Source of the DNA: Natronosalvus caseinilyticus
GTDB lineage: Archaea; Halobacteriota; Halobacteria; Halobacteriales; Natrialbaceae
Direction of reading: 5' to 3'
Length of the DNA stretch: 64,000 bases
Assembly: GCF_017357105.1 (NCBI RefSeq)
Contig: NZ_CP071596.1
Coordinates: 496,001 to 560,000, forward strand
The position numbers and the translations under genes were made by a program. A model generated the notes under the pieces. That model saw nothing but the letters and a program-made list of their open reading frames with translations. It ran no database searches and was not told the DNA's origin. Every line of letters begins with the position of its first letter. Within the stretch, counting starts at the first letter, position 1. This document shows, piece after piece, positions 1 to 64,000 of the stretch.

Positions 1-3000
1 GTGGAACACCAGGTCGTAGACCGCCTCGTCGTCCAGGTCCGCGGCCTCCTCGGCCGTGAGAACGTTGGATTCGACCGCCGCCTCGCGTAACTCCTCGGCG
101 TCGAGGCCGCGACCGTCGTCGTGAATCCGAATCTGCACGCGGTCGCGGGCCCGCTCGGCCGTGAGTCTGACCGTCCCCTCACGGGGTTTCCCGGCCTCCT
201 CGCGGACCGACGGCGCTTCGATACCGTGATCGACGGCGTTCCGAACCAGGTGGATGAGCGGGTCGCCGATCCGGTCGAGGATACTGCGGTCGAGTTCGAC
301 CGATTCGCCCTCGGTCTCGAAGGCGACCGTCTTCTCCTGGTCGCGCGCGATGTCCCGAACCGTCCGGGGCAATCGGTTGGCGACCGTCTCGAGGGGGACC
401 AGTCGGACGTCCATCACCGTGTCCTGGAGTTCGGCGGTGATGTCGTCCAGGTCGTCGAGTTCTCGACGGAGCGTCTTCGGATCGTCGTCCTGCTCGATGG
501 TGTGACGGAGGCGGACGCGGGCGGTGACCAGCCCCTCGACGAGGTTGAGGAGCGTGTCGACTTGATCGACGTCGACGCGGATCGACTGCGCCTGGTCGGC
601 GTTCGATTCCGAATCCGCCTCCTCGTCCGTTTCGGGTGCGTCGACGTCCTGAATCGGCATCGGCGGAACGTCCTCGTAGACGCGATTCGATTCCGCGGCG
701 GTCGCGTCCCCGCCGTCTCTGTTCTCTGCAGCGCCGAAGGCAGCGGTGTTCGACGCGTCCGCGCCGGCCGTGAAGCCGTCCTCTGGAGGAGAGGCAGAAG
801 CGTCGACGTCGAGGTCGTCGAAGTCGTCGGGGTCGCCAAGGTCGTCGACAGTATCGAGGTCGTCGGACTCGTCGAAGCCCCCGAGGTCGTCGGTATCCAT
901 CGCAGAGGCCTCGAGTCCGGCGTCGTCCTCGAACGCGAACGCGTCGTCGTCCGCGTCGACGTCGAACGCCGTCGGTGCCGGCTGGTCGTCGACAAATGCG
1001 GTATCGTCCGGCGTCTCGAGATCGAGGCCCTCGTCCAGATCGTGGGCGGGATCGGGGTCCTTATCGACGTCGGCGTCAGCCTCGAGCGCCGAGTCGTCGA
1101 ACGAGACGTCCTGCTCGTCCTCGAGTGCCAGGTCGTCGACCGGATCGAATCCGAAATCAACCGCGAAGTCGTCTTCGGCCTCGTCCCGATCGATCGACTC
1201 GAGTTCCAGGTCGTCCTTGAGGTCCAGATCTTCATCCTCCAGGCCCAGAGCATCATCTTCGAGGCGCAATTCCTCATCTTCGAGGGCCCGATCCTCGTCC
1301 TCGAGAGCAACACCTTCGACGTCGAATTCCGCTCCCAAATCGTCGACGACGGAATCGTCGCCGGAACTCGATTCGGACTCGGCCGCCTCGTCGTCGGTTT
1401 CACCGAAGTCGACACCATCGAGGGCAGCGACGTCGGCCTCCCCGAGTTCGTCGACCTCCTCGGCGTCCGTCGCTTGCGCCTCGAGCGAGTCGGCGTCGGA
1501 CGCCTCGACGGGTTGCTCTGCGGCACTGTCGTCCGTGTCCAGGTCGAGGTCCGCATCGTCGAACGCGAACGCCTCGAAGTCGTCGTCAGTCGGGACGATC
1601 GAATCGTCGGCGTCAGCCGGTGTCGAACCTGTCTCTGTCTCCGTCTCCGTCTCCGCATCTGACTGTGCTTCCGCATCCGATTCCACACCCACATCCGACG
1701 ACAGCTCCACCGGGACATCGTCCAGATCGGACGACTCAGTGGCCGTCACCTCGCTATCGACGTCCGTCCGTTCGACGCCCTCGTCACTGGTCTCCTCGGC
1801 ATCGCTCTCGAGGTCCACGTCGTCGAACTCGTCGGCAAGCTCTTCGCCGAACTCGTCTTCGACCTCGAGGAAACTGTTGTCGTCGACGTCGACGTCGTCG
1901 CCGAGCAATTCGTCCATGTCGACCTCGTCGTCGCTGTCGAACTCGTCGAACTCGAGTTCGTCGAGTTCGTCCTGGAGTTCGTCGAAGCCGACCATCTCGA
2001 CCTCGTTTTTGAGTTCAGCGAACACCGCACTGGCGTCGTCGGCGTCTCCGACATCGTCTGTGTCAGTGTCCACCTTTGCGTCTGCGCCGTCGACGTCCAC
2101 ACCACCACTCGCGGATTCCGCATCCGCTGACTCGGCGGCGGTAACCCCATCGGCGGGGTCCGATTCCGTCTCCGGATCGTCGACGCCCTCCCCCGGTGAA
2201 ACGTCCGCCGACGCCGATGCCGACTCGCCGAGCAGGTCCTCGAACGACCCTGCGTCGCCCATCTCGTCGAACGCATCGAGGTCCTCGCCCTCGACCTCCT
2301 CGACCATCGCGTCGAGGTCGTCGAACTCGTCGAACTCCTCGAGCAGTTCGTCGACCGAGAGGTTCTGCGCGTCGGTCGAGGACAGTCCCTCGGCGGCGTC
2401 GGCTGCGGTGAGCGACTCGTCAGCTGCGTCGACTGCGTTGGCCCCAGGTCCGGTCCCGGACGTGTCACCGCTCGAGGCGAACCGGTCCGTCACCTCGACG
2501 ATCTCGAACGCCTCGACGGCATCGACTGGTTCGAGGGCCGCCCCGATCGCCTCCTTGCCGACGGCGCTTCCGAATACGGCATCGAATCCGACGCCGTACT
2601 CCGCGTTTTCGATCGCCTCGCGCGAGGGATCGGTACCGACGAGATCGAACGCGTCGACGAGTGCCTCGACCACGAGTTGGCCGTTATTGACCTGCGAGTC
2701 GTCGGTTATCGCGAGCCGAACGAGAAACGCGTCGTGGTCGGCGTCCTTCGGGGGATCGAACCGGGCCAGGATGGCGTCGATTTCGGCATCCGTTGGCGCC
2801 GAAACGTCCTCGCTCGTCCTCGTCCTCGTCGAATCGTCCAGAAAGCTCCGAAGTGTCTCGATTTCCGCCGCCGGATCACGATCGATGTCGCCGTTCGGGG
2901 GCGCTTCGTCGAGCATCGCCTCGAGTTCGTCGACGCCGGCGAAGATGGCGTCCATGACCTCGGGCGTGATCTCGAGGTCGTCCCGTCGGACGGCATCGAG

Positions 3001-3204
3001 GAGGTCTTCGATGGCGTGTGCGAGGTCACTCGCACGAGCGAGCCCCATCGCGCCGCAGTTCCCCTTGAGGGTGTGTGCGGTCCGGAAGATGGCCTCCATC
3101 GCGTCGTCGTCGTCCGGGTCTCGCTCGAGCGTGAGCAGGGAGTTGTTCAGTTCCGTGATCTGTTCGTCGCTCTCCTGGGCGAAGTCCGTCCAGTACTCAC
3201 TCAT
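1..3204 (-). CDS. cheA: Chemotaxis histidine kinase CheA, 3' end outside window
   Basis: Autophosphorylating kinase of the taxis signalling complex; it would pass phosphate to the CheY and CheB encoded just upstream. The frame is open from the ATG at 3204 to the window edge (1068 codons). Residues 1-105 are an HPt (P1) domain with phospho-acceptor His44 in AHTLKGNCG. About 160-250 resembles a P2 response-regulator-binding domain. About 250-865 is an extremely acidic low-complexity linker with repeats such as LEDEDRALEDEELRLEDD. About 865-930 is the P3 dimerisation helix pair (DTLLNLVEGLVTARVRLR), followed by the start of the ATPase domain with N-box LVRNAVDHGIE near residue 984. The ATG overlaps the cheB stop by 8 nt (ATGAGTGA), so the two are probably translationally coupled. 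The linker is far longer than in CheA proteins I know, which total roughly 650-700 aa. Identity is certain; the full length is unknown. Confidence 0.95.
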   Translation of the reverse strand, partial: MSEYWTDFAQESDEQITELNNSLLTLERDPDDDDAMEAIFRTAHTLKGNCGAMGLARASDLAHAIEDLLDAVRRDDLEITPEVMDAIFAGVDELEAMLDEAPPNGDIDRDPAAEIETLRSFLDDSTRTRTSEDVSAPTDAEIDAILARFDPPKDADHDAFLVRLAITDDSQVNNGQLVVEALVDAFDLVGTDPSREAIENAEYGVGFDAVFGSAVGKEAIGAALEPVDAVEAFEIVEVTDRFASSGDTSGTGPGANAVDAADESLTAADAAEGLSSTDAQNLSVDELLEEFDEFDDLDAMVEEVEGEDLDAFDEMGDAGSFEDLLGESASASADVSPGEGVDDPETESDPADGVTAAESADAESASGGVDVDGADAKVDTDTDDVGDADDASAVFAELKNEVEMVGFDELQDELDELEFDEFDSDDEVDMDELLGDDVDVDDNSFLEVEDEFGEELADEFDDVDLESDAEETSDEGVERTDVDSEVTATESSDLDDVPVELSSDVGVESDAEAQSDAETETETETGSTPADADDSIVPTDDDFEAFAFDDADLDLDTDDSAAEQPVEASDADSLEAQATDAEEVDELGEADVAALDGVDFGETDDEAAESESSSGDDSVVDDLGAEFDVEGVALEDEDRALEDEELRLEDDALGLEDEDLDLKDDLELESIDRDEAEDDFAVDFGFDPVDDLALEDEQDVSFDDSALEADADVDKDPDPAHDLDEGLDLETPDDTAFVDDQPAPTAFDVDADDDAFAFEDDAGLEASAMDTDDLGGFDESDDLDTVDDLGDPDDFDDLDVDASASPPEDGFTAGADASNTAAFGAAENRDGGDATAAESNRVYEDVPPMPIQDVDAPETDEEADSESNADQAQSIRVDVDQVDTLLNLVEGLVTARVRLRHTIEQDDDPKTLRRELDDLDDITAELQDTVMDVRLVPLETVANRLPRTVRDIARDQEKTVAFETEGESVELDRSILDRIGDPLIHLVRNAVDHGIEAPSVREEAGKPREGTVRLTAERARDRVQIRIHDDGRGLDAEELREAAVESNVLTAEEAADLDDEAVYDLVFH

Positions 3205-4435
3205 CGGTCTCACCGTCCGTGACGAACGCGCCGACGATCCGATCGACGAGCGCCGGCGCGGGAACGACCTCGTCCACGCGGCCCGTCCGGATCGCCTGCT
3301 GGGGGATACCGAAGACGGGACTCGTCGCCTCGTCCTGGGCGATCGTGTAACCGCCGGCGTCGGCGATGGCCTCGATGCCCGCGGCACCGTCCCGGCCCAT
3401 TCCGGTCAGGACGACGCCACAGAGTGGATCGACCACGCGCGCTGCGGCGGTCTCCATCGTCACGTCGATCGCCGGGCGAACCCCGTGAACGCGCTCACCG
3501 TCGTCGAGGCGAACGCGAAGTGATCCGTTGACGTTGTTCACGACCCGGAGGTGCTGACCGCCTCTGGCGATGGCAACGTCGCCGGCGGCGATCCGGTCGC
3601 CGTCGCTCGCCTCGAACACGTCGTAGGCACAGATCGCGTCCAGGCGAGCGGCGAGTCGCTGAGTGAAATCCGCCGGCATGTGCTGGACGATCAGCACCTT
3701 CGCCTCGAGGTCGGCTGGCAGGTGCGCCAGCAGTCGCTCGATGATTTTCGGGCCACCAGTCGACGCACCGATCACGACCGTCGGGTGATCGAGGGACGCA
3801 CCGTCGACAGGGGTCGGCGCGTCCATCGTCGGCAGGGCGGACGGACCACGAGCGGGTAGCGTGCCCGCGTTCCCGGATTCGAGGACTTCAGTGCTCCCGG
3901 CACTGGCACTGGCACTGGCATTGACACTGACGCCACTCGCCGACCGCGTCGCGTTCACCTGCCGGCGCTCGGTCGCCGTGACCGCGGCCGTCGCACGTGC
4001 GAGCGCCAGCGCCGACACGGGGGCCGCCGAGAGCTCGTCGACCTTCGCGACGACGGCGTCCGTGAGGTGACCGAGGTTCTGCGTCCCCGTGCCGTCGGGT
4101 TTCTGGAGGACGTCGAGCGCGCCGCGCTCGAGCGCCTCGAGGGTCGCATCCGCCTCGGCCTCCGTGTGGGCACTGAGCACGAGAATCGGCGTGGGGTCGT
4201 GCGTCATGATGCGCTCGACGGCTTCGATACCGCCCATGCCCGGCATTTCGACGTCCATCGTGATCACGTCGATCGCGTCGCCCTCGTTGCCTTCGCCGCC
4301 TCCAACGGACGCGACGGCCTCGAGCGCCGCCTCGCCAGTGTCGGCGGTCCGTACGTCGTACCCGGCGGTGTCGAGCGCGTTCCCGACGACTGTTCGCATG
4401 AACTGCGAGTCGTCGACAACGAGTACGCCCGTCAT
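3197..4435 (-). CDS. cheB: Chemotaxis response regulator / protein-glutamate methylesterase CheB
   Basis: Removes methyl groups from (or deamidates) transducer proteins during adaptation, and is activated by CheA-dependent phosphorylation. The 412 aa contain an N-terminal receiver (VVDDSQFMR, phospho-site Asp61 in MDVEMPGMGG, QKPDG), an Ala/Ser/Thr-rich linker at about 135-215, and the C-terminal esterase with the catalytic triad Ser225 (GASTGG), His252 (QHMPADFT) and Asp349 (MGRDGAAG), all present. The linker includes a short Ala-Ser repeat made by an imperfect 6-bp DNA repeat near 3895-3930. The start overlaps the cheY stop by 4 nt (ATGA) and the end overlaps cheA by 8 nt, so cheY-cheB-cheA is one operon. 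Confidence 0.97.
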   Translation of the reverse strand: MTGVLVVDDSQFMRTVVGNALDTAGYDVRTADTGEAALEAVASVGGGEGNEGDAIDVITMDVEMPGMGGIEAVERIMTHDPTPILVLSAHTEAEADATLEALERGALDVLQKPDGTGTQNLGHLTDAVVAKVDELSAAPVSALALARATAAVTATERRQVNATRSASGVSVNASASASAGSTEVLESGNAGTLPARGPSALPTMDAPTPVDGASLDHPTVVIGASTGGPKIIERLLAHLPADLEAKVLIVQHMPADFTQRLAARLDAICAYDVFEASDGDRIAAGDVAIARGGQHLRVVNNVNGSLRVRLDDGERVHGVRPAIDVTMETAAARVVDPLCGVVLTGMGRDGAAGIEAIADAGGYTIAQDEATSPVFGIPQQAIRTGRVDEVVPAPALVDRIVGAFVTDGETDE

Positions 4436-4794
4436 GCCGCGACGACGTCAGCCAGTGCCTTCCGTACGCTTGGTTCCTCGAACGGCTTCGTGACGTAGCC
4501 GTCGGCACCAGCCTTTACGGCGAGTTTCATCTTCTCTCGTTGCCCGACACTCGTACACATGATGACCCGCGACCGGGGATCGAGTTTCTTGATCGCCGCG
4601 GTCGCCTTGATGCCGTTACACTTCGGCATCACGATGTCCATCATGACGATGTCTGGGTTCTGTTCCTTGTAGAGTTTTACCGCCTCAGCGCCGTTCGACG
4701 CTTCTCCAACGATATGGTAATCCTGCTCGAGAATCTGGCGCAGTAGATTACGCATAAAATGGGAGTCGTCTACGATGAGCACCCCTGTCGACAT
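4432..4794 (-). CDS. cheY: Chemotaxis response regulator CheY
   Basis: Single-domain receiver of 120 aa that carries the taxis signal from CheA to the archaellum motor, in archaea through adaptor proteins such as CheF. All catalytic residues are visible: the acidic pair Asp9/Asp10 in IVDDSHFMR, phospho-acceptor Asp53 (MMDIVMPKCNG), Thr81 (MCTSVG) and Lys103 (VTKPFEEP). There is no output domain, and the length is normal for the family. It is the first gene of the cheY-cheB-cheA operon and overlaps cheB by 4 nt. A TATA-like box lies about 40 nt upstream. Confidence 0.97.
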   Translation of the reverse strand: MSTGVLIVDDSHFMRNLLRQILEQDYHIVGEASNGAEAVKLYKEQNPDIVMMDIVMPKCNGIKATAAIKKLDPRSRVIMCTSVGQREKMKLAVKAGADGYVTKPFEEPSVRKALADVVAA

Positions 4795-4830
4795 TCAATT
4801 GTACACCAAATTCCGATAGAGATACAACTA

Positions 4831-4840
4831 CCATAAATGC
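4831..4840 (-). promoter_or_regulatory. Probable TATA box of the cheY-cheB-cheA operon
   Basis: On the minus strand the sequence reads GCATTTATGG, an AT-rich TATA-like element in otherwise GC-rich DNA, ending 37 nt before the cheY ATG. Usual archaeal spacing of 25-27 nt places the transcription start roughly 10-15 nt before the start codon. The site is inferred from composition and spacing only. Confidence 0.45.
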
Positions 4841-4941
4841 TGTCTCTCGATTATCAGACATGATAACCGGTGGCAGCGGCCGAATTCTCCGCGTTTTCGG
4901 GCGAACAGGAATAGGTCTACCGGCCGTTCGACGGTGGTTTT

Positions 4942-5769
4942 TTACGACTTCTTCCCGGCTGCTAGTAAAAGCGCCGGGACGTCGAGGACCCCGGTTGCCT
5001 CGATGACGACTGTCCCCTCCGCTCGAGACGTCGTTTCGGATGCTCCGTCCTCGTTTTCATCCTCGTCCTCGAGGACGAACTCGTCGCTCACGACGGTCTC
5101 GTCTGCACCTTCGCCAGCGTCCGTTTCCGCGCCGGCGTCCGCAGCTACCGAACCGCGACGCGAGATTGCCCCCACCGCGGCGGACGAAGCCAACCCGGAG
5201 CCTGGCTTCGACCGACTCCTCGAAAAGCGCGACGACCGACCCCCGCGCCGCGTCCGGGATTCCTGGCGCGAGCGGCGCTCGCGTTCGACGAGGCCGCAGA
5301 CGAGCGGGTGCTCGATTGCGCCGCCGGCAACCCCGGGGTCCTCGACCTCGTCGGGCTCGAAGACGTCGTCTTCGGTGACGTTGTGAACGCCGAGCACTTC
5401 GTCGACGCGAAGTGCCGCCGCCTGCTCGTCGGTGGGCCGGTCGAGTACGACGAGTCGCTGTGCGTCCGGCGCTGGCCCAACGGGGAAGTGGACGCGAGTG
5501 TCGACGATCGCCGTGATCTCCCCGCGGAGGTCGACCAGGCCCTCGACGGCCTGCGGCGACCGGGGCACCCGCGTGAGGTCCTCGTCTGCCGGCGGGTCCG
5601 TGACCGTCTTCACTTCGTCGACGGGGATCGCCAGACGGTGCTCGCCCAGTCGAACGAAGATGAACCGCACGCGCTCTTCTTCCTCGGCCGTCGTCTCGTC
5701 GGCCGACTGCCGCTCGCTCGGGTCCTCGATACTGATCCCGAGGAGTCTATCGGGTAGCTCCGGAGTCAT
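4942..5769 (-). CDS. cheW: Chemotaxis coupling protein CheW with a long inserted segment
   Basis: Adaptor that links CheA to the transducer proteins. Residues 33-162 are a CheW domain: FIFVRLGEHRLAIPVDEV, RVPRSPQAVEGLVDLRGEI, a central strand-rich part ending in HPLVCGLVERE. The predicted last helix, DVPALLLAAGKKS, comes only at 262-275. Between them, about residues 164-251, is an insertion that is first Arg/Ser-rich (SRTRRGGRSSRFSRSRS) and then acidic (FVLEDEDENEDG). Haloarchaeal CheW proteins are usually much shorter than 275 aa, so the insertion is unusual. The reading frame is intact. It lies 147 nt upstream of cheY on the same strand and may have its own promoter. Confidence 0.92.
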   Translation of the reverse strand: MTPELPDRLLGISIEDPSERQSADETTAEEEERVRFIFVRLGEHRLAIPVDEVKTVTDPPADEDLTRVPRSPQAVEGLVDLRGEITAIVDTRVHFPVGPAPDAQRLVVLDRPTDEQAAALRVDEVLGVHNVTEDDVFEPDEVEDPGVAGGAIEHPLVCGLVERERRSRQESRTRRGGRSSRFSRSRSKPGSGLASSAAVGAISRRGSVAADAGAETDAGEGADETVVSDEFVLEDEDENEDGASETTSRAEGTVVIEATGVLDVPALLLAAGKKS

Positions 5770-6106
5770 TGTCTGGTCGACTATCTCAGTCCACCACTAA
5801 AACGTTGCCTCTCCGAGGGGTCGTTCGAGAGAGGGACTCGAGGAGGTTCCTCGTCGGAGTCAATAGGCCGTCACATCGTCTGTGAGGCGGTCTGGAGGTT
5901 GGTTTCCGGTTTTCCACGAACCGAACACCGAGTTCCGAATCCGAAACGCCACCAACTCGAGCGACGAGGAATTCGCGAGTCGAGGGGGCGCGGGCTCGAA
6001 GGCACAGACTTGGGAGACGAAGGCCCAAAGGCACGAACTCGAGGGTGAGAACGAAAAACGAGAACGAGAGACGAAAGGGCCTTAAGGTACGGTCGACTAT
6101 CCAGGC
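5770..6106. other. Intergenic region between cheW and the SRP RNA
   Basis: About 340 nt with no credible gene. The last 30 nt hold the probable SRP RNA promoter. The rest is unremarkable apart from purine-rich GAACGAGAA-type runs near 6045-6075 on the plus strand. Confidence 0.6.
6080..6090 (+). promoter_or_regulatory. Probable TATA box of the SRP RNA gene
   Basis: CCTTAAGGTAC lies about 25 nt before the inferred 5' end of the SRP RNA, the standard archaeal TATA-to-start distance. It is the only AT-rich patch immediately upstream of the RNA. Confidence 0.55.
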
Positions 6107-6415
6107 GTGGACTAGGTCGGGCAGTTAGGCCCTGCTCACAACCCACGGTATGGCCTTCAGTGGGGACCGAAGCCCGCGGGCGTCCGGTCAGACCGGCCGG
6201 GGCCCCGGGAGCCAACGTGGAAGCCTCGTCCGTCGGGGACAGCGGTCGACCATGACCGTCCGCAGGGACGACTCATCGTCGTTAGCCGGCGACAGCCCAT
6301 CAGGCGCGGAAGCGAGCAGTGGACCGCCGGACACCTGTCGCTCGACGGGTCGCGGGGTGGAGGAGGCAACCGGGATTCCCCCGGCCGGAACGCCGGGCAA
6401 CCGCGGGGTCCATCA
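6107..6415 (+). ncRNA. ffs: Signal recognition particle 7S RNA
   Basis: RNA scaffold of the archaeal signal recognition particle, which binds SRP19 and SRP54. Recognised from structure: ends pair as helix 1 (UGGAC at 6108-6112 with GUCCA at 6408-6412). The 5' Alu-like part folds around GGGCAGUUAGGCCCUGCUC. Long GC strands near 6170-6215 and 6380-6405 pair as helix 5. AGCGGUC/GACCGUCCGC near 6240-6265 forms helix 6. GCGACAG at about 6290 and CCUGUCGC at about 6340 close helix 8, whose loop carries the conserved GGAAG and AGCAG motifs (6308-6321) that bind SRP54. The inferred length, about 309 nt, fits haloarchaeal 7S RNA. The exact ends are uncertain by a few nucleotides. Confidence 0.92.
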
Positions 6416-6763
6416 TTCATACCGACCTTTTACACTGCAGTCTACCTCGCCAGCGCCAGCAGTGCTGACGCATGGCTCGGCGTCCTTCGGTAAAAGCTCG
6501 ACCAAAAGCACTCCTCGTTCCCCTCACTGCGTTCGGGTCACTCGTCGGCCCGCTCGCTCACGGCGTTCGCTCACGGTAGCAAACTGGTGACCGCCTGCCC
6601 TCCCCCGGGTCTCGTCCCGCTCGCGATGCTCGCGGAACGCTCCCGGCCATTTGTCGCGGGTCCTCTTTGTCGGTGGCACGGCTCGAGAGTCAACAGACAA
6701 CTCGAGTCTCGAGCAGGAGAACTGTCGAAGCAGTCGAAGCGATCGAAAGCGATTGAAACCAGG
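6416..6763. other. Intergenic region downstream of SRP RNA
   Basis: About 350 nt without a credible gene. It has a T-rich stretch (CCTTTTAC, 6425-6432) that could end SRP transcription, then a repetitive block at 6491-6562 that is also found near the tRNA gene at 27.3 kb, and low-complexity GCTCGC-rich sequence. Confidence 0.55.
6491..6562 (+). repeat. Intergenic repeat element, copy 1
   Basis: Contains AAAAGCTCGACCAAAAGC (6492-6509) and CGGCCCGCTCGCTCACG (6546-6562). The same two blocks in the same order and orientation recur at 27311-27372 with a slightly shorter spacer. Both copies sit next to a stable-RNA gene (SRP RNA here, tRNA-Leu there). Function unknown. Confidence 0.6.
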
Positions 6764-7693
6764 TCAGTCGTCCGCCGCCTCGAGCGTTGCCGGATTACTG
6801 ACGTGCAACCCGCCATCGAGCGTCCGGACGGGGTAGGGGATGTCGATGCCTGCCTCGTCGAACCGCTCCTTGACGCTCGTGACGTACTCCGCGCGGGTAC
6901 GGACGAAGTCGGACCGCGAGGGGTTCGCGATCCAGAATCGCGACTGGAGGCCGACATCGGAGTCCCCGAGTTCGGTGAGTCGTACCGAGGGGCCGGGCTC
7001 GTCCATGATGTCGGGGTGGTTCTCGGCTTCTTCGATGATTATGTCCGTCGCCTCCTGGATGTCGTCGCCGTAACCGATTCCGAAGACGAACTTCAGGCGG
7101 AGTTTGTCCGCCTCGACGGGGTTCTTGAGGACGTCTTCGGTGAGAAGGCTGTTCGGCACCGTCAGCAGTTCGTTGTCGAAGGTGCGAACGCGAGTGACGC
7201 GCAGGCTGATATCCTCGACGACGCCCGAGTAGGTGCCGTCGTCCCACTCGATCCAGTCCCCGATGCGGAACGGTTTGTCGGTGTAGATGAAGATCCCGGC
7301 GACGAAGTTCGAGATGACGTTCTGCAGGGCGAGACCGATCGCGAGCGCCCCGGCGGCGGCGATTCCGGCCATCGACACGAGGAAGTTTCCGTAGTCGGCG
7401 GCGCCGAACGCGATGGCGACGCCGAGAAAGAGGATCGCAAACCTGGTGACCACCAGCAACGGCGTCTGGGCGTGCCGGTCGAGGCCGCGGCGATCCATCG
7501 CCCGCTCGACCAGCGGGACGACGACTGCCCGGCCGACGAGCCAGACGAGGAGCAACGTCACCAGGAAGACCAGGCCGCTCTCGAGGGTCGCCGCGAGCGT
7601 CTCGTCGACCCAGGAGAGTCGGTCGAGTTGCTGGCCGATCGGGCCGAGTCCGCCCTGTAGGAGCGTTCTCGCCCCGACTTCGCCCACGCTCAT
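6764..7693 (-). CDS. MscS-family mechanosensitive channel
   Basis: Small-conductance mechanosensitive channel of the cytoplasmic membrane, likely a safety valve against falling external salinity. In 309 aa there are three membrane helices at about 38-60, 80-98 and 106-133. The third is the Gly/Ala-rich pore helix (AAAGALAIGLALQNVISNFVAG), followed by the MscS beta domain (YTDKPFRIGDWIEW, LRVTRVRTFDNELLTVPNS) and a C-terminal alpha/beta part. This is the MscS size class rather than that of the large MscK-type proteins. Its ATG overlaps the stop of the YhbY-like gene by 4 nt, so it is co-transcribed with RNA-processing genes, perhaps only incidentally. A second mscS lies at 36.3 kb. Confidence 0.92.
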   Translation of the reverse strand: MSVGEVGARTLLQGGLGPIGQQLDRLSWVDETLAATLESGLVFLVTLLLVWLVGRAVVVPLVERAMDRRGLDRHAQTPLLVVTRFAILFLGVAIAFGAADYGNFLVSMAGIAAAGALAIGLALQNVISNFVAGIFIYTDKPFRIGDWIEWDDGTYSGVVEDISLRVTRVRTFDNELLTVPNSLLTEDVLKNPVEADKLRLKFVFGIGYGDDIQEATDIIIEEAENHPDIMDEPGPSVRLTELGDSDVGLQSRFWIANPSRSDFVRTRAEYVTSVKERFDEAGIDIPYPVRTLDGGLHVSNPATLEAADD

Positions 7694-7944
7694 CGATGGA
7701 TCACTGCCGTGTGCCCTCGCGTATCGATCAACTGGCCGTTGACCCGCTCGGCGAGGTCGGCTGCCTTCTCCTCCGTGGAACTTCCCGCTCGAGCCGCCCG
7801 GAGGAACTTGACCTTGACGAGGTTCTCGTTCGCGAGCTGGTCGTTGAGTTCGTCGACCACCGCGTCGGCGCCGCTCTTCCCGACCCAGACGGTGACGTCG
7901 AGGTCGTGTGCACGGCGCTTGAGTTCCTGCTCGTGATCGTTCAT
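7690..7944 (-). CDS. YhbY/CRS1-YhbY (CRM) domain RNA-binding protein
   Basis: Single-domain RNA-binding protein of 84 aa. YhbY-type proteins bind pre-ribosomal RNA; the archaeal role is probably in ribosome or tRNA maturation. The CRM fold shows as RRAHDLDVTVWVGKSG (the GxxG loop is VGKSG), NLVKVKFLRAAR and a final strand (RGHTAVIHR). The start at 7944 gives the expected domain boundary. It sits between rnp4 upstream and mscS downstream, with a 4-nt overlap with mscS. Pairing of the YhbY-like protein with RNase P component 4 fits an RNA-processing operon. Confidence 0.88.
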   Translation of the reverse strand: MNDHEQELKRRAHDLDVTVWVGKSGADAVVDELNDQLANENLVKVKFLRAARAGSSTEEKAADLAERVNGQLIDTRGHTAVIHR

Positions 7945-8015
7945 GGACCGCTCTATGTTGGCGGGCGGTTTCAATGTTCGCGATTCGAAAAACTCCGAGA
8001 AACGCCCGAACGGCC

Positions 8016-8291
8016 TCACTCGTACGGATAGCGCGCCTGATTCCCGCAGTCGCAGGTGACGACGACGTGGCCGTCGCGCAGGCGAACCCGGGCGTTCTTC
8101 CCCGGACGGAGGTAGGCGTCGCAGGCGTCGCAGGTGAAGCGCTTGAACTGTCGTGGGAGTTCGAGCCGATTTCGTTCGGCGATTCGGCGAGCGAGCCTGA
8201 CGTAGGCGCTCGCCCGCTCGTCGTCGCCGTCGGCAGCGGCCGCTCGAGCGAGAGCGTGGAGACGGTCGATTCGCTCGGCGGCGACGCTCAT
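8016..8291 (-). CDS. rnp4: Ribonuclease P protein component 4 (Rpp21/Rpr2 family)
   Basis: Protein subunit of archaeal RNase P, which matures tRNA 5' ends. The 91 aa have an N-terminal pair of helices (RIDRLHALARAAAADG, ASAYVRLARRIAERNRLELP) typical of the family, then a zinc ribbon with Cys pairs in FTCDACDAYLRPG and VVTCDCGNQARYPYE. All four zinc ligands are present. It is first in an apparent minus-strand operon rnp4-yhbY-mscS, with 71 nt before the YhbY-like start. Confidence 0.93.
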   Translation of the reverse strand: MSVAAERIDRLHALARAAAADGDDERASAYVRLARRIAERNRLELPRQFKRFTCDACDAYLRPGKNARVRLRDGHVVVTCDCGNQARYPYE

Positions 8292-8531
8292 GATCGCTTC
8301 GTTTGCCCGTCACGGGTAACTAGGTACCGGAATCCGGCGGCCTCGAGTACGGTATCAGCCGTGACTTTGGTCGCGGCGGAAAGGCGACGACAGGGGTCGA
8401 GCCGGAAAGGCGGCGACCGCATCCGCGTGTCGATGCCGCAATACTGTTATACGGCTCCCGGTAACTACCCGTGAGAACAGACCGTGACTCCCAGAGGGAC
8501 AGCGACCGCCGACGGCGGAGACGCGACCGCG

Positions 8532-10328
8532 ATGGACCGACGATCCCTGCTCGTTGCGACCGCCGCCGGTTGTTCGCTGTCGCTGAGCGGCTGCGTCCGC
8601 GAGCTTCGGAGCGCGGTCAACCGGGACCGACTCGAGCCGCTCTCGGTAACGATTACGACCCAGCCGGCCGACGGCGATCGACAGTCGATTCAGCTCAGCC
8701 GGGATATCGCCGCAAACCTCGAGGCCGTCGGCATCGACGTCCACGTCGAACTCCGGTCGCCCCAGGAACTCCGCCGACAGGTCCTGGTCAACCACGATTT
8801 CGACCTGGTGGTGGACCGCCACCCTGGCGGTGCGGACCCCGATTTCCTGTACGAAGCGCTCTACTCCCGGTACGCCGAGGAGTCGGGCTGGCAGAACCCG
8901 TTCGGCGTCACGAACATGGCGATCGACGACCTGCTCGAGCGCCAGCGGCGGGTCGCGGGCGCGGACCGACGCGAGGTAGTCGAGCAACTGGCGACGCTGG
9001 TCGCCCGCGAACAGCCGTTCGTCCCCATCTGCCGACCCGACGAGGTTCGACTGGTCCGAACCAGTCGATTCGACGGCTGGCGCGCCGACGAACTCCCGAG
9101 CCGGCTGGGCTACCTCGACCTCGACCCGGTCGAGGAGGGCGGACAGTTACGCGGCACGATCATGGACGCCTCGCCCTCACAGAACGTCAATCCGCTCTCG
9201 GCGGCCTACCGGGGGCCGGATCCCGTCGTCGACCTCGTGTACGATCCGCTCGCCGTCGAGCCACCGGGCGGTGACGAGGTCGTGGCGTGGCTCGCCGAGG
9301 ACTGGACCTGGGACGGTGGTGAGGGTGGTGGCGACGGTGACGGTAGCGGTAATGACGACGAGAACGGAGACGGCGACGACAACAACAACGGCACCCTCGA
9401 GCTCACCCTCCGCGAGCACGCCTTTCACGACGGCGAGTCGCTGACGGCGGACGACGTCGAATTCACCTACGAGTTCCTCGCGGACACCTCGATGGGATCG
9501 AGCGACGTTCCAGCCCCCGCCCCGCGGTACCGGGGCCGAACCTCGGCCGTCCAGTCGGTCGACGTGCTCGACGAACGAACGCTCGAGTTCGTCGTCGACG
9601 GCACCGAGGCCATCGCCGAGCGGGCACTCGTGGCACCCATCCTGCCGCGACACGTCTGGGAATCGCGAGCCGACCCGCCGACCGTCCCCGGCGTTCGCCT
9701 CGCGCAGGGAACGACCGAGGCGCTCGTCGCGAACAACTTCCCGCCGGTCGGCAGCGGCCCCTACCAGTACGCCGACCACGAGGACCGCCAGCACCTCACC
9801 CTCGAGCGCTACGCCGACCACTTCACGACCCGGGAGGACGTGGAGCTGCCGGCGCCGACCGCCGACTCGTTCCGAGTCCAGGTCGACCCGCGGAGCACAT
9901 CCGCCATCTCGCTGATCCGGGGCGGCGACTCCGACGTCACCATCTCGCCGCTCGAGACGTACGTCCTGGACGACCTCGAGGGAACGGGAGACGTCGAACG
10001 GGTCGAGTCGGAGACGGCGGCGTTCTACCACCTCGGGTTCAACGTCCGACGCGCGCCGTTCGGCGACCCGTACTTCCGTCGGGCGGTCGCCGGCGTGATC
10101 GACGAGGCGTGGCTCGCCGAGACGGTGTTCCACGGCCACGCCGACCCGATCGCGACGCCGCTGTCCCCCGCGTGGACGCCGGCGTCGCTGGCGTTCGGTG
10201 ACGAAAACGAAGACCCCGTCGTCCCCTTCCACGGCTTCGACGGTGAACTCGACGTCGACGCCGCTCGAGCGGCGTTCGAGGACGCGGGGTACCACTACGA
10301 CGGCGACGCCCTGGTGGTGAGACAGTAA
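8532..10328 (+). CDS. ABC transporter solute-binding lipoprotein (family 5, peptide/nickel type)
   Basis: Extracytoplasmic binding protein of the oligopeptide/dipeptide (SBP_bac_5) family, 598 aa from the chosen ATG. That start gives a twin-arginine signal MDRRSLLVATAAG directly followed by lipobox LSGC (Cys21), so it is a Tat-exported, lipid-anchored protein; an in-frame GTG at 8484 would add 16 residues before the signal. The body has the expected pattern (LTADDVEFTYEFL, HVWES, GSGPYQ, AGVIDEAWL). An Asp/Gly/Asn spacer (GDGDGSGNDDENGDGDDNNN) sits near residues 265-295. No permease or ATPase genes adjoin it; instead it overlaps the PAP2 gene by 1 nt (TAATG). The substrate cannot be told. Confidence 0.88.
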   Translation: MDRRSLLVATAAGCSLSLSGCVRELRSAVNRDRLEPLSVTITTQPADGDRQSIQLSRDIAANLEAVGIDVHVELRSPQELRRQVLVNHDFDLVVDRHPGGADPDFLYEALYSRYAEESGWQNPFGVTNMAIDDLLERQRRVAGADRREVVEQLATLVAREQPFVPICRPDEVRLVRTSRFDGWRADELPSRLGYLDLDPVEEGGQLRGTIMDASPSQNVNPLSAAYRGPDPVVDLVYDPLAVEPPGGDEVVAWLAEDWTWDGGEGGGDGDGSGNDDENGDGDDNNNGTLELTLREHAFHDGESLTADDVEFTYEFLADTSMGSSDVPAPAPRYRGRTSAVQSVDVLDERTLEFVVDGTEAIAERALVAPILPRHVWESRADPPTVPGVRLAQGTTEALVANNFPPVGSGPYQYADHEDRQHLTLERYADHFTTREDVELPAPTADSFRVQVDPRSTSAISLIRGGDSDVTISPLETYVLDDLEGTGDVERVESETAAFYHLGFNVRRAPFGDPYFRRAVAGVIDEAWLAETVFHGHADPIATPLSPAWTPASLAFGDENEDPVVPFHGFDGELDVDAARAAFEDAGYHYDGDALVVRQ

Positions 10329-11164
10329 TGTTCCTCCAGACGCTCACACAGGTGGTCGTCGTCGTCGCCGCCATGATCGTCGTCTCGACGGCGGCGTTCG
10401 CGGGTCGGCAGCGACTGGTCGAAACCGCCAGAGACTGGCGCCGACGGGTTGCGGCGATCCTCCCGATCGTGCTCGTCCTCGTGTCAGTCTTGCTGTTCAA
10501 TAGCGTCGCCAGGGACCTCGCCCCCGAGGTGTCCTGGATCATCGGCTGGGAACTCACCGGCATGATCTACGACATCGAGGGTGACTTCATCCTCTGGCTG
10601 CAGGCCCAGGCGACTCCCGAACTGACGGGGTACTTCTCGTTCATTTACATCTACGGCTACGTCTTCGTCCTCGTGTTTCCGGTAATCGCCTACTTCCTGC
10701 TCCCGAACACGCGCCCCCTCCGGGAACTGCTCGCAGCTTACACCCTCAACTACACCCTCGGCCTCGTCTGCTACGTGTTCGTCATCGCCTTCGGTCCCCG
10801 AAACATGATGCCCGAACTCATCCAGGCGCTGCTGTACGACACGTACCCGCAGTACCAGCACCTCACCCGCCAGGTCAACCGCAACACCAACGTCTTCCCG
10901 TCGCTCCACGCCTCGCTGTCGACGACGGTCGCCCTGCTGGCCTACCGGACTCGCAAGGTCTACCGCGGCTGGTTCTGGCTCGCCGCCTGGCTGGCCGTCA
11001 GCGTCTCCCTCTCGACGATGTACCTGGGCATCCACTGGGCCATCGACGTGGTCGCGGGCATCGGCCTCGCTTGGCTCGCCGTCGAGCTCTCGACGCACCT
11101 CGTGGGTCGCTGGTCGGTCTACGACGGCCTCGAGCGTCGCGGGTTGTGGAATCGGAGTCGCTGA
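10328..11164 (+). CDS. PAP2-superfamily membrane phosphatase/transferase
   Basis: Integral membrane protein of 278 aa with about six helices. The PAP2 catalytic motifs are FPSLHASLSTTVAL (about 190-203, variant of PSGH) and TMYLGIHWAIDVVAG (about 235-249, with the catalytic His and Asp of the SRxxxxxHxxxD motif). FPSLHAS is nearer to the AUR1/inositol-phosphoceramide synthase-like branch than to plain phosphatidate phosphatases. The likely substrate is a lipid-linked phosphate, but this is inference. The 1-nt overlap with the upstream binding-protein gene suggests translational coupling. Confidence 0.85.
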   Translation: MFLQTLTQVVVVVAAMIVVSTAAFAGRQRLVETARDWRRRVAAILPIVLVLVSVLLFNSVARDLAPEVSWIIGWELTGMIYDIEGDFILWLQAQATPELTGYFSFIYIYGYVFVLVFPVIAYFLLPNTRPLRELLAAYTLNYTLGLVCYVFVIAFGPRNMMPELIQALLYDTYPQYQHLTRQVNRNTNVFPSLHASLSTTVALLAYRTRKVYRGWFWLAAWLAVSVSLSTMYLGIHWAIDVVAGIGLAWLAVELSTHLVGRWSVYDGLERRGLWNRSR

Positions 11165-11314
11165 AGGACTTCAGAGAAGCGGGTTCAGGGGAGCAGATCC
11201 AGCAAATCGGGAGCCCGAGCTACCAACTCGGCGACGCCGACGCCGACGCTGACGCCACCGTCGAGGCTGTCGCTCTCGAGTCGGAAATGAGAAAAGAACT
11301 GCCGAAATCGACGC

Positions 11315-11743
11315 TCAGTCGTCCTCGAGCGCGTCGGCGATACGGTTGAGCGCGCGGGTCTGGTCGCGCAGTTCGTCGCGGACCTGTCGAACCTCGCGGA
11401 CGAGTTCCTCGTTACCGACCTCGTCGCCGCCGCGACCACCGGGACCGCCTGCGCCCGGCCCGCCGGGTCCGCCGCCCATCATGCCGCCCATCATCTGGGC
11501 GAGCGGGTTGCCGCCCATGCCGCCGGGTCCGCCGCCACCGCCACCGCCGAACGGACTCTCCGGCGGCCCCTCGCCCTCCTCGGCTTCCGCCTCGCGTTTT
11601 TCGCGGATCTCTTCGACGCGCTCGCGGAAGGATTTTTCCTCGCCGTCGCTGTCGTCGTCTCCGCTGTTATCGACGTCGACGTCGACGTCGGTCTCCTCCC
11701 CCGCGCCGGCGTCGTTATCGTGATCGTCTGCCATACCCGTCAT
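11315..11743 (-). CDS. Acidic Gly/Met-rich haloarchaeal protein of unknown function
   Basis: 142 aa in three parts: an Asp-rich N-terminus (residues 1-35), a charged helix (RERVEEIREKREAEAEEGE), a Gly/Met/Pro-rich disordered middle (GGGGGGGPGGMGGNPLAQMM and MGGGPGGPGAGGPGG), and a C-terminal helix with heptad character (ELVREVRQVRDELRDQTRAL). No membrane segment or signal is seen. A second Met at residue 4 (MADDHDND) is an equally good start. The C-terminal helix may form a coiled coil. I do not recognise a characterised family. Confidence 0.75.
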   Translation of the reverse strand: MTGMADDHDNDAGAGEETDVDVDVDNSGDDDSDGEEKSFRERVEEIREKREAEAEEGEGPPESPFGGGGGGGPGGMGGNPLAQMMGGMMGGGPGGPGAGGPGGRGGDEVGNEELVREVRQVRDELRDQTRALNRIADALEDD

Positions 11744-11825
11744 TCTCGAGCACGGCGGAAAAGGATTGTTATCTCGGGAGTTTGGGCACCGGAACCCCGG
11801 TCGAGCACGGCCTCGACTGATGCAC

Positions 11826-12704
11826 TCACCGCCGGGTAGCGAACGACCCGAGCGACGACTGGAGCCGTCGGCCCCCGGTATCGGCGGCCTCGAGCTCGTA
11901 CCCCACCAGGTCTCGCATGTCGACTACGTAGGTCGTTCCGCCGCGCTCCAGGACGAGCAGTCGTCCCTTCGTGCCGACGACGGTCCCCGCGGCGATGGTC
12001 TCCCGGACGGGGCGATGATCGAGACCCATACCATATGCGAAGTCGAATCGATCGATGACGTCGAACGCGTCGCGGGCGAGTAACGCGTCCCAGGCGTCGC
12101 CGTCGACCGTGCTGGCCAGCGTCTCGATCTTCGCGTCGGTTCGCACGCGGTCGACTAACCCCTGCTCGCGGGCGATTTCGGCCTCGAGTTCGCGGGCGAT
12201 GCGGCCGTTCGAGACGGTGTGGACGTGGGCGGCGCGGTCGGCCCCCTGCTCGCGAAGCCGAGTCTCGAGGCGCCACGAGCGGGTGACGCCGACCTTGAAC
12301 GTCGCCGGGGCGAACGCCGCGAGGTAGACCGCGTGCTCCTCGTAGCAGTCCATCTCGTCTTTCAGGCAGGTGCCGGTACATCGGGCACAGATCCAGGTGC
12401 TCGTGTGGTACTCGCAGTAGGGTGCCGCTGGGCGGTCACAGGGGTGGTGGACATCGCCCTCGATCGAGCCGGCGCAGTGGCGGGTTCTGAGGGCGTACTC
12501 GAGGACGGTGCCTGGCTCGAGGGCGAGCGGGGTGACGGTTCGGTCGTCCCCCACGGTCGATTCGGGGTCGCTGAGCAGCAAGACGGCGTCGTTCAGGGGC
12601 GTCGGTTCGGTCGGTTCGTCGGCTGCACTCGAGGCTCTGCCCGACGACTCCGCATCGACCGCCGCCGACACCGGCCGGCGCGGTCTGTACCCGACGACTT
12701 GCAC
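11826..12704 (-). CDS. DUF2797 family protein
   Basis: 292 aa, matching my recollection of the DUF2797 family, which has no assigned biochemical role. The centre holds a Cys/His-rich block (RHCAGS, HPCDRP, PYCEYHTSTWICARCTGTC, DCYEEH) likely to bind zinc, then FKVGVTRSWRLETRLREQGA, which resembles the KVG-x5-R core of GIY-YIG-like folds, and a helical ELEAEIAREQGLVDRVR segment. The C-terminus carries beta strands with GTVVGTKGRLLVLERGG. A cytoplasmic nucleic-acid role is possible but not shown. The N-terminal 45 residues are poorly conserved-looking, and the start may lie further downstream. Confidence 0.75.
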   Translation of the reverse strand: MQVVGYRPRRPVSAAVDAESSGRASSAADEPTEPTPLNDAVLLLSDPESTVGDDRTVTPLALEPGTVLEYALRTRHCAGSIEGDVHHPCDRPAAPYCEYHTSTWICARCTGTCLKDEMDCYEEHAVYLAAFAPATFKVGVTRSWRLETRLREQGADRAAHVHTVSNGRIARELEAEIAREQGLVDRVRTDAKIETLASTVDGDAWDALLARDAFDVIDRFDFAYGMGLDHRPVRETIAAGTVVGTKGRLLVLERGGTTYVVDMRDLVGYELEAADTGGRRLQSSLGSFATRR

Positions 12705-12749
12705 GGTCGTCTTTCGAACCCGCGATAGAAAGCCGTGACGCTCGCCCCG

Positions 12750-12926
12750 TCAGGGCCACTCGCAGGCGGCGCCGACGGTCAACGCCTGCTCGTCGATGTA
12801 CGCCGCGAGACACGCGTAATTGCAGAACTGGCCCGCCCGTTCGCGGCCGTCGTCCGTCGCCTCGTCCACGAAGACGGGGTCGTGACGCTCCACGTCGCTG
12901 CCGCAGTAGGTGCAGTCGGTGGCCAT
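12750..12926 (-). CDS. Small zinc-finger protein (58 aa)
   Basis: A 58-aa protein starting MATDCTYCGSDV, with a second metal-binding half GQFCNYACLAAYIDEQA. The spacing CxxC ... FCxxxC followed by an aromatic resembles TRASH/MYM-type zinc folds. Many haloarchaea carry such single-domain CxxC proteins, a few of which affect biofilm formation or swarming in Haloferax; no role can be assigned here. It lies 45 nt upstream of the DUF2797 gene on the same strand, so the two may be co-transcribed. Confidence 0.75.
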   Translation of the reverse strand: MATDCTYCGSDVERHDPVFVDEATDDGRERAGQFCNYACLAAYIDEQALTVGAACEWP

Positions 12927-13075
12927 ACCCTTCTATCGACTGGCGAGGAGGAAGGTGTTACCCCGCGGCGCTCGTCGGGAGCGTCGACAGCTGTGTCGCA
13001 ACAGCCAGGCCGGAACGGAGACTATATTTCGTCGATATCACAAGGAATATAGACCCAGGGACGGAACCACCGGTC

Positions 13076-13408
13076 ATGACACTCGAGGGCACGCTCGACG
13101 TGACCGTGACGGACGGCGTTCCGACGTTCGAACTGACGGTCGCAAACACCGGTCCGGACGACGTCACGCTCCAGTTTCGAAACGGCTGCAAGGCCGACTT
13201 CGCGGTCGAAGACGGCGGCGCCGAGCGCTGGCGACTCACGAACACCCGCATGTTCACGCAGGTGCTCTCCCAGGCCGACCTCGACGCCGGCGAGACCACC
13301 ACGTTCGAGGCGACGGGCGACCAGCTCGAGCCCGGGCAGTACGTGGCCGTCGGCGAGTTGAACGCGAACAACTACGACTGCACGGCTCGAGCCGAGTTCG
13401 CGGTCTGA
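13076..13408 (+). CDS. BsuPI-like (intracellular proteinase inhibitor family) domain protein
   Basis: 110 aa forming a single all-beta domain. GTLDVTVTDGVPTFELTVAN, then TGPDDVTLQFRNGCKADFAV with the F-x-NGC-x-ADF signature of the BsuPI family, GGAERWRLTNTRMFTQVL, and LEPGQYVAVGELN. No signal peptide or membrane segment is present. BsuPI of Bacillus inhibits an intracellular serine protease; whether archaeal members inhibit proteases is unknown. The ATG lies after a fairly AT-rich stretch (13021-13053) that probably holds the promoter. Confidence 0.75.
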   Translation: MTLEGTLDVTVTDGVPTFELTVANTGPDDVTLQFRNGCKADFAVEDGGAERWRLTNTRMFTQVLSQADLDAGETTTFEATGDQLEPGQYVAVGELNANNYDCTARAEFAV

Positions 13409-13488
13409 GGCGAGGGCGTCCGTACGCGGACACGTGGGCCTTCGACGTTCGATAGAGGTACCGATAGCATCGTTCCCGTAGCCAGATA

Positions 13489-13517
13489 TTATTAATGATT
13501 ATTAAATATGTTTATTG
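13489..13517 (+). promoter_or_regulatory. AT-rich probable promoter region
   Basis: A roughly 30-nt run composed of ATTATTAATG-ATTATTAAAT-like sequence lies in the 204-nt gap before the membrane protein gene at 13613. Such AT richness is exceptional here and fits a TATA element, but it lies almost 100 nt from the start codon, so the exact transcription start is unclear. Confidence 0.4.
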
Positions 13518-13612
13518 GCCGAGGGAGCGTATCGTTCCTCGAGGATCATGACGTCGATACCAACGTGTGAGCAGACAGTACAGACAGTTTCCATCGCCCG
13601 GAAGGTGGGGCG

Positions 13613-14491
13613 ATGAGTTTCGCTTCGTCCACGAGGGCCGCCGGCAACCGATTGATGGGATCGGTCGGCCACGGCACGGGACGGCTACGCACGCCCGCGT
13701 TCTACTTCATCACGGCGGCCTTTCTCGCGTTTCTCCTGTTCGCGCTCCGGGACTCCATGCTCATGGTCGGCCGGGCGTGGACCGCGGGGTACGCGTTTCC
13801 GGGTCACCGCGTCCACCACGTGATGATCGGCGCCACCTTGACGGTGTTCGCCGCGACCATCGCCGTTCAACTGTACCGGCCGACGAGGCGCGTCGGAGCG
13901 CTGCAGGCGGCGCTCGCGTTCGTGATCGCGGCGTTTCTCATCACCGTCGCTGTGTCCGGGCTAGCGGCCGCCGGCGAGATCGTGGCCTTCGTCGTCCCGG
14001 TGTTCGCCATCGCCCTGTTGCACCCGGCCCGTCGCGACCTGATTCCGTCCCTCGAGCGGCGAGGATTCGACGCGCGGCTGTTCGCTCTCGCAGCCGTCGG
14101 CGCCCTCGGCTTCGCCGTCGTCGCCGCTGGCGAGTTCACGAACCACACGACGTTGACCAACGAACACGTCGTCTTCGGCCACTACGAGTTCCTCTCGTTC
14201 GCGGCGGCGTCGATCGGACTGTTCGCGCTGCTGGGAGCCCTTCGGCCCGCCGGCTGGCGCGCGCTCGTCTACGGGAGCGCCGCGCTCGCAGCGCTCTTCG
14301 CCGTCGGTTCGCTCGCGTTCCCGGGCGCCGAGCAGGGCTCGAGTCTCGGGACCGCAGGGTCACTCGCCGTGATCGCCTGGGCCGTCGCGTTCGTCGCGCT
14401 CGCGGAGTACGGCGCTCGCACCGCCTCCGCTGACCCGAACGTCGAACTCGACTCGAGTACGGCTCCCGAGACCGAACCGCCACAGGCTTAA
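13613..14491 (+). CDS. Polytopic membrane protein of unknown function
   Basis: 292 aa with about eight hydrophobic helices separated by short polar loops and an acidic Ser/Glu tail (DSSTAPETEPPQA). The first loop contains GHRVHHVMIG, and later comes EFTNHTTLTNEHVVFGHYEFLSF; these His-rich patches beside membrane helices could bind metal or heme, but no known motif is matched. No signal or enzyme domain was recognised. The start at 13613 precedes a basic N-terminus and the first helix at about 27-48. The gene ends 25 nt before the next plus-strand gene and may share its transcript. Confidence 0.7.
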   Translation: MSFASSTRAAGNRLMGSVGHGTGRLRTPAFYFITAAFLAFLLFALRDSMLMVGRAWTAGYAFPGHRVHHVMIGATLTVFAATIAVQLYRPTRRVGALQAALAFVIAAFLITVAVSGLAAAGEIVAFVVPVFAIALLHPARRDLIPSLERRGFDARLFALAAVGALGFAVVAAGEFTNHTTLTNEHVVFGHYEFLSFAAASIGLFALLGALRPAGWRALVYGSAALAALFAVGSLAFPGAEQGSSLGTAGSLAVIAWAVAFVALAEYGARTASADPNVELDSSTAPETEPPQA

Positions 14492-14516
14492 GCCCGTCCC
14501 GCCCCCAGCCCAGACA

Positions 14517-15536
14517 GTGAGCGAGTTTGCGTTCGAACTCGAGCTGTGTGCGGCCCTGGAGGCGCGTCGAGCGGGAATTCTCGCCCGCCAACTCGGCGGG
14601 AGCGTCGCCAGCCCCGGCGCCCGCATCCTCGACGTCGTCTGCGTCGAGCCGGGCCCCGAGTTCGACCGGCGCACGGCGATCACCGCCGATTCGATCCCCG
14701 ACGCGGCGCTCGAGGCCGACGTGGGCACGGGCCGAGCGCGCTACTGGAAGGACTGCTTCGACTGCCACCCCGAACGCGCCCGCCGGGCGGTCGAACGCGC
14801 CGTCGAGATCGGGTTTTTCGAGTCCGAGCGTCGAAACGGCCGGGAGTACGTCCGGCAGGTGGCTCGCTACCCCGACTGGTACGTGAAACTGATAGGAATC
14901 GAGAACAAGCCCGACCTGGGACGTCCGGGCGACCTCGAGACCCAGTTGCGCCTCGACGTGAGCCTCGCGCTGGTCGACGAGGCGGTGCTGGCGACGGAGA
15001 GTTACGTGACGCGAGCGCATCTCAACCGAATCCCCGAGGAAGTAGGCGTCTGGCGAGTACACCGCGACGCGCCGGCAGCGCCGACTGGTGGCGATACGGG
15101 GTCTGTAGACGATACTATAGAAATTGAAGTAATACGCGAGCCCACGCCGTTACCGACCGCGAAGCCCGGGATCGAACCGCTCGAGTACCACCCCGGACGG
15201 ACCGACGTCGCGGTGGTTTCGCCGGAGCGGAAGGTTCGAGCCAGGCGCCGACTCGCCGAACGAGCGTACGGGAAGGGGTGGCGAACCTACGAGTTTCCCG
15301 CGTGTGCGGCCTGCGGGCCACTCGAGCGGGACGGGGCGACCCTGCCGCACTGCCAGTGGGCTGGACGCGTCGTGGACGCGAGTTCGGAGTGCGGGCCGGC
15401 GTGTCCGGGCTACGAGCCGGTCGAAGAGTGCGATATTCAGGTGAACCTCGAGGCCGAGCGCGACGAGCGGACGCCGTGGGTGGCTGATCCGGCCGGAAAG
15501 CGACGCCGACAGTCGGGACTGGATCGGTTCTCTTGA
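14517..15536 (+). CDS. DUF5787-like protein, possible PD-(D/E)XK nuclease with Cys cluster
   Basis: 339 aa starting with GTG (SEFAFELELCAALEAR). I believe this is the haloarchaeal family DUF5787, of unknown function. Features that recall RecB/Cas4-type nucleases are an Asp at about 39 (ARILDVVCVEPG), an E-x-K core at 129-131 in LIGIENKPDL, and a following helix with Gln143 (ETQLRLDVSLALVDEA). The C-terminal quarter has six closely spaced Cys (PACAACGPL, PHCQWAG, SSECGPACPGYEP, EECDIQ) that could hold zinc or an iron-sulphur cluster; KDCFDCHPE near 79 adds two more. Nuclease activity is inference only. No partner genes of a defence system adjoin it. Confidence 0.6.
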   Translation: MSEFAFELELCAALEARRAGILARQLGGSVASPGARILDVVCVEPGPEFDRRTAITADSIPDAALEADVGTGRARYWKDCFDCHPERARRAVERAVEIGFFESERRNGREYVRQVARYPDWYVKLIGIENKPDLGRPGDLETQLRLDVSLALVDEAVLATESYVTRAHLNRIPEEVGVWRVHRDAPAAPTGGDTGSVDDTIEIEVIREPTPLPTAKPGIEPLEYHPGRTDVAVVSPERKVRARRRLAERAYGKGWRTYEFPACAACGPLERDGATLPHCQWAGRVVDASSECGPACPGYEPVEECDIQVNLEAERDERTPWVADPAGKRRRQSGLDRFS

Positions 15537-15598
15537 TCACTGAACGGGTGGCGGGAGATCACCGAGCGAACGCAGGCGCTCGAGCAGGGGAAAGAGGA

Positions 15599-16435
15599 CT
15601 ACAGCGAGTACCGTTCACCATCCACCGCCAACGGCTCCTCGAATGCCTCTTCGGCCGGGTAGAAGTGCGCGAGGTGCACCAGCCGCGTGCGCTCGGCTGC
15701 GAGTTCGTCGGCCAGCGCGAGCGCCCCCTCGCGCGTCATGTGCTTTGTACCGAACGTCCGCGGAACCCCGTCCGGACCCTCGTGGCGGCCACCGATGGGG
15801 TGTTTCTCGGCGAGGTGTGCCGGAACGATGGCCTCCGCGAGCAGGAGGTCGGGGTCGGCGAGCACGGCCCGCGAGTCGTTCGGGATCGCGTAGCTGGTGT
15901 CGCCCGTGATCGACAGCTTCGCGCCCGTCTCCGGGTCCTCGATCGCCAGTCCGTAACAGACCAGCGGCGGGTGGACGACCGGAACCAGCGTGACCTCGAG
16001 CCCGCAGGTCGAAAAGGGCTCGAACGGCGTCCGCGGGTGGACGGTCACGGCGTCAAGGTAGTGGTAGTCCGCGTCGACGGTTTCGGCGACGCTCTTTCCC
16101 GTCTGGGGATCGGTCTCGTCGGCGGCGTAGACGTCCAGTTCGTCGATCACCCGGAAGACGTTGCCCAGCCCGTCGAGGTGGTCGAAGTGGATGTGCGTGA
16201 TGATCGCGGCGTCGGGCAGGGAGACCTCGTCGCGGAGGAACTGGTAGCGAAAGTCGGGGCTGGCGTCGATCAGGAGCGACTCGCCCGTTCGCTCGTTCTC
16301 CACGTGAACCGAGAATCGGGTGCGCTCGAGTCCGCGTTCTCGAGCCAGCCGGCAGGTCTCGCAGTCACAGCCGACGGTGGGCGTCCCGGTGGTGTCGCCG
16401 GTACCGAGCAGGGTGACCTTCACGATCAGGGGCAC
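15599..16435 (-). CDS. Metallo-beta-lactamase-fold phosphodiesterase, PhnP-like
   Basis: 278-aa MBL-fold hydrolase. Metal ligands: THIHFDHLDG (HxHxDH), the third His in VPVVHPP, bridging Asp in SITGDTSYA and a final His in LVHLAHFYP. The N-terminal GTGDTTGTPTVGCDCETC resembles PhnP, which has a structural Cys-bound zinc and hydrolyses cyclic ribose phosphates; the tRNase Z family also has this fold. No phosphonate lyase genes are nearby, so a general cyclic-nucleotide-sugar or RNA-end hydrolase role is equally possible. It is a monocistronic minus-strand gene. Confidence 0.85.
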   Translation of the reverse strand: MPLIVKVTLLGTGDTTGTPTVGCDCETCRLARERGLERTRFSVHVENERTGESLLIDASPDFRYQFLRDEVSLPDAAIITHIHFDHLDGLGNVFRVIDELDVYAADETDPQTGKSVAETVDADYHYLDAVTVHPRTPFEPFSTCGLEVTLVPVVHPPLVCYGLAIEDPETGAKLSITGDTSYAIPNDSRAVLADPDLLLAEAIVPAHLAEKHPIGGRHEGPDGVPRTFGTKHMTREGALALADELAAERTRLVHLAHFYPAEEAFEEPLAVDGERYSL

Positions 16436-16592
16436 CTCCGAAGCCGGTCGCTCGAGCGAGGGAACGTCATCGCCGGGAAATACGGCCGTGGGGGATAAGG
16501 GTGTTACCGCTTCCGTTCAGGGACTCGTCGATCGATTTCAGTCCGAAGGCCTCGAGCACCCGGTCCGGAAGCCTCGAGCGATCTCGAGAGGC

Positions 16593-18683
16593 TCAGAGGG
16601 ACGTATCGAGACCGACCACGGTGACCGACGCCGCGGTCCCGTCCGCGCTCGCCCAGAGGTCGCCGTTCGCGCTGTACTCGAACGGCCCGAACTCGTGCTC
16701 GCCCGTCTCGGCGGGAACCTCGGCGTAGTAGCGCACCGAGTCACCTGCCTCGAGCGGGTCGTCGAACTCGACGTAGGTCGCCCCCTCGACCTCGATGACC
16801 GAGTGGTCGTCGCCGCCAACCACTGTCCACCCGTCGGGGAGGCGGTCGCGAACCAGGGTCGCCTCCGTCGTCGAGTCGACGGTGAGATCGATTCTGGCCG
16901 TCTGGCCAGCGGTGTAGGCCGACGAATCCTGCTCGCGCGAGAACGTCGCGGTGGGAAACGTCGGCGCGTCGAGGCCCTCGGCGATGGCGTCGAACCGGAG
17001 GCACGACTCCGAGAGGACGACCTGGTTCGTCGACTCGTTGTCGGGGTCGTGTCTGACCCAGTCGGCGTTGTCGGAGGCGACGACGACGCCGAGTCGTGAC
17101 CCGGCCTCGAGCGTCCAGTCGATGTCCCAGCACGCGAGCGGGACGCGGTAGGCGCCGTCGGTTGGCGTCGGGGACTCGTCGTCGATCCCGTCGCGGAATC
17201 GCGAGTTCCAGAAGCCCCGGGCGAAGATCCGGGTGCTGTCGTCAGGTCGTCGCTCGTAGACCGCGGCCGTGAACCAGGTATCGTCGCTCGAGGCGACCAG
17301 CAGATCCGCGGTGACGTGCCCGGCGACTCGCACCGACTCCTCGAGCGGCCGGCTCTCGAACATGAGGTGATCGGGACCGGACGACCGCTCGGCGAACATT
17401 CCGTCTTCGTCCGCGGGCGGCGAGGCGTCCTCGAAACTCGAGACGCCAGTTCCCAGCAACTCGAGTTCGCCCGCTGTGGGGTCGTCGCGGACGAGCGGGA
17501 GCGCCGTCTTCTCGGCGGCGTCGGGTGGCCAGACGTCGAACTGCGTCCGCGGCGACGACGCCGACTGGACGTCGACCGGCGGGAGGTCCATCACGTCGGT
17601 CTCGACGCCGTCGACCAGCCAGTGGTCGAACCACGCGTGATACAGTGCCGGGCTGTCGGGGTACTGTCCGGCGGCGTGGCCCCAGTCGCCGACCACGAGC
17701 CGTTTCGGGTGATCGTCGGGGAGCGCCTCGTAGAACCGCGTCGTCCCCCAGCGCTTGACGTTGCGGTCCTCCCAGCCGGCTTCCATCATGACGGCGCACT
17801 CGACGCTCTCGGCGCGTCGGCGGTAATCGCGCTCGATCCAGAACTCGTCGTAATTGGGATCGTACTCGTAGGACCGAATTTCGTGCTCGAGCCGGTTGCT
17901 GGGCTCGACGCGGGTCGTGAGCGAGTCGAGCAGTTCTTCGGGGTACTCGACGGCCGCCGGTGGAATGAGCCCGAAGCCGAAGTCGAACAGCGTCGGCGTC
18001 CCGTAGGTGTCCCATGGGCAGGCGCCGTGGAACCGGTAGTCGTACCAGCGGTCGATGGCGACCTGCGGGACGATGGCCTGCAGGTGTTCGGGGGCCTCGA
18101 TCGCGGCCGCCAGCTGGGTCGTCCCGTCGTAGGAGCCCCCGATCATCCCAATGTTCCCGTTGGTCCACTCCGCCTCGCCGAGCGCATCGATCAGTTCCCG
18201 CCCGCTGAGGCGCTCGCGGATGCCGCCGTAGTCGTAGTAGCCCCCGGAGTTGCGCGTCCCGATGAGGTCGAACTGGGCGCGGGCGTAGCCACGCGGCACG
18301 AAGAAGTCGGCAATGGCGCCCTTCGCCGGGCTCTCGCCGCCGTTGAGCGCCTGGTAGAGGTCGTTGTACGGCGAGTACGTGAGGATCACCGGCACGTCGG
18401 AGACGGGCTCGCCGCTCGCGTCGACGGGACGGATTATCTCGCCGTACAGCGACGGTGCCTCCGTCACCTCCTCGCCGTCGCGATTTTCGAAGGTGAACTC
18501 GACTTCGATCGAGTGCGATTCGGGATCATCGAGGTCGTAGCGGGGTTCGGTCTCTCCGCTGGTGGTTTCGATCCCGCCTGTCGCCGCGACGGGCGTGGAC
18601 CCGAACAGACCGAGCACGCTCGCTCCGGCCAGGGCGCCGGACGCTTTTAAAATCGATCGCCGATCGACTGGCTGCCGTGACAT
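16593..18683 (-). CDS. Tat-exported CocE/NonD family hydrolase (X-Pro dipeptidyl-peptidase-like)
   Basis: 696 aa from the ATG chosen because it gives a clean twin-arginine signal, MSRQPVDRRSILKASGALAG, with an A-x-A-like cleavage region (PVAATGG); an in-frame ATG 24 nt upstream adds only MATVVLER. The alpha/beta hydrolase part (about 45-370) has nucleophile Ser in MIGGSYDGTTQ and the acid/His region in VVGDWGHAAGQYP. The second part is the jelly-roll typical of X-Pro peptidase/CocE (PLEESVRVAGHVTADLLV, RLGVVVASDNADWVRHD). A further C-terminal beta domain of about 120 residues (TAGQTARIDLTVDST) looks like a CARDB-type extension. Substrate (ester or peptide) unknown. Confidence 0.88.
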   Translation of the reverse strand: MSRQPVDRRSILKASGALAGASVLGLFGSTPVAATGGIETTSGETEPRYDLDDPESHSIEVEFTFENRDGEEVTEAPSLYGEIIRPVDASGEPVSDVPVILTYSPYNDLYQALNGGESPAKGAIADFFVPRGYARAQFDLIGTRNSGGYYDYGGIRERLSGRELIDALGEAEWTNGNIGMIGGSYDGTTQLAAAIEAPEHLQAIVPQVAIDRWYDYRFHGACPWDTYGTPTLFDFGFGLIPPAAVEYPEELLDSLTTRVEPSNRLEHEIRSYEYDPNYDEFWIERDYRRRAESVECAVMMEAGWEDRNVKRWGTTRFYEALPDDHPKRLVVGDWGHAAGQYPDSPALYHAWFDHWLVDGVETDVMDLPPVDVQSASSPRTQFDVWPPDAAEKTALPLVRDDPTAGELELLGTGVSSFEDASPPADEDGMFAERSSGPDHLMFESRPLEESVRVAGHVTADLLVASSDDTWFTAAVYERRPDDSTRIFARGFWNSRFRDGIDDESPTPTDGAYRVPLACWDIDWTLEAGSRLGVVVASDNADWVRHDPDNESTNQVVLSESCLRFDAIAEGLDAPTFPTATFSREQDSSAYTAGQTARIDLTVDSTTEATLVRDRLPDGWTVVGGDDHSVIEVEGATYVEFDDPLEAGDSVRYYAEVPAETGEHEFGPFEYSANGDLWASADGTAASVTVVGLDTSL

Positions 18684-18846
18684 ACGCTCGAGCACAACAG
18701 TCGCCATAAAGAGTGTGTTGACAATCCCGTCAAAACGTTCGTGACGATTCTCGAGCCAGGTCGATTGGGGCCGCGAACGCCGCGACGAAGCGGGCGCTCA
18801 CACGTCGATACGAGGTACGGTATCTCGAGTCGGGAATACGTCGCGG

Positions 18847-18925
18847 CCAGTGATCGTGGTCGTGATCGCAGTCAGTGGTCGCGGTGAGTGGTCGTAATCG
18901 CAGTCAGTGGTTACGATCAGTGATC
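18847..18925. repeat. Degenerate tandem repeat at the 3' end of the AAA ATPase gene
   Basis: Imperfect units built from GATCACGACCACGATCAC-like sequence (minus strand) run from the last codons of the AAA gene about 70 nt past its stop. The downstream part looks like a decayed copy of the His-Asp codon run that ends the protein. Confidence 0.6.
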
Positions 18926-20365
18926 GTGATCGTGGTCGTGCGAGTGCCCACCGTCGCTCGCCGCCCCCAGATCTCCGCCGGCGACCAGCGCCTCGTGATC
19001 GCCGTCGATCATGTCCATGTTCTTCAGGTTGTCGCGCTCCTCGAAGTCCTGGACGGCCTCGAGCAGGTCGTCCTGGGTGAGCGTCGTCCGGTTCTCGGTC
19101 AGGGCCTCGAGGACGGCCTCCCGCATGACCATCCGGAGGTCGCTCCCGGTCATCCCCTCGGTCGCGTCAGCGACCGCGTCGGGGTCGAACTCGTCGATGT
19201 CCATCGCGTGGGTGATGACCCGGAGGATGTCCGAACGCATTCCGGTGTCAGGTTTGGGGAAGTTGACGATCTCGTCGAAGCGCCGCCACGCCGCGGCGTC
19301 GAGCTGGTCGGGGTGGTTCGTCGCCCCGATCAGGAGGACGTCGTCCTGAATGAGCGAAACGTTGTCGATGCTCTTGAGCAGGGTGTTGACCGCCCGCTTG
19401 AGCGCGGCGTGTTCGTCGCTCCGTCGGGTTTTCGCGACGAAGTCGAACTCGTCGATGAACAGGATACACGGCGAGAGCCGCTTTGCCACCTCGAACGTCT
19501 TGTCGACGTTCTTGGCCGTCTCGCCGAGGTACTGGCTGGTGATCATCGAGAGTTTGACCTCGACGAACGGCAGGTCCATGTCGTGAGCCAGCGCGCGGGC
19601 CGTCGACGTCTTCCCGGTGCCCGGCGGCCCAACGAACAGCAGTTTGCCGATCTCGCGCAGGCCGATCTGGGCGAGGTAGTCGCGATGCTCGATCGCTTTG
19701 GCGATCTTCTCGATTTCGGACTCCTGGTTCGGCGTCAACACCAGGTCGTCGAGGGTGATATCGACCTCCTCGGGGGCGCGCACCTCGACCAAGTCGAGCA
19801 TCTCCTCTTCTTCCTCGTCGGCGAAGTACTCCTGGAGCAGGCCGTCGATCCACACCCGGTCGGCCTGGATCGGACGGTTCTGCTCGCGGGCAGCCTCGTA
19901 GTCCACGTCGAAGGCGAGCCCCTCGCGTCCCTCGAAGTGCTTCGCGAGTGTCGGGTTCGCCTGGATGCGGTCGGCGTCGGTTCGCTCGAGGTACCAGCGC
20001 TCGGCGAGGTCGCGTTCGGTGAGCGAGATCGACCCCGAAAAGTCGTCGCGCTCGGTGAACATGAGGTCGCTAACGGCGTGCCACGGGCGGTCGACGCCGG
20101 TCGCCTCGCGGATGGTCGTGGTGGTGGCCGACAGCGGGCGGGAGATGCCACCACGGTGACGTCGGTCGCGGCCGGAACCCGCGCCTGCGCTCGCGGCGTC
20201 GCCCGAATTGGATGTGTCGTCGGTGTCGTCAGTCCCACCGGCGGCGCCCGTCCAGAAGACCCGGCGGATCGCCGGCGGGAGGTCGTTTTCGTCGAGAGAA
20301 CGGTCGTTCGAGTAGATGCTCGCCGTAAGCAGGAACTCGACGACCTCGAGCGCCGGAGTACTCAT
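18917..20365 (-). CDS. AAA-family ATPase with His-Asp tail
   Basis: 482-aa cytoplasmic AAA+ protein from the ATG at [11 protein letters not shown]. The N-terminal 200 residues are a non-catalytic domain with an acidic Thr/Asp patch. The AAA module follows: Walker [12 protein letters not shown] (about 246-256), Walker [10 protein letters not shown] (about 300-308), sensor-1 [13 protein letters not shown], arginine-finger region [12 protein letters not shown] and the C-terminal lid [13 protein letters not shown]. This is the FtsH/Cdc48-like classical AAA clade without protease or membrane parts. The last nine residues, HSHDHDHDH, could bind metal. It is monocistronic, and its partner protein is unknown. 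Confidence 0.88.
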
Positions 20366-20507
20366 TCGCTGCACCTAGTCACCACACGCCCTTAATCCCG
20401 TCGTCACGGCCGCGACGCGACGGCCGTCGTCGAGTCTTGGGAGGTTGTTCCCGTTATCGACGGTCCGAGAGTCCACGAACGCCGTCGCTCGAGGAACGTG
20501 ACGGCGT

Positions 20508-20555
20508 CAAAATTCCCTTCATAGCTTTACCTTGTGACCAGAACCACTTAAAGGG
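20508..20555. repeat. 48-bp direct repeat upstream of mptA, copy 1
   Basis: Matches copy 2 (20619-20666) at 44 of 48 positions. The core CCTTGTGACCAGAA and the ends CCCTTCATAGCT and ACTTAAAGGG are invariant. Each copy begins CCCTT and ends AAGGG, so its ends can pair. Read on the minus strand it encodes [16 protein letters not shown]. Confidence 0.85.
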
Positions 20556-20618
20556 GAGAGGAGTGCTACCGAGGGACACGGGCTGCCCAGCGCAGTGGCT
20601 CGCAATAGAGAACGACGC

Positions 20619-20666
20619 CAAAATGCCCTTCATAGCTCTACCTTGTGACCAGAAGTACTTAAAGGG
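20619..20666. repeat. 48-bp direct repeat upstream of mptA, copy 2
   Basis: Second copy of the block at 20508, in the same orientation and exactly 111 nt (37 codons) away. The four differences from copy 1 on the minus strand give one synonymous and two conservative changes (W/Y and K/R): [16 protein letters not shown]. It lies 121 nt before the mptA start; its ACTTAAAG could serve as a TATA element for mptA. Confidence 0.85.
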
Positions 20667-20787
20667 ACGACCGGAGCTCTCGCTCGCCCGAAAGCGAGGG
20701 GTCGAGCGTACCGGAGTCCCCGTCCGTGAGTTCGACAGGCTAGCCCCTTCCGAAAGGCCTAATCGCGTTCTGGCCCGAGTGCAACCA

Positions 20788-21723
20788 ATGAGTCACCAGT
20801 TGCCCGACGTGCAGGCAAACGCGCCCGACGTCACCGTCGGACTGAGCCAGGTCGGCGTCACCGGCGTCGAGAAACTCGTCAAGATCGCCCGCGAGGACAA
20901 ACGCCCGCTCGTGTTCACGGCGGAGTTCGAGGTCTTCGTCGACCTCCCCGCCTGGCGCAAGGGCGCGGACATGAGCCGCAACATGGAGGTCATCGACGAG
21001 ACCCTCGAGGAGGCCACCCGCGAGGAGGCCTACCGCGTCGAGGACGTCTGCGGCGACGCTGCCGAGCGCCTGCTCGAGAAACACGACTACACCTCGAAGG
21101 CTGAAGTCTCGATGGAGGCCGAGTTCATGCGCCGCGAACAGACGCCGGCGAGCGACCGCGAAACCCAGCACACCGTCGACGTCATCGCCTCCGCGACGGC
21201 CACCGAGGAGGGAACCCGCGAGGAAGTCGGCGCCCGCGTCGTCGGCATGACCGTCTGTCCGTGTTCCCAGGGGATGTCCGTCGCGCGAGCGAAGCAGAAA
21301 CTCGAGGACCTCGACGTCCCCGAGGCGAAGATCACTGAGTTCTTAGACGAGGTGCCCCAGCCGGGTCACTCCCAGCGCGGGCACGCGACGCTCACGATCG
21401 AATCCGAGGGTGCGCCGGACGTGGACCTGAACGACGTCATCGACGTCGCCCGGGACTCGATGAGCGCGCACATCTACAATCTCGCGAAGCGCCCCGACGA
21501 GGACCACATGACCTACGAGGCCCACAGCGACGCGAAGTTCGTCGAGGACTGCGTCCGCGCGATGGCCGAGGGCGTCCTCGAGCAGTTCGGCCACCTGCCG
21601 GACGACGCGGTCGTCCGCATGTCCCAGTCGAACGACGAGTCGATCCATCAGCACAACGCACACGCCGAGCGCGTCGTCGACTTCGCGGCCCTGCGGGCGG
21701 AAGCGAACGGCGACGACCAGTAG
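20788..21723 (+). CDS. mptA: GTP cyclohydrolase MptA (FolE2/GCYH-IB-related)
   Basis: Opens the ring of GTP, the first step to archaeal pterins (tetrahydromethanopterin or folate-type cofactors) and, in haloarchaea, also to the queuosine/archaeosine-type base of tRNA. The 311 aa match the family: [24 protein letters not shown] at the start, [17 protein letters not shown]-type strand, [16 protein letters not shown] with the metal-binding/catalytic Cys, [15 protein letters not shown] with the conserved His pair, and [10 protein letters not shown] near the end. The metal is probably ferrous iron or zinc. The ATG at 20788 matches the family N-terminus; upstream in-frame codons cross the repeats and are not coding. 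Monocistronic. Confidence 0.95.
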
Positions 21724-21916
21724 CGAGGTGACAGCGGACCGAACGATTTACGCGGGCGGCCCGCACACGGGGACCTATGTGCCGCCCCCTGATTCGGAGC
21801 CCACTTCGGAGGTCGCTCGAGCCGAGTTCTCGATCGCTTGAGCCGGGACTCCATCCGCTCGAAGCAGAACCTCATCCGAACGTGGCGGGCCCCCGTTCGC
21901 TCGAGGTGACGATCTG

Positions 21917-23581
21917 ATGGGGTTCGTTCCCCTCACGATCGCCACGACGGAGTACCGGCGAACGGTTCGAACGGTCGTCGGCGACCGAACGAAGCTCCTC
22001 CTGAGCGTCGGAATCATCCTGGTCGCGCTCGGCCCAATGATGGCCGTCGGCCTCCTCCTGTTGCCGGTCGCGGGCGAAGCACTGGCCGCGGGACCGATCG
22101 AACCGATCGCGGGGTTCACTGTCGCGGACATCGTCACCGGCGGCATCGCGACGGCGTGGGTCGGACTGGTCGCGTTCGCGACAATCCGCGTCGTCTCGAC
22201 GGTGGCCGACCTGGACGAGCCTGCACTCGTCCTGACGGCAACCCCTATTCGAACGCTCGTCGTCGGCCTCGTCGGTTCGGAACTGCTGGCCTTCGGAACC
22301 TGGTTGCTCCCGATTTCGGTGCTGCTGTCGGGTGCATTCGCCTACGGAACGGGCACGGTCTGGCCCGTTCTCGTCGCCCCGGCGACCGTCGCCGTGTTGT
22401 TCCTGTCCGCGTTCCCAGTCGGGTTCGCCCTCGGCGTCGGAATCCGCCACCTCATCACCGTCTACGAGCCGATTGCGCGCTACCGCACCCCAATTCTCGT
22501 CCTCATCGGCGCGGCCTACTTCGGATCGATCGCCCTCGGCTGGTTCGACCAGGTCACCGGCGTCCTGTTCGACCTCCTCGACGGGACGCCCCTCGGCTGG
22601 CCCGGCCACCTCCTGCTGGCGGGACTCCCGAACGTCACGTTCTCGATGCCACACGCCGTCGCCGGCGTCGTCGGTTCGGGGGCGCTCGCCGCACTCGCTA
22701 TCGTCGTCGGCACCCGTCTGGCCGCGATCCACTGGCGATCCGATCCGTTCCGCGAGGACGAAGACGAACGCGTCGTCGCGGACCACTCCGGCGAGAGTCG
22801 ACTCGCGAGCCTGCTCGAGCCAGGGCTGAGCCAGCCGGTTCGAACCGTCGCCGTGACGGCCCTCCGCCGGACGAAACGCGCGCCCGTGCGCCTGCTGTAC
22901 GTCGCCTACCCGCTGTTCATGGCGGCATTCTTCGTCCAGGAGATCGCTCGAGCGGGGACGATTCCATCCTATATCGCCGTGCTCACCTGCCTGTACGTCG
23001 TCTGGGGCGCCGGCGCGTTCGTCTCGCTCAACCCGCTGGGCGACCTCGGGCCGGCGCTCCCGGCCGTCCTCACGTCGACGGTCTCGGGTCGACAGGTGGT
23101 CGCCGGTCGACTCGTCGCGAGCGCGCTCGTCGCCGTCCCCGTCGCCGTCGTCGTCAGCCTCGCCGTCGGCCTCGTGAGTCCACTGTCGCTCGAGCGGGTC
23201 GCCCTGCTGGTTCCCGCGACGGTGGTCGGCGCCCTCGCCGCGCCCGCGCTGGCGGTCGGAATCGGCTCGCTGTTCCCCCGATTCGGCAGCGTCACCATCT
23301 CCTCGAACCGGGAGGCGGTCATGCCGAGCAAGTCCGCGTTCGTCGCCTACACGCTCGCACTCGCAATCCCCATTGGGGCGTTCGGCATCATCTACACCGA
23401 CGCCGCCGACACGGTCGCGGCGGTCGCGACGGCACTGGTCGCGATGGCACCGGTCGTCGAACTCTCCGTCCCGAACGCCGCCGTCCTCGCGCTCGCCTGG
23501 CTCGCGCTCTTCGCGGGGCTCGCCGGACCGGCGCTGTCGGCCGGCTACGCCGTTCGCACGTTCGACGAGTACGTCAGCTGA
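21917..23581 (+). CDS. ABC-2-like exporter permease (two-half membrane protein)
   Basis: 554 aa with about twelve hydrophobic helices in two halves, separated by a charged cytoplasmic loop near residues 275-310 (HWRSDPFREDEDERVVADHS). There is no ATPase motif. The N-terminus TIATTEYRRTVRTVVGDRTKLLL and the scattered glycine-rich helices resemble haloarchaeal ABC-2 type permeases. An ABC ATPase gene lies 29 nt beyond its end but on the opposite strand, so the two are convergent rather than an operon; a functional pair is plausible. Substrate unknown. Confidence 0.75.
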   Translation: MGFVPLTIATTEYRRTVRTVVGDRTKLLLSVGIILVALGPMMAVGLLLLPVAGEALAAGPIEPIAGFTVADIVTGGIATAWVGLVAFATIRVVSTVADLDEPALVLTATPIRTLVVGLVGSELLAFGTWLLPISVLLSGAFAYGTGTVWPVLVAPATVAVLFLSAFPVGFALGVGIRHLITVYEPIARYRTPILVLIGAAYFGSIALGWFDQVTGVLFDLLDGTPLGWPGHLLLAGLPNVTFSMPHAVAGVVGSGALAALAIVVGTRLAAIHWRSDPFREDEDERVVADHSGESRLASLLEPGLSQPVRTVAVTALRRTKRAPVRLLYVAYPLFMAAFFVQEIARAGTIPSYIAVLTCLYVVWGAGAFVSLNPLGDLGPALPAVLTSTVSGRQVVAGRLVASALVAVPVAVVVSLAVGLVSPLSLERVALLVPATVVGALAAPALAVGIGSLFPRFGSVTISSNREAVMPSKSAFVAYTLALAIPIGAFGIIYTDAADTVAAVATALVAMAPVVELSVPNAAVLALAWLALFAGLAGPALSAGYAVRTFDEYVS

Positions 23582-23610
23582 TCGCGGTCAGGCCAGGATC
23601 GGATCCAGAC

Positions 23611-24417
23611 TCAGGCTCGTTTCTCGGCACCCCGAACCGCCGCCTCGCTGTCGTCGGTGATCTCGAGGAAGGCGTCCTCGAGGCTCCCGCTCTCGCCAGT
23701 TTCGGCCCGGGACTTCAGCGTCTCGGGGTCGCCCTCGGCGACGAGGGTTCCCTCGTGGAGGACACCGATGGTGTCGGCGAGTTCGTCGACCACCGAGAGG
23801 ATGTGCGTCGAGAGGAAGATGGTCATCTCCTGGTCGGCCAGGTCCGCGATGGTGTCCCGCATCGTACGGGCCGCACGCGGATCCAGCCCGCTGGTCGGCT
23901 CGTCGAGGAAGGCGACGGCGGGTTCGTGGAGGACCGCCTGGATCACGCCGACTTTCTGGCGCATTCCCTTCGAGTAGGCGTCGATGCGCTTGTCGGCGTC
24001 CTCGAGCAGGTCGAAGCGCTCGAGGAGGGACTCGATGCGCTCGCTCGCTTCCGCTTTCGGGAGGTCCCGCAGGCCCGCGACGTACTGGAGTTGCTCGCGG
24101 CCGCTAAGTTCGTCGTAGATCGGCGGCTCCTCGGGCAGGTAGCCGATGTGCGGGGTGACGGCGTTCCGGTCGGTGACGTCCTGACCGGCGACGCGGGCCG
24201 TCCCGGACGTGGGACGGGTGAGCGTCGTCAGCATCCGCATCGTCGTCGTTTTGCCGGCTCCGTTCGGCCCGAGAAAGCCGTAGACGGTGCCGCGGGCGAT
24301 TTCGAGGTCGAGGTCCGAGACGGCGGTCTCCTCGCCGTAGCGCTTGGTCAGGCCTCGAGCCTCGATTGCGGGGGAAGAGGGAGGGATCGACGAGTCGGCG
24401 GGTGACGTGGGGGACAT
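23611..24417 (-). CDS. ABC transporter ATP-binding protein (ABC-2/drug-exporter type)
   Basis: 268-aa ATPase subunit of an ABC exporter. Walker A GPNGAGKTTTMRML, Q-loop region GYLPEEPPIYDELSG, signature YSKGMRQKV (variant of LSGGQ common in the CcmA/ABC-2 group), Walker B AVAFLDEPTSGLDP and switch His in FLSTHILSVVDELAD are all present, so it should be active. The C-terminal tail (GSLEDAFLEIT) is typical of DrrA/NatA-type subunits. It converges on the permease gene at 21917-23581 and is followed upstream by a TrmB-type regulator on the same strand. Confidence 0.93.
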   Translation of the reverse strand: MSPTSPADSSIPPSSPAIEARGLTKRYGEETAVSDLDLEIARGTVYGFLGPNGAGKTTTMRMLTTLTRPTSGTARVAGQDVTDRNAVTPHIGYLPEEPPIYDELSGREQLQYVAGLRDLPKAEASERIESLLERFDLLEDADKRIDAYSKGMRQKVGVIQAVLHEPAVAFLDEPTSGLDPRAARTMRDTIADLADQEMTIFLSTHILSVVDELADTIGVLHEGTLVAEGDPETLKSRAETGESGSLEDAFLEITDDSEAAVRGAEKRA

Positions 24418-24479
24418 ACGCCGCCGTTCGCGCGTTCGGTCCTAAAGTGTTGCTGATGTTACCCGATTTGGGTCCCGAC

Positions 24480-25283
24480 TCAGAACGAGAGCGGCGTCGC
24501 CTCCTCCCACCGGGGGAGGAACTTTTCGTGGACGTCAGCGGCAAACTCCGGGTCCTTGAGGTCGATCATGCCGAACGCCTCGCCCGATCCGAGCGGGTTC
24601 GGCACCTGGATCACCACCTCGACGTCGTCGATGACGTTGAACGACCCACGGACGTCCTCGTTCGTCCGAACCGCGAAGTCCTCGCGCTCTTGCAGGGCCT
24701 CCTGGTATCGGCGCCCGACAGTCGGCGAGAGGGCGTTGACCAGGCTCCGACTCATCAGCACGTTCACCGAGACGCCGCGGTCGAGGGCCGCCTCGAGGTG
24801 AGCCAGCACCTCGTCGCCGACCGTCCGGATATCCACCTGCGGGGAGGGGTCGGCGGCGACCATCACGATGTTTCGGTCGGCCGCGGCCAGGCGCTCGAGC
24901 AGGAGGTCGATCGTCTCGTCGGGACCGACGGCGGCCGTCCAGAACTGCTCCTCGACGGGTTCGGCCGCGTCGAGTTCGTTCGCGAGGTCGTCGACGATGG
25001 ACTCGTACTGGTCGGCCTTCTCCTCGAGTTCGCGCTTCTTGTCCTCGAGCAGGCGGTCGAGGGCCGTCGCCGGTTCGACGGCGACGTACTTCTTGGGTCG
25101 GCTGGCCGTCTGACTTCGCACGAGGTTGTACTGTTCGATGCTGTTGAGGACGTCGTAGATTCGCCCCATCGGTACGTCGCTCGCGCGCGACAACTCCTTC
25201 GCCGTTGTGGGACCGGTGTTGAGCAGGGCCCGGTACGCCCGTGCTTCGTACTCCGAGAGGCCGAGGTCCCTGAGTGTGGCCAT
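24480..25283 (-). CDS. TrmB-family transcriptional regulator
   Basis: 267 aa from the ATG giving MATLRDLGLSEYEARAYRAL, the standard TrmB N-terminus. Residues 1-75 form a winged helix (GPTTAKELSRASDVPMGRIYDVL), followed by a coiled-coil dimerisation helix (LLEDKKRELEEKADQYESIVDDL) and a PLD-like C-terminal domain without the catalytic HxK motif (DVRGSFNVIDDVEVVIQVPN). No cysteine is present, so redox sensing as described for the related OxsR is unlikely. It lies upstream of the ABC ATPase on the same strand (62 nt apart) and may regulate it; target and ligand are unknown. Confidence 0.88.
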   Translation of the reverse strand: MATLRDLGLSEYEARAYRALLNTGPTTAKELSRASDVPMGRIYDVLNSIEQYNLVRSQTASRPKKYVAVEPATALDRLLEDKKRELEEKADQYESIVDDLANELDAAEPVEEQFWTAAVGPDETIDLLLERLAAADRNIVMVAADPSPQVDIRTVGDEVLAHLEAALDRGVSVNVLMSRSLVNALSPTVGRRYQEALQEREDFAVRTNEDVRGSFNVIDDVEVVIQVPNPLGSGEAFGMIDLKDPEFAADVHEKFLPRWEEATPLSF

Positions 25284-25362
25284 ACTACGTCCTCGAGAGG
25301 CGACGTCCATAAACGCTTGGATAGTTTGACCGTCCGTCGAGTTCCCGCGAAGGGGAGAGAAC

Positions 25363-27060
25363 CTACACCAGGAGGTCTGAGACGCGATCGCTCAACTCCT
25401 CGGGCGTTGTCGCGGGGTCAGTTGCTTGCGACCCGCGTTCGGCGACCGCCGCACCCTCGGGCACGTCCGAGACGTCAGCGGCGCCGGGAACGACGACCTT
25501 CTCGTGATCCGCGATGCGACAGGCCGCCCGGTGGAGGTCCGAACCCGCCGGCGCTCCGATCCTGATTACGAGCGATCCCTCGAGCACGCGCGTTGCCACG
25601 CTCGCGTAGCGGGCGACCTGTACCGAAAAGCGATCGCTCGCCCCGGCGAACGCCTCGAGCGTCTCGCGAGCCACCCGTTCGTACCGGTCTTCGCCCGTGA
25701 TCGCCGCGAGGTCGAGCAGGGCGTCCGCGAATTCGACGTTCGCGTCGAGCGGCCGCAGGGGGCGCTCGAGCAATCCCGCCCCGGATTGAGGGCCGTCGAC
25801 GAACGAGTCGCCGACCCGGAGCCGGTCGATCGTCGCGTCGGCGACGGCGACCGCGTCGTCGACGGTGTCGGCACCGAGGATCGCTCGCGCCCTCGTCAGT
25901 GCCTGTAGAACCCGGGCCTGGTCGGCGAGCAGTCCGCGCTCGCTCTCGACGTTCCATCCACCGTCGGCTCCGGCCGATCGATAGTGGGTGACGACGCCGT
26001 CCTCGAGCAGCCCGTCTCGAAGCGTCTCGAGGGCGCGTTCGGCGTACCGGCCGGCGCGCTCGTCGTCGGTGTAGGCCCGGTAGGTGCATAGCGCGTCAAT
26101 CGCGAGCGCGTTCGCTCCCGCGAAGACGGTTTCGTCGACGGGGGGCTGGTCGGCAGCCTCGCGGTCGCTCGCCTCGAGGACGTGGGATTCGGGGTCGCCA
26201 GGGGCCTGGCTGCCGGCGAAGGCGCCGCCGAGGAACTGGTCGTCCCCGTCCTCGCCACTTTCTGGCACCCACAGCGTCGTCGTCAGGTACTCGAGCGCGC
26301 GCTCGGCCGGCTTTCGGTAGCTGTCCTCGCCCGTGTAGAGGTAGGCATTGGCGAACGCCCGCAAGAGCGCTGCGTTCGAGTCCAGGAGCTTCTCGTGCTG
26401 GAGGCCCGACCAGTCCCTGCCCGTCGCGAAGCGGTAGAATCCGCCCTCGTACTCGTCGAGCAGGTTGGCCGAGACGGCGTCGAAGCACCGCAACGCCATC
26501 TCCCGGTCGCGCTTGAGCGCGAACTCGAGGGCGTCCGGCAGCGGGAACTTCGGCTCCTCGCCCCAACCGCCGGCGACTTCGTCGTACTGGTCGGTGAGCT
26601 GGCCCAGCATCTGGCGCTCGACGTCCGCCGTGAGCTGCCCCGCCGGCGGTTCGGTGTCCTGCAGCGGCCGCGGGATCGACCCCGCCTCGGCACCCTTCGT
26701 CTTCCACGTCGTCCGGACGCTGTCGAGTACCTGCCGCAGGCCGTCGTGACCGAGGTAGCCCGCGCCCGTCAGGATCGAGCCGTCGGGGGCGAGAAAGACC
26801 GTCGAGGGAAACCCGCCCATGTTGTACCGGTCGCGCACCCGCGGATGGCAATCGACGTCGACGCGGACGGGGACGAACCCGTCGTTGACGTTGGCCGCGA
26901 GCGTCGGGACGGCGTAGGTCTCGGCGTCCATCTCGTGACAGTGGTCACACCAGGTCGCCGTGAGCGAGAGCAAGACTGGGACGTCCTGGTCGGCCGCCTC
27001 TTCGAAGGCGTCGGTCCCCCATTCGCGCCACTCGACCCGCGTGACGTCGTCCGTTTCCAT
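25363..27060 (-). CDS. Thioredoxin-fold DUF255 (YyaL/spermatogenesis-associated 20-like) protein
   Basis: 565 aa. The start at 27060 gives METDDVTRVEWREWGTDAFE; longer in-frame extension runs into non-coding DNA. The N-terminal 110 residues are a thioredoxin-like domain with CxxC in LTATWCDHCHEMD and a cis-Pro region (MGGFPSTVFLAPDG). The rest is an (alpha/alpha)6-barrel-like part resembling N-acylglucosamine epimerases/cellobiose epimerases (DWSGLQHEKLLDSNAALLRA, FAGANALAIDALCTYRAYT). The family is widespread but its reaction is unknown; a redox or carbohydrate role is often suggested. About 150 aa shorter than bacterial relatives I know. Confidence 0.85.
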   Translation of the reverse strand: METDDVTRVEWREWGTDAFEEAADQDVPVLLSLTATWCDHCHEMDAETYAVPTLAANVNDGFVPVRVDVDCHPRVRDRYNMGGFPSTVFLAPDGSILTGAGYLGHDGLRQVLDSVRTTWKTKGAEAGSIPRPLQDTEPPAGQLTADVERQMLGQLTDQYDEVAGGWGEEPKFPLPDALEFALKRDREMALRCFDAVSANLLDEYEGGFYRFATGRDWSGLQHEKLLDSNAALLRAFANAYLYTGEDSYRKPAERALEYLTTTLWVPESGEDGDDQFLGGAFAGSQAPGDPESHVLEASDREAADQPPVDETVFAGANALAIDALCTYRAYTDDERAGRYAERALETLRDGLLEDGVVTHYRSAGADGGWNVESERGLLADQARVLQALTRARAILGADTVDDAVAVADATIDRLRVGDSFVDGPQSGAGLLERPLRPLDANVEFADALLDLAAITGEDRYERVARETLEAFAGASDRFSVQVARYASVATRVLEGSLVIRIGAPAGSDLHRAACRIADHEKVVVPGAADVSDVPEGAAVAERGSQATDPATTPEELSDRVSDLLV

Positions 27061-27128
27061 ACTCGAGCAGTGACTCGTCGCGGGTGTAAGGGCTTCGAAC
27101 GCAGGTAGGCGGGTCGGTCGACGGCGTA

Positions 27129-27260
27129 GCTCGCTCGCGTCGCTCGCGGAGAGCGACCAGTGAGACGAAACCGACACCGAAACGCACAACCCCTATCGGT
27201 GGCAATCCTCGAGTGCATTCTGTGCGAGGGTAGCCAAGCAGGCCAACGGCGGTGGGCTTA
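27129..27260 (+). repeat. 132-bp direct repeat, upstream copy (promoter plus tRNA-Leu 5' half)
   Basis: Nearly identical to 27362-27493 at a period of 233 nt. It covers the sequence before tRNA-Leu and the gene's first 37 nt, ending inside the anticodon, where the copies diverge (CTTAC here, CTTAA in the gene). Confidence 0.9.
27224..27260 (+). pseudogene. Truncated tRNA-Leu(UAA) 5' half
   Basis: The 37 nt match nucleotides 1-37 of the intact tRNA at 27457, from acceptor 5' strand GCGAGGG through the D arm to the anticodon, then stop matching. The T arm and 3' acceptor strand are missing, so no tRNA can form. The upstream sequence, including the intact gene's promoter region, is copied with it. 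Just after the break GGCG...CGCC can pair and is followed by CCTTTTG, so a short transcript could end there. Transcription is inference. Confidence 0.8.
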
Positions 27261-27310
27261 CAACGCCGGGACCTTTTGCTGCGCATCGCTCACTCCGTTC
27301 GCTTCGCTGG

Positions 27311-27372
27311 CAAAAGCTCCACCAAAAGCCGTCGTCACCCTCTTCGAGGGTTCCTCGGCCCGCTCGCTCACG
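27311..27372 (+). repeat. Intergenic repeat element, copy 2
   Basis: Contains AAAAGCTCCACCAAAAGC (27312-27329) and CGGCCCGCTCGCTCACG (27356-27372), the two blocks also found at 6491-6562 downstream of the SRP RNA. It lies between the truncated and intact tRNA-Leu copies. Confidence 0.6.
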
Positions 27373-27493
27373 TCGCTCGCGGGGAGCGACCAACGAGACG
27401 AAACCGACACCGAAACGCACAACCCCTATCGGTGGCAATCCTCGAGTGCATTCTGTGCGAGGGTAGCCAAGCAGGCCAACGGCGGTGGGCTTA
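27362..27493 (+). repeat. 132-bp direct repeat, copy overlapping intact tRNA-Leu
   Basis: Second copy of 27129-27260. It contains the probable promoter and first 37 nt of the functional tRNA-Leu gene. Confidence 0.9.
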
Positions 27494-27540
27494 AGACCCG
27501 CTCTCGTAGGAGTCCTTGGGTTCAAATCCCAACCCTCGCA
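27457..27540 (+). tRNA. tRNA-Leu, anticodon UAA
   Basis: 84-nt class II tRNA. Acceptor stem GCGAGGG (27457-27463) pairs with CCCTCGC (27533-27539), with discriminator A at 27540. The D arm includes AGCCAAGCAGGCC. The anticodon stem GTGGG/CCCGC closes the 7-nt loop CTTAAGA, giving anticodon UAA (27492-27494), which reads UUA/UUG. The variable arm is CTCTCGTAGGAGT-like and long, as expected for leucine. T arm TTGGG-TTCAAAT-CCCAA is intact. No intron is seen and CCA is not encoded. Its 5' half and 3' end are both duplicated nearby. Confidence 0.96.
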
Positions 27541-27572
27541 TCGCTGTGCGAGCAACTCGCGAGCAACAGCGA
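27541..27572 (+). terminator. Hairpin directly after tRNA-Leu
   Basis: TCGCTGT (27541-27547) pairs with ACAGCGA (27566-27572) immediately after the discriminator base. It has no clear T-run, so it may be a processing or termination structure. A different hairpin follows the duplicated tRNA 3' end at 27662-27693. Confidence 0.45.
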
Positions 27573-27641
27573 TCGACCGATTGGGTTTGAATCAGGGAGG
27601 TCGCAGTCTCGCGAACGAAGTGAGCGAGAACGTCCGACCGT

Positions 27642-27663
27642 GGTTCAAATCCCAACCCTCGCA
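27642..27663 (+). repeat. Duplicated tRNA-Leu 3' end (att-like 22-bp direct repeat)
   Basis: GGTTCAAATCCCAACCCTCGCA repeats exactly the last 22 nt of tRNA-Leu (27519-27540: T-loop side to discriminator), 123 nt downstream of it. Duplication of a tRNA 3' end is the usual mark of an integrase attachment site. Confidence 0.85.
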
Positions 27664-27712
27664 CTCGTCACGAACGCTGGTGAGTGACGAGTGTGAGACG
27701 CGGGATTTGAAG
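27662..27712 (+). repeat. Hairpin-containing direct repeat, left copy
   Basis: Begins right after the duplicated tRNA end. CACTCGTCAC (27662-27671) pairs perfectly with GTGACGAGTG (27684-27693). The block through GAGACGCGG-ATTTGAA recurs, nearly identical, at 30012-30063 on the other side of the gamma-glutamyltransferase gene. Confidence 0.75.
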
Positions 27713-27779
27713 TAGAGAAGTAGCAGCGCCGAGCAACTCGAGGCGTGCCACCGTCGAATCCAAGCGAAGACGATCGGTT

Positions 27780-27902
27780 TAACGAGCGTTGCTCGTCCGG
27801 ATACCGTTCTACCAATTGCTGGGTTTCGTCGGCGTAGTAGTTTCGGAAAAGCTGGTCGAAGGGGTCGACTATCGTATCCCCTACCCCCATTTCCGACCCC
27901 AT
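27780..27902 (-). pseudogene. Remnant of an MCM helicase gene (N-terminal fragment)
   Basis: From the ATG at 27902 the minus strand reads 41 residues including FDQLFRNYYADETQQL and VERYPDEQRSL. This matches the N-terminus of haloarchaeal MCM replicative helicases as I remember it (F-E-Q-F-Y-R-x-Y-Y-x-x-E-I-x-Q-L ... Y-P-x-E-Q-R-S-L). After Leu41 the similarity stops and the frame continues into tRNA-derived repeat sequence until 27645. Almost the whole gene (normally about 700 codons or more) is missing, so this is a decayed relic. Extra mcm genes are common on haloarchaeal integrated elements. Confidence 0.65.
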
Positions 27903-28075
27903 ACCAGAAGCGTCGTGGCCGCCCCAGCTACGTGTGCGTTAGCCGGGATGTCCAGTAGGCAAGGCGGGCTGTCCAGCCGTCCCCTCGACCCGATCCTCAC
28001 TCGGCGAGGTTTAAAAAATCGTGTCGGTGACAAGGCGGCGTCGAAGTCGATGGGGGTACCGTCTCGCAGTGGCCT
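27903..28075. other. Intergenic remainder between MCM relic and ggt
   Basis: 173 nt without a gene. An AT-rich GGTTTAAAAAATCG at 28010-28023 could be an old minus-strand promoter of the MCM relic. Nothing else was recognised. Confidence 0.4.
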
Positions 28076-29905
28076 TTAGGTCCGTCTCTGCCCACCTCCA
28101 GCACGCTCGAGGCCGACGGCCTGGCCATCGCGATTGGGATCGGCCGCACCGGTCAACGCGTCCGTCCCGATATCGATCACCTGGACGTTGCCGAGGCTAC
28201 TGGGGGTGGCGTCCCACTCCTGACCCCACTCGGCTGTGGTCTGACGGGCCTCTTCGGGGACGCCCGCGTCCCAGCTGATCCCCCCGCAGTAGTGGGTGTA
28301 GATGCTCGGCTCCGTGATCGCGGCCAGCGGCTCGAGCCCGTAGACGTACCGGAAGAGGATCGCCTGCATCGTCGAGGTGATGATCCGCCACCCGCCGGGT
28401 GAGCCGGCGGTGAACTCCGGAACGCCGTCGCGCAGGACCATCATCGGGCTCATACTGCTCATCGGGCGCTTCCAGGGCTCGGGCTCGTTTGGCCCGCCCG
28501 GCGTGCGATCGAAGTCGGTGAGTTCGTTGTTGATCATGAAGCCGCGGCCGGGCACCATCTTCCCCGAACCCATGAACTGCTCGATCGTCGAGGTATAAGA
28601 GACGGCGTTGCCCCATCGGTCGACGACCGAGAAGTGAGTCGTCTGTCCGTCGGTACTGATTCGGTTGGGCTCTCCACCTCCGAAACAGCCCTCGGTCAAG
28701 ACCGACTGCCCGAGTTCGATCAGGTCCGCGCGCCCCTGGAGGTAGGCATCCGAGAGCAGGCTATCGATGGGGACGTCGACGAATTCGGGGTCACCCATGT
28801 GTTCCATTCGATCGCCCCAGGCGACGATGATCGCCTCGGCGAGCAGATGGTACATCTCCGGCGATCGACGTTCGTAGGTGTCGATCTCGAGGAACTCGAG
28901 GAGTTTGAGGATCATCGAGACGATGGTCGGTCCGGAACTGGGCAGCGGCTGGCCGACCAGTTCGACGTCGTACCACTCCGCGCGGACAGGGTCATCGATG
29001 GTGACGTCATACTGGGCGAGGTCAGCCTCGTCGACGGCGTGCTCGGGCTCGCGAGCGTGGCGCTGGATCTCGGCGGCGAGATCCTCACCGATTGGCCCTT
29101 CGTAGAAAGCCTCGGCGCCGTCGCGTTTGATGCGCTCGAACGTCTCGGCCAGGTCGGGGTTGGTCATGGTGTCGCCCGCGGTGTACAGCGCCCCGGACTC
29201 GTCGCTGAAGGTCTCGAGGGCTGCCTCGTTGAACTTCTCGGTGTTGGCGGCGATCTGCTCGGCGAGGAACCAGTCGACCGTGAACCCGTCGCGGGCGAGT
29301 TTGATCGCCGGCTCGATCAGGCGCTGACGCGAGCAGCTCCCGTAGCGTTCACGCGCCGTCTCGAGGCCTTTCAACGTCCCGGGGACGCCCATCGCTTCGC
29401 CCGTCTGGATCGCCTCCCCGAAGGGGAGTTCGTTCCCGTCGTCGTCGAGGAACATCTCGGGGGTCGCCCCCTGGGAAGCGCGCTCGCGGCTGTTGACGGC
29501 CTCGACCGTATCCGATTCGGCGTCGTAGACGACCATGAAGCCGCCACCACCGATACCCGACCCGTGGGGCTGGGTGACGTTCAGCGTGTACTGGAGGGCG
29601 ATCGCCGCGTCTATCGCGTTCCCGCCCTCCCGAAGGACGCGAGCGGCGACGCCACCGGCGATCGGATCGACCGTCGAGACCATTCCGTCGGCAGCGGTGA
29701 CCTCGCGGCCACAGGTGAAATGGGGGTGATCACAGCTGAACCCGGCGACGTCGGTGACCTTCTTTGTGGTGGCGGTGGCCGGCTGGGTGCCGACGGTGAG
29801 CGCACCTGCAGTCGCTCCCGTGAGCGCAAGGAACCGTCGGCGGTCGAGCCCTGCGTCGGTCCCGCTTCGCTGCTCCGCCTCGCGTCGCTCATGCTCTCTC
29901 GACAT
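28076..29905 (-). CDS. ggt: Tat-exported gamma-glutamyltransferase
   Basis: Transfers or hydrolyses the gamma-glutamyl group of glutathione-like compounds outside the cell; haloarchaea use gamma-glutamylcysteine rather than glutathione, so this is a likely substrate (inference). 609 aa from the ATG giving a twin-arginine signal, LDRRRFLALTGATAGALTV. The Ntn-hydrolase motifs are visible: GGNAIDAAIALQYTLNVTQP, GIGGGGFMVVYD, nucleophile Thr in TDGQTTHFSVVD, and the glutamate-binding MSSMSPMMV and GSPGGWRI. It would self-cleave at that Thr. It lies between the MCM relic and a second copy of the tRNA-flanking repeat and may have arrived or moved with that element. An AT-rich promoter lies upstream at 29935-29975. 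Confidence 0.93.
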   Translation of the reverse strand: MSREHERREAEQRSGTDAGLDRRRFLALTGATAGALTVGTQPATATTKKVTDVAGFSCDHPHFTCGREVTAADGMVSTVDPIAGGVAARVLREGGNAIDAAIALQYTLNVTQPHGSGIGGGGFMVVYDAESDTVEAVNSRERASQGATPEMFLDDDGNELPFGEAIQTGEAMGVPGTLKGLETARERYGSCSRQRLIEPAIKLARDGFTVDWFLAEQIAANTEKFNEAALETFSDESGALYTAGDTMTNPDLAETFERIKRDGAEAFYEGPIGEDLAAEIQRHAREPEHAVDEADLAQYDVTIDDPVRAEWYDVELVGQPLPSSGPTIVSMILKLLEFLEIDTYERRSPEMYHLLAEAIIVAWGDRMEHMGDPEFVDVPIDSLLSDAYLQGRADLIELGQSVLTEGCFGGGEPNRISTDGQTTHFSVVDRWGNAVSYTSTIEQFMGSGKMVPGRGFMINNELTDFDRTPGGPNEPEPWKRPMSSMSPMMVLRDGVPEFTAGSPGGWRIITSTMQAILFRYVYGLEPLAAITEPSIYTHYCGGISWDAGVPEEARQTTAEWGQEWDATPSSLGNVQVIDIGTDALTGAADPNRDGQAVGLERAGGGQRRT

Positions 29906-30215
29906 GATACGACCACAGACATTATCGACAATGAAAACTTTTTTGTCAGAACACAATCGTTGATAAATATACGATCGATAGATGACAGGAAGGGCGTGGA
30001 TCCGAGCTCTCGCACCCGTGACGAACGCTGGTGAGTGACGAGTGCGAGACGCGGAGTTTGAACCAGGGAGATCGCGTTTTGCGAACGGTGCTCGAGGAAC
30101 GCGACGTTCGGTCCTTCATCTCGAACCCACAGTCACCCGTCGAACACATATCAGGTAACGACTACAACGCGGTAGCGACGACATAACAACGACCGAAACG
30201 CCGAATGCCGTTCGT
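29906..30215. other. Intergenic region between divergent ggt and asnB
   Basis: 310 nt without a gene. 29935-29985 is strongly AT-rich (ACTTTTTTGTC, TTGATAAATATACG), probably the ggt promoter. 30012-30063 is the right copy of the repeat flanking the ggt segment. Confidence 0.65.
30012..30095 (+). repeat. Hairpin-containing direct repeat, right copy, plus tRNA-flank module
   Basis: 30012-30063 matches 27661-27712 closely (GACGAACGCTGGTGAGTGAC and GAGACGCGG are shared) and is preceded by CTCTCGCA, a trace of the tRNA 3' end. The following TTTGAACCAGGGAGATCGCG ... GCGAAC also matches the module just after tRNA-Leu (TTTGAATCAGGGAGGTCGCA, 27586-27605). It is therefore a mosaic of both modules beside tRNA-Leu. 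Confidence 0.75.
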
Positions 30216-32084
30216 ATGTGTGGCATCGTTGGTGCGTACGGTCGGGTCGACGAGGAGACGCTCTCGTCGATGCTCGAGTGGATCGAACACCGAGGACCCG
30301 ACGACGAAGGCAAGTATATCGACCGCGACGCGGGGGTAATGCTGGGGGCGCGACGCCTCGCAATCGTCGACCTCGAGGGCGGCTCCCAACCGAAGTGGAA
30401 CGAGGACGAGACCGTCTGCGTCGTCTTCAACGGCGAGATCTACAACCACGACGAGTTGCGAGCAGCCCTCCGGCGGAACGGCCACCGCTTCGAGAGCCAG
30501 TCCGACACCGAGGTCCTGGTCCACCTCTGGGAGGCGTACGGCGACCGGATGCTCGATCACCTCGAGGGCATGTTCGCCTTCTCCATATGGGACGCTACGT
30601 CGCAAACGATCTTTCTGGCTCGCGATCGGATGGGCATCAAACCGCTGTACTACGGGCGAACGGACGCGGGCTACGTCTGGGGGAGCGAGCTCCCGGCGCT
30701 CCTGATCGGCGGCGTGAATCGATCCATCGACCCCGCGGCCGTCTTCAACCACTTCTCGCTCGAGTACGCGCCGGGCTCCCAAACGCTCCTGCGGGACGTC
30801 CGAAAGGTGAAGCCGGGGCACACCGTGAAGATCGGCCCCGACGGCGTTCGAGAGCGCGAGTACTGGAGTTTCCTCGACGTCGAGACCGGCAGCGCGGCGA
30901 CGAGTTTCGCGGACGCCGCCGACCGACTGTCGACCTTACTCGAGCGATCCGTCGAACAGCGTCTCATGGCGGACGTCCCCGTCGGGGCGTTCCTCTCGGG
31001 TGGCCTCGATTCCTCGGCAATCGTCGGCATCGCCTCGAGCCTCCGGGACGAGCCACTCGACACCTACTCCGTCGCCTTCAGCGACGAACGCTTCGACGAG
31101 AGCGCGGAGGCTCGCCTCGTCGCGGATCACTTTGGGACGAACCACCACGAGGTGCACGTCGACCTCTCCTCGATGGACGTGTTCGACGACATGATTCGCC
31201 ACCTCGGCGAACCGACCGGGCACCTGCAGATGCTGCCGCTCTTCTTGCTCTCCCGGCGCGCCCGCGAGGACGTGAAGGTCGCCCTGGCCGGCGAGGGCGC
31301 CGACGAACTGTTCGCGGGGTACTCGCGGTACCAGCAGGCTCCCCAGTACAAGCGGAAGGTCGACTTCCTCCCGAAGTTCACCCACGACGTCGCCGGCGCC
31401 GTCGCCACGGTGGCGCCCGTCGGTTCCAAACACCTGCAGTACTACGCCTGGCTGAAGGACAACACCGAACTCGTCCTCCACAACACCTGCGGATTCATGC
31501 CGTTCCGTCCCGAGCCGGACGACTTCCTCACCACGGGCGAGACCGCCGAGACGTCGGGCCTTCGCTCGAGCGTGAGTCAGGTGACGAGCCGGGTCGAGGA
31601 CCCGACGCCCGAACAGCACATCTCGGCGTTCGAGACGAGCCAGACGCTCCCGAACTTCCACCTGTTCAAGGCCGACCACACGAGCATGGCCCAGTCACTC
31701 GAGCTCCGGGTTCCGTTCCTGTCGACCGACGTCGTGGAGTTTGCCCACTCGCTCCCGATCGAGTACAAGGCGACCGACCAGGACGTCAAGCGCGTGCTCA
31801 AACGTGCTGTCAGCGACCTACTTCCCAGGGAGATCCTTGAACGAAAGAAGATGGGGATGCGACCGCCCGTCGAGGACTGGTTCCGGGGGGACCACGACGC
31901 GATCGAACGGTGGTTCGACCGCAGGCGCCTCGAACAGACGCCGTACGTCGACGCGGACAGGGCTACGGGGTTGCGGGATCGCCACCGTCGCGGCGAGGAG
32001 TCGGTCGGACGAACGCTCTGGCTGATCCTCACCTACGTCGCGTGGTATCACACGTTCATCGACGAGGAGACGGCTATCGTCTGA
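30216..32084 (+). CDS. asnB: Asparagine synthase (glutamine-hydrolysing)
   Basis: Makes asparagine (or amidates another carboxyl group) with glutamine as nitrogen donor. The 622 aa hold an N-terminal class II amidotransferase with nucleophile Cys2 (MCGIVGAYGRV), RRLAIVDLEGG and FNGEIYNH, then an ATP-pyrophosphatase-type synthetase with P-loop LSGGLDSSAIVGIAS, ALAGEGADELFAGY and LRVPFLS. All catalytic residues are present and the length is typical. Single gene with about 300 nt upstream. Its last codons (IDEETAIV) and stop are repeated in the DNA just downstream. Branches acting on peptides or polysaccharides exist, so asparagine as product is likely but not proven. Confidence 0.93.
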   Translation: MCGIVGAYGRVDEETLSSMLEWIEHRGPDDEGKYIDRDAGVMLGARRLAIVDLEGGSQPKWNEDETVCVVFNGEIYNHDELRAALRRNGHRFESQSDTEVLVHLWEAYGDRMLDHLEGMFAFSIWDATSQTIFLARDRMGIKPLYYGRTDAGYVWGSELPALLIGGVNRSIDPAAVFNHFSLEYAPGSQTLLRDVRKVKPGHTVKIGPDGVREREYWSFLDVETGSAATSFADAADRLSTLLERSVEQRLMADVPVGAFLSGGLDSSAIVGIASSLRDEPLDTYSVAFSDERFDESAEARLVADHFGTNHHEVHVDLSSMDVFDDMIRHLGEPTGHLQMLPLFLLSRRAREDVKVALAGEGADELFAGYSRYQQAPQYKRKVDFLPKFTHDVAGAVATVAPVGSKHLQYYAWLKDNTELVLHNTCGFMPFRPEPDDFLTTGETAETSGLRSSVSQVTSRVEDPTPEQHISAFETSQTLPNFHLFKADHTSMAQSLELRVPFLSTDVVEFAHSLPIEYKATDQDVKRVLKRAVSDLLPREILERKKMGMRPPVEDWFRGDHDAIERWFDRRRLEQTPYVDADRATGLRDRHRRGEESVGRTLWLILTYVAWYHTFIDEETAIV

Positions 32085-32174
32085 GCCTCATCGACGAGGA
32101 GACGACTATCGTCTGACATCACCGACAGGGGACGCCATCGTCTGACCTCACCGACAGGGGACGCCATCGTCTGA
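32056..32174 (+). repeat. Tandem repeat of the asnB 3' end, four units
   Basis: Units at 32056-32084 (the real gene end), 32088-32116, 32119-32145 and 32148-32174 each run from TCATCGAC/TCACCGAC to ATCGTCTGA. The second would encode almost the same C-terminus, LIDEETTIV and a stop. Units 3 and 4 are identical to each other over 27 nt and have diverged from unit 1. Confidence 0.85.
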
Positions 32175-32201
32175 CCCAAAACGATTTCGGACAGTCTCGA
32201 G

Positions 32202-34160
32202 TTACTCCTCGACTGCTGGAAGCGTAAACGAGAACGTCGAGCCTTCGCCGGGTTCGGACTCGACCCAGAGACGCCCGCCGTGACGTTCGACGATTCGCTG
32301 ACACAGCGCGAGGCCGATCCCGGTTCCGGCCTGTTCGTCGTGACTGTGGAGGCGCTGGAACACCTCGAAGACCCGATCCTGATCCTCGGGATCGATGCCG
32401 ATCCCCTCGTCGCGAACGGAGACCAGCCATCGCTGGCCGCGTCGATCGGCCGTCACGCGAATGCTCGGAGGTTCGTCACCACTGTAGGCGATCGCGTTCG
32501 AGAGGAGATTCTGGAACACCTGCCGTAACTGGCTGGCGTCGCCTTCGACGCGAGGCAACGGACCGACCGCGAGCTCGGCTCCGCTCTCCTCGAGCTGGAT
32601 ATGGAGGTCCTCGATCACGTCCTCGACGACCGCCTCGAGGTCGACCGGTTCGAGCGGATCGCCCTGGGCATCTACCCGGGAGTACTGGAGCAGACCGTCG
32701 ATCATCTCGCGCATCCGATCGGCACCGTCGACGGCATACTCGAGGAACTCCTCGCCGTCCTCGTCGAAGTCGTCGCCGTAGCGCCGTTCGATCAGCTGGA
32801 GATAGCTCGAGACCATCCGCAGGGGCTCCTGGAGGTCGTGACTGGCGGCGTAGGCGAACTGCTCGAGGCGCTCGTTCGATTCCTCGAGTTTTCGCTGGCG
32901 TTCGACCTGTTCGGTGACGTCTTGAGCGATGGTCATCCCGCCGAACACCGCGCCGCCGTCGTCGGTGAGCGGAACGGCACGAATAATCCACTCCCGATGG
33001 GCGTACTCCACGTCGACCGTTCGCGTCTCGCCCTCGAGGGCGTCCCGGAACGCCGACTCGAGCGTCTCGCCGACTTCGTCCGGCCACGCCTCCCTGACGA
33101 ATTGCCCCTCGAGGTCGCTCGAGGAGACGGGCAGGTCCTCGAACCCCCGTCCCGCCGCGAGCGTGTACCGGAGGTCGTCGTCGAACATCGTGACGATCCC
33201 GTTCGGGAAGTTCTCGGCGAGGGTGCGGTGGCGCTGTTCGGACTTCCTGAGCCGTCGCTGATGTCGCTTGCGCTCGGTGACGTCTCGATCGGAGACGATG
33301 ATCGAGACGACGTCGCCGTCGTCGTCGGTCACCGGTCTGAAAGTCCCGTTGAGGGTGTAGCGTTCACCATCTGGCCTGGTGAGGTCGGCCTCGAACTCGA
33401 CGTACTCGCCCGCTGCGGCGCGTTCGGTCCACTCCTTTACGTCGGCCCGGACGTCGTCTCCCTCACCCCACCACGGCGTCTCCCAGAACAGTTCGCCGGT
33501 CACGTCGGCGAGGTCGGCGTCGATGTACTCCATCGCCGTCTGGTTGATGTCCATCACCGTCCCGTCCGGCTCGAGCAGCCCGACCAGGATGTTGGGATCC
33601 TCGAAGATGGCCTGGAATCGCCGCTGTGTCCGCGTGTTTTCGATCGCCGTCGCGAGCACGTTGGCGACGCTCTGAACGAAGGTCGCGTCGTGCTCGGTGA
33701 ACTCGCGCGCGTCGGTCGTGTGGACACCCAGGACGCCCCAGGGGTCGTCCACCGACCCGATGACGACGCTCACGCCGCTGCGGACGTCGTGATCGGTCAG
33801 CAGGTCCGGCCCGGAGAATCGCTCCTCCGTGTGGAGGTCATCGACCACGACCGGTTCTTCGGTCAGGAGGGTGTAGCCAGCCTGGGAGTCCTGGTCGGTC
33901 GGCACCGTCGCGGTTCCCGCCAGTCCGTCGTCCCAGCCGACCCCCTGTCGAAGCAAGACCGCCTCCCCGTCGGGAAGCAACTCGAGAACTTTGGCGTACT
34001 CGGCGTCGAGCGTCTCGACGAGTGCGACCGTCGCGTCGTGCATCAGTCGATCGAGGTCGTCGGTCTCGAGCCCCTGCTGGCCGAGTTCGGCGATGGCTTC
34101 CTGCTGGCGGATGTAGGCGGCAAGTGCCGGATCTGCGTCTCCGTACGGAGATGACGGCAT
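32202..34160 (-). CDS. Sensor histidine kinase, GAF-PAS-PAS-HisKA-HATPase
   Basis: 652-aa soluble signal-transducing kinase. In order: GAF domain at about 15-180, PAS at about 185-305 (ILVGLLEPDGTVMDINQTA), second PAS at about 310-425 ending in MTIAQDVTEQVERQRK, HisKA with phospho-acceptor His441 (YAASHDLQEPLRM), then the ATPase domain with N-box VFQNLLSNAIAYS, G1 VRDEGIGI, F-box VFEVFQRLH and G2 GTGIGLALCQ. All catalytic boxes are intact. There is no membrane segment, so the ligand is probably cytoplasmic (a small molecule, redox state or light). No response regulator adjoins it, which is common in haloarchaea. Confidence 0.93.
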   Translation of the reverse strand: MPSSPYGDADPALAAYIRQQEAIAELGQQGLETDDLDRLMHDATVALVETLDAEYAKVLELLPDGEAVLLRQGVGWDDGLAGTATVPTDQDSQAGYTLLTEEPVVVDDLHTEERFSGPDLLTDHDVRSGVSVVIGSVDDPWGVLGVHTTDAREFTEHDATFVQSVANVLATAIENTRTQRRFQAIFEDPNILVGLLEPDGTVMDINQTAMEYIDADLADVTGELFWETPWWGEGDDVRADVKEWTERAAAGEYVEFEADLTRPDGERYTLNGTFRPVTDDDGDVVSIIVSDRDVTERKRHQRRLRKSEQRHRTLAENFPNGIVTMFDDDLRYTLAAGRGFEDLPVSSSDLEGQFVREAWPDEVGETLESAFRDALEGETRTVDVEYAHREWIIRAVPLTDDGGAVFGGMTIAQDVTEQVERQRKLEESNERLEQFAYAASHDLQEPLRMVSSYLQLIERRYGDDFDEDGEEFLEYAVDGADRMREMIDGLLQYSRVDAQGDPLEPVDLEAVVEDVIEDLHIQLEESGAELAVGPLPRVEGDASQLRQVFQNLLSNAIAYSGDEPPSIRVTADRRGQRWLVSVRDEGIGIDPEDQDRVFEVFQRLHSHDEQAGTGIGLALCQRIVERHGGRLWVESEPGEGSTFSFTLPAVEE

Positions 34161-34342
34161 TCACCCCTAAAGACCGCCGCGAAGCGTAAAAGCACTTGCA
34201 TCAGCGACAGAACCTGTCAGTTCCGGCGTCCGGGGCGAGTCGTCTCTCTGGCCCCGGAACCGAGGCCGCGGCCGGAATCTGCAGGGACGACGGTTTCACG
34301 GCCACCGCGCCTATCTTCACGATGAAACGAGTCGAAAACGCC

Positions 34343-34606
34343 ATGGACGACCAAAATAGCGGATCAGAACGGACGACGAGCGGAAATCGAATCCGCGAGA
34401 ACCGAACCGCCGTCGCCGTCGTGGGGACTGCGCTCGCCGTCGCCGTCGCGAGCTGGCTGCTCGACCGGCTCGGCGTGTTCGATCTCACCGACCTTCGGCC
34501 GCCGGGGATCGAGGACCTCCCGTTGTTCGTATTGCTCGGCGGTCTCGTCGTCGTGGTGGTCGCCTGGAGCCTCTGGCGGCTCGGCGCGATACTCGAGCTC
34601 AGGTGA
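34343..34606 (+). CDS. Small two-helix membrane protein
   Basis: 87 aa from the ATG at MDDQNSGSERTT; an ATG 21 nt upstream (MKRVENAM) is also possible. After a polar N-terminus come two membrane helices, AVAVVGTALAVAVASWLL and LFVLLGGLVVVVVAWSLW, separated by a short loop (FDLTDLRPPGIEDL). The C-terminus is short. I recognise no family. It ends about 50 nt before the acetyltransferase gene and is likely co-transcribed with it. Confidence 0.65.
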   Translation: MDDQNSGSERTTSGNRIRENRTAVAVVGTALAVAVASWLLDRLGVFDLTDLRPPGIEDLPLFVLLGGLVVVVVAWSLWRLGAILELR

Positions 34607-34659
34607 CCGCTCGCGAGCGATTCGACGGCTCTTTCCGCTCTCCTGACCGTGCCTCGAGT

Positions 34660-35190
34660 ATGTCCCGTCTCGACATCCGACGGGCGACGGGCGCGGACGC
34701 CCCCGCCATCGCGCGGCTCTACCGGCAGGCCTACGCGAGCGCCGCTCAACTCGGGTACCCCTCGCGAATGACCGAAATTGACGCCGAAACCGTCGCGGAG
34801 TGGCTCGAGCGCGAGGCCGTGACGCTGGTCGCGAGCGCCGACGGCACGGCAGCCACCGGCCCTGCGGCAGCCTCCACCGGCTCCGACGCCTCCACTGACG
34901 AAGACGAGTTCGTCGGCACCGTCCGTCTCCTTGAGGAACGCGACGAACCGTACCTCGAGCGGCTGGCGGTTCATCCCGACTGGCAGGGCGAAGGGGTGGC
35001 GACGATGCTCGTCGACCGCGTCGAGGAACTCGCTCGCGAGCGCGAGTACGACTGCGTCCAGTTGACGACGTTCGACGAACACCCGTTCCTCCTCGAGTGG
35101 TACCGCGAGCGCGGGTACGAACCGACCGAGTACCACGAGTCCTCGCGTCACGACTACGCGTTCGTCTCGATGGAAAAGGCGCTCGAATGA
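34660..35190 (+). CDS. GNAT family N-acetyltransferase
   Basis: 176-aa acetyl-CoA-dependent transferase. The start at 34660 gives MSRLDIRRATGADAPAIARLY, the usual first strand and helix. The acetyl-CoA loop is VHPDWQGEGVATMLVDRVEE (Q/RxxGxG/A), preceded by strands GTVRLLEERDEPYLERLAV and followed by QLTTFDEHPFLLEWYRERGY, the conserved final helix and strand. An Ala/Ser/Thr-rich acidic insertion (TAATGPAAASTGSDASTDED) sits at about 65-87, a species-specific loop. The substrate cannot be deduced. Confidence 0.88.
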   Translation: MSRLDIRRATGADAPAIARLYRQAYASAAQLGYPSRMTEIDAETVAEWLEREAVTLVASADGTAATGPAAASTGSDASTDEDEFVGTVRLLEERDEPYLERLAVHPDWQGEGVATMLVDRVEELAREREYDCVQLTTFDEHPFLLEWYRERGYEPTEYHESSRHDYAFVSMEKALE

Positions 35191-35204
35191 CCGGCGTCAA
35201 GCAC

Positions 35205-36074
35205 CTACGACGGAGACGAAGGTCCCGTCCGAAAGGAGAGATCGAGCGACGGCGCGGAGTGCGTCAGCGACCCCATCGAGATCACGTCGACGCCCGTCGC
35301 CGCGTACGCGGGCACGGTCTCGAGGGTGATCCCGCCGCTGGCTTCGGTCAGCACGCGGTTGGCACCTGTACTGTCGCCGTCCCCAACTCGGAACTCGCCG
35401 TCCTCGAGCGCCGCCAGTGCCTCCTCGACCGTTTCGGGATCCATGTTGTCGAGCAAGACGATATCGGCTCCAGCCTTGGCCGCCCGAACTGCCTGGGCGG
35501 GCGACTCGACTTCCACCTCGATCTTCGTGGCGAAGGAGACGCGCTCGCGGAAGTGGGAGACGGCCGCATCGAGCCCCATCTCGGCGACGTGGTTGTCCTT
35601 GACCATGACCATGTGCGAGAGGTCGAGGCGGTGGGTGTCGCCCCCGCCGGCGACGACGGCGCGCTTCTCGAGTCCCCGGAGACCGGGCGTGGTCTTCCGG
35701 GTCGCCGCAATTCGGGTGCGCCCCGACTCGCCGCCCTGGCGGGCCGCCTCGACCGCGCGAGCCGTCCGCGTGGCGATCCCCGAGGCGTGACCGGCGAGGT
35801 TGACGGCGACGCGTTCGCCGCGCAATACGTCGCGAGTCGGACCCTCGACGCGGAGCACGACGTCGCCGACGTCGACCTCGGTACCGTCCTCGAGAGCCTC
35901 CAGCACGTCGACGTCGAGGTACTCGAACACGCCGCACGCGGCCTCGAGGCCAGCGACGGTGCCCGCCTCCTTGGCGACGAGGCGACCGGTCGTCTCGCCT
36001 GGAACGTCGTTCGTCACGTCGTGGTGGCCGAGGTCCTCGCGGAGCCAGCGGTCGATGTGTAGGTCGGAGATCAT
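35205..36074 (-). CDS. nadC: Quinolinate phosphoribosyltransferase (decarboxylating)
   Basis: Third enzyme of de novo NAD synthesis: quinolinate plus PRPP to nicotinate mononucleotide. The 289 aa are typical of the family: WLREDLGHHDVTND, the substrate-binding Arg/Lys in RIAATRKTTPGLRGLEKRAV, GGGDTHRLDLSHMVMVKDNH, EVEVESPAQAVRA and GADIVLLDNMDPETV. It is on the same strand as nadA and nadB but separated from them by an oppositely oriented mscS gene, so it needs its own promoter. Confidence 0.96.
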   Translation of the reverse strand: MISDLHIDRWLREDLGHHDVTNDVPGETTGRLVAKEAGTVAGLEAACGVFEYLDVDVLEALEDGTEVDVGDVVLRVEGPTRDVLRGERVAVNLAGHASGIATRTARAVEAARQGGESGRTRIAATRKTTPGLRGLEKRAVVAGGGDTHRLDLSHMVMVKDNHVAEMGLDAAVSHFRERVSFATKIEVEVESPAQAVRAAKAGADIVLLDNMDPETVEEALAALEDGEFRVGDGDSTGANRVLTEASGGITLETVPAYAATGVDVISMGSLTHSAPSLDLSFRTGPSSPS

Positions 36075-36266
36075 GCGAGTGTCGTTCGCGGCTGCGCGTT
36101 CCTGGCGAATAAAAGCGCCCGTTTTCGGCGGGTCGGCAGGCGCGTCGACAGTTCGAAGATCGGCGATTCCATCACACTCTCAGAGCTGACAATTTGGCTG
36201 ACAACTCGAAAATCCTTACGTTCAGGGGAAGGAAACAGTTACGTCCACCACCACCCAGTCTCTGTC

Positions 36267-37415
36267 ATGATAGACGCGCTCCTCGGTTCGCTCGCTGCGC
36301 TGTTCGAGGAGGTCCCCGCCTGGCAGGCGACCCTCTTGCTCGTCGGCATCTCGTTCGGTATCGCCGCCCTCCTCGAGGTCGTGATCCTCCGGACGCTCCT
36401 GCGCTACACCAGTCGAACGAAGACCCAGTACGACAACATCCTCGTCCAGGAACTTCGGGCGCCAGTCGTGCTGACGGCCGCGCTGGCGGGCGTCTACGTG
36501 CTCACGCAGATCCCGTCGGTCACCGAAAACGTCCTGCTTACGACGGCACAACTCGACACGTTCTTCGGGAAGCCGTCGCTGTCGGTCATCGTCGTCGCCT
36601 GGGCGTTCGCGTCGAATCGTCTCGTCAACCGGTTCGTCGAGGAGGTCAAGGACAAGGGCTCGCGGTTCGACTTCGCGCCGGTCTTCTCGAACGTCTGGAC
36701 GCTGATCGTGGTCGTCGGCACCATCGGTATCCTGCTGTCGCTGTGGGAGTACAGCATCTCGCCGCTGCTCGGCGCGGCGGGCGTCGCCGGCATCGCCGTC
36801 GGTTTCGCCGCCCGGGACACCGTCGCCAACTTCTTTGGCGGGATCGCGCTGTACTTCGACGATACGTACAAACTCGGCGACTACATCGAACTGGATACCG
36901 GCGAGGCCGGCACGGTCGTCAAAGTCGGCGTCAGGTCGACGACACTGATGATGCGCGACGAGGTGCTGATCACGGTGCCGAACGCGGCGCTGAACGCCGC
37001 GAAGGTCATCAACCAGTCGGCTCCCAACCGTCGGCGGCGGCTCAAAGTCCCGATCGGCGTCGCCTACGGGACGGACATCGACGCGTTCGAGGAACTCGTC
37101 CTGGAACTGGCAGACGAGGAACCGCTCGTCCTCGACTCGCCGAAGCCCCGGATGCGATTTCGTTCGTTCGGCGACTCGGCGCTCGAGTACGAACTGCTCT
37201 GCTGGGTGGCGTCACCGACTCGCGCCAACAAAGCCCGACACAAACTCAATCGAGCGATGTACAAGGCGCTGAACGCCGCGGAGATCGAGATTCCGTTCCC
37301 CCAGCGCGACGTCACCGTCCACCAGGCCGCCGTTCCCGTCCCCGGCGAGAGCGACGTGCCAGATCCATCGCCGCCGTCTACGAGCGGCACCAGGACGGTC
37401 GCTTCGGAACGGTAG
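36267..37415 (+). CDS. MscS-family mechanosensitive channel
   Basis: 382-aa membrane channel, longer than the one at 6.8 kb. It has four to five N-terminal helices (about 15-45, 65-85, 105-125, 145-165), a pore helix GAAGVAGIAVGFAARDTVANF near 170-192 and the MscS beta domain (LYFDDTYKLGDYIEL, VGVRSTTLMMRDEVLITVPN), then a C-terminal alpha/beta part and a disordered tail. The extra helices are typical of YnaI-like or larger archaeal channels. It sits alone on the plus strand between nadC and nadB, interrupting the NAD cluster. Confidence 0.93.
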   Translation: MIDALLGSLAALFEEVPAWQATLLLVGISFGIAALLEVVILRTLLRYTSRTKTQYDNILVQELRAPVVLTAALAGVYVLTQIPSVTENVLLTTAQLDTFFGKPSLSVIVVAWAFASNRLVNRFVEEVKDKGSRFDFAPVFSNVWTLIVVVGTIGILLSLWEYSISPLLGAAGVAGIAVGFAARDTVANFFGGIALYFDDTYKLGDYIELDTGEAGTVVKVGVRSTTLMMRDEVLITVPNAALNAAKVINQSAPNRRRRLKVPIGVAYGTDIDAFEELVLELADEEPLVLDSPKPRMRFRSFGDSALEYELLCWVASPTRANKARHKLNRAMYKALNAAEIEIPFPQRDVTVHQAAVPVPGESDVPDPSPPSTSGTRTVASER

Positions 37416-37454
37416 ACGCCGGACTCGAGGCAGAGGTTTTCGAGAGCGCGTCGA

Positions 37455-38987
37455 CTACCGTGCGAGCGGCGCGTCGTCGACGACGTAGTGACACCCCGCC
37501 GACTCGGAATTTTCCCGGGCTGCGCGGGCGATCAGAAGCGCGGTCACGCTCGCGTTCCGGAGTTCGTACAGGTCTCGCGCCGTGCGCGTCCGGACGTAGG
37601 CGTCGACCTCGCCCTTGAGCCGTCGGAGGACGCCGGCGGCGCGGGCGACGTCTTCGAGATCGCGCTCGAGGCCCAGGTGCTCGTCCATCGTCCGCTGCAG
37701 GCGGGCGAACTTCTCGGCGGCGAACCGTGGCGGGAGGGCGGGGTCGCTGTTTCGAAGGGTCGGTGCCTCCACCATTTCGGCGTCGGCGTCGAGCCCCGCC
37801 GCGTGCTCGCCCGCACGAAGTCCCCAGACCAGTCCCTCGAGCAGGCTCGTGCTCGCCAGTCGGTTCGCGCCGTGGACGCCCGTCCGGGCGCACTCACCGA
37901 CGGCGTAGAGGCGCTCGAGCGAGGTTCGCCCGCGGTCGTCGACGTCGATCCCGCCACAGAGGAAGTGCTCGCAGGGGGCGACCGGGATCTCGTCGTCGGC
38001 GACGCCGCGGTCGTGACACTTCTCGGCGAGTGCGGGGAACTCCGTCTCGAACGCGACGGGCCCTACGTCCAGGACGACCTCGCCCGTGGCCTCGCGTTCG
38101 GTGGCGACGGCGCGGGCGACGACGTCACGCGGGGCGAGTTCGGCGTCGGGGTGGTACTCCGGCATGAATCGCTCACCGTCGCCGTTTCGCAACAGTGCCC
38201 CCTCGCCGCGGAGGGCCTCCGAGAGGAGGAAGGGCTCGCCGCTTCCCGCGTACGCCGTCGGGTGAAACTGGACGTACTCGAGGTCGGCGACGTCGGCCCC
38301 CGCGAGGGCGGCCATCGCGATCCCGTCGCCGGTCGCCCCCTCGGGATTCGTCGAGCGAGCGTACAGCGAACCGACGCCGCCGGTGGCGAGGATCGTGGTT
38401 CCTGCGTAGATCGGGTGGCCCGTGGGGTCGCTGTCGGTGACGACGCCGTGGACCCGCCCCTCGTGGGTGAGCAACTCGAGGGCGGCGGTGTCGTCCCGGA
38501 CCTCGATGCACTCGTGGTCGTCGACGTACTGGAGGAACGGCCGGAGGATGTGCGTTCCCGTCGCGGCGTCGACGTGCAGGATTCGCTCCTCGGAGTGGGC
38601 GGCCTCGCGAGCGTAGTCGAACGTGCTGGCACCGTCGCTTCCGCTGGCGCCGTCGCCCGTCGAGTCGAAGTCGATCTCGAGCGTCTCGAGCAACACGTCC
38701 TCGACGGCAGCGTCGGCGTTCTCGACCAGGACGTCGACCGCGTCGGGATCGGCAGTGCGGTCGCTGGCCGCGAGAATGTCGGCTTTCAGCGCCCGGGGAT
38801 TGCCGCGGGTCGTCGAGATACCGCCCTGGGCCCAGTCGGTGCTGGCGTCGTCGGGTCGTGCGGCTTTGGTCACGAGGCACACGTCGGCGCCTTCCCGTAC
38901 CGCGGCGAGGGCGGCCGCACAGCCCGCGATGCCGCTGCCGACGACGAGGACGTCCGCGGTATCCGGTGTGGCTGATTCGTCACCCAT
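37455..38987 (-). CDS. nadB: L-aspartate oxidase
   Basis: FAD enzyme that oxidises aspartate to iminoaspartate, which NadA condenses into quinolinate. The 510 aa show the N-terminal dinucleotide-binding VLVVGSGIAGCAAALAA, the catalytic region TDWAQGGISTTRG, EAAHSEERILHVDAATG, FLCGGIDVDDRGRTSLERLY and LASTSLLEGLVWG, and the C-terminal helical bundle shared with succinate dehydrogenase flavoproteins. An acidic Gly/Ser loop (DSTGDGASGSDGAST) near 110-125 is an insertion. The start lies 3 nt after the nadA stop, so nadA-nadB form one operon. Confidence 0.96.
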   Translation of the reverse strand: MGDESATPDTADVLVVGSGIAGCAAALAAVREGADVCLVTKAARPDDASTDWAQGGISTTRGNPRALKADILAASDRTADPDAVDVLVENADAAVEDVLLETLEIDFDSTGDGASGSDGASTFDYAREAAHSEERILHVDAATGTHILRPFLQYVDDHECIEVRDDTAALELLTHEGRVHGVVTDSDPTGHPIYAGTTILATGGVGSLYARSTNPEGATGDGIAMAALAGADVADLEYVQFHPTAYAGSGEPFLLSEALRGEGALLRNGDGERFMPEYHPDAELAPRDVVARAVATEREATGEVVLDVGPVAFETEFPALAEKCHDRGVADDEIPVAPCEHFLCGGIDVDDRGRTSLERLYAVGECARTGVHGANRLASTSLLEGLVWGLRAGEHAAGLDADAEMVEAPTLRNSDPALPPRFAAEKFARLQRTMDEHLGLERDLEDVARAAGVLRRLKGEVDAYVRTRTARDLYELRNASVTALLIARAARENSESAGCHYVVDDAPLAR

Positions 38988-38990
38988 CGC

Positions 38991-40124
38991 TCACACCTCG
39001 AGCATCCGATCGAGGGCGACCTTCGCCAGCGCTTTCTCTTCGGGGGCGACCTCGATCACGTTGCGCTCGCGGCCCTCGACGAGTTCCTCGAGGACCCAGG
39101 CGAGGTAGTTGGGGTCGATCTGACGCATGGCGTTGCAGTCCATGCAGGCCTCGCCACACAGCGGGAGGACGTTCACCTCGGGGTGCCAGCGCTGGAGGTG
39201 GTTCGTCAGGTGGATTTCGGTACCGATGGCCCAGGTGTCGCCGGGGGCGGCGCTTTCGACCGTCCGGCAGATTTCCGCCGTGGAGCCCGCTTTGTCGGCC
39301 GCCTCGACGACCTCGCGGCGACACTCGGGGTGGACGATGACCTTCGCATCCGGATTCTCGTCGCGAACCCGCTCGATGTGCTCGACCCGGAAGCGCTCGT
39401 GGACCTGGCAGTAACCCTCCCAGCAGATAATGTCGCTCTCGGCGACCTCGGCCGGATCCTTCCCCGCAGGGTCCCAGGGGTCCCACTCGGCGATCCGGTC
39501 TTCCATTCCCAGCCTGTAGGCCGTGTTCTCTCCGAGGTGCTTGTCGGGCAAGAAGAGCACCTTGTCGCCGCGTTCGAACGCCCACTCGAAGGCACGATGG
39601 GCGTTCGAGGAGGTGCAGACGAGGCCGCCCTGATCGGCACAGAACGCCTTCAGGTCGGCGTAGGAGTTCATGTACGTGATCGGGATGATATTCGCTTCTG
39701 GTGCGGCCGCGGTGATTTCGGCCCAGGCGGCGTCGACCTGGAGGGCTTCGGCCATCCCGGCCATCGGGCACGACGCCTCCATGCTCGGCAGGATCACGGT
39801 CTGGTCGTCGTCGGTGATGATGTCCGCGCTCTCGGCCATGAAGGTGACGCCGCCGAAGACGACGTACTTCGCGTCGCTCTCGGCGGCCTCGACCGATAGC
39901 TGGTAGGAGTCGCCCACGAAATCCGCGTGCTCGACGATCTCTCGACGCTGGTAGTTGTGCCCGAGGACGACCACGTCGTCGCCCAGTTCCGCGAGCGCCG
40001 CCTCGATCCGCGCCGTTCGCTCATCGGCTTCGAGGTCGCGATACCTCGGTGGTAATTGCTCGAGATTGTCGTACTTGAACAGACTGAGTTCGGTATCGAG
40101 GTCTGCCGTATCTAGTGTAACCAT
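38991..40124 (-). CDS. nadA: Quinolinate synthase A
   Basis: Iron-sulphur enzyme that condenses iminoaspartate with dihydroxyacetone phosphate to quinolinate. The 377 aa have the family hallmarks VLGHNYQRREIVEHADFVGD, VVFGGVTFMAESADII, and conserved Cys-containing motifs SCPMAGMA, VCTSSNAHRAFEWA, HPECRREV and CMDCNAMRQI; three of these Cys bind the [4Fe-4S] cluster. First gene of the nadA-nadB operon. A short palindrome at 40137-40146 and an AT-rich box at 40161-40176 lie directly upstream. Confidence 0.97.
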   Translation of the reverse strand: MVTLDTADLDTELSLFKYDNLEQLPPRYRDLEADERTARIEAALAELGDDVVVLGHNYQRREIVEHADFVGDSYQLSVEAAESDAKYVVFGGVTFMAESADIITDDDQTVILPSMEASCPMAGMAEALQVDAAWAEITAAAPEANIIPITYMNSYADLKAFCADQGGLVCTSSNAHRAFEWAFERGDKVLFLPDKHLGENTAYRLGMEDRIAEWDPWDPAGKDPAEVAESDIICWEGYCQVHERFRVEHIERVRDENPDAKVIVHPECRREVVEAADKAGSTAEICRTVESAAPGDTWAIGTEIHLTNHLQRWHPEVNVLPLCGEACMDCNAMRQIDPNYLAWVLEELVEGRERNVIEVAPEEKALAKVALDRMLEV

Positions 40125-40136
40125 AATCGTCTCTCG

Positions 40137-40146
40137 TCTCTAGAGA
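40137..40146. promoter_or_regulatory. Palindrome at the nadA promoter, possible operator
   Basis: TCTCTAGAGA is a perfect 10-bp palindrome beginning 13 nt before the nadA ATG. A TATA-like AAAATATTTTC on the minus strand at about 40166-40176 would place the transcription start at about 40140, inside the palindrome. That position would suit a repressor of NAD synthesis. It contains CTAG, a tetramer rare in haloarchaeal DNA. Confidence 0.35.
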
Positions 40147-40298
40147 GAGCTCATACCCCAGTATTGAAAATATTTTTCCTTCAAAGAGGTCGAGTGCAGA
40201 CCTATGTTCCGATAACGTTCGCCAGCCCCGAGGACTGGTCGGGTGTCAGTCGGACACGAGGGCACTGCGCCTATTTCCCTGGCTCACCAACACCCGCT

Positions 40299-41378
40299 AT
40301 GGAACTCGAGGAACACTTCAGGGAGATCACCCGTCGCGACTGGGAGCAGGAATCGGTCGACGGGACGGTCAGGATCGCCATCGTCGGCGTGGGCGGGTTC
40401 GCGCGCAACCGGGCGCTCCCGGGAATCGAGGCCGGCGAGTACTGCGAGACGACCGCCCTGGTCACGAGTTCGCCGGAGTCGGTGGCGGCGGAATCGATCG
40501 CCGCCGACGTCGACCACTGCATCGACTACGACGCGTTCAAGTCGGGCGACTACGCCGACGCCTACGACGCCGTCTACGTCTCGACGCCCAACGCGCGCCA
40601 CGGCGAGTATGCCATCGCGGCCGCCGAGCAGGGCGCTCACGTCATCTGCGAGAAACCGCTCGAGACGAGCGTCGAGCGCGCCCAGGCGATCGTCGACGCC
40701 TGCGAGGACGCCGGCGTGACGCTCATGACCGCCTACCGCCACCAGACGGAACCGATCGTTCGCCGGGCGCGAGAGGTCGTCGCCAACGGGGTGGTCGGCG
40801 ACATCGTCCAGATTCACGCCAGTTTCTCACACCCGCTACTCGAGGAGACCGACCCCGACACCTGGCGCCTCGATCCGGAACTGGCCGGCGGCGGCGCGCT
40901 CGTCGACCTGGGCATCTATCCGCTGAACGGCATCCGGTTCCTGCTCGAGTGCGAACCCGTCTGCGTCTACGCGAACACGTACACCGAGCCCCCGTTCGAG
41001 CCCGTCGACCGGGACGTGGCCTTCCAGTTCGAGTTACAGACCGGCGCGACGGCCTCCTGTACCGCCAGCTACGACGCTCACGCGAGCAGTCAACTGAAAC
41101 TGGTCGGCACCGATGGATCGGTCCTGGTTTCCTCGCCGTTCGGCGGCGTCGTCCCCCACGAGATTCGCGTCGAGTACGACGACGTATGCATGGAGTACAC
41201 CGGCGAGCCCACCGACGAGGTTCGCGAGGAGTTCGATTACTTCGGCTACTGCGTGCTCACCGGGACGACGCCCGAGCCCGACGGCGAGGACGGCGTGGCC
41301 GACCTCGCGGTGGTCGAGGCGGCCTACGAGTCCGCGGACGAGCGGTGTGAGGTTTCGGTCGACGTCGATCGGACGTGA
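40299..41378 (+). CDS. Gfo/Idh/MocA oxidoreductase, D-xylose dehydrogenase-like
   Basis: NAD(P)-dependent sugar dehydrogenase-type protein of 359 aa, starting at MELEEHFREITRRDW. Rossmann motif IAIVGVGGFARN, YDAVYVSTPNARHGEYA, the EKP motif in HVICEKPLETSVERA with catalytic Lys, and GGGALVDLGIYPLNGIRFLL. Length and N-terminal layout (RRDW ... VRIAIVGVG ... CETTALVTSS) resemble the Haloferax D-xylose 1-dehydrogenase as I remember it, but no pentose pathway genes adjoin it here, so the sugar is uncertain. The gene is alone on the plus strand. A roughly 90-nt extension upstream in frame lacks coding character. Confidence 0.85.
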   Translation: MELEEHFREITRRDWEQESVDGTVRIAIVGVGGFARNRALPGIEAGEYCETTALVTSSPESVAAESIAADVDHCIDYDAFKSGDYADAYDAVYVSTPNARHGEYAIAAAEQGAHVICEKPLETSVERAQAIVDACEDAGVTLMTAYRHQTEPIVRRAREVVANGVVGDIVQIHASFSHPLLEETDPDTWRLDPELAGGGALVDLGIYPLNGIRFLLECEPVCVYANTYTEPPFEPVDRDVAFQFELQTGATASCTASYDAHASSQLKLVGTDGSVLVSSPFGGVVPHEIRVEYDDVCMEYTGEPTDEVREEFDYFGYCVLTGTTPEPDGEDGVADLAVVEAAYESADERCEVSVDVDRT

Positions 41379-41381
41379 GGC

Positions 41382-41444
41382 CATCACTCGAGCGTTCGCG
41401 GGTCTTCGCTCGAGCGTTCGTGGACCATCATTCGAGCGTAAGGT
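41382..41444 (+). repeat. Short imperfect tandem repeat after the oxidoreductase gene
   Basis: The motif TCGAGCGTTCG(C/T)GG occurs at about 41389 and 41414, and a partial TCGAGCGTAAGG at about 41432, with TCTTCGC/CCATCAT spacers. This lies in the 228-nt gap between two convergent genes; function unknown. Confidence 0.45.
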
Positions 41445-41606
41445 CCGTCGTTCGATCGGGAGTCCGCTACTCGAGCACCCGAGTGCGAGTACACGTTGGG
41501 AGTATGAGAGCGAATGCAAGCGTGAGCGAAGATCGACCGTTCGCGCGTCGACGTCCAGGTCCGAACCGTCGAACGGAGCCGGCACGAGGCTGACGACGAT
41601 CCGCAA

Positions 41607-42002
41607 TCAGCGGTTTCGAAGTCGCGCGAGTACCCCATCTACCCCGCTGGTCTCGGTCGTCCCGTCCTCGGCTGACTCCGCACTCGAGCCCTCTTCGGCT
41701 GACTCGACGCTCGAGCTCTCTTCCTCGCTCTCGTCGGACGGGTCGTCGCTGCGACCGGGGAGCCGGCGCCGAAGCCTCGTTCGCGGACCGCTGGTGAGTC
41801 GTCCGATCCACGATCGCGGGCCCCCGACCCGTCGCAGGAGGAGATTCGGCGCGAAGAGCGCAGCGAGTCCGCAGACGAACACGAAGCCGCCGAACAGGTA
41901 TCGCCCGTCGGTGACGAAGAGAACGCCGGCGACGAACATCGGCCCGGCCAGCGAGAGGCCGAGGCCGACCTGCAGCATCCACAGAATGCCCGGGTTTTTC
42001 AT
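41607..42002 (-). CDS. Small membrane protein with acidic Ser/Glu tail
   Basis: 131 aa starting MKNPGILWMLQVGLGLSLAG. Two membrane helices, GLGLSLAGPMFVAGVLFV and LFGGFVFVCGLAALFAPNLL, are followed by a basic stretch (RTRLRRRLPGR) and a disordered acidic C-terminus (DESEEESSSVESAEEGSS). The start codon follows no longer hydrophobic leader, so the helices are anchors rather than a signal. I recognise no characterised family; similar two-helix proteins are common in haloarchaea. It converges with the oxidoreductase gene. Confidence 0.7.
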   Translation of the reverse strand: MKNPGILWMLQVGLGLSLAGPMFVAGVLFVTDGRYLFGGFVFVCGLAALFAPNLLLRRVGGPRSWIGRLTSGPRTRLRRRLPGRSDDPSDESEEESSSVESAEEGSSAESAEDGTTETSGVDGVLARLRNR

Positions 42003-42161
42003 CGCCCGAACGTTTGGGTCGGAGGTTCTTGTTCCTCTCGGCCCGCCGTCAAGGACGTCGGTGGAACTACAACGAATCGTCCACAACGACGAACCGTTCA
42101 CAGGAGGTGCCGCGCGTTGTCTGATCTCCCGACAGCTGGCTCGGCACCGATACGCGCTTAC

Positions 42162-42509
42162 ATGCCCTCGAGCCACCCACCCACGCCGACGCCGGTCGAG
42201 CGCTACTACGACGCCCTCGATCGCCACGAGTACGACGCCCTCGAGTCGATCCTGAGCCCGACGTTCGTCCAGGAACGGCCCGACCGTCGGTTCGAGGGAC
42301 GGGACGCCTTCGTTCGGTTCATGCGCGAGGAGCGACCGAGCCCCGACACCGCCCACGTCATCGACGACAGTACCGGCGACGGGAACACCGTCGTGGTCGA
42401 GGGACGCGTACTCGAAGACGGGGGCGACGGCGACGCGCTGTTCGCGTTCGTCGATACGTTCACGATCGAGAAGGGGTCGATCGTCCACCTCGAGACGCGG
42501 CTTCGGTGA
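42162..42509 (+). CDS. SnoaL/NTF2-like domain protein
   Basis: 115-aa single-domain protein of the nuclear transport factor 2-like cone fold. TPVERYYDALDRHEYDALESIL is the first helix pair, then PTFVQERPDRRFEGRDAFVRFM, and strands TVVVEGRVLEDG, ALFAFVDTFTIEKGSIVHLE. Such domains act as small enzymes (isomerases, hydrolases) or ligand binders. No catalytic residues can be assigned. The start at 42162 (MPSSHPPTPTP) is the only Met close to the fold. Confidence 0.78.
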   Translation: MPSSHPPTPTPVERYYDALDRHEYDALESILSPTFVQERPDRRFEGRDAFVRFMREERPSPDTAHVIDDSTGDGNTVVVEGRVLEDGGDGDALFAFVDTFTIEKGSIVHLETRLR

Positions 42510-42631
42510 CGTAGGACGCGGGACGCGAGACGATCGGTCGATTCTCGAATCCGTCTCGCTCGGACCTCGAGAAGCCTATTCCGTGGTTTCCACTCCGAGA
42601 CACCCCCTCCGACGCGTTCACTCCGAGAGAC

Positions 42632-43795
42632 TCACTCGTAACCCGGCATACGCGCGGATCGCTCCGATCCCTCCACGAACGGGAGCTCCATCGACGTCGC
42701 GTCCACTTCCTCGCCGCCCACCCGAACCGAGAGCTCGAGAGCCTCGAGGTCGTACTCGACGAGCGCGAGCGCGATCGGCTCCTCGAGGATGGGGCTGACC
42801 GCGGCGCGGGTGATCTCGCCGACGGTGGCGTCGCCGTCGAAGACGGTCGCCCCCGCTGTCGGCAGGGCGTCGGTCGGCGATTCGGACTCCGGGTTGGTAT
42901 CGGGTTCGAGACCGGAATCGGAATCCGGACTGAAACCGGACTCGAGAATCAACCCGATCAACTTGCGACTCGGCCGTCCCCGATTCTCGACCCGCGAGAC
43001 GACCTCCTGGCCGACGTAACACCCCTTTTCGAAGTCCAGCGCCAGGTCCAGTCCGAGTACGTTCGGAATCGTCCCCTCGAGTTCCGACTCGAATATCGGG
43101 GTGCCGGCCTCGAGCGTGAGGGTGTCCCAGGTTCGGTAGCCGAACGGAGCCGCGTTGAGCCCCTGGATCGAGAGCACCTCGTAGACGTCGGGTGCGACGT
43201 CGACGCCGCAGACGACCTCGTAACTCTCCTCGCCGGCGAGGTCGTCGGTTCGCACGACGCTAACCCCGGCGTCACCCATCGAGCCCCGGACGAACGTGAA
43301 CCGATCCTCGGGCGCGGCGGCCCCGTTGAGCACGCTCGCGATCTTCTCGGTCGCATTCGGGCCGTGAACCCCGAAGATGGCGAACTCGTCGCTCGCCTCG
43401 CGGATCTCGACGTCCTGGATGAACACCTTCTCGGACCAGTCGGCGGCGATGTCCGCAGCGTGACCGGGCGGCGTGAAGAGGAGCAGGCGCTCGCCCGCGT
43501 TGTAGACGTACAGATCGGACTCGATTCGACCCTGGGGATCGAGCAACAGGGCGTAGCACCCTTCGCCGTCGGTGCCAGGGACTCGATTCGAGACGACGTT
43601 ATCGACGTACTCGAGGCGATCGTCGCCCTCGACGACGATCACGCCGTAGGCGGCCTCGATCAGCCCGACGCCGTTCCTGACGGCGCGGTGGGCGCGTTCG
43701 GGCCGGCCGTAGTGGTCGACGACGCGGCGCCCGCCGCGTTCAGTGAACGTCGCGCCGTGGTCGTCGTGGATCGACTCGATGACGCTCGCGTGCAT
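42632..43795 (-). CDS. YgfZ/GcvT-like folate-binding protein
   Basis: 387 aa of the aminomethyltransferase fold. The signature KGCYVGQEVVSRVENRG near 275-292 has the Cys characteristic of YgfZ/CAF17/IBA57 proteins, which help repair or assemble iron-sulphur clusters with tetrahydrofolate, rather than of true glycine-cleavage T proteins. The N-terminal domain (HGATFTERGGRRVVDHYGRPERAH; LLLDPQGRIESDLYVY) and C-terminal barrel (VGEITRAAVSPILEEPIALA) are present, joined by a Ser/Pro/Glu-rich loop at about 305-335. Haloarchaeal annotations often call this aminomethyltransferase; the KGCYxGQE motif favours YgfZ. Monocistronic. Confidence 0.83.
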   Translation of the reverse strand: MHASVIESIHDDHGATFTERGGRRVVDHYGRPERAHRAVRNGVGLIEAAYGVIVVEGDDRLEYVDNVVSNRVPGTDGEGCYALLLDPQGRIESDLYVYNAGERLLLFTPPGHAADIAADWSEKVFIQDVEIREASDEFAIFGVHGPNATEKIASVLNGAAAPEDRFTFVRGSMGDAGVSVVRTDDLAGEESYEVVCGVDVAPDVYEVLSIQGLNAAPFGYRTWDTLTLEAGTPIFESELEGTIPNVLGLDLALDFEKGCYVGQEVVSRVENRGRPSRKLIGLILESGFSPDSDSGLEPDTNPESESPTDALPTAGATVFDGDATVGEITRAAVSPILEEPIALALVEYDLEALELSVRVGGEEVDATSMELPFVEGSERSARMPGYE

Positions 43796-43915
43796 ACCGG
43801 TATCTGGTGGCGAGCCCCTACGGCCGTTTCGGTCTCGGGCGCGCTCGAGAGCCGCACAATCGATGCTAACACGGCACGAAAAAGTTCAACAGGGATGCCT
43901 CGAGACACTATCGAA

Positions 43916-44605
43916 ATGGCCGACAGGAACGCCGTTCGCCGGAGCTACGACGAACTGTCCCCGGTCTACGCGGCCCAGCGATCGGACGACGGCCCCGGGA
44001 CGAGGGTCCTCGAGCGCTTTCTGGGCTCGCTCGAGAACCCCCAACGCGTTCTCGACGCGGGCTGTGGCCAGGGAACCCCCGTACTGTCGCGGCTGGCCGA
44101 GACGACGACCGCCGTCGGGCTCGACTTCTCGCGCGAACAGCTGCGACTGGCGACCGACGCCGCGCCCGGGGCCGACCTCCTCCAGGGGGACATGACGACG
44201 CTCCCGCTTGAGGAGTCGTCGTTCGATGCGGTCGTCGCCTACTGGTCGCTGATCCACGTCCCGCTCGAGGCCCATGGAAACGTGATTGACGAGTTCGCGC
44301 GCGTCCTCCGACCGGGCGGACGACTCCTCCTGTGTGAGGGGACGAACGCCTGGACCGGCGAGAACCCGGACTGGCTCGAGAGCGGCGTCGAGATGGCCTG
44401 GGAGATCGCGGGCGCGGAGGCGACGCGGGGTCAGTTGCAGGAGGCGGGATTCGAGGTGCTCGAGGAGTGGGGTGTGCCGGAGGAGTTCGCCGACAACGAC
44501 GGCGAAGGGAAAGACGAGTACGGAGAGGACAACGGCAGCGAAGGCGATGGAGAAGACGAGGGCCACCCGTGGACGTTCTTCGTCGCTCGACTCGATCGGG
44601 CCTGA
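43916..44605 (+). CDS. Class I SAM-dependent methyltransferase
   Basis: 229 aa from the ATG giving MADRNAVRRSYDELSPVYAAQR; an ATG 21 nt upstream is an alternative start. Motif I VLDAGCGQGTPVLSRLAE, motif II VGLDFSREQLRLA, motif III LLQGDMTTLPLEESSFDAVVAYWSLIH and RVLRPGGRLLLCEG define a UbiE/Coq5-type small-molecule methyltransferase. A Glu/Asp/Gly insertion (NDGEGKDEYGEDNGSEGDGE) precedes the last strand, GHPWTFFVARLDRA. The substrate is unknown; the fold is shared by quinone, lipid and metabolite methyltransferases. Confidence 0.88.
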   Translation: MADRNAVRRSYDELSPVYAAQRSDDGPGTRVLERFLGSLENPQRVLDAGCGQGTPVLSRLAETTTAVGLDFSREQLRLATDAAPGADLLQGDMTTLPLEESSFDAVVAYWSLIHVPLEAHGNVIDEFARVLRPGGRLLLCEGTNAWTGENPDWLESGVEMAWEIAGAEATRGQLQEAGFEVLEEWGVPEEFADNDGEGKDEYGEDNGSEGDGEDEGHPWTFFVARLDRA

Positions 44606-44801
44606 TCGTCAGCCGGTCGGCTGACGCTCGCGGCGTCAGTTCGACCCGAACCAGTCACCATAATGTCCAGTCCGGGTAACCGGAACGTCCCGACCAAAAC
44701 ACCAGTCGATGCCGTTTTTTAGCTGGTTGCAACAGTTGGCTCATTCGCAATTCTGCTCTAATGACCTGTTAGTAATCATACTATCTGTCGGCGAATGGAG
44801 T

Positions 44802-46169
44802 ATGCCAGACTGGAATCGAAGATCCGTATTGGCAGCCGGTGGAACGCTCGTCGCTGGAAGTGTCCTCGCTACGGCAGGAGTGACATCGGAGGGGACGGCC
44901 GAAGCCGGCCTCGAGGAACCGACCGGCTGGTCGTCCTACGGTGGGAACCCCGGGAACGCCAGATACCTACCCACGGACGGCGAGTTTCCGGAACCGGAGC
45001 GAGTCGCCTGGGAGTACGACCAGGGCGGAGACATCGCCGTCGTCGACGGCCGCGTCTACGTTTGCACGACTGCCGCCGAAGGCCCTTCCGAGGTCCACGC
45101 CCTGGACGCGGCGGACGGCTCCGTCCAGTGGGTGAGCGAGGGACTGCCCGCCGACGGGACGCCCGCGGTGGCCGGCGATTCCGTCTACGTCGGCGGCGAA
45201 CAGCTGACGGCGCTCAACGCCGCGGACGGCTCGGTCCGCTGGACGCGCGAGTTCGAGGCCGACGACCCGACCGTCTCGAGTCCGACGGTCGTCTACGGAC
45301 GCCTGTACACCGTCGCGAACGGGACGCTCTACGCACTCGACCCGGCGGACGGCTCGATCGACTGGCAGCGCGAGACTGTCGAAATCTCCGACGATGGGGA
45401 GGCGCTCGAGACGGAGCCGGTGGCCGTCGCGGGTGAGCAGGCTTATGCGATAACTGCCGAGGGGAACATCGCGGCCTTCGACGCGACCACCGGCGAGACG
45501 GCGTGGACATCATCCGGTGTCCTGGGAACGCGAATGCATGGGCCGGTGACGGCAACGGAACAGGCGGTGTACATCCGATTCCACGGATCCGGTGTCGAGA
45601 GTCTGGAGTTCGACCCGGAAACCGGGGAGACGAGCACTCGCCCGGGATTCAGCCCGATCGCCGCGACCGGTGAGACCAGGGCCTCCCACGACGATTTGGG
45701 GGTTTACGTGAGTCACGAGGAAGGTGGGTGGAGCGATGGCTACGCTTCCAAAGCGGCACTTGGAGACGGCGGGAGCGTGACGCTCGTCGGCGACACGCTC
45801 GTCGTCACGAGCGAGACGATGTGGGGAGAGGGGCGAACGGCGTCTGGATTCGACGTCGAGGACGGCACAGTGCGATGGGACATGCCAGCCGATGAGGCCG
45901 ATATCGACGTGTTCAGAGTGCGAGCGGTCGACGAGGAGACGCTGTACGATTACGGACGCAATTATGGTCGCGACCGAATCCGGGCATTGCGTCCGGCCGA
46001 AACGGACGAGGGTGAGAACGAAGACCAGAACGAAGACGGAAACGATGAATCGGGAACTGGTTCCGGGGACGGTCGCGAGGACGGATCGTCCGGCGACGAC
46101 CCCGATGACGGAGACGGTGCGGACGACGGTGTGGAGGACGACGCACCCGACGAAGACGAGGTCTGCTGA
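44802..46169 (+). CDS. Tat-exported PQQ-type beta-propeller protein
   Basis: 455-aa secreted protein. The ATG at 44802 gives a twin-arginine signal, MPDWNRRSVLAAGGTLVAG, with probable cleavage near the Ala-rich end. The body consists of repeated propeller blades with the hallmark (A/L)xAxDGSxxW: ALDAADGSVQWVSEG, ALNAADGSVRWTREF, ALDPADGSIDWQRET, AFDATTGETAWTSSG, GFDVEDGTVRWDMP. No quinone-binding enzyme signature is seen, so it is more likely a binding or scaffolding propeller (BamB-like) than a dehydrogenase. The C-terminus is a very acidic disordered tail of about 60 residues (DEGENEDQNEDGNDESG) ending in Cys. Confidence 0.87.
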   Translation: MPDWNRRSVLAAGGTLVAGSVLATAGVTSEGTAEAGLEEPTGWSSYGGNPGNARYLPTDGEFPEPERVAWEYDQGGDIAVVDGRVYVCTTAAEGPSEVHALDAADGSVQWVSEGLPADGTPAVAGDSVYVGGEQLTALNAADGSVRWTREFEADDPTVSSPTVVYGRLYTVANGTLYALDPADGSIDWQRETVEISDDGEALETEPVAVAGEQAYAITAEGNIAAFDATTGETAWTSSGVLGTRMHGPVTATEQAVYIRFHGSGVESLEFDPETGETSTRPGFSPIAATGETRASHDDLGVYVSHEEGGWSDGYASKAALGDGGSVTLVGDTLVVTSETMWGEGRTASGFDVEDGTVRWDMPADEADIDVFRVRAVDEETLYDYGRNYGRDRIRALRPAETDEGENEDQNEDGNDESGTGSGDGREDGSSGDDPDDGDGADDGVEDDAPDEDEVC

Positions 46170-46180
46170 CGCTCCGATCG

Positions 46181-47785
46181 TCAGTTCGATTCAAGCCCCG
46201 CGTCGTGGACTACGGCCCCGTCGACGAGCGTCGTCGCGACGTCGATCTCGTCGATTTTCTCCGGCTGATCCCACGGCGACGCCTCGAGAACCGTGATATC
46301 CGCCTTCTTGCCGACTTCGAGCGTCCCCAGTCGGTCCTCGTCGAACCCGGCGTAGGCTGCGCCCGCGGTGTAGGCCCGGAGTGCGGCGGTCACCGAGAGC
46401 CGCTGGGCTTCGACGGGCGCGTTCACCGCGTGGTGAACCCCCAGTAACGGGTCGAGCGGCATGCAATCCGAACCGAACGCCAGCGGAACGCCCGCCTCGA
46501 GCATCGACCGATAGCGGTCCGTTCGTCGGCGTCGCTCCTCGCCGAGTCGCCGGTCGTACATCCCGCCCTCGTCCGCCCACTGGAGGAAGTTCGGCTGGAC
46601 GGAGGCGACGATACCCGCGTCGGCCATCCGCTCGAGGTGGTCGTCGGTCGTGAGTTCGACGTGCTCGACCCGGTGGCGCGCCGACTCGACGTTCGGCGTC
46701 GCCTCGAACGCCGAAATCGTCTCCTCGACCGCTTCGTCGCCGATGGCGTGGACGGTGAGCTGATAGTCGCCCTCAGCAGTGGCTTTCGTGGCGATTGCCT
46801 CGAGTTCGTCGGGGTCGACGACCCACTGGCCGCGACCATCATTCGCTCCCTCAGTCCCGCCCTCTGGGCGGTCGAGGTAGGGCTCGAACAGCTTCGCCGT
46901 CCGGCCGCCGAAACTCCCGTCGGTAAAGGACTTGATCCCGCCGACCTGGACGAACTCGCTCCCGCCGTTCGTCGCGAGTCCGGCATCCAGCAGGCTCTCG
47001 AGGTGGTCGCTCCAGTAATCCAGTCGCACCCGGCAGGTAGGCGCGTCCGCGGCCTCGAGATCCCGGTACACTCGCGGAGCGTGGGACTGACGGACCTTGT
47101 CGTGAACGCCGGTCACGCCCAGCGCGTTCGCGTGGTCGAGGGCGGCGGTGACGAGGTCGCGCGTCTCCGCGTAGTCGGGTTCGATGGCTTCCCAGACGGC
47201 CTCGGTCGCTTCCTCGACCACGACGCCGGTTGGCTCGCCGCCTTCGGTTTCGACGTCGGCGTCCGGCATCGACCCGGCCAGGCGCTCGAGCGTGACCGAG
47301 TTCAGCGAGGCAGTGTGCATGTCGACGCGCATCGCGACGACGGGACGGTCCTCGCTGACGGCGTCCAGATCGGCTGCAGTGAGGTAGCGGTTCTCGGGCC
47401 ACGCGCTCTCGTCGTAGCCGAAGCCGAGGAGCCACTCGCGGTCGCTCGCGTCATCGGCGTGGGTCGCGAGCGCGTCGAGGGCACCCTCGAGCGTCTCGGC
47501 GGCGGAGAGGTCGACGTGGACGAGGTACTGGCCCATGTTCTCCACGTGCGTGTGCGCGTCGATGAATCCCGGAAGAACGGGGCGGCCCTCACAGTCGATC
47601 ACATCGGTTTCGACGCCCTCGAGGAAGCGAACCTCGTACTCGGAGCCGACGCGGACGATTTCGCCGTCGCGGATCGCCAGCGCTTCCGCCGGATCGGGTT
47701 CAGGTGCGTCGGGGTCGGTCCCGTCCACGTCCGCCAGCGAGTAGACGCGGGCGTCGACGAGCACCGTGTCGGCAGCTTCAGTCAT
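46181..47785 (-). CDS. Amidohydrolase, YtcJ-like
   Basis: 534-aa metal-dependent hydrolase of the amidohydrolase superfamily (amidohydrolase 3 / YtcJ group). The start at 47785 gives MTEAADTVLVDARVYSLADV. Metal ligands: HTHVENMGQ after PVLPGFID, conserved Lys region GGIKSFTDGSFGGRTA, His in QLTVHAIGDEAVEETI, RHRVEHVELTTDDHLERM and FGSDCMPLDPLLGVHHAV, then the ADITVLEASPWD closing strand. Natural substrates of this group are mostly unknown. Divergent from hmgA across a 232-nt gap. Confidence 0.88.
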   Translation of the reverse strand: MTEAADTVLVDARVYSLADVDGTDPDAPEPDPAEALAIRDGEIVRVGSEYEVRFLEGVETDVIDCEGRPVLPGFIDAHTHVENMGQYLVHVDLSAAETLEGALDALATHADDASDREWLLGFGYDESAWPENRYLTAADLDAVSEDRPVVAMRVDMHTASLNSVTLERLAGSMPDADVETEGGEPTGVVVEEATEAVWEAIEPDYAETRDLVTAALDHANALGVTGVHDKVRQSHAPRVYRDLEAADAPTCRVRLDYWSDHLESLLDAGLATNGGSEFVQVGGIKSFTDGSFGGRTAKLFEPYLDRPEGGTEGANDGRGQWVVDPDELEAIATKATAEGDYQLTVHAIGDEAVEETISAFEATPNVESARHRVEHVELTTDDHLERMADAGIVASVQPNFLQWADEGGMYDRRLGEERRRRTDRYRSMLEAGVPLAFGSDCMPLDPLLGVHHAVNAPVEAQRLSVTAALRAYTAGAAYAGFDEDRLGTLEVGKKADITVLEASPWDQPEKIDEIDVATTLVDGAVVHDAGLESN

Positions 47786-47906
47786 ACTCGAGTGCGCGTA
47801 CGGAGAGGGCAAAACGGTTGGGAAAGCGGGCACCTGGCCGTCTATGGACGCGGACGCACTCGCCGTGCTCGGGCCCGGACTCGAGTCCTCGCCATCCACA
47901 GACATT

Positions 47907-47917
47907 GCTATATAAAG
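47907..47917 (+). promoter_or_regulatory. Possible TATA box of hmgA
   Basis: GCTATATAAAG stands out in GC-rich surroundings between the divergent amidohydrolase and hmgA genes. Plus-strand use would start transcription near 47943 and leave a 5' leader of about 75 nt before hmgA. Use in the other direction is also possible because the box is nearly symmetric. Confidence 0.45.
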
Positions 47918-48017
47918 TATAGTGAAACTCTAGCGCTCGGACGTGCATCCCCCAGGCTTTCGACGTCCCTGCCGAGAATCAGCAACCCTTAGCACCCGCC
48001 GCACCGACTCCCCGCAC

Positions 48018-49256
48018 ATGACCGACGCCGAGACCCTTGCCGAGCGCGTCCGGACGGGCGAGTTGCGACTGCACGAACTAGAGGAGCACGCCGACCACGA
48101 CACCGCCACCGCGGCCCGTCGCGCCCTGCTCGAGGCCGAGACCGACGCCGACCTCGAGACGGTCGGCGAGTACGCCTTCGACGCCGAGGTGGCCGAATCC
48201 GCAATCGAGAACATGATCGGCGCGGCTCAGGTGCCGATGGGCGTCGCCGGCCCCGTCACCGTCGACGGCGGCGCCGCGAGCGGGCAGTACCGACTGCCGC
48301 TGGCGACAACCGAGGGCGCCCTGCTGGCCTCGGTCAATCGCGGCCTCTCGGTGATCGAGTCGGCCGGCGGCGCGAACGCCCGCGTGACGAAGAACGGTAT
48401 GACCCGCGCCCCCGTGTTTCGGGTCGAGGGCGTCGTCGAGGCCGCCGAGACCGTCGAGTGGGTCGGCGAGAACCTCGAGGCCCTGCGCGAGGCCGCCGAG
48501 TCCACGACGAGCCACGGCCAGTTGCTCGACGTCGAGCCGTACGTCGTCGGCGATTCGGTCTTCCTGCGGTTCGCCTACGACACCAAGGACGCGATGGGGA
48601 TGAACATGGTCACGATCGCCACCGATGAAGCGTGTGCGGTCGTCGAAGAACACACGCCCGCATCGCTGGTCGCCGTCTCGGGGAACCTCTGTTCGGACAA
48701 GAAACCCGCAGCGATCAACGCCATCGAGGGCCGCGGTCGCTCGGTCACGGCGGACGTTGTGATCCCCGGTGAGGTCGTCGAGGACCGCCTGCACACGACC
48801 GCCGACGCCATCGCGGAGGCTAACACCCGCAAGAACCTGATCGGGAGCGCCAAGGCGGGCAGCCTGGGGTTCAACGCCCACGCGGCCAACGTCGTCGGCG
48901 CGGCCTTCCTCGCGACCGGCCAGGACGAGGCCCAGGTCGTCGAGGGGGCGAACGCGATTACGACGATGGACGCCCGCCCGAACGACGATGGGGACGAGAA
49001 CGGCTCGAGTGACCTCTACGCCTCCGTCTCGCTCGCCTCCCTCGAGGTCGGCACCGTCGGCGGCGGCACGAAACTCCCGACCCAGTCCGAGGCGCTCGAC
49101 GTGCTGGGTCTGCGCGGCGGCGGCGACCCAGCCGGGTCCAACGCCGACGCCCTCGCGGAGGTCATCGCGGTCGGTGCACTGGCGGGCGAACTCTCCCTGC
49201 TGGCGGCGCTGGCCTCGAGACACCTCGCGAGCGCACACGCGGATCTGGGCCGATAG
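48018..49256 (+). CDS. hmgA: 3-Hydroxy-3-methylglutaryl-CoA reductase (class I)
   Basis: Makes mevalonate from HMG-CoA with NADPH, the committed step to archaeal isoprenoid lipids; the target of statins in haloarchaea. 412 aa from the ATG in MTDAETLAERVRTG. The motifs are complete: NMIGAAQVPMGVAGPV, catalytic Glu in LATTEGALLASVNRG, DAMGMNMVTIAT with catalytic Asp, Lys in NLCSDKKPAAIN, GTVGGGTKLPTQSEAL, and catalytic His in RHLASAHADL at the end. A short acidic loop (RPNDDGDENGSSDL) is inserted near 330. Monocistronic with its own promoter. Confidence 0.97.
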   Translation: MTDAETLAERVRTGELRLHELEEHADHDTATAARRALLEAETDADLETVGEYAFDAEVAESAIENMIGAAQVPMGVAGPVTVDGGAASGQYRLPLATTEGALLASVNRGLSVIESAGGANARVTKNGMTRAPVFRVEGVVEAAETVEWVGENLEALREAAESTTSHGQLLDVEPYVVGDSVFLRFAYDTKDAMGMNMVTIATDEACAVVEEHTPASLVAVSGNLCSDKKPAAINAIEGRGRSVTADVVIPGEVVEDRLHTTADAIAEANTRKNLIGSAKAGSLGFNAHAANVVGAAFLATGQDEAQVVEGANAITTMDARPNDDGDENGSSDLYASVSLASLEVGTVGGGTKLPTQSEALDVLGLRGGGDPAGSNADALAEVIAVGALAGELSLLAALASRHLASAHADLGR

Positions 49257-49427
49257 GTCGTCCTCGGTGGCGATCGACGACGTTGCTAGCGGTCGACGGC
49301 GTCTCGAGGCGCCGAAGCCCTCCCCGAGAACGATTTCGAACGATGAATCTTCCGCACGGATGGCTCCCGACCGCTCGATGACGTTCGCCGTTAGTGATAT
49401 ATGCTCGAATATAGTTAGCACGAGTAC

Positions 49428-49676
49428 ATGATCTCGCAGTCGGTTTCAGACCACGTCCACCGGGCCAGTTCGTTCCTCGAGGCCCACCCGTTTCTTCGGT
49501 GGTTCGTCGTCCCCATCGGATTCATGGGCGGGATCGTCGCCGCGCTCGCGATACTCGTCGGAGGGTCGACGCCGCTCGAGATAGCCCAGGTCGTGGGGCT
49601 GTACGCACTCTTTTGTTTCGGGGTTGTCGTGCTCGGACTGATCGTCGAACGTGTGTTCGAGTCGCTCGTCGGGTAG
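49428..49676 (+). CDS. Small two-helix membrane protein
   Basis: 82 aa, MISQSVSDHVHRASSFLE followed by hydrophobic helices WFVVPIGFMGGIVAALAILV and GLYALFCFGVVVLGLIVERV. No family recognised. AT-rich sequence (GTGATATATGCTCGAATATAG, beginning 49395) just upstream is a likely promoter. The stop is 15 nt from the convergent gene at 49692. Confidence 0.7.
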   Translation: MISQSVSDHVHRASSFLEAHPFLRWFVVPIGFMGGIVAALAILVGGSTPLEIAQVVGLYALFCFGVVVLGLIVERVFESLVG

Positions 49677-49691
49677 TCGATGGACCGACCG

Positions 49692-50474
49692 TCACCGATC
49701 GTCGGTTCCGCTGGTCTCACCCAAACGAACGTTTTCGACCCACCCAGGAGCCTCAACGTTCGAGGCGCCAGCCCGCATCTCGTACTCGAGGTCGTACCGG
49801 ACCGAGTCGTCGCGCTCGCGGAGGTACGCGAGCGACGATCCGGCCACGGTCCTGTCGAAAGTGACGTCTGCCCGGCTGACGGTCCCGGCGTCCGAGTCGA
49901 CGACTAACTTGCCGGACGCCCCGGTGATTCGATAGTCCCGACTCGAGTCGACCCAGCCGTTTTGCGGTTCGTGGACGCCGTCGTCGACGCGTTCGTACGC
50001 GGAGTACTGCAGGGTGTCGACCACGACGCGGTTCCACTCGATCAGGAAGTCGTCGACGCGCTGGTCCGGTTCCTCGGCGCGGATAATCGCGACGGTGCGA
50101 CCGTCGGTTTCCTCCCGGCTGACGACCTCGCCGCCGACGACCCGTTCGACGTCGTCGATCCGCGATTCGTCCGTCGTCTCGAGTCTCGCGTAGACGACGC
50201 CGTCTTCCTCGTACACCTCCCGCTCGTAGCCGTCGCCCGACCGGGCCCGGAAATACGCAGTTCCGTCGGCGGCGACCGCACCCTCGTAGTCGACGTACGT
50301 CTCGCCGTCGAGCAGGATCGTCCCCGACGCCTCGTAGCGCTCCGGATCGGCGGGATCGAACGGCGCCTCGTGGTCCGCCGGTGCAAACGGGTAAAGAGCC
50401 AGGAGCGTGATGGCACCGACGATAATCAGCACGCCAATCACAGCCGCCGTCGTTCGTGTCACGGGTATCGCCAC
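49692..50474 (-). CDS. Membrane-anchored extracellular protein of unknown function
   Basis: 260 aa. One N-terminal helix, AAVIGVLIIVGAITLLALYPF, acts as a signal anchor, and the remainder is acidic, beta-rich and probably outside the cell: YEASGTILLDGETYVDYEGA, GEVVSREETDGRTVAIIRAEE, GASGKLVVDSDAGTVSRADVTF. The layout, with an N-terminal anchor followed by strands with DG turns, resembles haloarchaeal DUF7537-like lipoproteins, though no lipobox Cys is present. Role unknown. Confidence 0.7.
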   Translation of the reverse strand: MAIPVTRTTAAVIGVLIIVGAITLLALYPFAPADHEAPFDPADPERYEASGTILLDGETYVDYEGAVAADGTAYFRARSGDGYEREVYEEDGVVYARLETTDESRIDDVERVVGGEVVSREETDGRTVAIIRAEEPDQRVDDFLIEWNRVVVDTLQYSAYERVDDGVHEPQNGWVDSSRDYRITGASGKLVVDSDAGTVSRADVTFDRTVAGSSLAYLRERDDSVRYDLEYEMRAGASNVEAPGWVENVRLGETSGTDDR

Positions 50475-50574
50475 CTGTTACGTCGGAACCGCGTCGTGAT
50501 GTGTTAAATACATTACCGTACGTTGGTTCGCCGGTTGAAGGAGGAGACGAAAGAAGGCCCGCTTCGTTCACGTG

Positions 50575-51972
50575 CTACCGATAGGCTTCGAACTCCTCGC
50601 CAAAGACGAGGAAGTAGCCCGTCCCGACGAGGCCGATGACGGTCGCGATGGTGAAGGCGAGGACCGGATCGCCGGTCAGGATCGGCTCCCCCGTCAGGGG
50701 ATTCGACAGCCCCGCCCAGAGGAACCCCCCGAGGGCGGCACTGGGGATCACGATCACGTTCCGCAGGAGGTAGTACGCGCCCGTGACTCGACCCCCAGCG
50801 CCCATCTCGGCGGGGCCGACGATCAGGGCCTTGTGGGCCGGCAGACCCGCGAATCGGAGGCCCGAGAACGCGAACAGGACCGCGAGGACCCCCGCCGTGG
50901 AGAGCGCGCCAACCCCGCCCTCGGGCACCGAGATCAGCATGATCGGGAACACCGCATAGACGAGAAAGCCGAGCGCGACCACCGGCTTCAGTCCCACGTG
51001 CTCGGCGGCCTTCGCGGCCGGGATCATCACCAGCAGGGCGACCGCCATCTCGAGGCTCAGGAGCAATCCGAAGTACGCCTGGGGAGAGAGCGAGTTCCCA
51101 ACGACTGGAACCGACGTCGGGAGCTCGAGACCCACCGCGAGAAAGTCGGTCACGACGAGGACGAAGAAGACGTACACCATCCCGTTGGCGAATCGGACGA
51201 GGGTGTCCCCGACCAGGAGCGGCCGCAGCGGGCCGGGGAGGTTCCGGAGGTCGTCGAGAAGCTGGGAAATGCCCTCGAACTCCTTGCCGAAGGAGTCATC
51301 GCTCGAGTCGTACAGCCGGTGCTGGACGAGGGTCCCAAAGACGCCGAAGGCGACGGCGATGACGAGGATCAGCTGGAAGGCGAAGACCACCTCGTCGCTG
51401 GCGCTGGTGAAGGGGGCGAAGACGAGGGCGGCGATCAGGGGGCCGACGAGGAACGCGGTGCGTCGAAAACTCTCGGTGCTGGCGAATCCCGCCGCCAACT
51501 GTGAGGGCGGGACGGCCTGCTTGACGATGGCGTAGGTGGCCCCGAGGCCGAAGGACTTCCAGGCCTGGGCGAGGATCAGTCCGAGGAAGATGGCGACGAT
51601 GGCGAGGTTGGTAGGGCCGACGGCGACGTCGGCGAGGAGGGGCGCCGCGAGCCAGATCCCGAACCCGACCGTCGCGAGAAAGCCGAACGCGGTGAGCGCG
51701 TACCGCGAGCCGATTCGGTCCGAGATCGCCCCGCCGGGGTAGGGGTAGACGGCGCTGATCACGTTGCCAAAGGTGCCGAAGAGCCCGACGGCGACGCCCG
51801 TCGCCCCCAGCGCGACCATGTACTCGGCCATGTAGCGACTCGTCATCTGGAAGCTCAGGCTGAACGCGAACATGGCGAGCGAGAGGACGATCACGTCTCG
51901 CTCGAGGGCGAAGAACTGGCGCCAGGCGTCGAGCGGATCGGCCGCCTCCGTCTGTGAGTCCTCGAGGCTCAT
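50575..51972 (-). CDS. Major facilitator superfamily transporter
   Basis: 465-aa transporter with twelve predicted helices. Features: FALERDVIVLSLAMFAFSLSFQ at the start, YPYPGGAISDRIGSRYALTAF (the MFS A-motif between helices 2 and 3, GxxxDRxGxR), a long central loop (LYDSSDDSFGKEFEGISQLL) near 225-255 and the second-half A-like motif. The N-terminus is acidic and cytoplasmic. Substrate unknown. It is alone on its strand, divergent from the AstE-like gene. Confidence 0.88.
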   Translation of the reverse strand: MSLEDSQTEAADPLDAWRQFFALERDVIVLSLAMFAFSLSFQMTSRYMAEYMVALGATGVAVGLFGTFGNVISAVYPYPGGAISDRIGSRYALTAFGFLATVGFGIWLAAPLLADVAVGPTNLAIVAIFLGLILAQAWKSFGLGATYAIVKQAVPPSQLAAGFASTESFRRTAFLVGPLIAALVFAPFTSASDEVVFAFQLILVIAVAFGVFGTLVQHRLYDSSDDSFGKEFEGISQLLDDLRNLPGPLRPLLVGDTLVRFANGMVYVFFVLVVTDFLAVGLELPTSVPVVGNSLSPQAYFGLLLSLEMAVALLVMIPAAKAAEHVGLKPVVALGFLVYAVFPIMLISVPEGGVGALSTAGVLAVLFAFSGLRFAGLPAHKALIVGPAEMGAGGRVTGAYYLLRNVIVIPSAALGGFLWAGLSNPLTGEPILTGDPVLAFTIATVIGLVGTGYFLVFGEEFEAYR

Positions 51973-52111
51973 ACGGTCCCGGTTCTGGTTCTACCGCTAT
52001 GGCCATTTCCCTCCTGGCGAGCCGAAATCCGAGCGCCCGGGGCGTCACGCCGTCTCCCGCCCGCACCGAAAGACCGAACCAGTAAAGGCAGGCGGGCGCT
52101 TCCTCGGGCAC

Positions 52112-53077
52112 ATGACGACGACGCTCGGGACGGCGAGCGCGTCACCCGGCGAGATCGACACGGGCCGACTCGAGGTCGGCGAAACCCGAGACGGCAGCCC
52201 GTTCGGCCTCCCGGTCGCCGTGATCAACGGCGCCGAACCGGGGAAGACGCTCTACGTGCAGGCAGCCAGCGACGGCGACGAGTTGAACGGCATCGGCGTG
52301 CTCAGCCGCGCCGTTCCACGGGTCGACCCCACCGACCTGTCGGGAACCATCCTGGCCGTGGGAGTCGTCAACTACCACGCCTTCCAGGTGGCCGAGCACC
52401 GCAACCCGATCGACGACACGAAGATGAACCGGACCTACCCCGGCAACGAGTCGGGCACCTCGAGCGAGCGCATCGCCCACGCCACGTTCCAGATCGCCCG
52501 CGAAGCCGACCTCATCGTGGACCTCCACCAGGGGTCGACCAGCCGCATGATCGACGAGGTGCGGGTCCGCTGTGGTCACCGTCACCGCCTCCACGAGTCG
52601 TGTCTCGAACTCGCGCGCGTGTTCGCCCTCGAGTGCGGTCACATTCTCGACCAGAAAGGCCCCGAGGGACAGCTCGCCCGCGCGGCACCGAACGAGGGCA
52701 TCCCGACGATCGACCCCGAACTCGGCGGAGCCGTCGGCTGGGACGAGGGGAGCATCGAGAAGGGCGTCGCAGGACTGTTCAACGTCCTCCGGTACTACGG
52801 CTTCCTCGAGGACGAAGGCGAACTCGTCGAGCAGACGCGAGCGACCGGGTTCGACCAGTACGGCTCGCCGGTCGGCGGCCTCGTCCGCTTCGAGCCATCG
52901 CTGGGCGAGCGCGTCGCGGCCGGCGACACCCTCTTCGAGGTGACGACGCCCTTCGGCGAGTCGAAGGCGACCGTGACGGCCGACAACGACGGCATCTTCT
53001 GGCGAAGTCGGCGCCTCCCGCAGGTCGCGACCGGCGAGTACGTCTGCTCGGTCGGGACCGACCTCGAGGTGATCTGA
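52112..53077 (+). CDS. Succinylglutamate desuccinylase/aspartoacylase (AstE/AspA)-like protein
   Basis: 321-aa member of the M14-type deacylase family. Strand-loop VQAASDGDELNGIGV is where AspA/AstE proteins have HGxE, but here the His is Asp, while Glu is kept; DLIVDLHQGSTSRM keeps the third ligand His; GVVNYHAFQVAEHRNPIDDTKMNRTYPG is the Arg/Asn substrate-binding region. A C-terminal lipoyl-like barrel (GGLVRFEPSLGERVAAGDTLFEV) follows. One nucleotide separates it from the threonine synthase-like gene, so they form an operon, suggesting a shared amino-acid pathway. Substrate unknown. Confidence 0.82.
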   Translation: MTTTLGTASASPGEIDTGRLEVGETRDGSPFGLPVAVINGAEPGKTLYVQAASDGDELNGIGVLSRAVPRVDPTDLSGTILAVGVVNYHAFQVAEHRNPIDDTKMNRTYPGNESGTSSERIAHATFQIAREADLIVDLHQGSTSRMIDEVRVRCGHRHRLHESCLELARVFALECGHILDQKGPEGQLARAAPNEGIPTIDPELGGAVGWDEGSIEKGVAGLFNVLRYYGFLEDEGELVEQTRATGFDQYGSPVGGLVRFEPSLGERVAAGDTLFEVTTPFGESKATVTADNDGIFWRSRRLPQVATGEYVCSVGTDLEVI

Positions 53078-53078
53078 C

Positions 53079-54188
53079 GTGGGTACACCAAGCGACCTCG
53101 TCTGTCCCGACTGCGGGGCCGAGTACGCCGCCGGCCCGGCCGAGCCCTGGCGCTGTACCTGCGGGCACGGCCTCGAGTTCGCGGCTCGCCCCCACCCCGA
53201 GGGGAACCCGCTCCCGCTCTCCCAGCTCGACACCACCGAGGGGCTGTGGACGTTCTTCGAGTTCCTCCCCATCGAGAAGCACGTGACGTTCCACGAGGGG
53301 TTCACTCCGCTCGTCGACGCTCCCGAGTGGGACGCCCAGTTCAAACTCGAGTACGTCTTCCCCACGGGCTCGTTCAAGGATCGCGGCGCGACGACGACCC
53401 TCTCACGGGCGGTCGAACTCGGCGTCGAGAAGGTCGTCGAGGACTCCTCGGGCAACGCCGGAGCGGCCATCGCGACCTACGCGGCGAAAGCCGGCCTCGA
53501 GGCCGACATCTACGTTCCAGCGGACGTCAAGCAGTCGAAGCTGATGGCGATCCAGCGCGTCGACGCACGCCCCGTCCGCGTCGAAGGGAGTCGCGAGGAC
53601 GTCACGGCGGCCTGTCTCGACGCCGTCGAGCGCGGCGAGGGGTGGTACGCCTCCCACGCTTGGAACCCAGCGTTCTACGCGGGGACGATGACGTTCGCGT
53701 TCGAAATCGCCGCCCAGCGCGGGTGGACCGTCCCGGACGCGCTCGTGCTCCCGATCGGCCACGGAACGCTCTTCCTGGGCGCCTACCGGGGGTTCAAGTT
53801 ACTCAACGACGCCGGGATCGTCGAGTCGATGCCTCGCCTGCTCGGGGCCCAGGCGGCGGGCTACGCACCTATCGTCGCCGCCCTCGGCGGCGACACCACT
53901 GGCGAGGACGGGGAACGAACCGACATCGCCGACGGCATCCAGATCGCCGAACCCGCCCGCGGCACCCAGATCCTCGAGGCCATCGAGGCGACCGACGGCG
54001 ACGCCATCGCGCTTGGGAGCAACGTCCTCGAGACGACCCTGGATCGGCTCCACCGGAACGGCTACTACGTCGAGCCGACGTGCGCGGCGGCCCCGGCGGC
54101 CCTCCGTCGGTACCGCGAGGCGGGCGTCCTGGACGACGACGATGACGTAGTCGTCCCGCTCACAGGAAGTGGGCTGAAGACGATGTAG
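53079..54188 (+). CDS. Threonine synthase-like PLP enzyme
   Basis: 369-aa fold-type II PLP enzyme starting with GTG. N-terminal zinc-ribbon-like part CPDCGAEYAAG ... CTCGHGLEF is followed by the PLP Lys in FPTGSFKDRGATTTLSRA, SSGNAGAAIATYAAKAG, the phosphate loop region LPIGHGTLFLGAYRG (GxGT-like) and VVPLTGSGLKTM at the C-terminus. This is the threonine synthase (ThrC) type layout. It follows the AstE-like gene by 1 nt. Haloarchaea usually have several ThrC paralogues, so this one may act on another substrate; hence no symbol is given. Confidence 0.87.
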   Translation: MGTPSDLVCPDCGAEYAAGPAEPWRCTCGHGLEFAARPHPEGNPLPLSQLDTTEGLWTFFEFLPIEKHVTFHEGFTPLVDAPEWDAQFKLEYVFPTGSFKDRGATTTLSRAVELGVEKVVEDSSGNAGAAIATYAAKAGLEADIYVPADVKQSKLMAIQRVDARPVRVEGSREDVTAACLDAVERGEGWYASHAWNPAFYAGTMTFAFEIAAQRGWTVPDALVLPIGHGTLFLGAYRGFKLLNDAGIVESMPRLLGAQAAGYAPIVAALGGDTTGEDGERTDIADGIQIAEPARGTQILEAIEATDGDAIALGSNVLETTLDRLHRNGYYVEPTCAAAPAALRRYREAGVLDDDDDVVVPLTGSGLKTM

Positions 54189-54332
54189 GATGTGTTCCTG
54201 TGTTCCTGTGTGCCTAGACTCGAGGACCAGCGACTGTCGACTAGCCAGACAACGTCGCACTCGATCGTTCCCGAGAAGTGGGAACCGGCGCGAGAGTCAG
54301 TATCGAGCGACTCTTGAAGAACGGAGATAGAC

Positions 54333-54569
54333 ATGGGGAACCACTACTGGCCGGTCGATGGGGAATCGCCGACGCTCGCGGTCGTACAGGCTGTCGCAGC
54401 CGCTGCGGGCCGTCAGCCGGAGGACCTCGAGCCGCTGTACGACTTCGTCGACGGTGATGCCCTGAACGAGGTTCTCGAGGGTGGTGACGACGTTCGCGTC
54501 CGCTTCGAGTTCGCGGGTTTCGACGTCGACGTGACGCCAGAGGAGGTGTGCCTGACCGAGCGGGTGTAG
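54333..54569 (+). CDS. HalOD1 output-domain protein
   Basis: 78-aa stand-alone HalOD1 domain (halobacterial output domain 1), a small haloarchaeal domain often fused to response regulators. Recognised from SPTLAVVQAVAAAAGRQPED, LEPLYDFVDGDALNEVLE and VRVRFEFAGFDVDVTPEEV. Function in signalling or gene regulation is presumed, not shown. Single gene; no receiver domain is attached. Confidence 0.8.
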   Translation: MGNHYWPVDGESPTLAVVQAVAAAAGRQPEDLEPLYDFVDGDALNEVLEGGDDVRVRFEFAGFDVDVTPEEVCLTERV

Positions 54570-54660
54570 CCTCGATCCCCTCGCGAGCGACGATGCCACG
54601 TCGCCACTTCGATCACGGGCGACGATACCACTTTGAGGGTGCCCCTCGAGTGTCCACGTG

Positions 54661-54873
54661 ATGACGGATTCAGACGAGGCCCGCGTTCCGGTGGAGTGTT
54701 CCGCGTGCGAGACGCGAACCCGCGTGCCGCTGTCGGAACTCGCCGAATCGATCGAGCGTCACAACGAGACCGTTCACGACGGCGAACCGATCGCGGAGGT
54801 CGATCCGGACCTCAAGGCGCAACTGGCCGACCTCGTTGTCGAGGACCTGGGGTTGCTCGAGGACGAGGGTTGA
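54661..54873 (+). CDS. Small CxxC protein
   Basis: 70 aa with one CxxC pair ([17 protein letters not shown]) followed by [15 protein letters not shown] and an acidic helical C-terminus ([17 protein letters not shown]). A GTG directly before the ATG could also start translation. It resembles the many haloarchaeal small CxxC proteins of unknown function; with only one Cys pair, plus His35/His40, it might bind zinc. It precedes pyrG by 79 nt. Confidence 0.7.
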
Positions 54874-54952
54874 TCGGCAGCGGCGACTGCCAGTCCGTGC
54901 CGTGGCAGGTCCGTCCCGAAATGGTTTTGATCCCCTCACCCGGACACTCGGT

Positions 54953-56647
54953 ATGCCGACGGAACCGGACACCCAATACGACTCCTCGCTGGGGAGCAAA
55001 TTCATTTTCGTCACCGGCGGGGTGATGTCAGGCCTCGGGAAGGGAATCACGGCCGCGAGCACCGGCCGGCTTCTGAAGAACGCGGGCTTCGACGTCACCG
55101 CCGTCAAGATCGACCCGTACCTGAACGTCGACGCCGGGACGATGAACCCCTACCAGCACGGAGAGGTGTACGTCCTCAAAGACGGCGGCGAGGTCGACCT
55201 CGACCTCGGGAACTACGAGCGCTTCCTCGGGGTCGACATGCACTCCGATCACAACGTCACCACGGGCAAGACCTACAAGCACGTGATCGAGAAGGAGCGC
55301 GCGGGCGACTACCTGGGCAAGACCGTCCAGATCATCCCCCACATCACCGACGACATCAAGCGCCGCATTCGGGAGGCCGCCGAGGGATCGGACGTCTGTC
55401 TCGTCGAAGTCGGCGGCACGGTCGGCGACATCGAGGGAATGCCCTACCTCGAGGCCTTACGCCAGTTCGCCCACGAGGAACCCGAGGAGAACGTGCTGTT
55501 CGTCCACGTGACCCTGGTTCCGTACTCGAAAAACGGCGAGCAGAAGACCAAGCCGACCCAGCACTCGGTCAAGGAGGTTCGGTCGATCGGCCTCCAGCCA
55601 GACGTGATCGTCGGCCGCTCGGACGACAAACTCGAGCCCAGTACCAAAGAGAAGATCGCCCTCTTCTGTGACATCCCGACCGAGGCCGTCTTCTCGAACC
55701 CCGACGTCGAGGACGTCTATCACGTCCCGCTGGTTGTCGAGGAAGAAGGGTTGGACGAGTACGTCCTCGAGCACTTCGACCTCGCCGACGAGGCGCTCCC
55801 GCCAGGCGAGCGCACTCGCGAGTGGCGCGAGGTCGTCACCACCGAAAAGACCGAGTCAGTCGACATCGCGCTGGTCGGCAAGTACGACCTCGAGGACGCC
55901 TACATGTCGATCCACGAGTCGCTGAAACACGCCGGGTTCGAAATCGGCGCCGAGGTTAACGTCGAGTGGGTGTTCGCCGACGACCTCGCTGACGGCCACG
56001 ACGGCCAGCTCGAGGGCGTCGACGGCGTCGTCGTCCCCGGCGGGTTCGGGATGCGTGGCACCGAGGGCAAGATCGAGGCGATCCGCTACGCCCGCGAGCA
56101 CGACGTGCCCTTCCTCGGGCTCTGTCTGGGCTTCCAGATGGCCGTCGTCGAGTACGCCCGCCACGTCCTCGACCTCGAGAGTGCACACTCGACGGAGATG
56201 GACGCGGAGACGCCCCACCCCGTCATCGACATCCTGCCCGAGCAGTACGAGGTCGAGAACATGGGCGGGACGATGCGTCTGGGCGAACACACGACCGTCA
56301 TCGAGCCCGAGACGCTCGCCTACGAGCTCTACCAGGACACCTCGTGTCAGGAGCGCCACCGCCATCGCTACGAGGTCAACCCCGAGTACTTCGAGGCGTT
56401 CGCGGACGAGCCGCTGACGTTTTCCGGAACGGCAGGGAACCGAATGGAGATCCTCGAACTCGAGGACCACCCGTTCTTCCTGGGCACGCAGTACCACCCC
56501 GAGTACAGTTCCCGACCGGGCGACCCGAGTCCGCCGTTCGTGGGGCTGGTCGAGAGCGTACTCGAGGCGGCTCGAGCCGACGGTGAGGCCCGAACAGATG
56601 ACGCGAATCGGACGGACGACGCGGACGAAACCGAGGTGACCCACTGA
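54953..56647 (+). CDS. pyrG: CTP synthase
   Basis: Converts UTP to CTP with ATP and glutamine. 564 aa from the ATG in [20 protein letters not shown], which places the conserved N-terminus [17 protein letters not shown] correctly. Synthetase part: [47 protein letters not shown]. Glutaminase part from about 300: [13 protein letters not shown], nucleophile Cys in [17 protein letters not shown], and the [15 protein letters not shown] region with His/Glu. All catalytic residues are present. It overlaps guaAb by 1 nt (TGATGG), so the two nucleotide-amination genes are coupled. Confidence 0.97.
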
Positions 56648-57564
56648 TGGTCGACACCGACACCTTCGTTCCCGAAGCAGTCGCAGAGATCGAGGACGAA
56701 ATCGGCGACTCGAACGCCGTCATCGCCCTCTCGGGTGGCGTCGACTCCTCGGTGGCCGCCGCGCTGGCCTACGAGGCCATCGGCGACCGACTCACGCCGG
56801 TCTACGTCGACACCGGCCTGATGCGCAAGGGCGAGACCGACCAGATCCGCGAGACCTTCTCGTTCATGGAGAGTCTCGAGGTCGTCGACGCGAAAGACCG
56901 GTTCCTCGAGGCACTCACCGGCGTCACCGATCCGGAGGAGAAGCGCAAAATTATCGGCGAGCAGTTCATCCGCGAGTTCGAGCGCGAGGCCCGCGAGGCC
57001 GACGCCGACTACCTCGTCCAGGGGACGATCTACCCCGACCGCATCGAGAGCGAGGGCGGGATCAAGTCCCACCACAACGTCGGCGGCCTCCCCGAAGTCG
57101 TCGACTTCGACGGCATCGTCGAACCCGTTCGCGACCTCTACAAGGACGAGGTTCGTGAAGTCGCCCGCCACCTCGGCCTCGACGAACTGGTGGCCGAGCG
57201 GATGCCCTTCCCCGGCCCCGGACTCGCCGTGCGCGTCATCGGCGAGGTCACCGAGGAGAAACTCGAGGTCGCCCGCGACGCCTGTCACGTCGTCGAGAAG
57301 GAACTCGAGGAGTACGACCCCTGGCAGGCGCTCGCCGCGGTCATCGGCAAGGCGACGGGCGTCAAGGGCGACAACCGCGTCCACGGCTGGGTGGTTTCCG
57401 TGCGATCGGTCGAGTCCCGCGACGGCATGACCGCCCGTGCCCAGGAACTCGACTGGGAGACCCTCCAGCGCATCCAGTCGCGGATCACCGGGCAAAACGA
57501 GAACGTCGCGCGCGTCGTCTACGACGTAACGCACAAGCCGCCGGCGACGATCGAGTACGAGTAG
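56647..57564 (+). CDS. guaAb: GMP synthase, ATP-pyrophosphatase subunit B
   Basis: Synthetase half of the archaeal two-subunit GMP synthase: aminates XMP using ammonia from a separate GuaAa glutaminase subunit, which is not in this window. The 305 aa have the P-loop [72 protein letters not shown] and the dimerisation end [27 protein letters not shown]. Complete and typical. Directly coupled to pyrG. Confidence 0.97.
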
Positions 57565-57576
57565 CGGGGATTGCGG

Positions 57577-57957
57577 TCAGTTTTCCGGGGTCGATTCGAG
57601 CAACTCGCGCGCCTCCGCCGGCTCCGTTCGGAGGACGACGTCGCCGTTTCGATCGTCGTACTCGACGAGGAGTTCCTCCTCGAGTCACGGCAGGTGATCG
57701 TGGTGGAGCATCGTCTCGAGTCGCTCGACCTCGCGTTCCGAGCGCGTCTCGTCGTCCGAAAGCGCCGCCACCAGTTCCTCCCGGGTGGCTATCTCGCGGT
57801 CGACGAGCAACGACATCACGCGTCGTCGGACGGGATGGCCCAGAACGCCGCTCGATTGAACCAGATACGCGAGAGCGTCGTCGAGAAACCCGGCGATCGC
57901 GAGGGCCGCCTCGGCGAGAATCAGCGTGGCCATGAACGGGGTCGAGCGAGCGTGCAC
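57577..57957 (-). pseudogene. DUF7344-like winged-helix gene with an in-frame stop codon
   Basis: From the start (57957, or ATG at 57933) the frame gives AIAGFLDDALAYLVQSS, GHPVRRRVMSLLVD, REELVAALSDD and LETMLHHDHLP, then TGA (57685-57687), and continues in the same frame with LEEELLVEYDDRNGDVVLRT to a second TGA at 57577. The second part is exactly the expected wing of a haloarchaeal DUF7344 regulator (H-x-H-L-P-x-L-E ... VEYD). A single C-to-T change of a CGA Arg codon explains the stop. Downstream sequence has kept its frame and meaning, so the event is recent or a sequencing error; readthrough is less likely. Confidence 0.8.
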
Positions 57958-58098
57958 AAAAGAGTTCTCGTGGTTCGAGCGGAGAGTCCGGGCAGCTGTC
58001 GTTCCGAGTCCGAGCCGATTCTTCGCTCGAGTCGGTAGACGCGCACCTCAAGCGGACGTTCGTCCGTCGTTCGCCTCTTATTCGCCCCTATTCGCCTC

Positions 58099-58503
58099 CT
58101 ACGAACGATCCTCCGCCTCGAGCACCGATTCGTACAGGTCGAGGCGCCACGTCGGGACGACGAGTTCCTCCGTTTGATTGTAGACGAGGAGTCCGTACTC
58201 CTCGAGCAACGGGAGGTGCGTCCGGCGCAGTGAGACGTGGACGCGCTGGCGGAGCTGGTGAATCGTCGTCTCGACCGTCGGCTCGTGTTCGTCGTCGGCG
58301 AGCCAGCCGATCAGCGTGTGGACGTCGAGTGCCGTTCCCGCATCGAGCAGGTGCTCGAGAAGCGTCCGGCGACGGTCCGACGACAGCACGCGAGCGACTT
58401 CGGTGCGAGCGAGCGTGTCGCGATTGCCGGCGCCGGGGTGCGTAGCGGCGGTCGAGCCGTGATCACTCGGGTTCGCCGATTTGGTCGGAACGCGGAACGT
58501 CAT
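58099..58503 (-). CDS. DUF7344-type winged-helix regulator
   Basis: 134 aa starting MTFRVPTKSANPSDHGSTAA. The domain runs from about 42: VLSSDRRRTLLEHLLDAGTA, VHTLIGWLADDE, TIHQLRQRVHVSLRRTHLPL and LEEYGLLVYNQTEELVVPTWR, an ArsR-like winged helix typical of DUF7344 proteins. It is close in layout to the broken gene just downstream (57577-57957) but not a duplicate. A TATA-like element 28 nt upstream suggests a nearly leaderless transcript. Target unknown. Confidence 0.8.
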   Translation of the reverse strand: MTFRVPTKSANPSDHGSTAATHPGAGNRDTLARTEVARVLSSDRRRTLLEHLLDAGTALDVHTLIGWLADDEHEPTVETTIHQLRQRVHVSLRRTHLPLLEEYGLLVYNQTEELVVPTWRLDLYESVLEAEDRS

Positions 58504-58530
58504 GGGTGATAACCACTCACTGGAATAGTA

Positions 58531-58540
58531 CGTATAAAGC
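58531..58540 (-). promoter_or_regulatory. Probable TATA box of the DUF7344 gene
   Basis: Minus strand GCTTTATACG ends 28 nt before the ATG at 58503, so transcription should start within a few nucleotides of the start codon, as for leaderless haloarchaeal mRNAs. Confidence 0.5.
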
Positions 58541-58782
58541 GGCGTAGTCGTTTCGTCGTTCGTCACCGATCGCAACTCGGTCGAATCGTTTAGCCGGCGG
58601 TAAAATGATATTACTCGCTGCAAGGACCCGTTCGACGGACCGTTGCCACACGTGAAAATCGGTCCGTCGATCGTAAATTCGGGCTGAATTCGACTCGAGT
58701 ACCACGAACGCTGATCGGTTATCTCGAGGGTAAGCGAACGGTCGCTGGCGTCATGCGGGTGTCGTTGCGAACGACAGACGAA

Positions 58783-59175
58783 TCAGGTGGGCGCCGTCCC
58801 GAGTAACAACCAGAGGTTCAAGATCGTGAACCCGACGATGACGGCGACGGTGTAGTACGCCACCGCGACCAGCGCCGCGAGTTTGTAGTCCAGGTCGTAG
58901 ACGATCAGGATCGCGGTGTAGGCGACGGCGACCATGAACGGAACGACCACCAGCGGGCCCCACCGCTGGAGGATGACCGAGACGAGCGCCAGTACTGGCC
59001 CAATGGTGAACGCGCGTTTGACCGGGACCGTCCCGAGCACGTATCGGGCGGCGATGTGGAGCGTGACGCCGTAGAAGACCGTCGCCAGCAGGAAGGTCCC
59101 GAGATACGCCAGGGGGCCACCTCCGGCCGGATCGATCCCGCCGGGGACCTGGGCGAGAAACGGTTGAGCGTGCAT
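58783..59175 (-). CDS. Four-helix membrane protein of unknown function
   Basis: 130 aa, almost entirely hydrophobic: a short N-terminus (MHAQPFLAQVPGGIDPAGGG), then helices YLGTFLLATVFYGVTLHIAA, FTIGPVLALVSVIL, VVVPFMVAVAYTAILIVYDL and LVAVAYYTVAVIVGFTILNL. No enzyme or transport motif is seen. It lies 93 nt downstream of the tbp stop on the same strand. It resembles conserved haloarchaeal membrane proteins without assigned function. Confidence 0.75.
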   Translation of the reverse strand: MHAQPFLAQVPGGIDPAGGGPLAYLGTFLLATVFYGVTLHIAARYVLGTVPVKRAFTIGPVLALVSVILQRWGPLVVVPFMVAVAYTAILIVYDLDYKLAALVAVAYYTVAVIVGFTILNLWLLLGTAPT

Positions 59176-59268
59176 ACTCGAGAGACGATGTCACGCGGTT
59201 TGTGTGTGCTGAATTCGCGTCGCTCGATGGAGAGATTCGATCGAAAATCGGGTTCGCGAGTCGGACCG

Positions 59269-59829
59269 CTACTCGAGCAGGCCGAGGTCCTCGAGGCGGG
59301 AGACGATCTTGTCGACGGCGTGTTCCGCGTCGGCCGGTTTCTTCCCGCCGGTGATGACGAGTTTGCCCGAACCGAACAGCAGCGCCACCACTTCCGGTTC
59401 GTCGAGGCGGTAGACCAGGCCGGGGAACTGCTCGGGTTCGTACTCGATGTTCTCGAGGCCGAGACCGATAGCGATCGCGTTGAGATTGAGATTGCGGCCG
59501 AGGTCAGCCGAGGTGACGATGTTCTGGACGACGATTTCCGGATCCTCGTTCACCTGAATCTGGAGTTCGCGAAGTTTGTCGAAGACGATCCGCAGACTCT
59601 CGTGGACGTCGTCGGTGCTCTTCGCGCCGGTACAGACGATTTTCCCCGAGCGGAAGATCAGCGCGGCGGATTTCGGATTCTGGGTTCGGTAGACGAGACC
59701 GGGAAACTGCTCGGGGTCGTAGTCGGCCCCCTCGAGGTCCATCGCGACACTCTGGAGGTCGAGTTCTTGCCCGATGCCGGTCGACGCCACCACGTTTTCG
59801 ATGTTGATGGTGTCCTTCGGATCCGTCAT
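59269..59829 (-). CDS. tbp: TATA-binding protein
   Basis: General transcription factor that binds the TATA box and recruits TFB and RNA polymerase. The 186 aa form two direct repeats of about 90 residues: IENVVASTGIGQELDL / VQNIVTSADLGRNLNL; YDPEQFPGLVYRTQNPKSAA / YEPEQFPGLVYRLDEPEVVA; FRSGKIVCTGAKSTDD / FGSGKLVITGGKKPAD, as in all archaeal TBPs. Length and composition match the TbpE type found in all haloarchaea. It is divergent from the trmG10 gene, and TATA elements lie just upstream. Confidence 0.98.
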   Translation of the reverse strand: MTDPKDTINIENVVASTGIGQELDLQSVAMDLEGADYDPEQFPGLVYRTQNPKSAALIFRSGKIVCTGAKSTDDVHESLRIVFDKLRELQIQVNEDPEIVVQNIVTSADLGRNLNLNAIAIGLGLENIEYEPEQFPGLVYRLDEPEVVALLFGSGKLVITGGKKPADAEHAVDKIVSRLEDLGLLE

Positions 59830-59847
59830 AAGTCGCTTAAAAAGACG

Positions 59848-59865
59848 TATTTAAGGTTTATAAAG
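59848..59865 (-). promoter_or_regulatory. TATA elements upstream of tbp
   Basis: On the minus strand CTTTATAAA (59857-59865) is followed by CTTAAATAC (59847-59855), both TATA-like and 19-36 nt before the tbp ATG at 59829. The closer one would give a leaderless transcript. TBP may bind its own promoter here, which would allow autoregulation (inference). Confidence 0.5.
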
Positions 59866-59992
59866 CTTGGTACTGCGTGCTGATTTGTCCGGTTCTTTGA
59901 GTGTGTCAGACGAGTGGATGACGTTCCTGGTCAAAAAATCGCCCGGGAGCGGACCGACAGTATCATTGCTCGTCCAGCGTCACTCGAGACAC

Positions 59993-61174
59993 GTGTATCT
60001 CCTCGAGTACGGCGGCGAAGACGACGCGTTCGCGGCGGTCGAGAGCCGTCACGCCGCCACCGGCGTCACCCGGATCGCACCGGGACTGGCCGTCGCGAAC
60101 GCCCTCGTCCCCGAGCGCGTCCGTGGGCTGGCCTACACCCGCGCGGCGAGCGACCTCGTGGGACGGACCGACGCCTCGACCGCGAGCGCACGGGCTCTGC
60201 TCGAGGCGGCCTCGATCGATCGAGAAGGGACGGTCGCCGTCCGCGCGACGGATGTCCACGGCTCGAGCGGCGTCTCCACGACGGACGCGGAACGCGAACT
60301 CGGGAGCGTCCTCGTCGACCGCGGGTTCGACGTCGACCTCGAGCATCCCGATCACGTCCTCCGCGCGGTCTTCTCTGAGGGGCGTCTCGAGTCCGACGCC
60401 GACGCGGACGCCAACGCCGACGACGGCCGCGGTGAGTTGCTCGAGTCGGTCGCGACCGTCGAAACCGAAGAGCGAGTCGGTGAGTCCGGAGAACGAATCG
60501 ACGAAGCCAGGGGGCGAAACGACGAAACCGGGGAACGAGTCGACGAATCCGGGGAACGGGTGTCGGTCTGTGCTCTCGGCTGGCTCGCCGCCGAGAGCGT
60601 CCGCGACTTCGGGTCGCGGGCGCCAACCGACAAGCCGTTCTTCCAGCCCGGAAGCATGGACCCGCTCCTGGCACGGGCGGTCGCCAACCTCGCCGGCGCA
60701 GAACCCGGGCGAACGATCCTCGACCCGATGTGTGGAACCGGCGGCGTCCTCGTCGAAGCGGGACTGGTCGGGGCGAACGTCGTCGGCACGGACGCCCAGG
60801 CGAAGATGGTCGCCGGTGCGCGGACGAACCTCGCGCACTTCCTCGACGACGAGGACCCGTCGCCGACCGGCGTCTCACGCGGGTCGTGGCACGTCGCCCG
60901 CGGCGACGGAACCCGGCTCCCGCTCCAGGACGGTGCCGTCGACGCCGTCGTCTTCGATGCCCCCTACGGCCGCCAGTCGAAGATCGAGACCCACCGGCTG
61001 GCGGATCTGGTCTCGGGCGCGCTCGCGGAATCCCGCCGGGTGGCCGACCGGGCCGTCGTGGTCGCCGATCGGTCGTGGGCGAGGGAGGCTCGAGACGCGG
61101 GCTGGACGCTCGAGGCGGCCTTCGAACGCCGGGTCCACCGATCGCTGACGCGGTACGTGCTGGTTCTCTCCTGA
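59993..61174 (+). CDS. trmG10: tRNA (guanine10-N2)-dimethyltransferase, Trm-G10
   Basis: Methylates G10 of tRNA. 393 aa from a GTG that gives the family N-terminus MYLLEYGGEDDAFAAVESRHAA; longer upstream reading (to 59867) lacks similarity. Residues 1-165 are the THUMP-containing half. The catalytic half has TDKPFFQPGSMDPLLARAVAN, motif I ILDPMCGTGGVLVEAG, VVGTDAQAKMV, and the N-methyltransferase motif FDAPYGRQSKIE (D-A-P-Y in place of D/N-P-P-Y). At about 138-190 there is an acidic insertion with a 9-residue repeat (ESGERIDEA, ETGERVDES). Divergent from tbp. Confidence 0.92.
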   Translation: MYLLEYGGEDDAFAAVESRHAATGVTRIAPGLAVANALVPERVRGLAYTRAASDLVGRTDASTASARALLEAASIDREGTVAVRATDVHGSSGVSTTDAERELGSVLVDRGFDVDLEHPDHVLRAVFSEGRLESDADADANADDGRGELLESVATVETEERVGESGERIDEARGRNDETGERVDESGERVSVCALGWLAAESVRDFGSRAPTDKPFFQPGSMDPLLARAVANLAGAEPGRTILDPMCGTGGVLVEAGLVGANVVGTDAQAKMVAGARTNLAHFLDDEDPSPTGVSRGSWHVARGDGTRLPLQDGAVDAVVFDAPYGRQSKIETHRLADLVSGALAESRRVADRAVVVADRSWAREARDAGWTLEAAFERRVHRSLTRYVLVLS

Positions 61175-61309
61175 GTTGGGGGGGACGAGGATGGCTCGAG
61201 GGACCGGGTGGTGGCTCGAGGGGCCGGGTTCCGCCGGTACAGCGCCGCCGATCGAGGCGGAGGATTCCGCTTTCGGAAGCCTTGAGACGATCTGCAGAAA
61301 AGACCCACT

Positions 61310-62467
61310 GTGGCCCGCGCTCGTCTCTTCGGCTCCCTCTGTGGACTGGTCTTTCTCATCAATCTCGCCAGAATCGTCTTCGCACCGCTGCTGAACGTGT
61401 TTATCGCCGAGTTCGGGATCGGCGAGGCGACCGCGGGCCTCATCGTCACCCTCGTGTGGGTCGGCAGCGCGTTCCCTCGCCTGCCGACCGGGTGGGTGCT
61501 CACGAAAGTCCCGAGACAGCACGTCGTGCTCGCCTCGGGCGTTGTTCTCGCGACTTCGTCCGCGATCGCTGCGACCGCCACCTCGATCGCCCACCTCATG
61601 GGCGGCGCCTTCCTCATGGGGATCGCGTCGGGCGTGTACTTCGTCTCGGCGAACCCGCTCTTGAGCGAGCTGTACCCCGACCGCGTCGGGCGCGTCATGG
61701 GAATCCACGGGGCGGCGAATCAGGTCGCCGCGGTGATCGCCGCCCCGTTCGTCGCGCTCACGCTCTTCGTCGACTGGCGCCTGTCGCTGTGGGCGATCGC
61801 CGTCGGCGGGGCCGTGGTCACGGCCTACACGTGGCTCACCGCGAGGCGAACCGAGATGCCGGACGCGGGGCGGTCGGATCGGGCCTTCGTCGCCGGCGCA
61901 CTCTCGGAGTGGCGCCTCATCGTGACCGCGCTGGCGATCGCGGGCGTCGCCGTGTTCATCTGGCAGGGCGTGTTCAACTTCTACGAACTGTACATGCAGT
62001 CGAAGGGGCTCTCTGACCGGGCAGCCGGGATGATGCTCACCGTCGTCTTCGCCGCCGGCGTTCCCGCGTTCTTCTTCGGCGGCGACCTGGCCGACCGTCT
62101 CCCGCAGATTCCGTACCTGCTCGGGATCGTCGGCGTGTTCGCCGCGACCCTCCTCGCGCTGACGCTCGTCGAGGGGCTGATCTCACTGGTCGCGCTCACC
62201 ATCGTCATCGGGTTCGTGATCCACGCGCTGTTTCCGGCCGTCGACACGTACCTGCTCGATACGCTCCCGGATTCGACTCGAGGGAGCGCCTACGCCGTGT
62301 TCAGTTCCGTCTGGATGCTCTCCCAGTCGCTCGGCTCGTACGTCCTCGGCGTCTTCGTCGAGGGGAACTACACCTACGACGAGGTGTTCGCCGTCGCCGC
62401 GCTGTTTCTCGGTGCGACGGTCGTCGCCCTCGTCGTCCTCGAGCGGGTCGGAAAACTCCCGAGCTAG
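61310..62467 (+). CDS. Major facilitator superfamily transporter
   Basis: 385 aa starting with GTG (ARARLFGSLCGLVFLINLAR), twelve helices. The A-motif region is LVWVGSAFPRLPTGWVLTKVPR, and there is AVFSSVWMLSQSLGSYVLGVF in the last part; the central loop carries RRTEMPDAGRSDRAFV. No substrate can be assigned. It follows trmG10 by 135 nt on the same strand. Distinct in sequence from the MFS protein at 50.6 kb. Confidence 0.87.
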   Translation: MARARLFGSLCGLVFLINLARIVFAPLLNVFIAEFGIGEATAGLIVTLVWVGSAFPRLPTGWVLTKVPRQHVVLASGVVLATSSAIAATATSIAHLMGGAFLMGIASGVYFVSANPLLSELYPDRVGRVMGIHGAANQVAAVIAAPFVALTLFVDWRLSLWAIAVGGAVVTAYTWLTARRTEMPDAGRSDRAFVAGALSEWRLIVTALAIAGVAVFIWQGVFNFYELYMQSKGLSDRAAGMMLTVVFAAGVPAFFFGGDLADRLPQIPYLLGIVGVFAATLLALTLVEGLISLVALTIVIGFVIHALFPAVDTYLLDTLPDSTRGSAYAVFSSVWMLSQSLGSYVLGVFVEGNYTYDEVFAVAALFLGATVVALVVLERVGKLPS

Positions 62468-62468
62468 G

Positions 62469-64000
62469 CTACGGGTGACGCTCGAGCGTCGTCACGTCGG
62501 ACACCTCGATTCGCGTCCCGCCGTGCTGTCCGTTGGTCACCGTCAGCGACCAGTCGTGGGCGTCGGCGATCGCCCGGGCGAGCGCGAGACCGAGGCCGCG
62601 CTCCTCGTCGGCGTCCTCGCCGCGCGACTCCGGGTCGATCACCCGGTCGTGATCGATCGGCGGAATCTCGGCGGCGTCGTCCATGAGGAAGAAGCCGCGT
62701 TCGCTCGAGCGAGGATCGTCGAAGCCGAGCAGTCCAACCTGGATCGTGACCGATCCGTCGGCGCGGGCAGCCGCGTCGTCGAAGATCGTCTGGAGGAAGT
62801 GATCGAATCGCTCCCGATCGGCCCGGAGGGTCGCGTCGGCATCGACGACTACGGCGGGGCGCTCGAGGCGGGAGTCCTCGACTGCATGTTCGATGGCCGA
62901 CGTGAGGTCGATCCGCGTCCGGGGGCCGACCGCCGTCGCGTTTCGGGCGAACTCCCGGATGTCGTCGACGAGGCGTTCCGTGCGGTCGAGCGTCGTCGAG
63001 ACGGCGTCTTCGGCGAGCGGAAACTCCCACTCGCCGGGCCGGTTGGGTTCCTCCTCGAGTGCCGTCGCGACGGCCTCGAGGTGGCGCTTGAGGTCGCTCG
63101 AGAGCACGTTCGCCACGCTCTCTAAGCGTTCGGTCTGGTGTTCGAGCTGGGTCGTCCGATCCTCGAGCACCTGTTCGCGGATCGCCCGGTCGAGCGCCGC
63201 GCGAGTGTTCTCGGCGAGCGTCGAGAGCAACTCGACGTCGGTGCTCTCGAATTTCGCGACCCGCTTCGAGCCCGTCATCAGGATGCCGTGGGCGCCGATG
63301 GGGGCGATGATCTCGGAACGGATTGGCGTGTCGGGGTTGTAGAGCCCCTCGACCTCCTGCAGGTTCTCGATGTGTCTGGTCTCACCGGCCTCGAAGACGT
63401 CCCAGACGAGGCCCTCACCGGGGTGGAATCGGGGGAGCCCGCCGAACTCGTCGTGTGCGCCCGCGGTGCCGGCGACGGGGTCGAGGTAGCCGTACTCGTC
63501 GTCGAGCAACCAGACGCCGCTGATCGGGAGGTCCAGGAGGTCGCTCCCGGCGTGGACGGCGATCGCACAGATCTCCTCGGGGTCGCTCGACTGCAAGAGC
63601 CAGCGCGTGACCTCGTGCAGCGAGGTCACGACCCGCTCGTACTCGCGCTGGTCGGTGACGTCGCGGGCGATACACGCGAGGTTGGCCGAGCCGTGGTCAA
63701 CCGACACGACACTGACCTCGGCGACCCGACCGGCGCCCGTCGCGTCGGTGTAGGCCAACTCGAGCGTCCGCTGGGCCGTGTTGCCGACGTCGACGTCGCT
63801 GAGCGCGCGGCCGACGCGGACGGCGTCGTCGGCGTCCACGGCGGCGAGGTCAAGGAGGGTTTCGACGTGTTCGCCCCGCAGCACCCTCGCGTCGACGTCG
63901 AAGGCGCGCTCGACTGTGGCGTTGATCGAGAGGACCCGGTTGTTGTCGTCGAGGGTGACCACCCCGTCCTGGATCGCCTCGACGACGGCCGTGTTCCGGG
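62469..64000 (-). CDS. PAS-GAF sensor protein with degenerate histidine-kinase core, 5' truncated by window
   Basis: The frame is open to the window edge, where it reads RNTAVVEAIQDGVVTLDDNN, the start of a PAS domain. Domains: PAS (GRVAEVSVVSVDHG), GAF (LLDLPISGVWLLDDEYGYLD; RSEIIAPIGAHGILMTGSK), a coiled coil (EQVLEDRTTQLEHQTERLES), then the kinase part. The HisKA motif, normally SHDLRNPL, is SSDLKRHL, so the phospho-acceptor His is missing. The N-box is TIFDDAAARA instead of LFRNAVEHA, and G1 is MDDAAEIPP instead of DDGPGIPP. Only G2 (GLGLALARAIADAH) is kept. It is probably inactive as a kinase and may act as a sensor or scaffold. The end lies 1 nt from the stop of the convergent MFS gene. 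Confidence 0.85.
   Translation of the reverse strand, partial: RNTAVVEAIQDGVVTLDDNNRVLSINATVERAFDVDARVLRGEHVETLLDLAAVDADDAVRVGRALSDVDVGNTAQRTLELAYTDATGAGRVAEVSVVSVDHGSANLACIARDVTDQREYERVVTSLHEVTRWLLQSSDPEEICAIAVHAGSDLLDLPISGVWLLDDEYGYLDPVAGTAGAHDEFGGLPRFHPGEGLVWDVFEAGETRHIENLQEVEGLYNPDTPIRSEIIAPIGAHGILMTGSKRVAKFESTDVELLSTLAENTRAALDRAIREQVLEDRTTQLEHQTERLESVANVLSSDLKRHLEAVATALEEEPNRPGEWEFPLAEDAVSTTLDRTERLVDDIREFARNATAVGPRTRIDLTSAIEHAVEDSRLERPAVVVDADATLRADRERFDHFLQTIFDDAAARADGSVTIQVGLLGFDDPRSSERGFFLMDDAAEIPPIDHDRVIDPESRGEDADEERGLGLALARAIADAHDWSLTVTNGQHGGTRIEVSDVTTLERHP

Follow-up and report, generated by a model that had tools for sequence, protein, structure and literature searches.

An intergenic element upstream of mptA in Natrialbaceae and its link to the gene for RNA polymerase subunit epsilon

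Two nearly identical blocks between divergent genes of Natronosalvus caseinilyticus raise the question of what a repeated 48-bp sequence is doing upstream of mptA, for which the first-pass annotation had offered a regulator or RNA element, a dispersed repeat or a repeated short peptide. In the window (the whole 64,000-nucleotide stretch of contig NZ_CP071596.1 that was analyzed), the copies lie on the plus strand at 20508–20555 and 20619–20666, between an AAA+ ATPase gene (PF00004; 18917–20365, minus strand, start taken as the ATG at 20365) and mptA, which encodes a type I GTP cyclohydrolase FolE2 (PF02649; 20788–21723, plus strand). The annotated similarity and spacing are confirmed (44 of 48 positions equal, start-to-start distance 111 bp), as is the location of both copies inside one minus-strand open frame (ORF 20454–20633); a repeat search gives the pair as 55 nt at 89%. 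Within the host genome of 4.2 Mb the exact core CCTTGTGACCAGAA is confined to these two copies, and the reversed form of the degenerate core described below has no match in 382 genomes (0.0016 per genome expected by composition), so the repeat is not due to chance.

The element and its arrays in Natrialbaceae

Comparison of 80 mptA loci yielded 163 instances of the element, including the two in the window, which align over a sharply delimited conserved block, roughly −5 to +41 (CCCKTCRTAKCTHYACC-TTGTGACCAGARnnACTTAAAG) and show no conservation in the spacers between copies or downstream of the element. The element is intergenic and ∼45 bp long, and comprises a 5′ box (CCCKTCRTAKCTHYACC in Natrialbaceae) followed by the class-wide core TTRTnRCnnGARnnACTTAAA with its TATA-like end. 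With block and edges set by the 163 homologous instances, copy 1 (CCCTTCATAGCTTTACCTTGTGACCAGAACCACTTAAAG) occupies 20515–20553 on the plus strand, divided into the 5′ box (20515–20531) and the core with a following G (20532–20553), which includes a putative TATA-like ACTTAAAG at 20546–20553, read as such from the haloarchaeal consensus (PMC4983044). Copy 2 (CCCTTCATAGCTCTACCTTGTGACCAGAAGTACTTAAAG) lies at 20626–20664 on the same strand, with the core at 20643–20664 and the TATA-like ACTTAAAG at 20657–20664.

Natrialbaceae mptA loci carry 1–9 copies per locus, all directed towards mptA and at least 97 bp from their neighbors, with many intervals of 108–147 bp; the mptA loci of other families in the 80-locus set have none. 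The position upstream of mptA is thus conserved in this family, and of the options in the first-pass annotation that of a regulatory element is the one left standing. The description as a dispersed repeat is also accurate, as a Natrialbaceae genome may contain up to 16 model matches to the element, plasmids included, but these are not decayed transposon ends because their sequence is conserved over a sharply bounded 46-nt stretch and tracks a single gene. We rejected the element as the promoter of mptA itself, since the distance from the end of the last copy to mptA is 89–193 bp at most Natrialbaceae loci with a copy, and a separate BRE/TATA-like sequence precedes the gene. The latter, a putative core promoter visible at 20750–20764 of the window (CCGAAAGGCCTAATC, plus strand) and recognized from the BRE/TATA consensus, is conserved at Natrialbaceae mptA loci.

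A degraded mptA fragment (residues 189–223, 69% identity) lies directly downstream of an element on a plasmid of genome G029 (G029:C2:170211-170315, locus L155), and it looks as if mptA and the element were copied as one. Sequences resembling TGCCTCTGACA...CAGTAG occur shortly 3′ of several plasmid-type elements (L175, L176, L157, L163, L164) and may represent the end of an insertion sequence.

Co-occurrence, adjacency and parallel divergence with the epsilon gene

The mptA gene proved to be just one of the genes associated with the element, and the wider partner is the gene for RNA polymerase subunit epsilon. Outside mptA loci, the recurrent neighbor of the elements is a gene named by NCBI “DNA-directed RNA polymerase subunit epsilon” (rpoeps), the identity of this cluster with the Halobacterium salinarum epsilon (OE_1279R) resting on NCBI names rather than direct comparison. 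A more sensitive model (R1) also found a third copy in the host genome beside the epsilon gene (G000:C1:3936092-3936135, minus strand). Epsilon has been known for decades from the Halobacterium RNA polymerase and is present in H. salinarum and in a subset of the haloarchaea. Native templates are transcribed efficiently by polymerase that contains epsilon and not by polymerase that lacks it, and yet a review from 2021 on annotation issues still calls the role of the subunit enigmatic (PMC8305020).

Epsilon matches were found in 178 of the 382 genomes of the class, with 61 strong matches outside the window's family, and all 18 matches in a phylum sample of 247 genomes fell within the same order. 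The degenerate core was searched in the same 382 genomes; it was derived from known elements and epsilon-adjacent loci, so that adjacency is partly by construction for those loci, but this does not apply to the distribution across genomes. Of the genomes outside the window's family, 56 have both element and epsilon, 5 epsilon only, 8 the element only and 215 neither (Fisher p = 2e-44, a value that overstates independence because the genomes are related). A site of an epsilon-containing RNA polymerase, as proposed below, should be present where epsilon is and absent elsewhere, and this is the pattern observed outside the family. Presence of the pair varies at the genus level in several families and does so jointly inside two genera: epsilon in g50 is restricted to G194 and G225, the only two genomes of that genus with elements, and in g6 G043 and G207 have both and G071, G101 and G361 neither. 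Seven of the eight element-only genomes have a single match, and the remaining one, G353 (87% complete), is from g29, of which the other listed members have epsilon. The genomes with epsilon and no core pattern are G179 and four of g54 (G165, G177, G257 and G272); the element may be lost or changed in the latter four. Haloarchaea also contain distantly related proteins, with E values of about 1e-17 to 1e-21 to epsilon, for example at G008:C3:17558-17980, at G003:C1:435462-435890 and on a Halobacterium hubeiense plasmid (H20; 29.5% identity); some haloarchaea with such a relative lack epsilon proper.

Among the genomes outside the family with readable positions, 32 of 35 have an element that is directed away from the epsilon match and located 51–199 bp from it on the 5′ side. 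Such epsilon-adjacent elements were found in families f1, f2, f3, f4 (g61) and f6–f9, each lineage having its own element consensus (for example, GCAGAATCCCGCTTACTTCATCCCTTATCGCGAGAAGYACTTAAAC in f9), and several genomes have further elements 3′ of epsilon, directed outwards. Elements of f9 located away from rpoeps (L223–L230, L256, L257) have the box CCGCTTACTTCATCCC, as opposed to CCCGTCGTATCTACTCC beside rpoeps in G194 (L213), with a similar core. In Natrialbaceae, the epsilon gene lies within 3 kb upstream of mptA at 26 of 47 loci, 24 of which also have an element no more than 600 bp from mptA. Eleven of the 21 loci without epsilon nearby still carry an element within that distance, and the window locus is of this type. 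At many Natrialbaceae mptA loci, for example at L059:1640-2605, a gene for an RlaP-type nucleotidyltransferase (PF10127, RNA repair) is situated between rpoeps and mptA and has an element array on either side.

The sequences of element and epsilon also vary together. Among 28 genomes with epsilon-linked elements, element distance tracks epsilon distance at constant MptA distance (partial Mantel 0.58, p = 0.0005), and the reverse partial correlation, with MptA given epsilon, is −0.09; MptA here is one marker and not a species tree. The signal resides in the 5′ box (0.60), the part at 20515–20531 in copy 1, with a value of 0.14 (p = 0.067) for the TATA-side core, whose variation is limited because the core served to find the elements. 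Since linked elements share a locus with the epsilon gene, and whole-locus transfer could mimic co-evolution, the analysis was repeated with elements far from epsilon (31 genomes), giving a partial r of 0.29 (p = 0.001), with box and core alike. In this set MptA given epsilon retains an effect (0.18, p = 0.024), which rises to 0.27 when f9 is left out, indicating that shared ancestry explains part of the signal. Two Natrialbaceae genera have an epsilon from another lineage and an element resembling that lineage's. At the sequence level the element appears to co-diverge with epsilon, less so for unlinked copies, where ancestry contributes. A literature text search for the core returned unrelated papers only. 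The element is real, widespread and apparently undescribed, and its link to polymerase subunit epsilon is strong.

A proposed site of the epsilon-containing RNA polymerase

We hypothesize, with moderate confidence, that the element is a directional cis-acting site of the epsilon-containing RNA polymerase, autoregulating rpoeps and acting before mptA in Natrialbaceae. Epsilon, alone or within the polymerase, would read the 5′ box, TBP and TFB would bind the BRE/TATA-like 3′ half (GARnnACTTAAA), and both parts jointly would constitute an epsilon-dependent promoter or upstream activating site, a reading that we favor because the 3′ half resembles BRE/TATA and the 5′ box follows epsilon. Through the site beside its gene, rpoeps would control itself; in Natrialbaceae the arrays found between rpoeps and mptA would have arisen by multiplication of the site, which would have been kept before mptA even after rpoeps moved away, as in the window. 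Epsilon binding at the element, the start and direction of transcription there, and a response of mptA are predictions of this model.

The protein has no significant sequence match in Pfam, NCBIfam or PDB, and domain searches recognized no DNA-binding domain. Its AlphaFold core is all helical (pLDDT 83, pTM 0.74), with best Foldseek matches mostly to cyclin, TFIIB or Brf2 folds, none significant (E 0.35–1), so that a distant cyclin-like relation may at best be taken as a lead. The possibility that epsilon is a TFB paralog was unsupported by profile comparison with the three host TFBs (hhalign probability 0.16%), and Pfam scans gave no TFIIB.

The lack of a recognized DNA-binding domain is one of several points against this hypothesis, as are the epsilon-bearing genomes without the core pattern and the MptA effect among unlinked elements. 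No strict gene-orientation rule holds among 97 element groups: a same-strand downstream gene, as expected of a core promoter, follows just 47 of them, a divergent gene is present 5′ of 59, and 21 are situated between convergent genes (approximate counts, as the gene calls come from a simple ORF script). The expected start-site position, 22–30 nt downstream, shows no purine signal or base preference in 163 copies, and mptA and rpoeps apparently have separate TATA-like core promoters of their own. That the element precedes rpoeps, a gene with a TATA-like promoter of its own, that in genus g77 genes have their own TATA-like boxes 50–80 bp downstream of elements, and that epsilon lacks a recognized DNA-binding domain would all suit an operator of another transcription factor controlling rpoeps, mptA, rlaP and scattered genes, with epsilon merely a target. 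We consider this unlikely, as such a factor would need the same distribution as epsilon, whose co-occurrence with the element is nearly complete even inside genera, and the divergence of the element tracks epsilon. Somewhat less likely still is that rpoeps and the elements form a module moving between replicons, in which the elements serve recombination, partition or maintenance and are not promoters. Elements do occur on many plasmids, often one or two each and twice directly after a ParA operon; plasmids of Halorussus, Halococcus and Halocatena carry epsilon; at several loci epsilon has elements both 5′ and 3′ of it; elements form tandem arrays; and epsilon and element of g19/g22 look jointly transferred. 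However, the sequence is retained in unlinked copies, no recombinase or partition gene accompanies the elements throughout, phage and viral collections contain no match to the element, and epsilon has been purified biochemically as a subunit of the polymerase (PMC8305020).

Tandem promoters of short non-coding RNAs, independent of epsilon, would account for the TATA-like 3′ end, the spacing of the mptA arrays and the sites between convergent genes, but leave the epsilon link unexplained and sit poorly with the unconserved downstream sequence and the lack of a start-site signal; we regard them as improbable. An RNA hairpin or repeated short peptide, suggested by features that are true of the two window copies, can be practically discounted, as neither pairing nor frame is conserved and no Rfam family matches the element. 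RNAalifold found neither consensus structure nor covariation, removing the RNA-hairpin part of the original regulatory proposal, and the pairable ends (CCCTT/AAGGG) noted in both window copies are not conserved elsewhere, being paired in 57% of cases, the same as in shuffled controls. The minus-strand peptide fared no better, with the frame kept in 31 of 74 adjacent array pairs and open in just 7.

The presence of the element in almost exactly the epsilon-carrying genomes, and usually next to the epsilon gene, suggests where epsilon acts, and its role becomes testable: the subunit gains candidate DNA sites with exact genomic positions and first genes to inspect, namely rpoeps and, in Natrialbaceae, mptA and rlaP. 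More tentatively, epsilon-carrying haloarchaea may have a dedicated promoter class, comprising a long epsilon box and a TATA half, with epsilon as an optional sigma-like specificity subunit, which we regard as possible but doubtful. If epsilon does read the box, it would be an optional specificity subunit of an archaeal RNA polymerase, with a promoter class of its own; we know of no such subunit in any archaeon.

Comparison with known promoters and activator sites

Published haloarchaeal promoter motifs are CGAAA and TTWT (PMC4983044), and by eye the 3′ half of the element appears similar to such a core promoter, with a purine-rich stretch preceding a TATA-like box, as is usual there. Unlike in a core promoter, conservation reaches ∼30 bp farther upstream; the element also forms arrays and in many cases is not followed by a gene start. 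Bat and GvpE are haloarchaeal activators with upstream activating sequences next to the BRE, and the element is similar in placing a conserved box directly before the BRE/TATA region. It differs in that it is not bound to one operon and follows an RNA polymerase subunit instead of a pathway activator. Alternative bacterial sigma factors recognize their own promoters, and although epsilon has no significant homology to sigma factors or TFB, they provide an analogy for a long bipartite site that is paired with an optional polymerase component and is also found beside that component's own gene.
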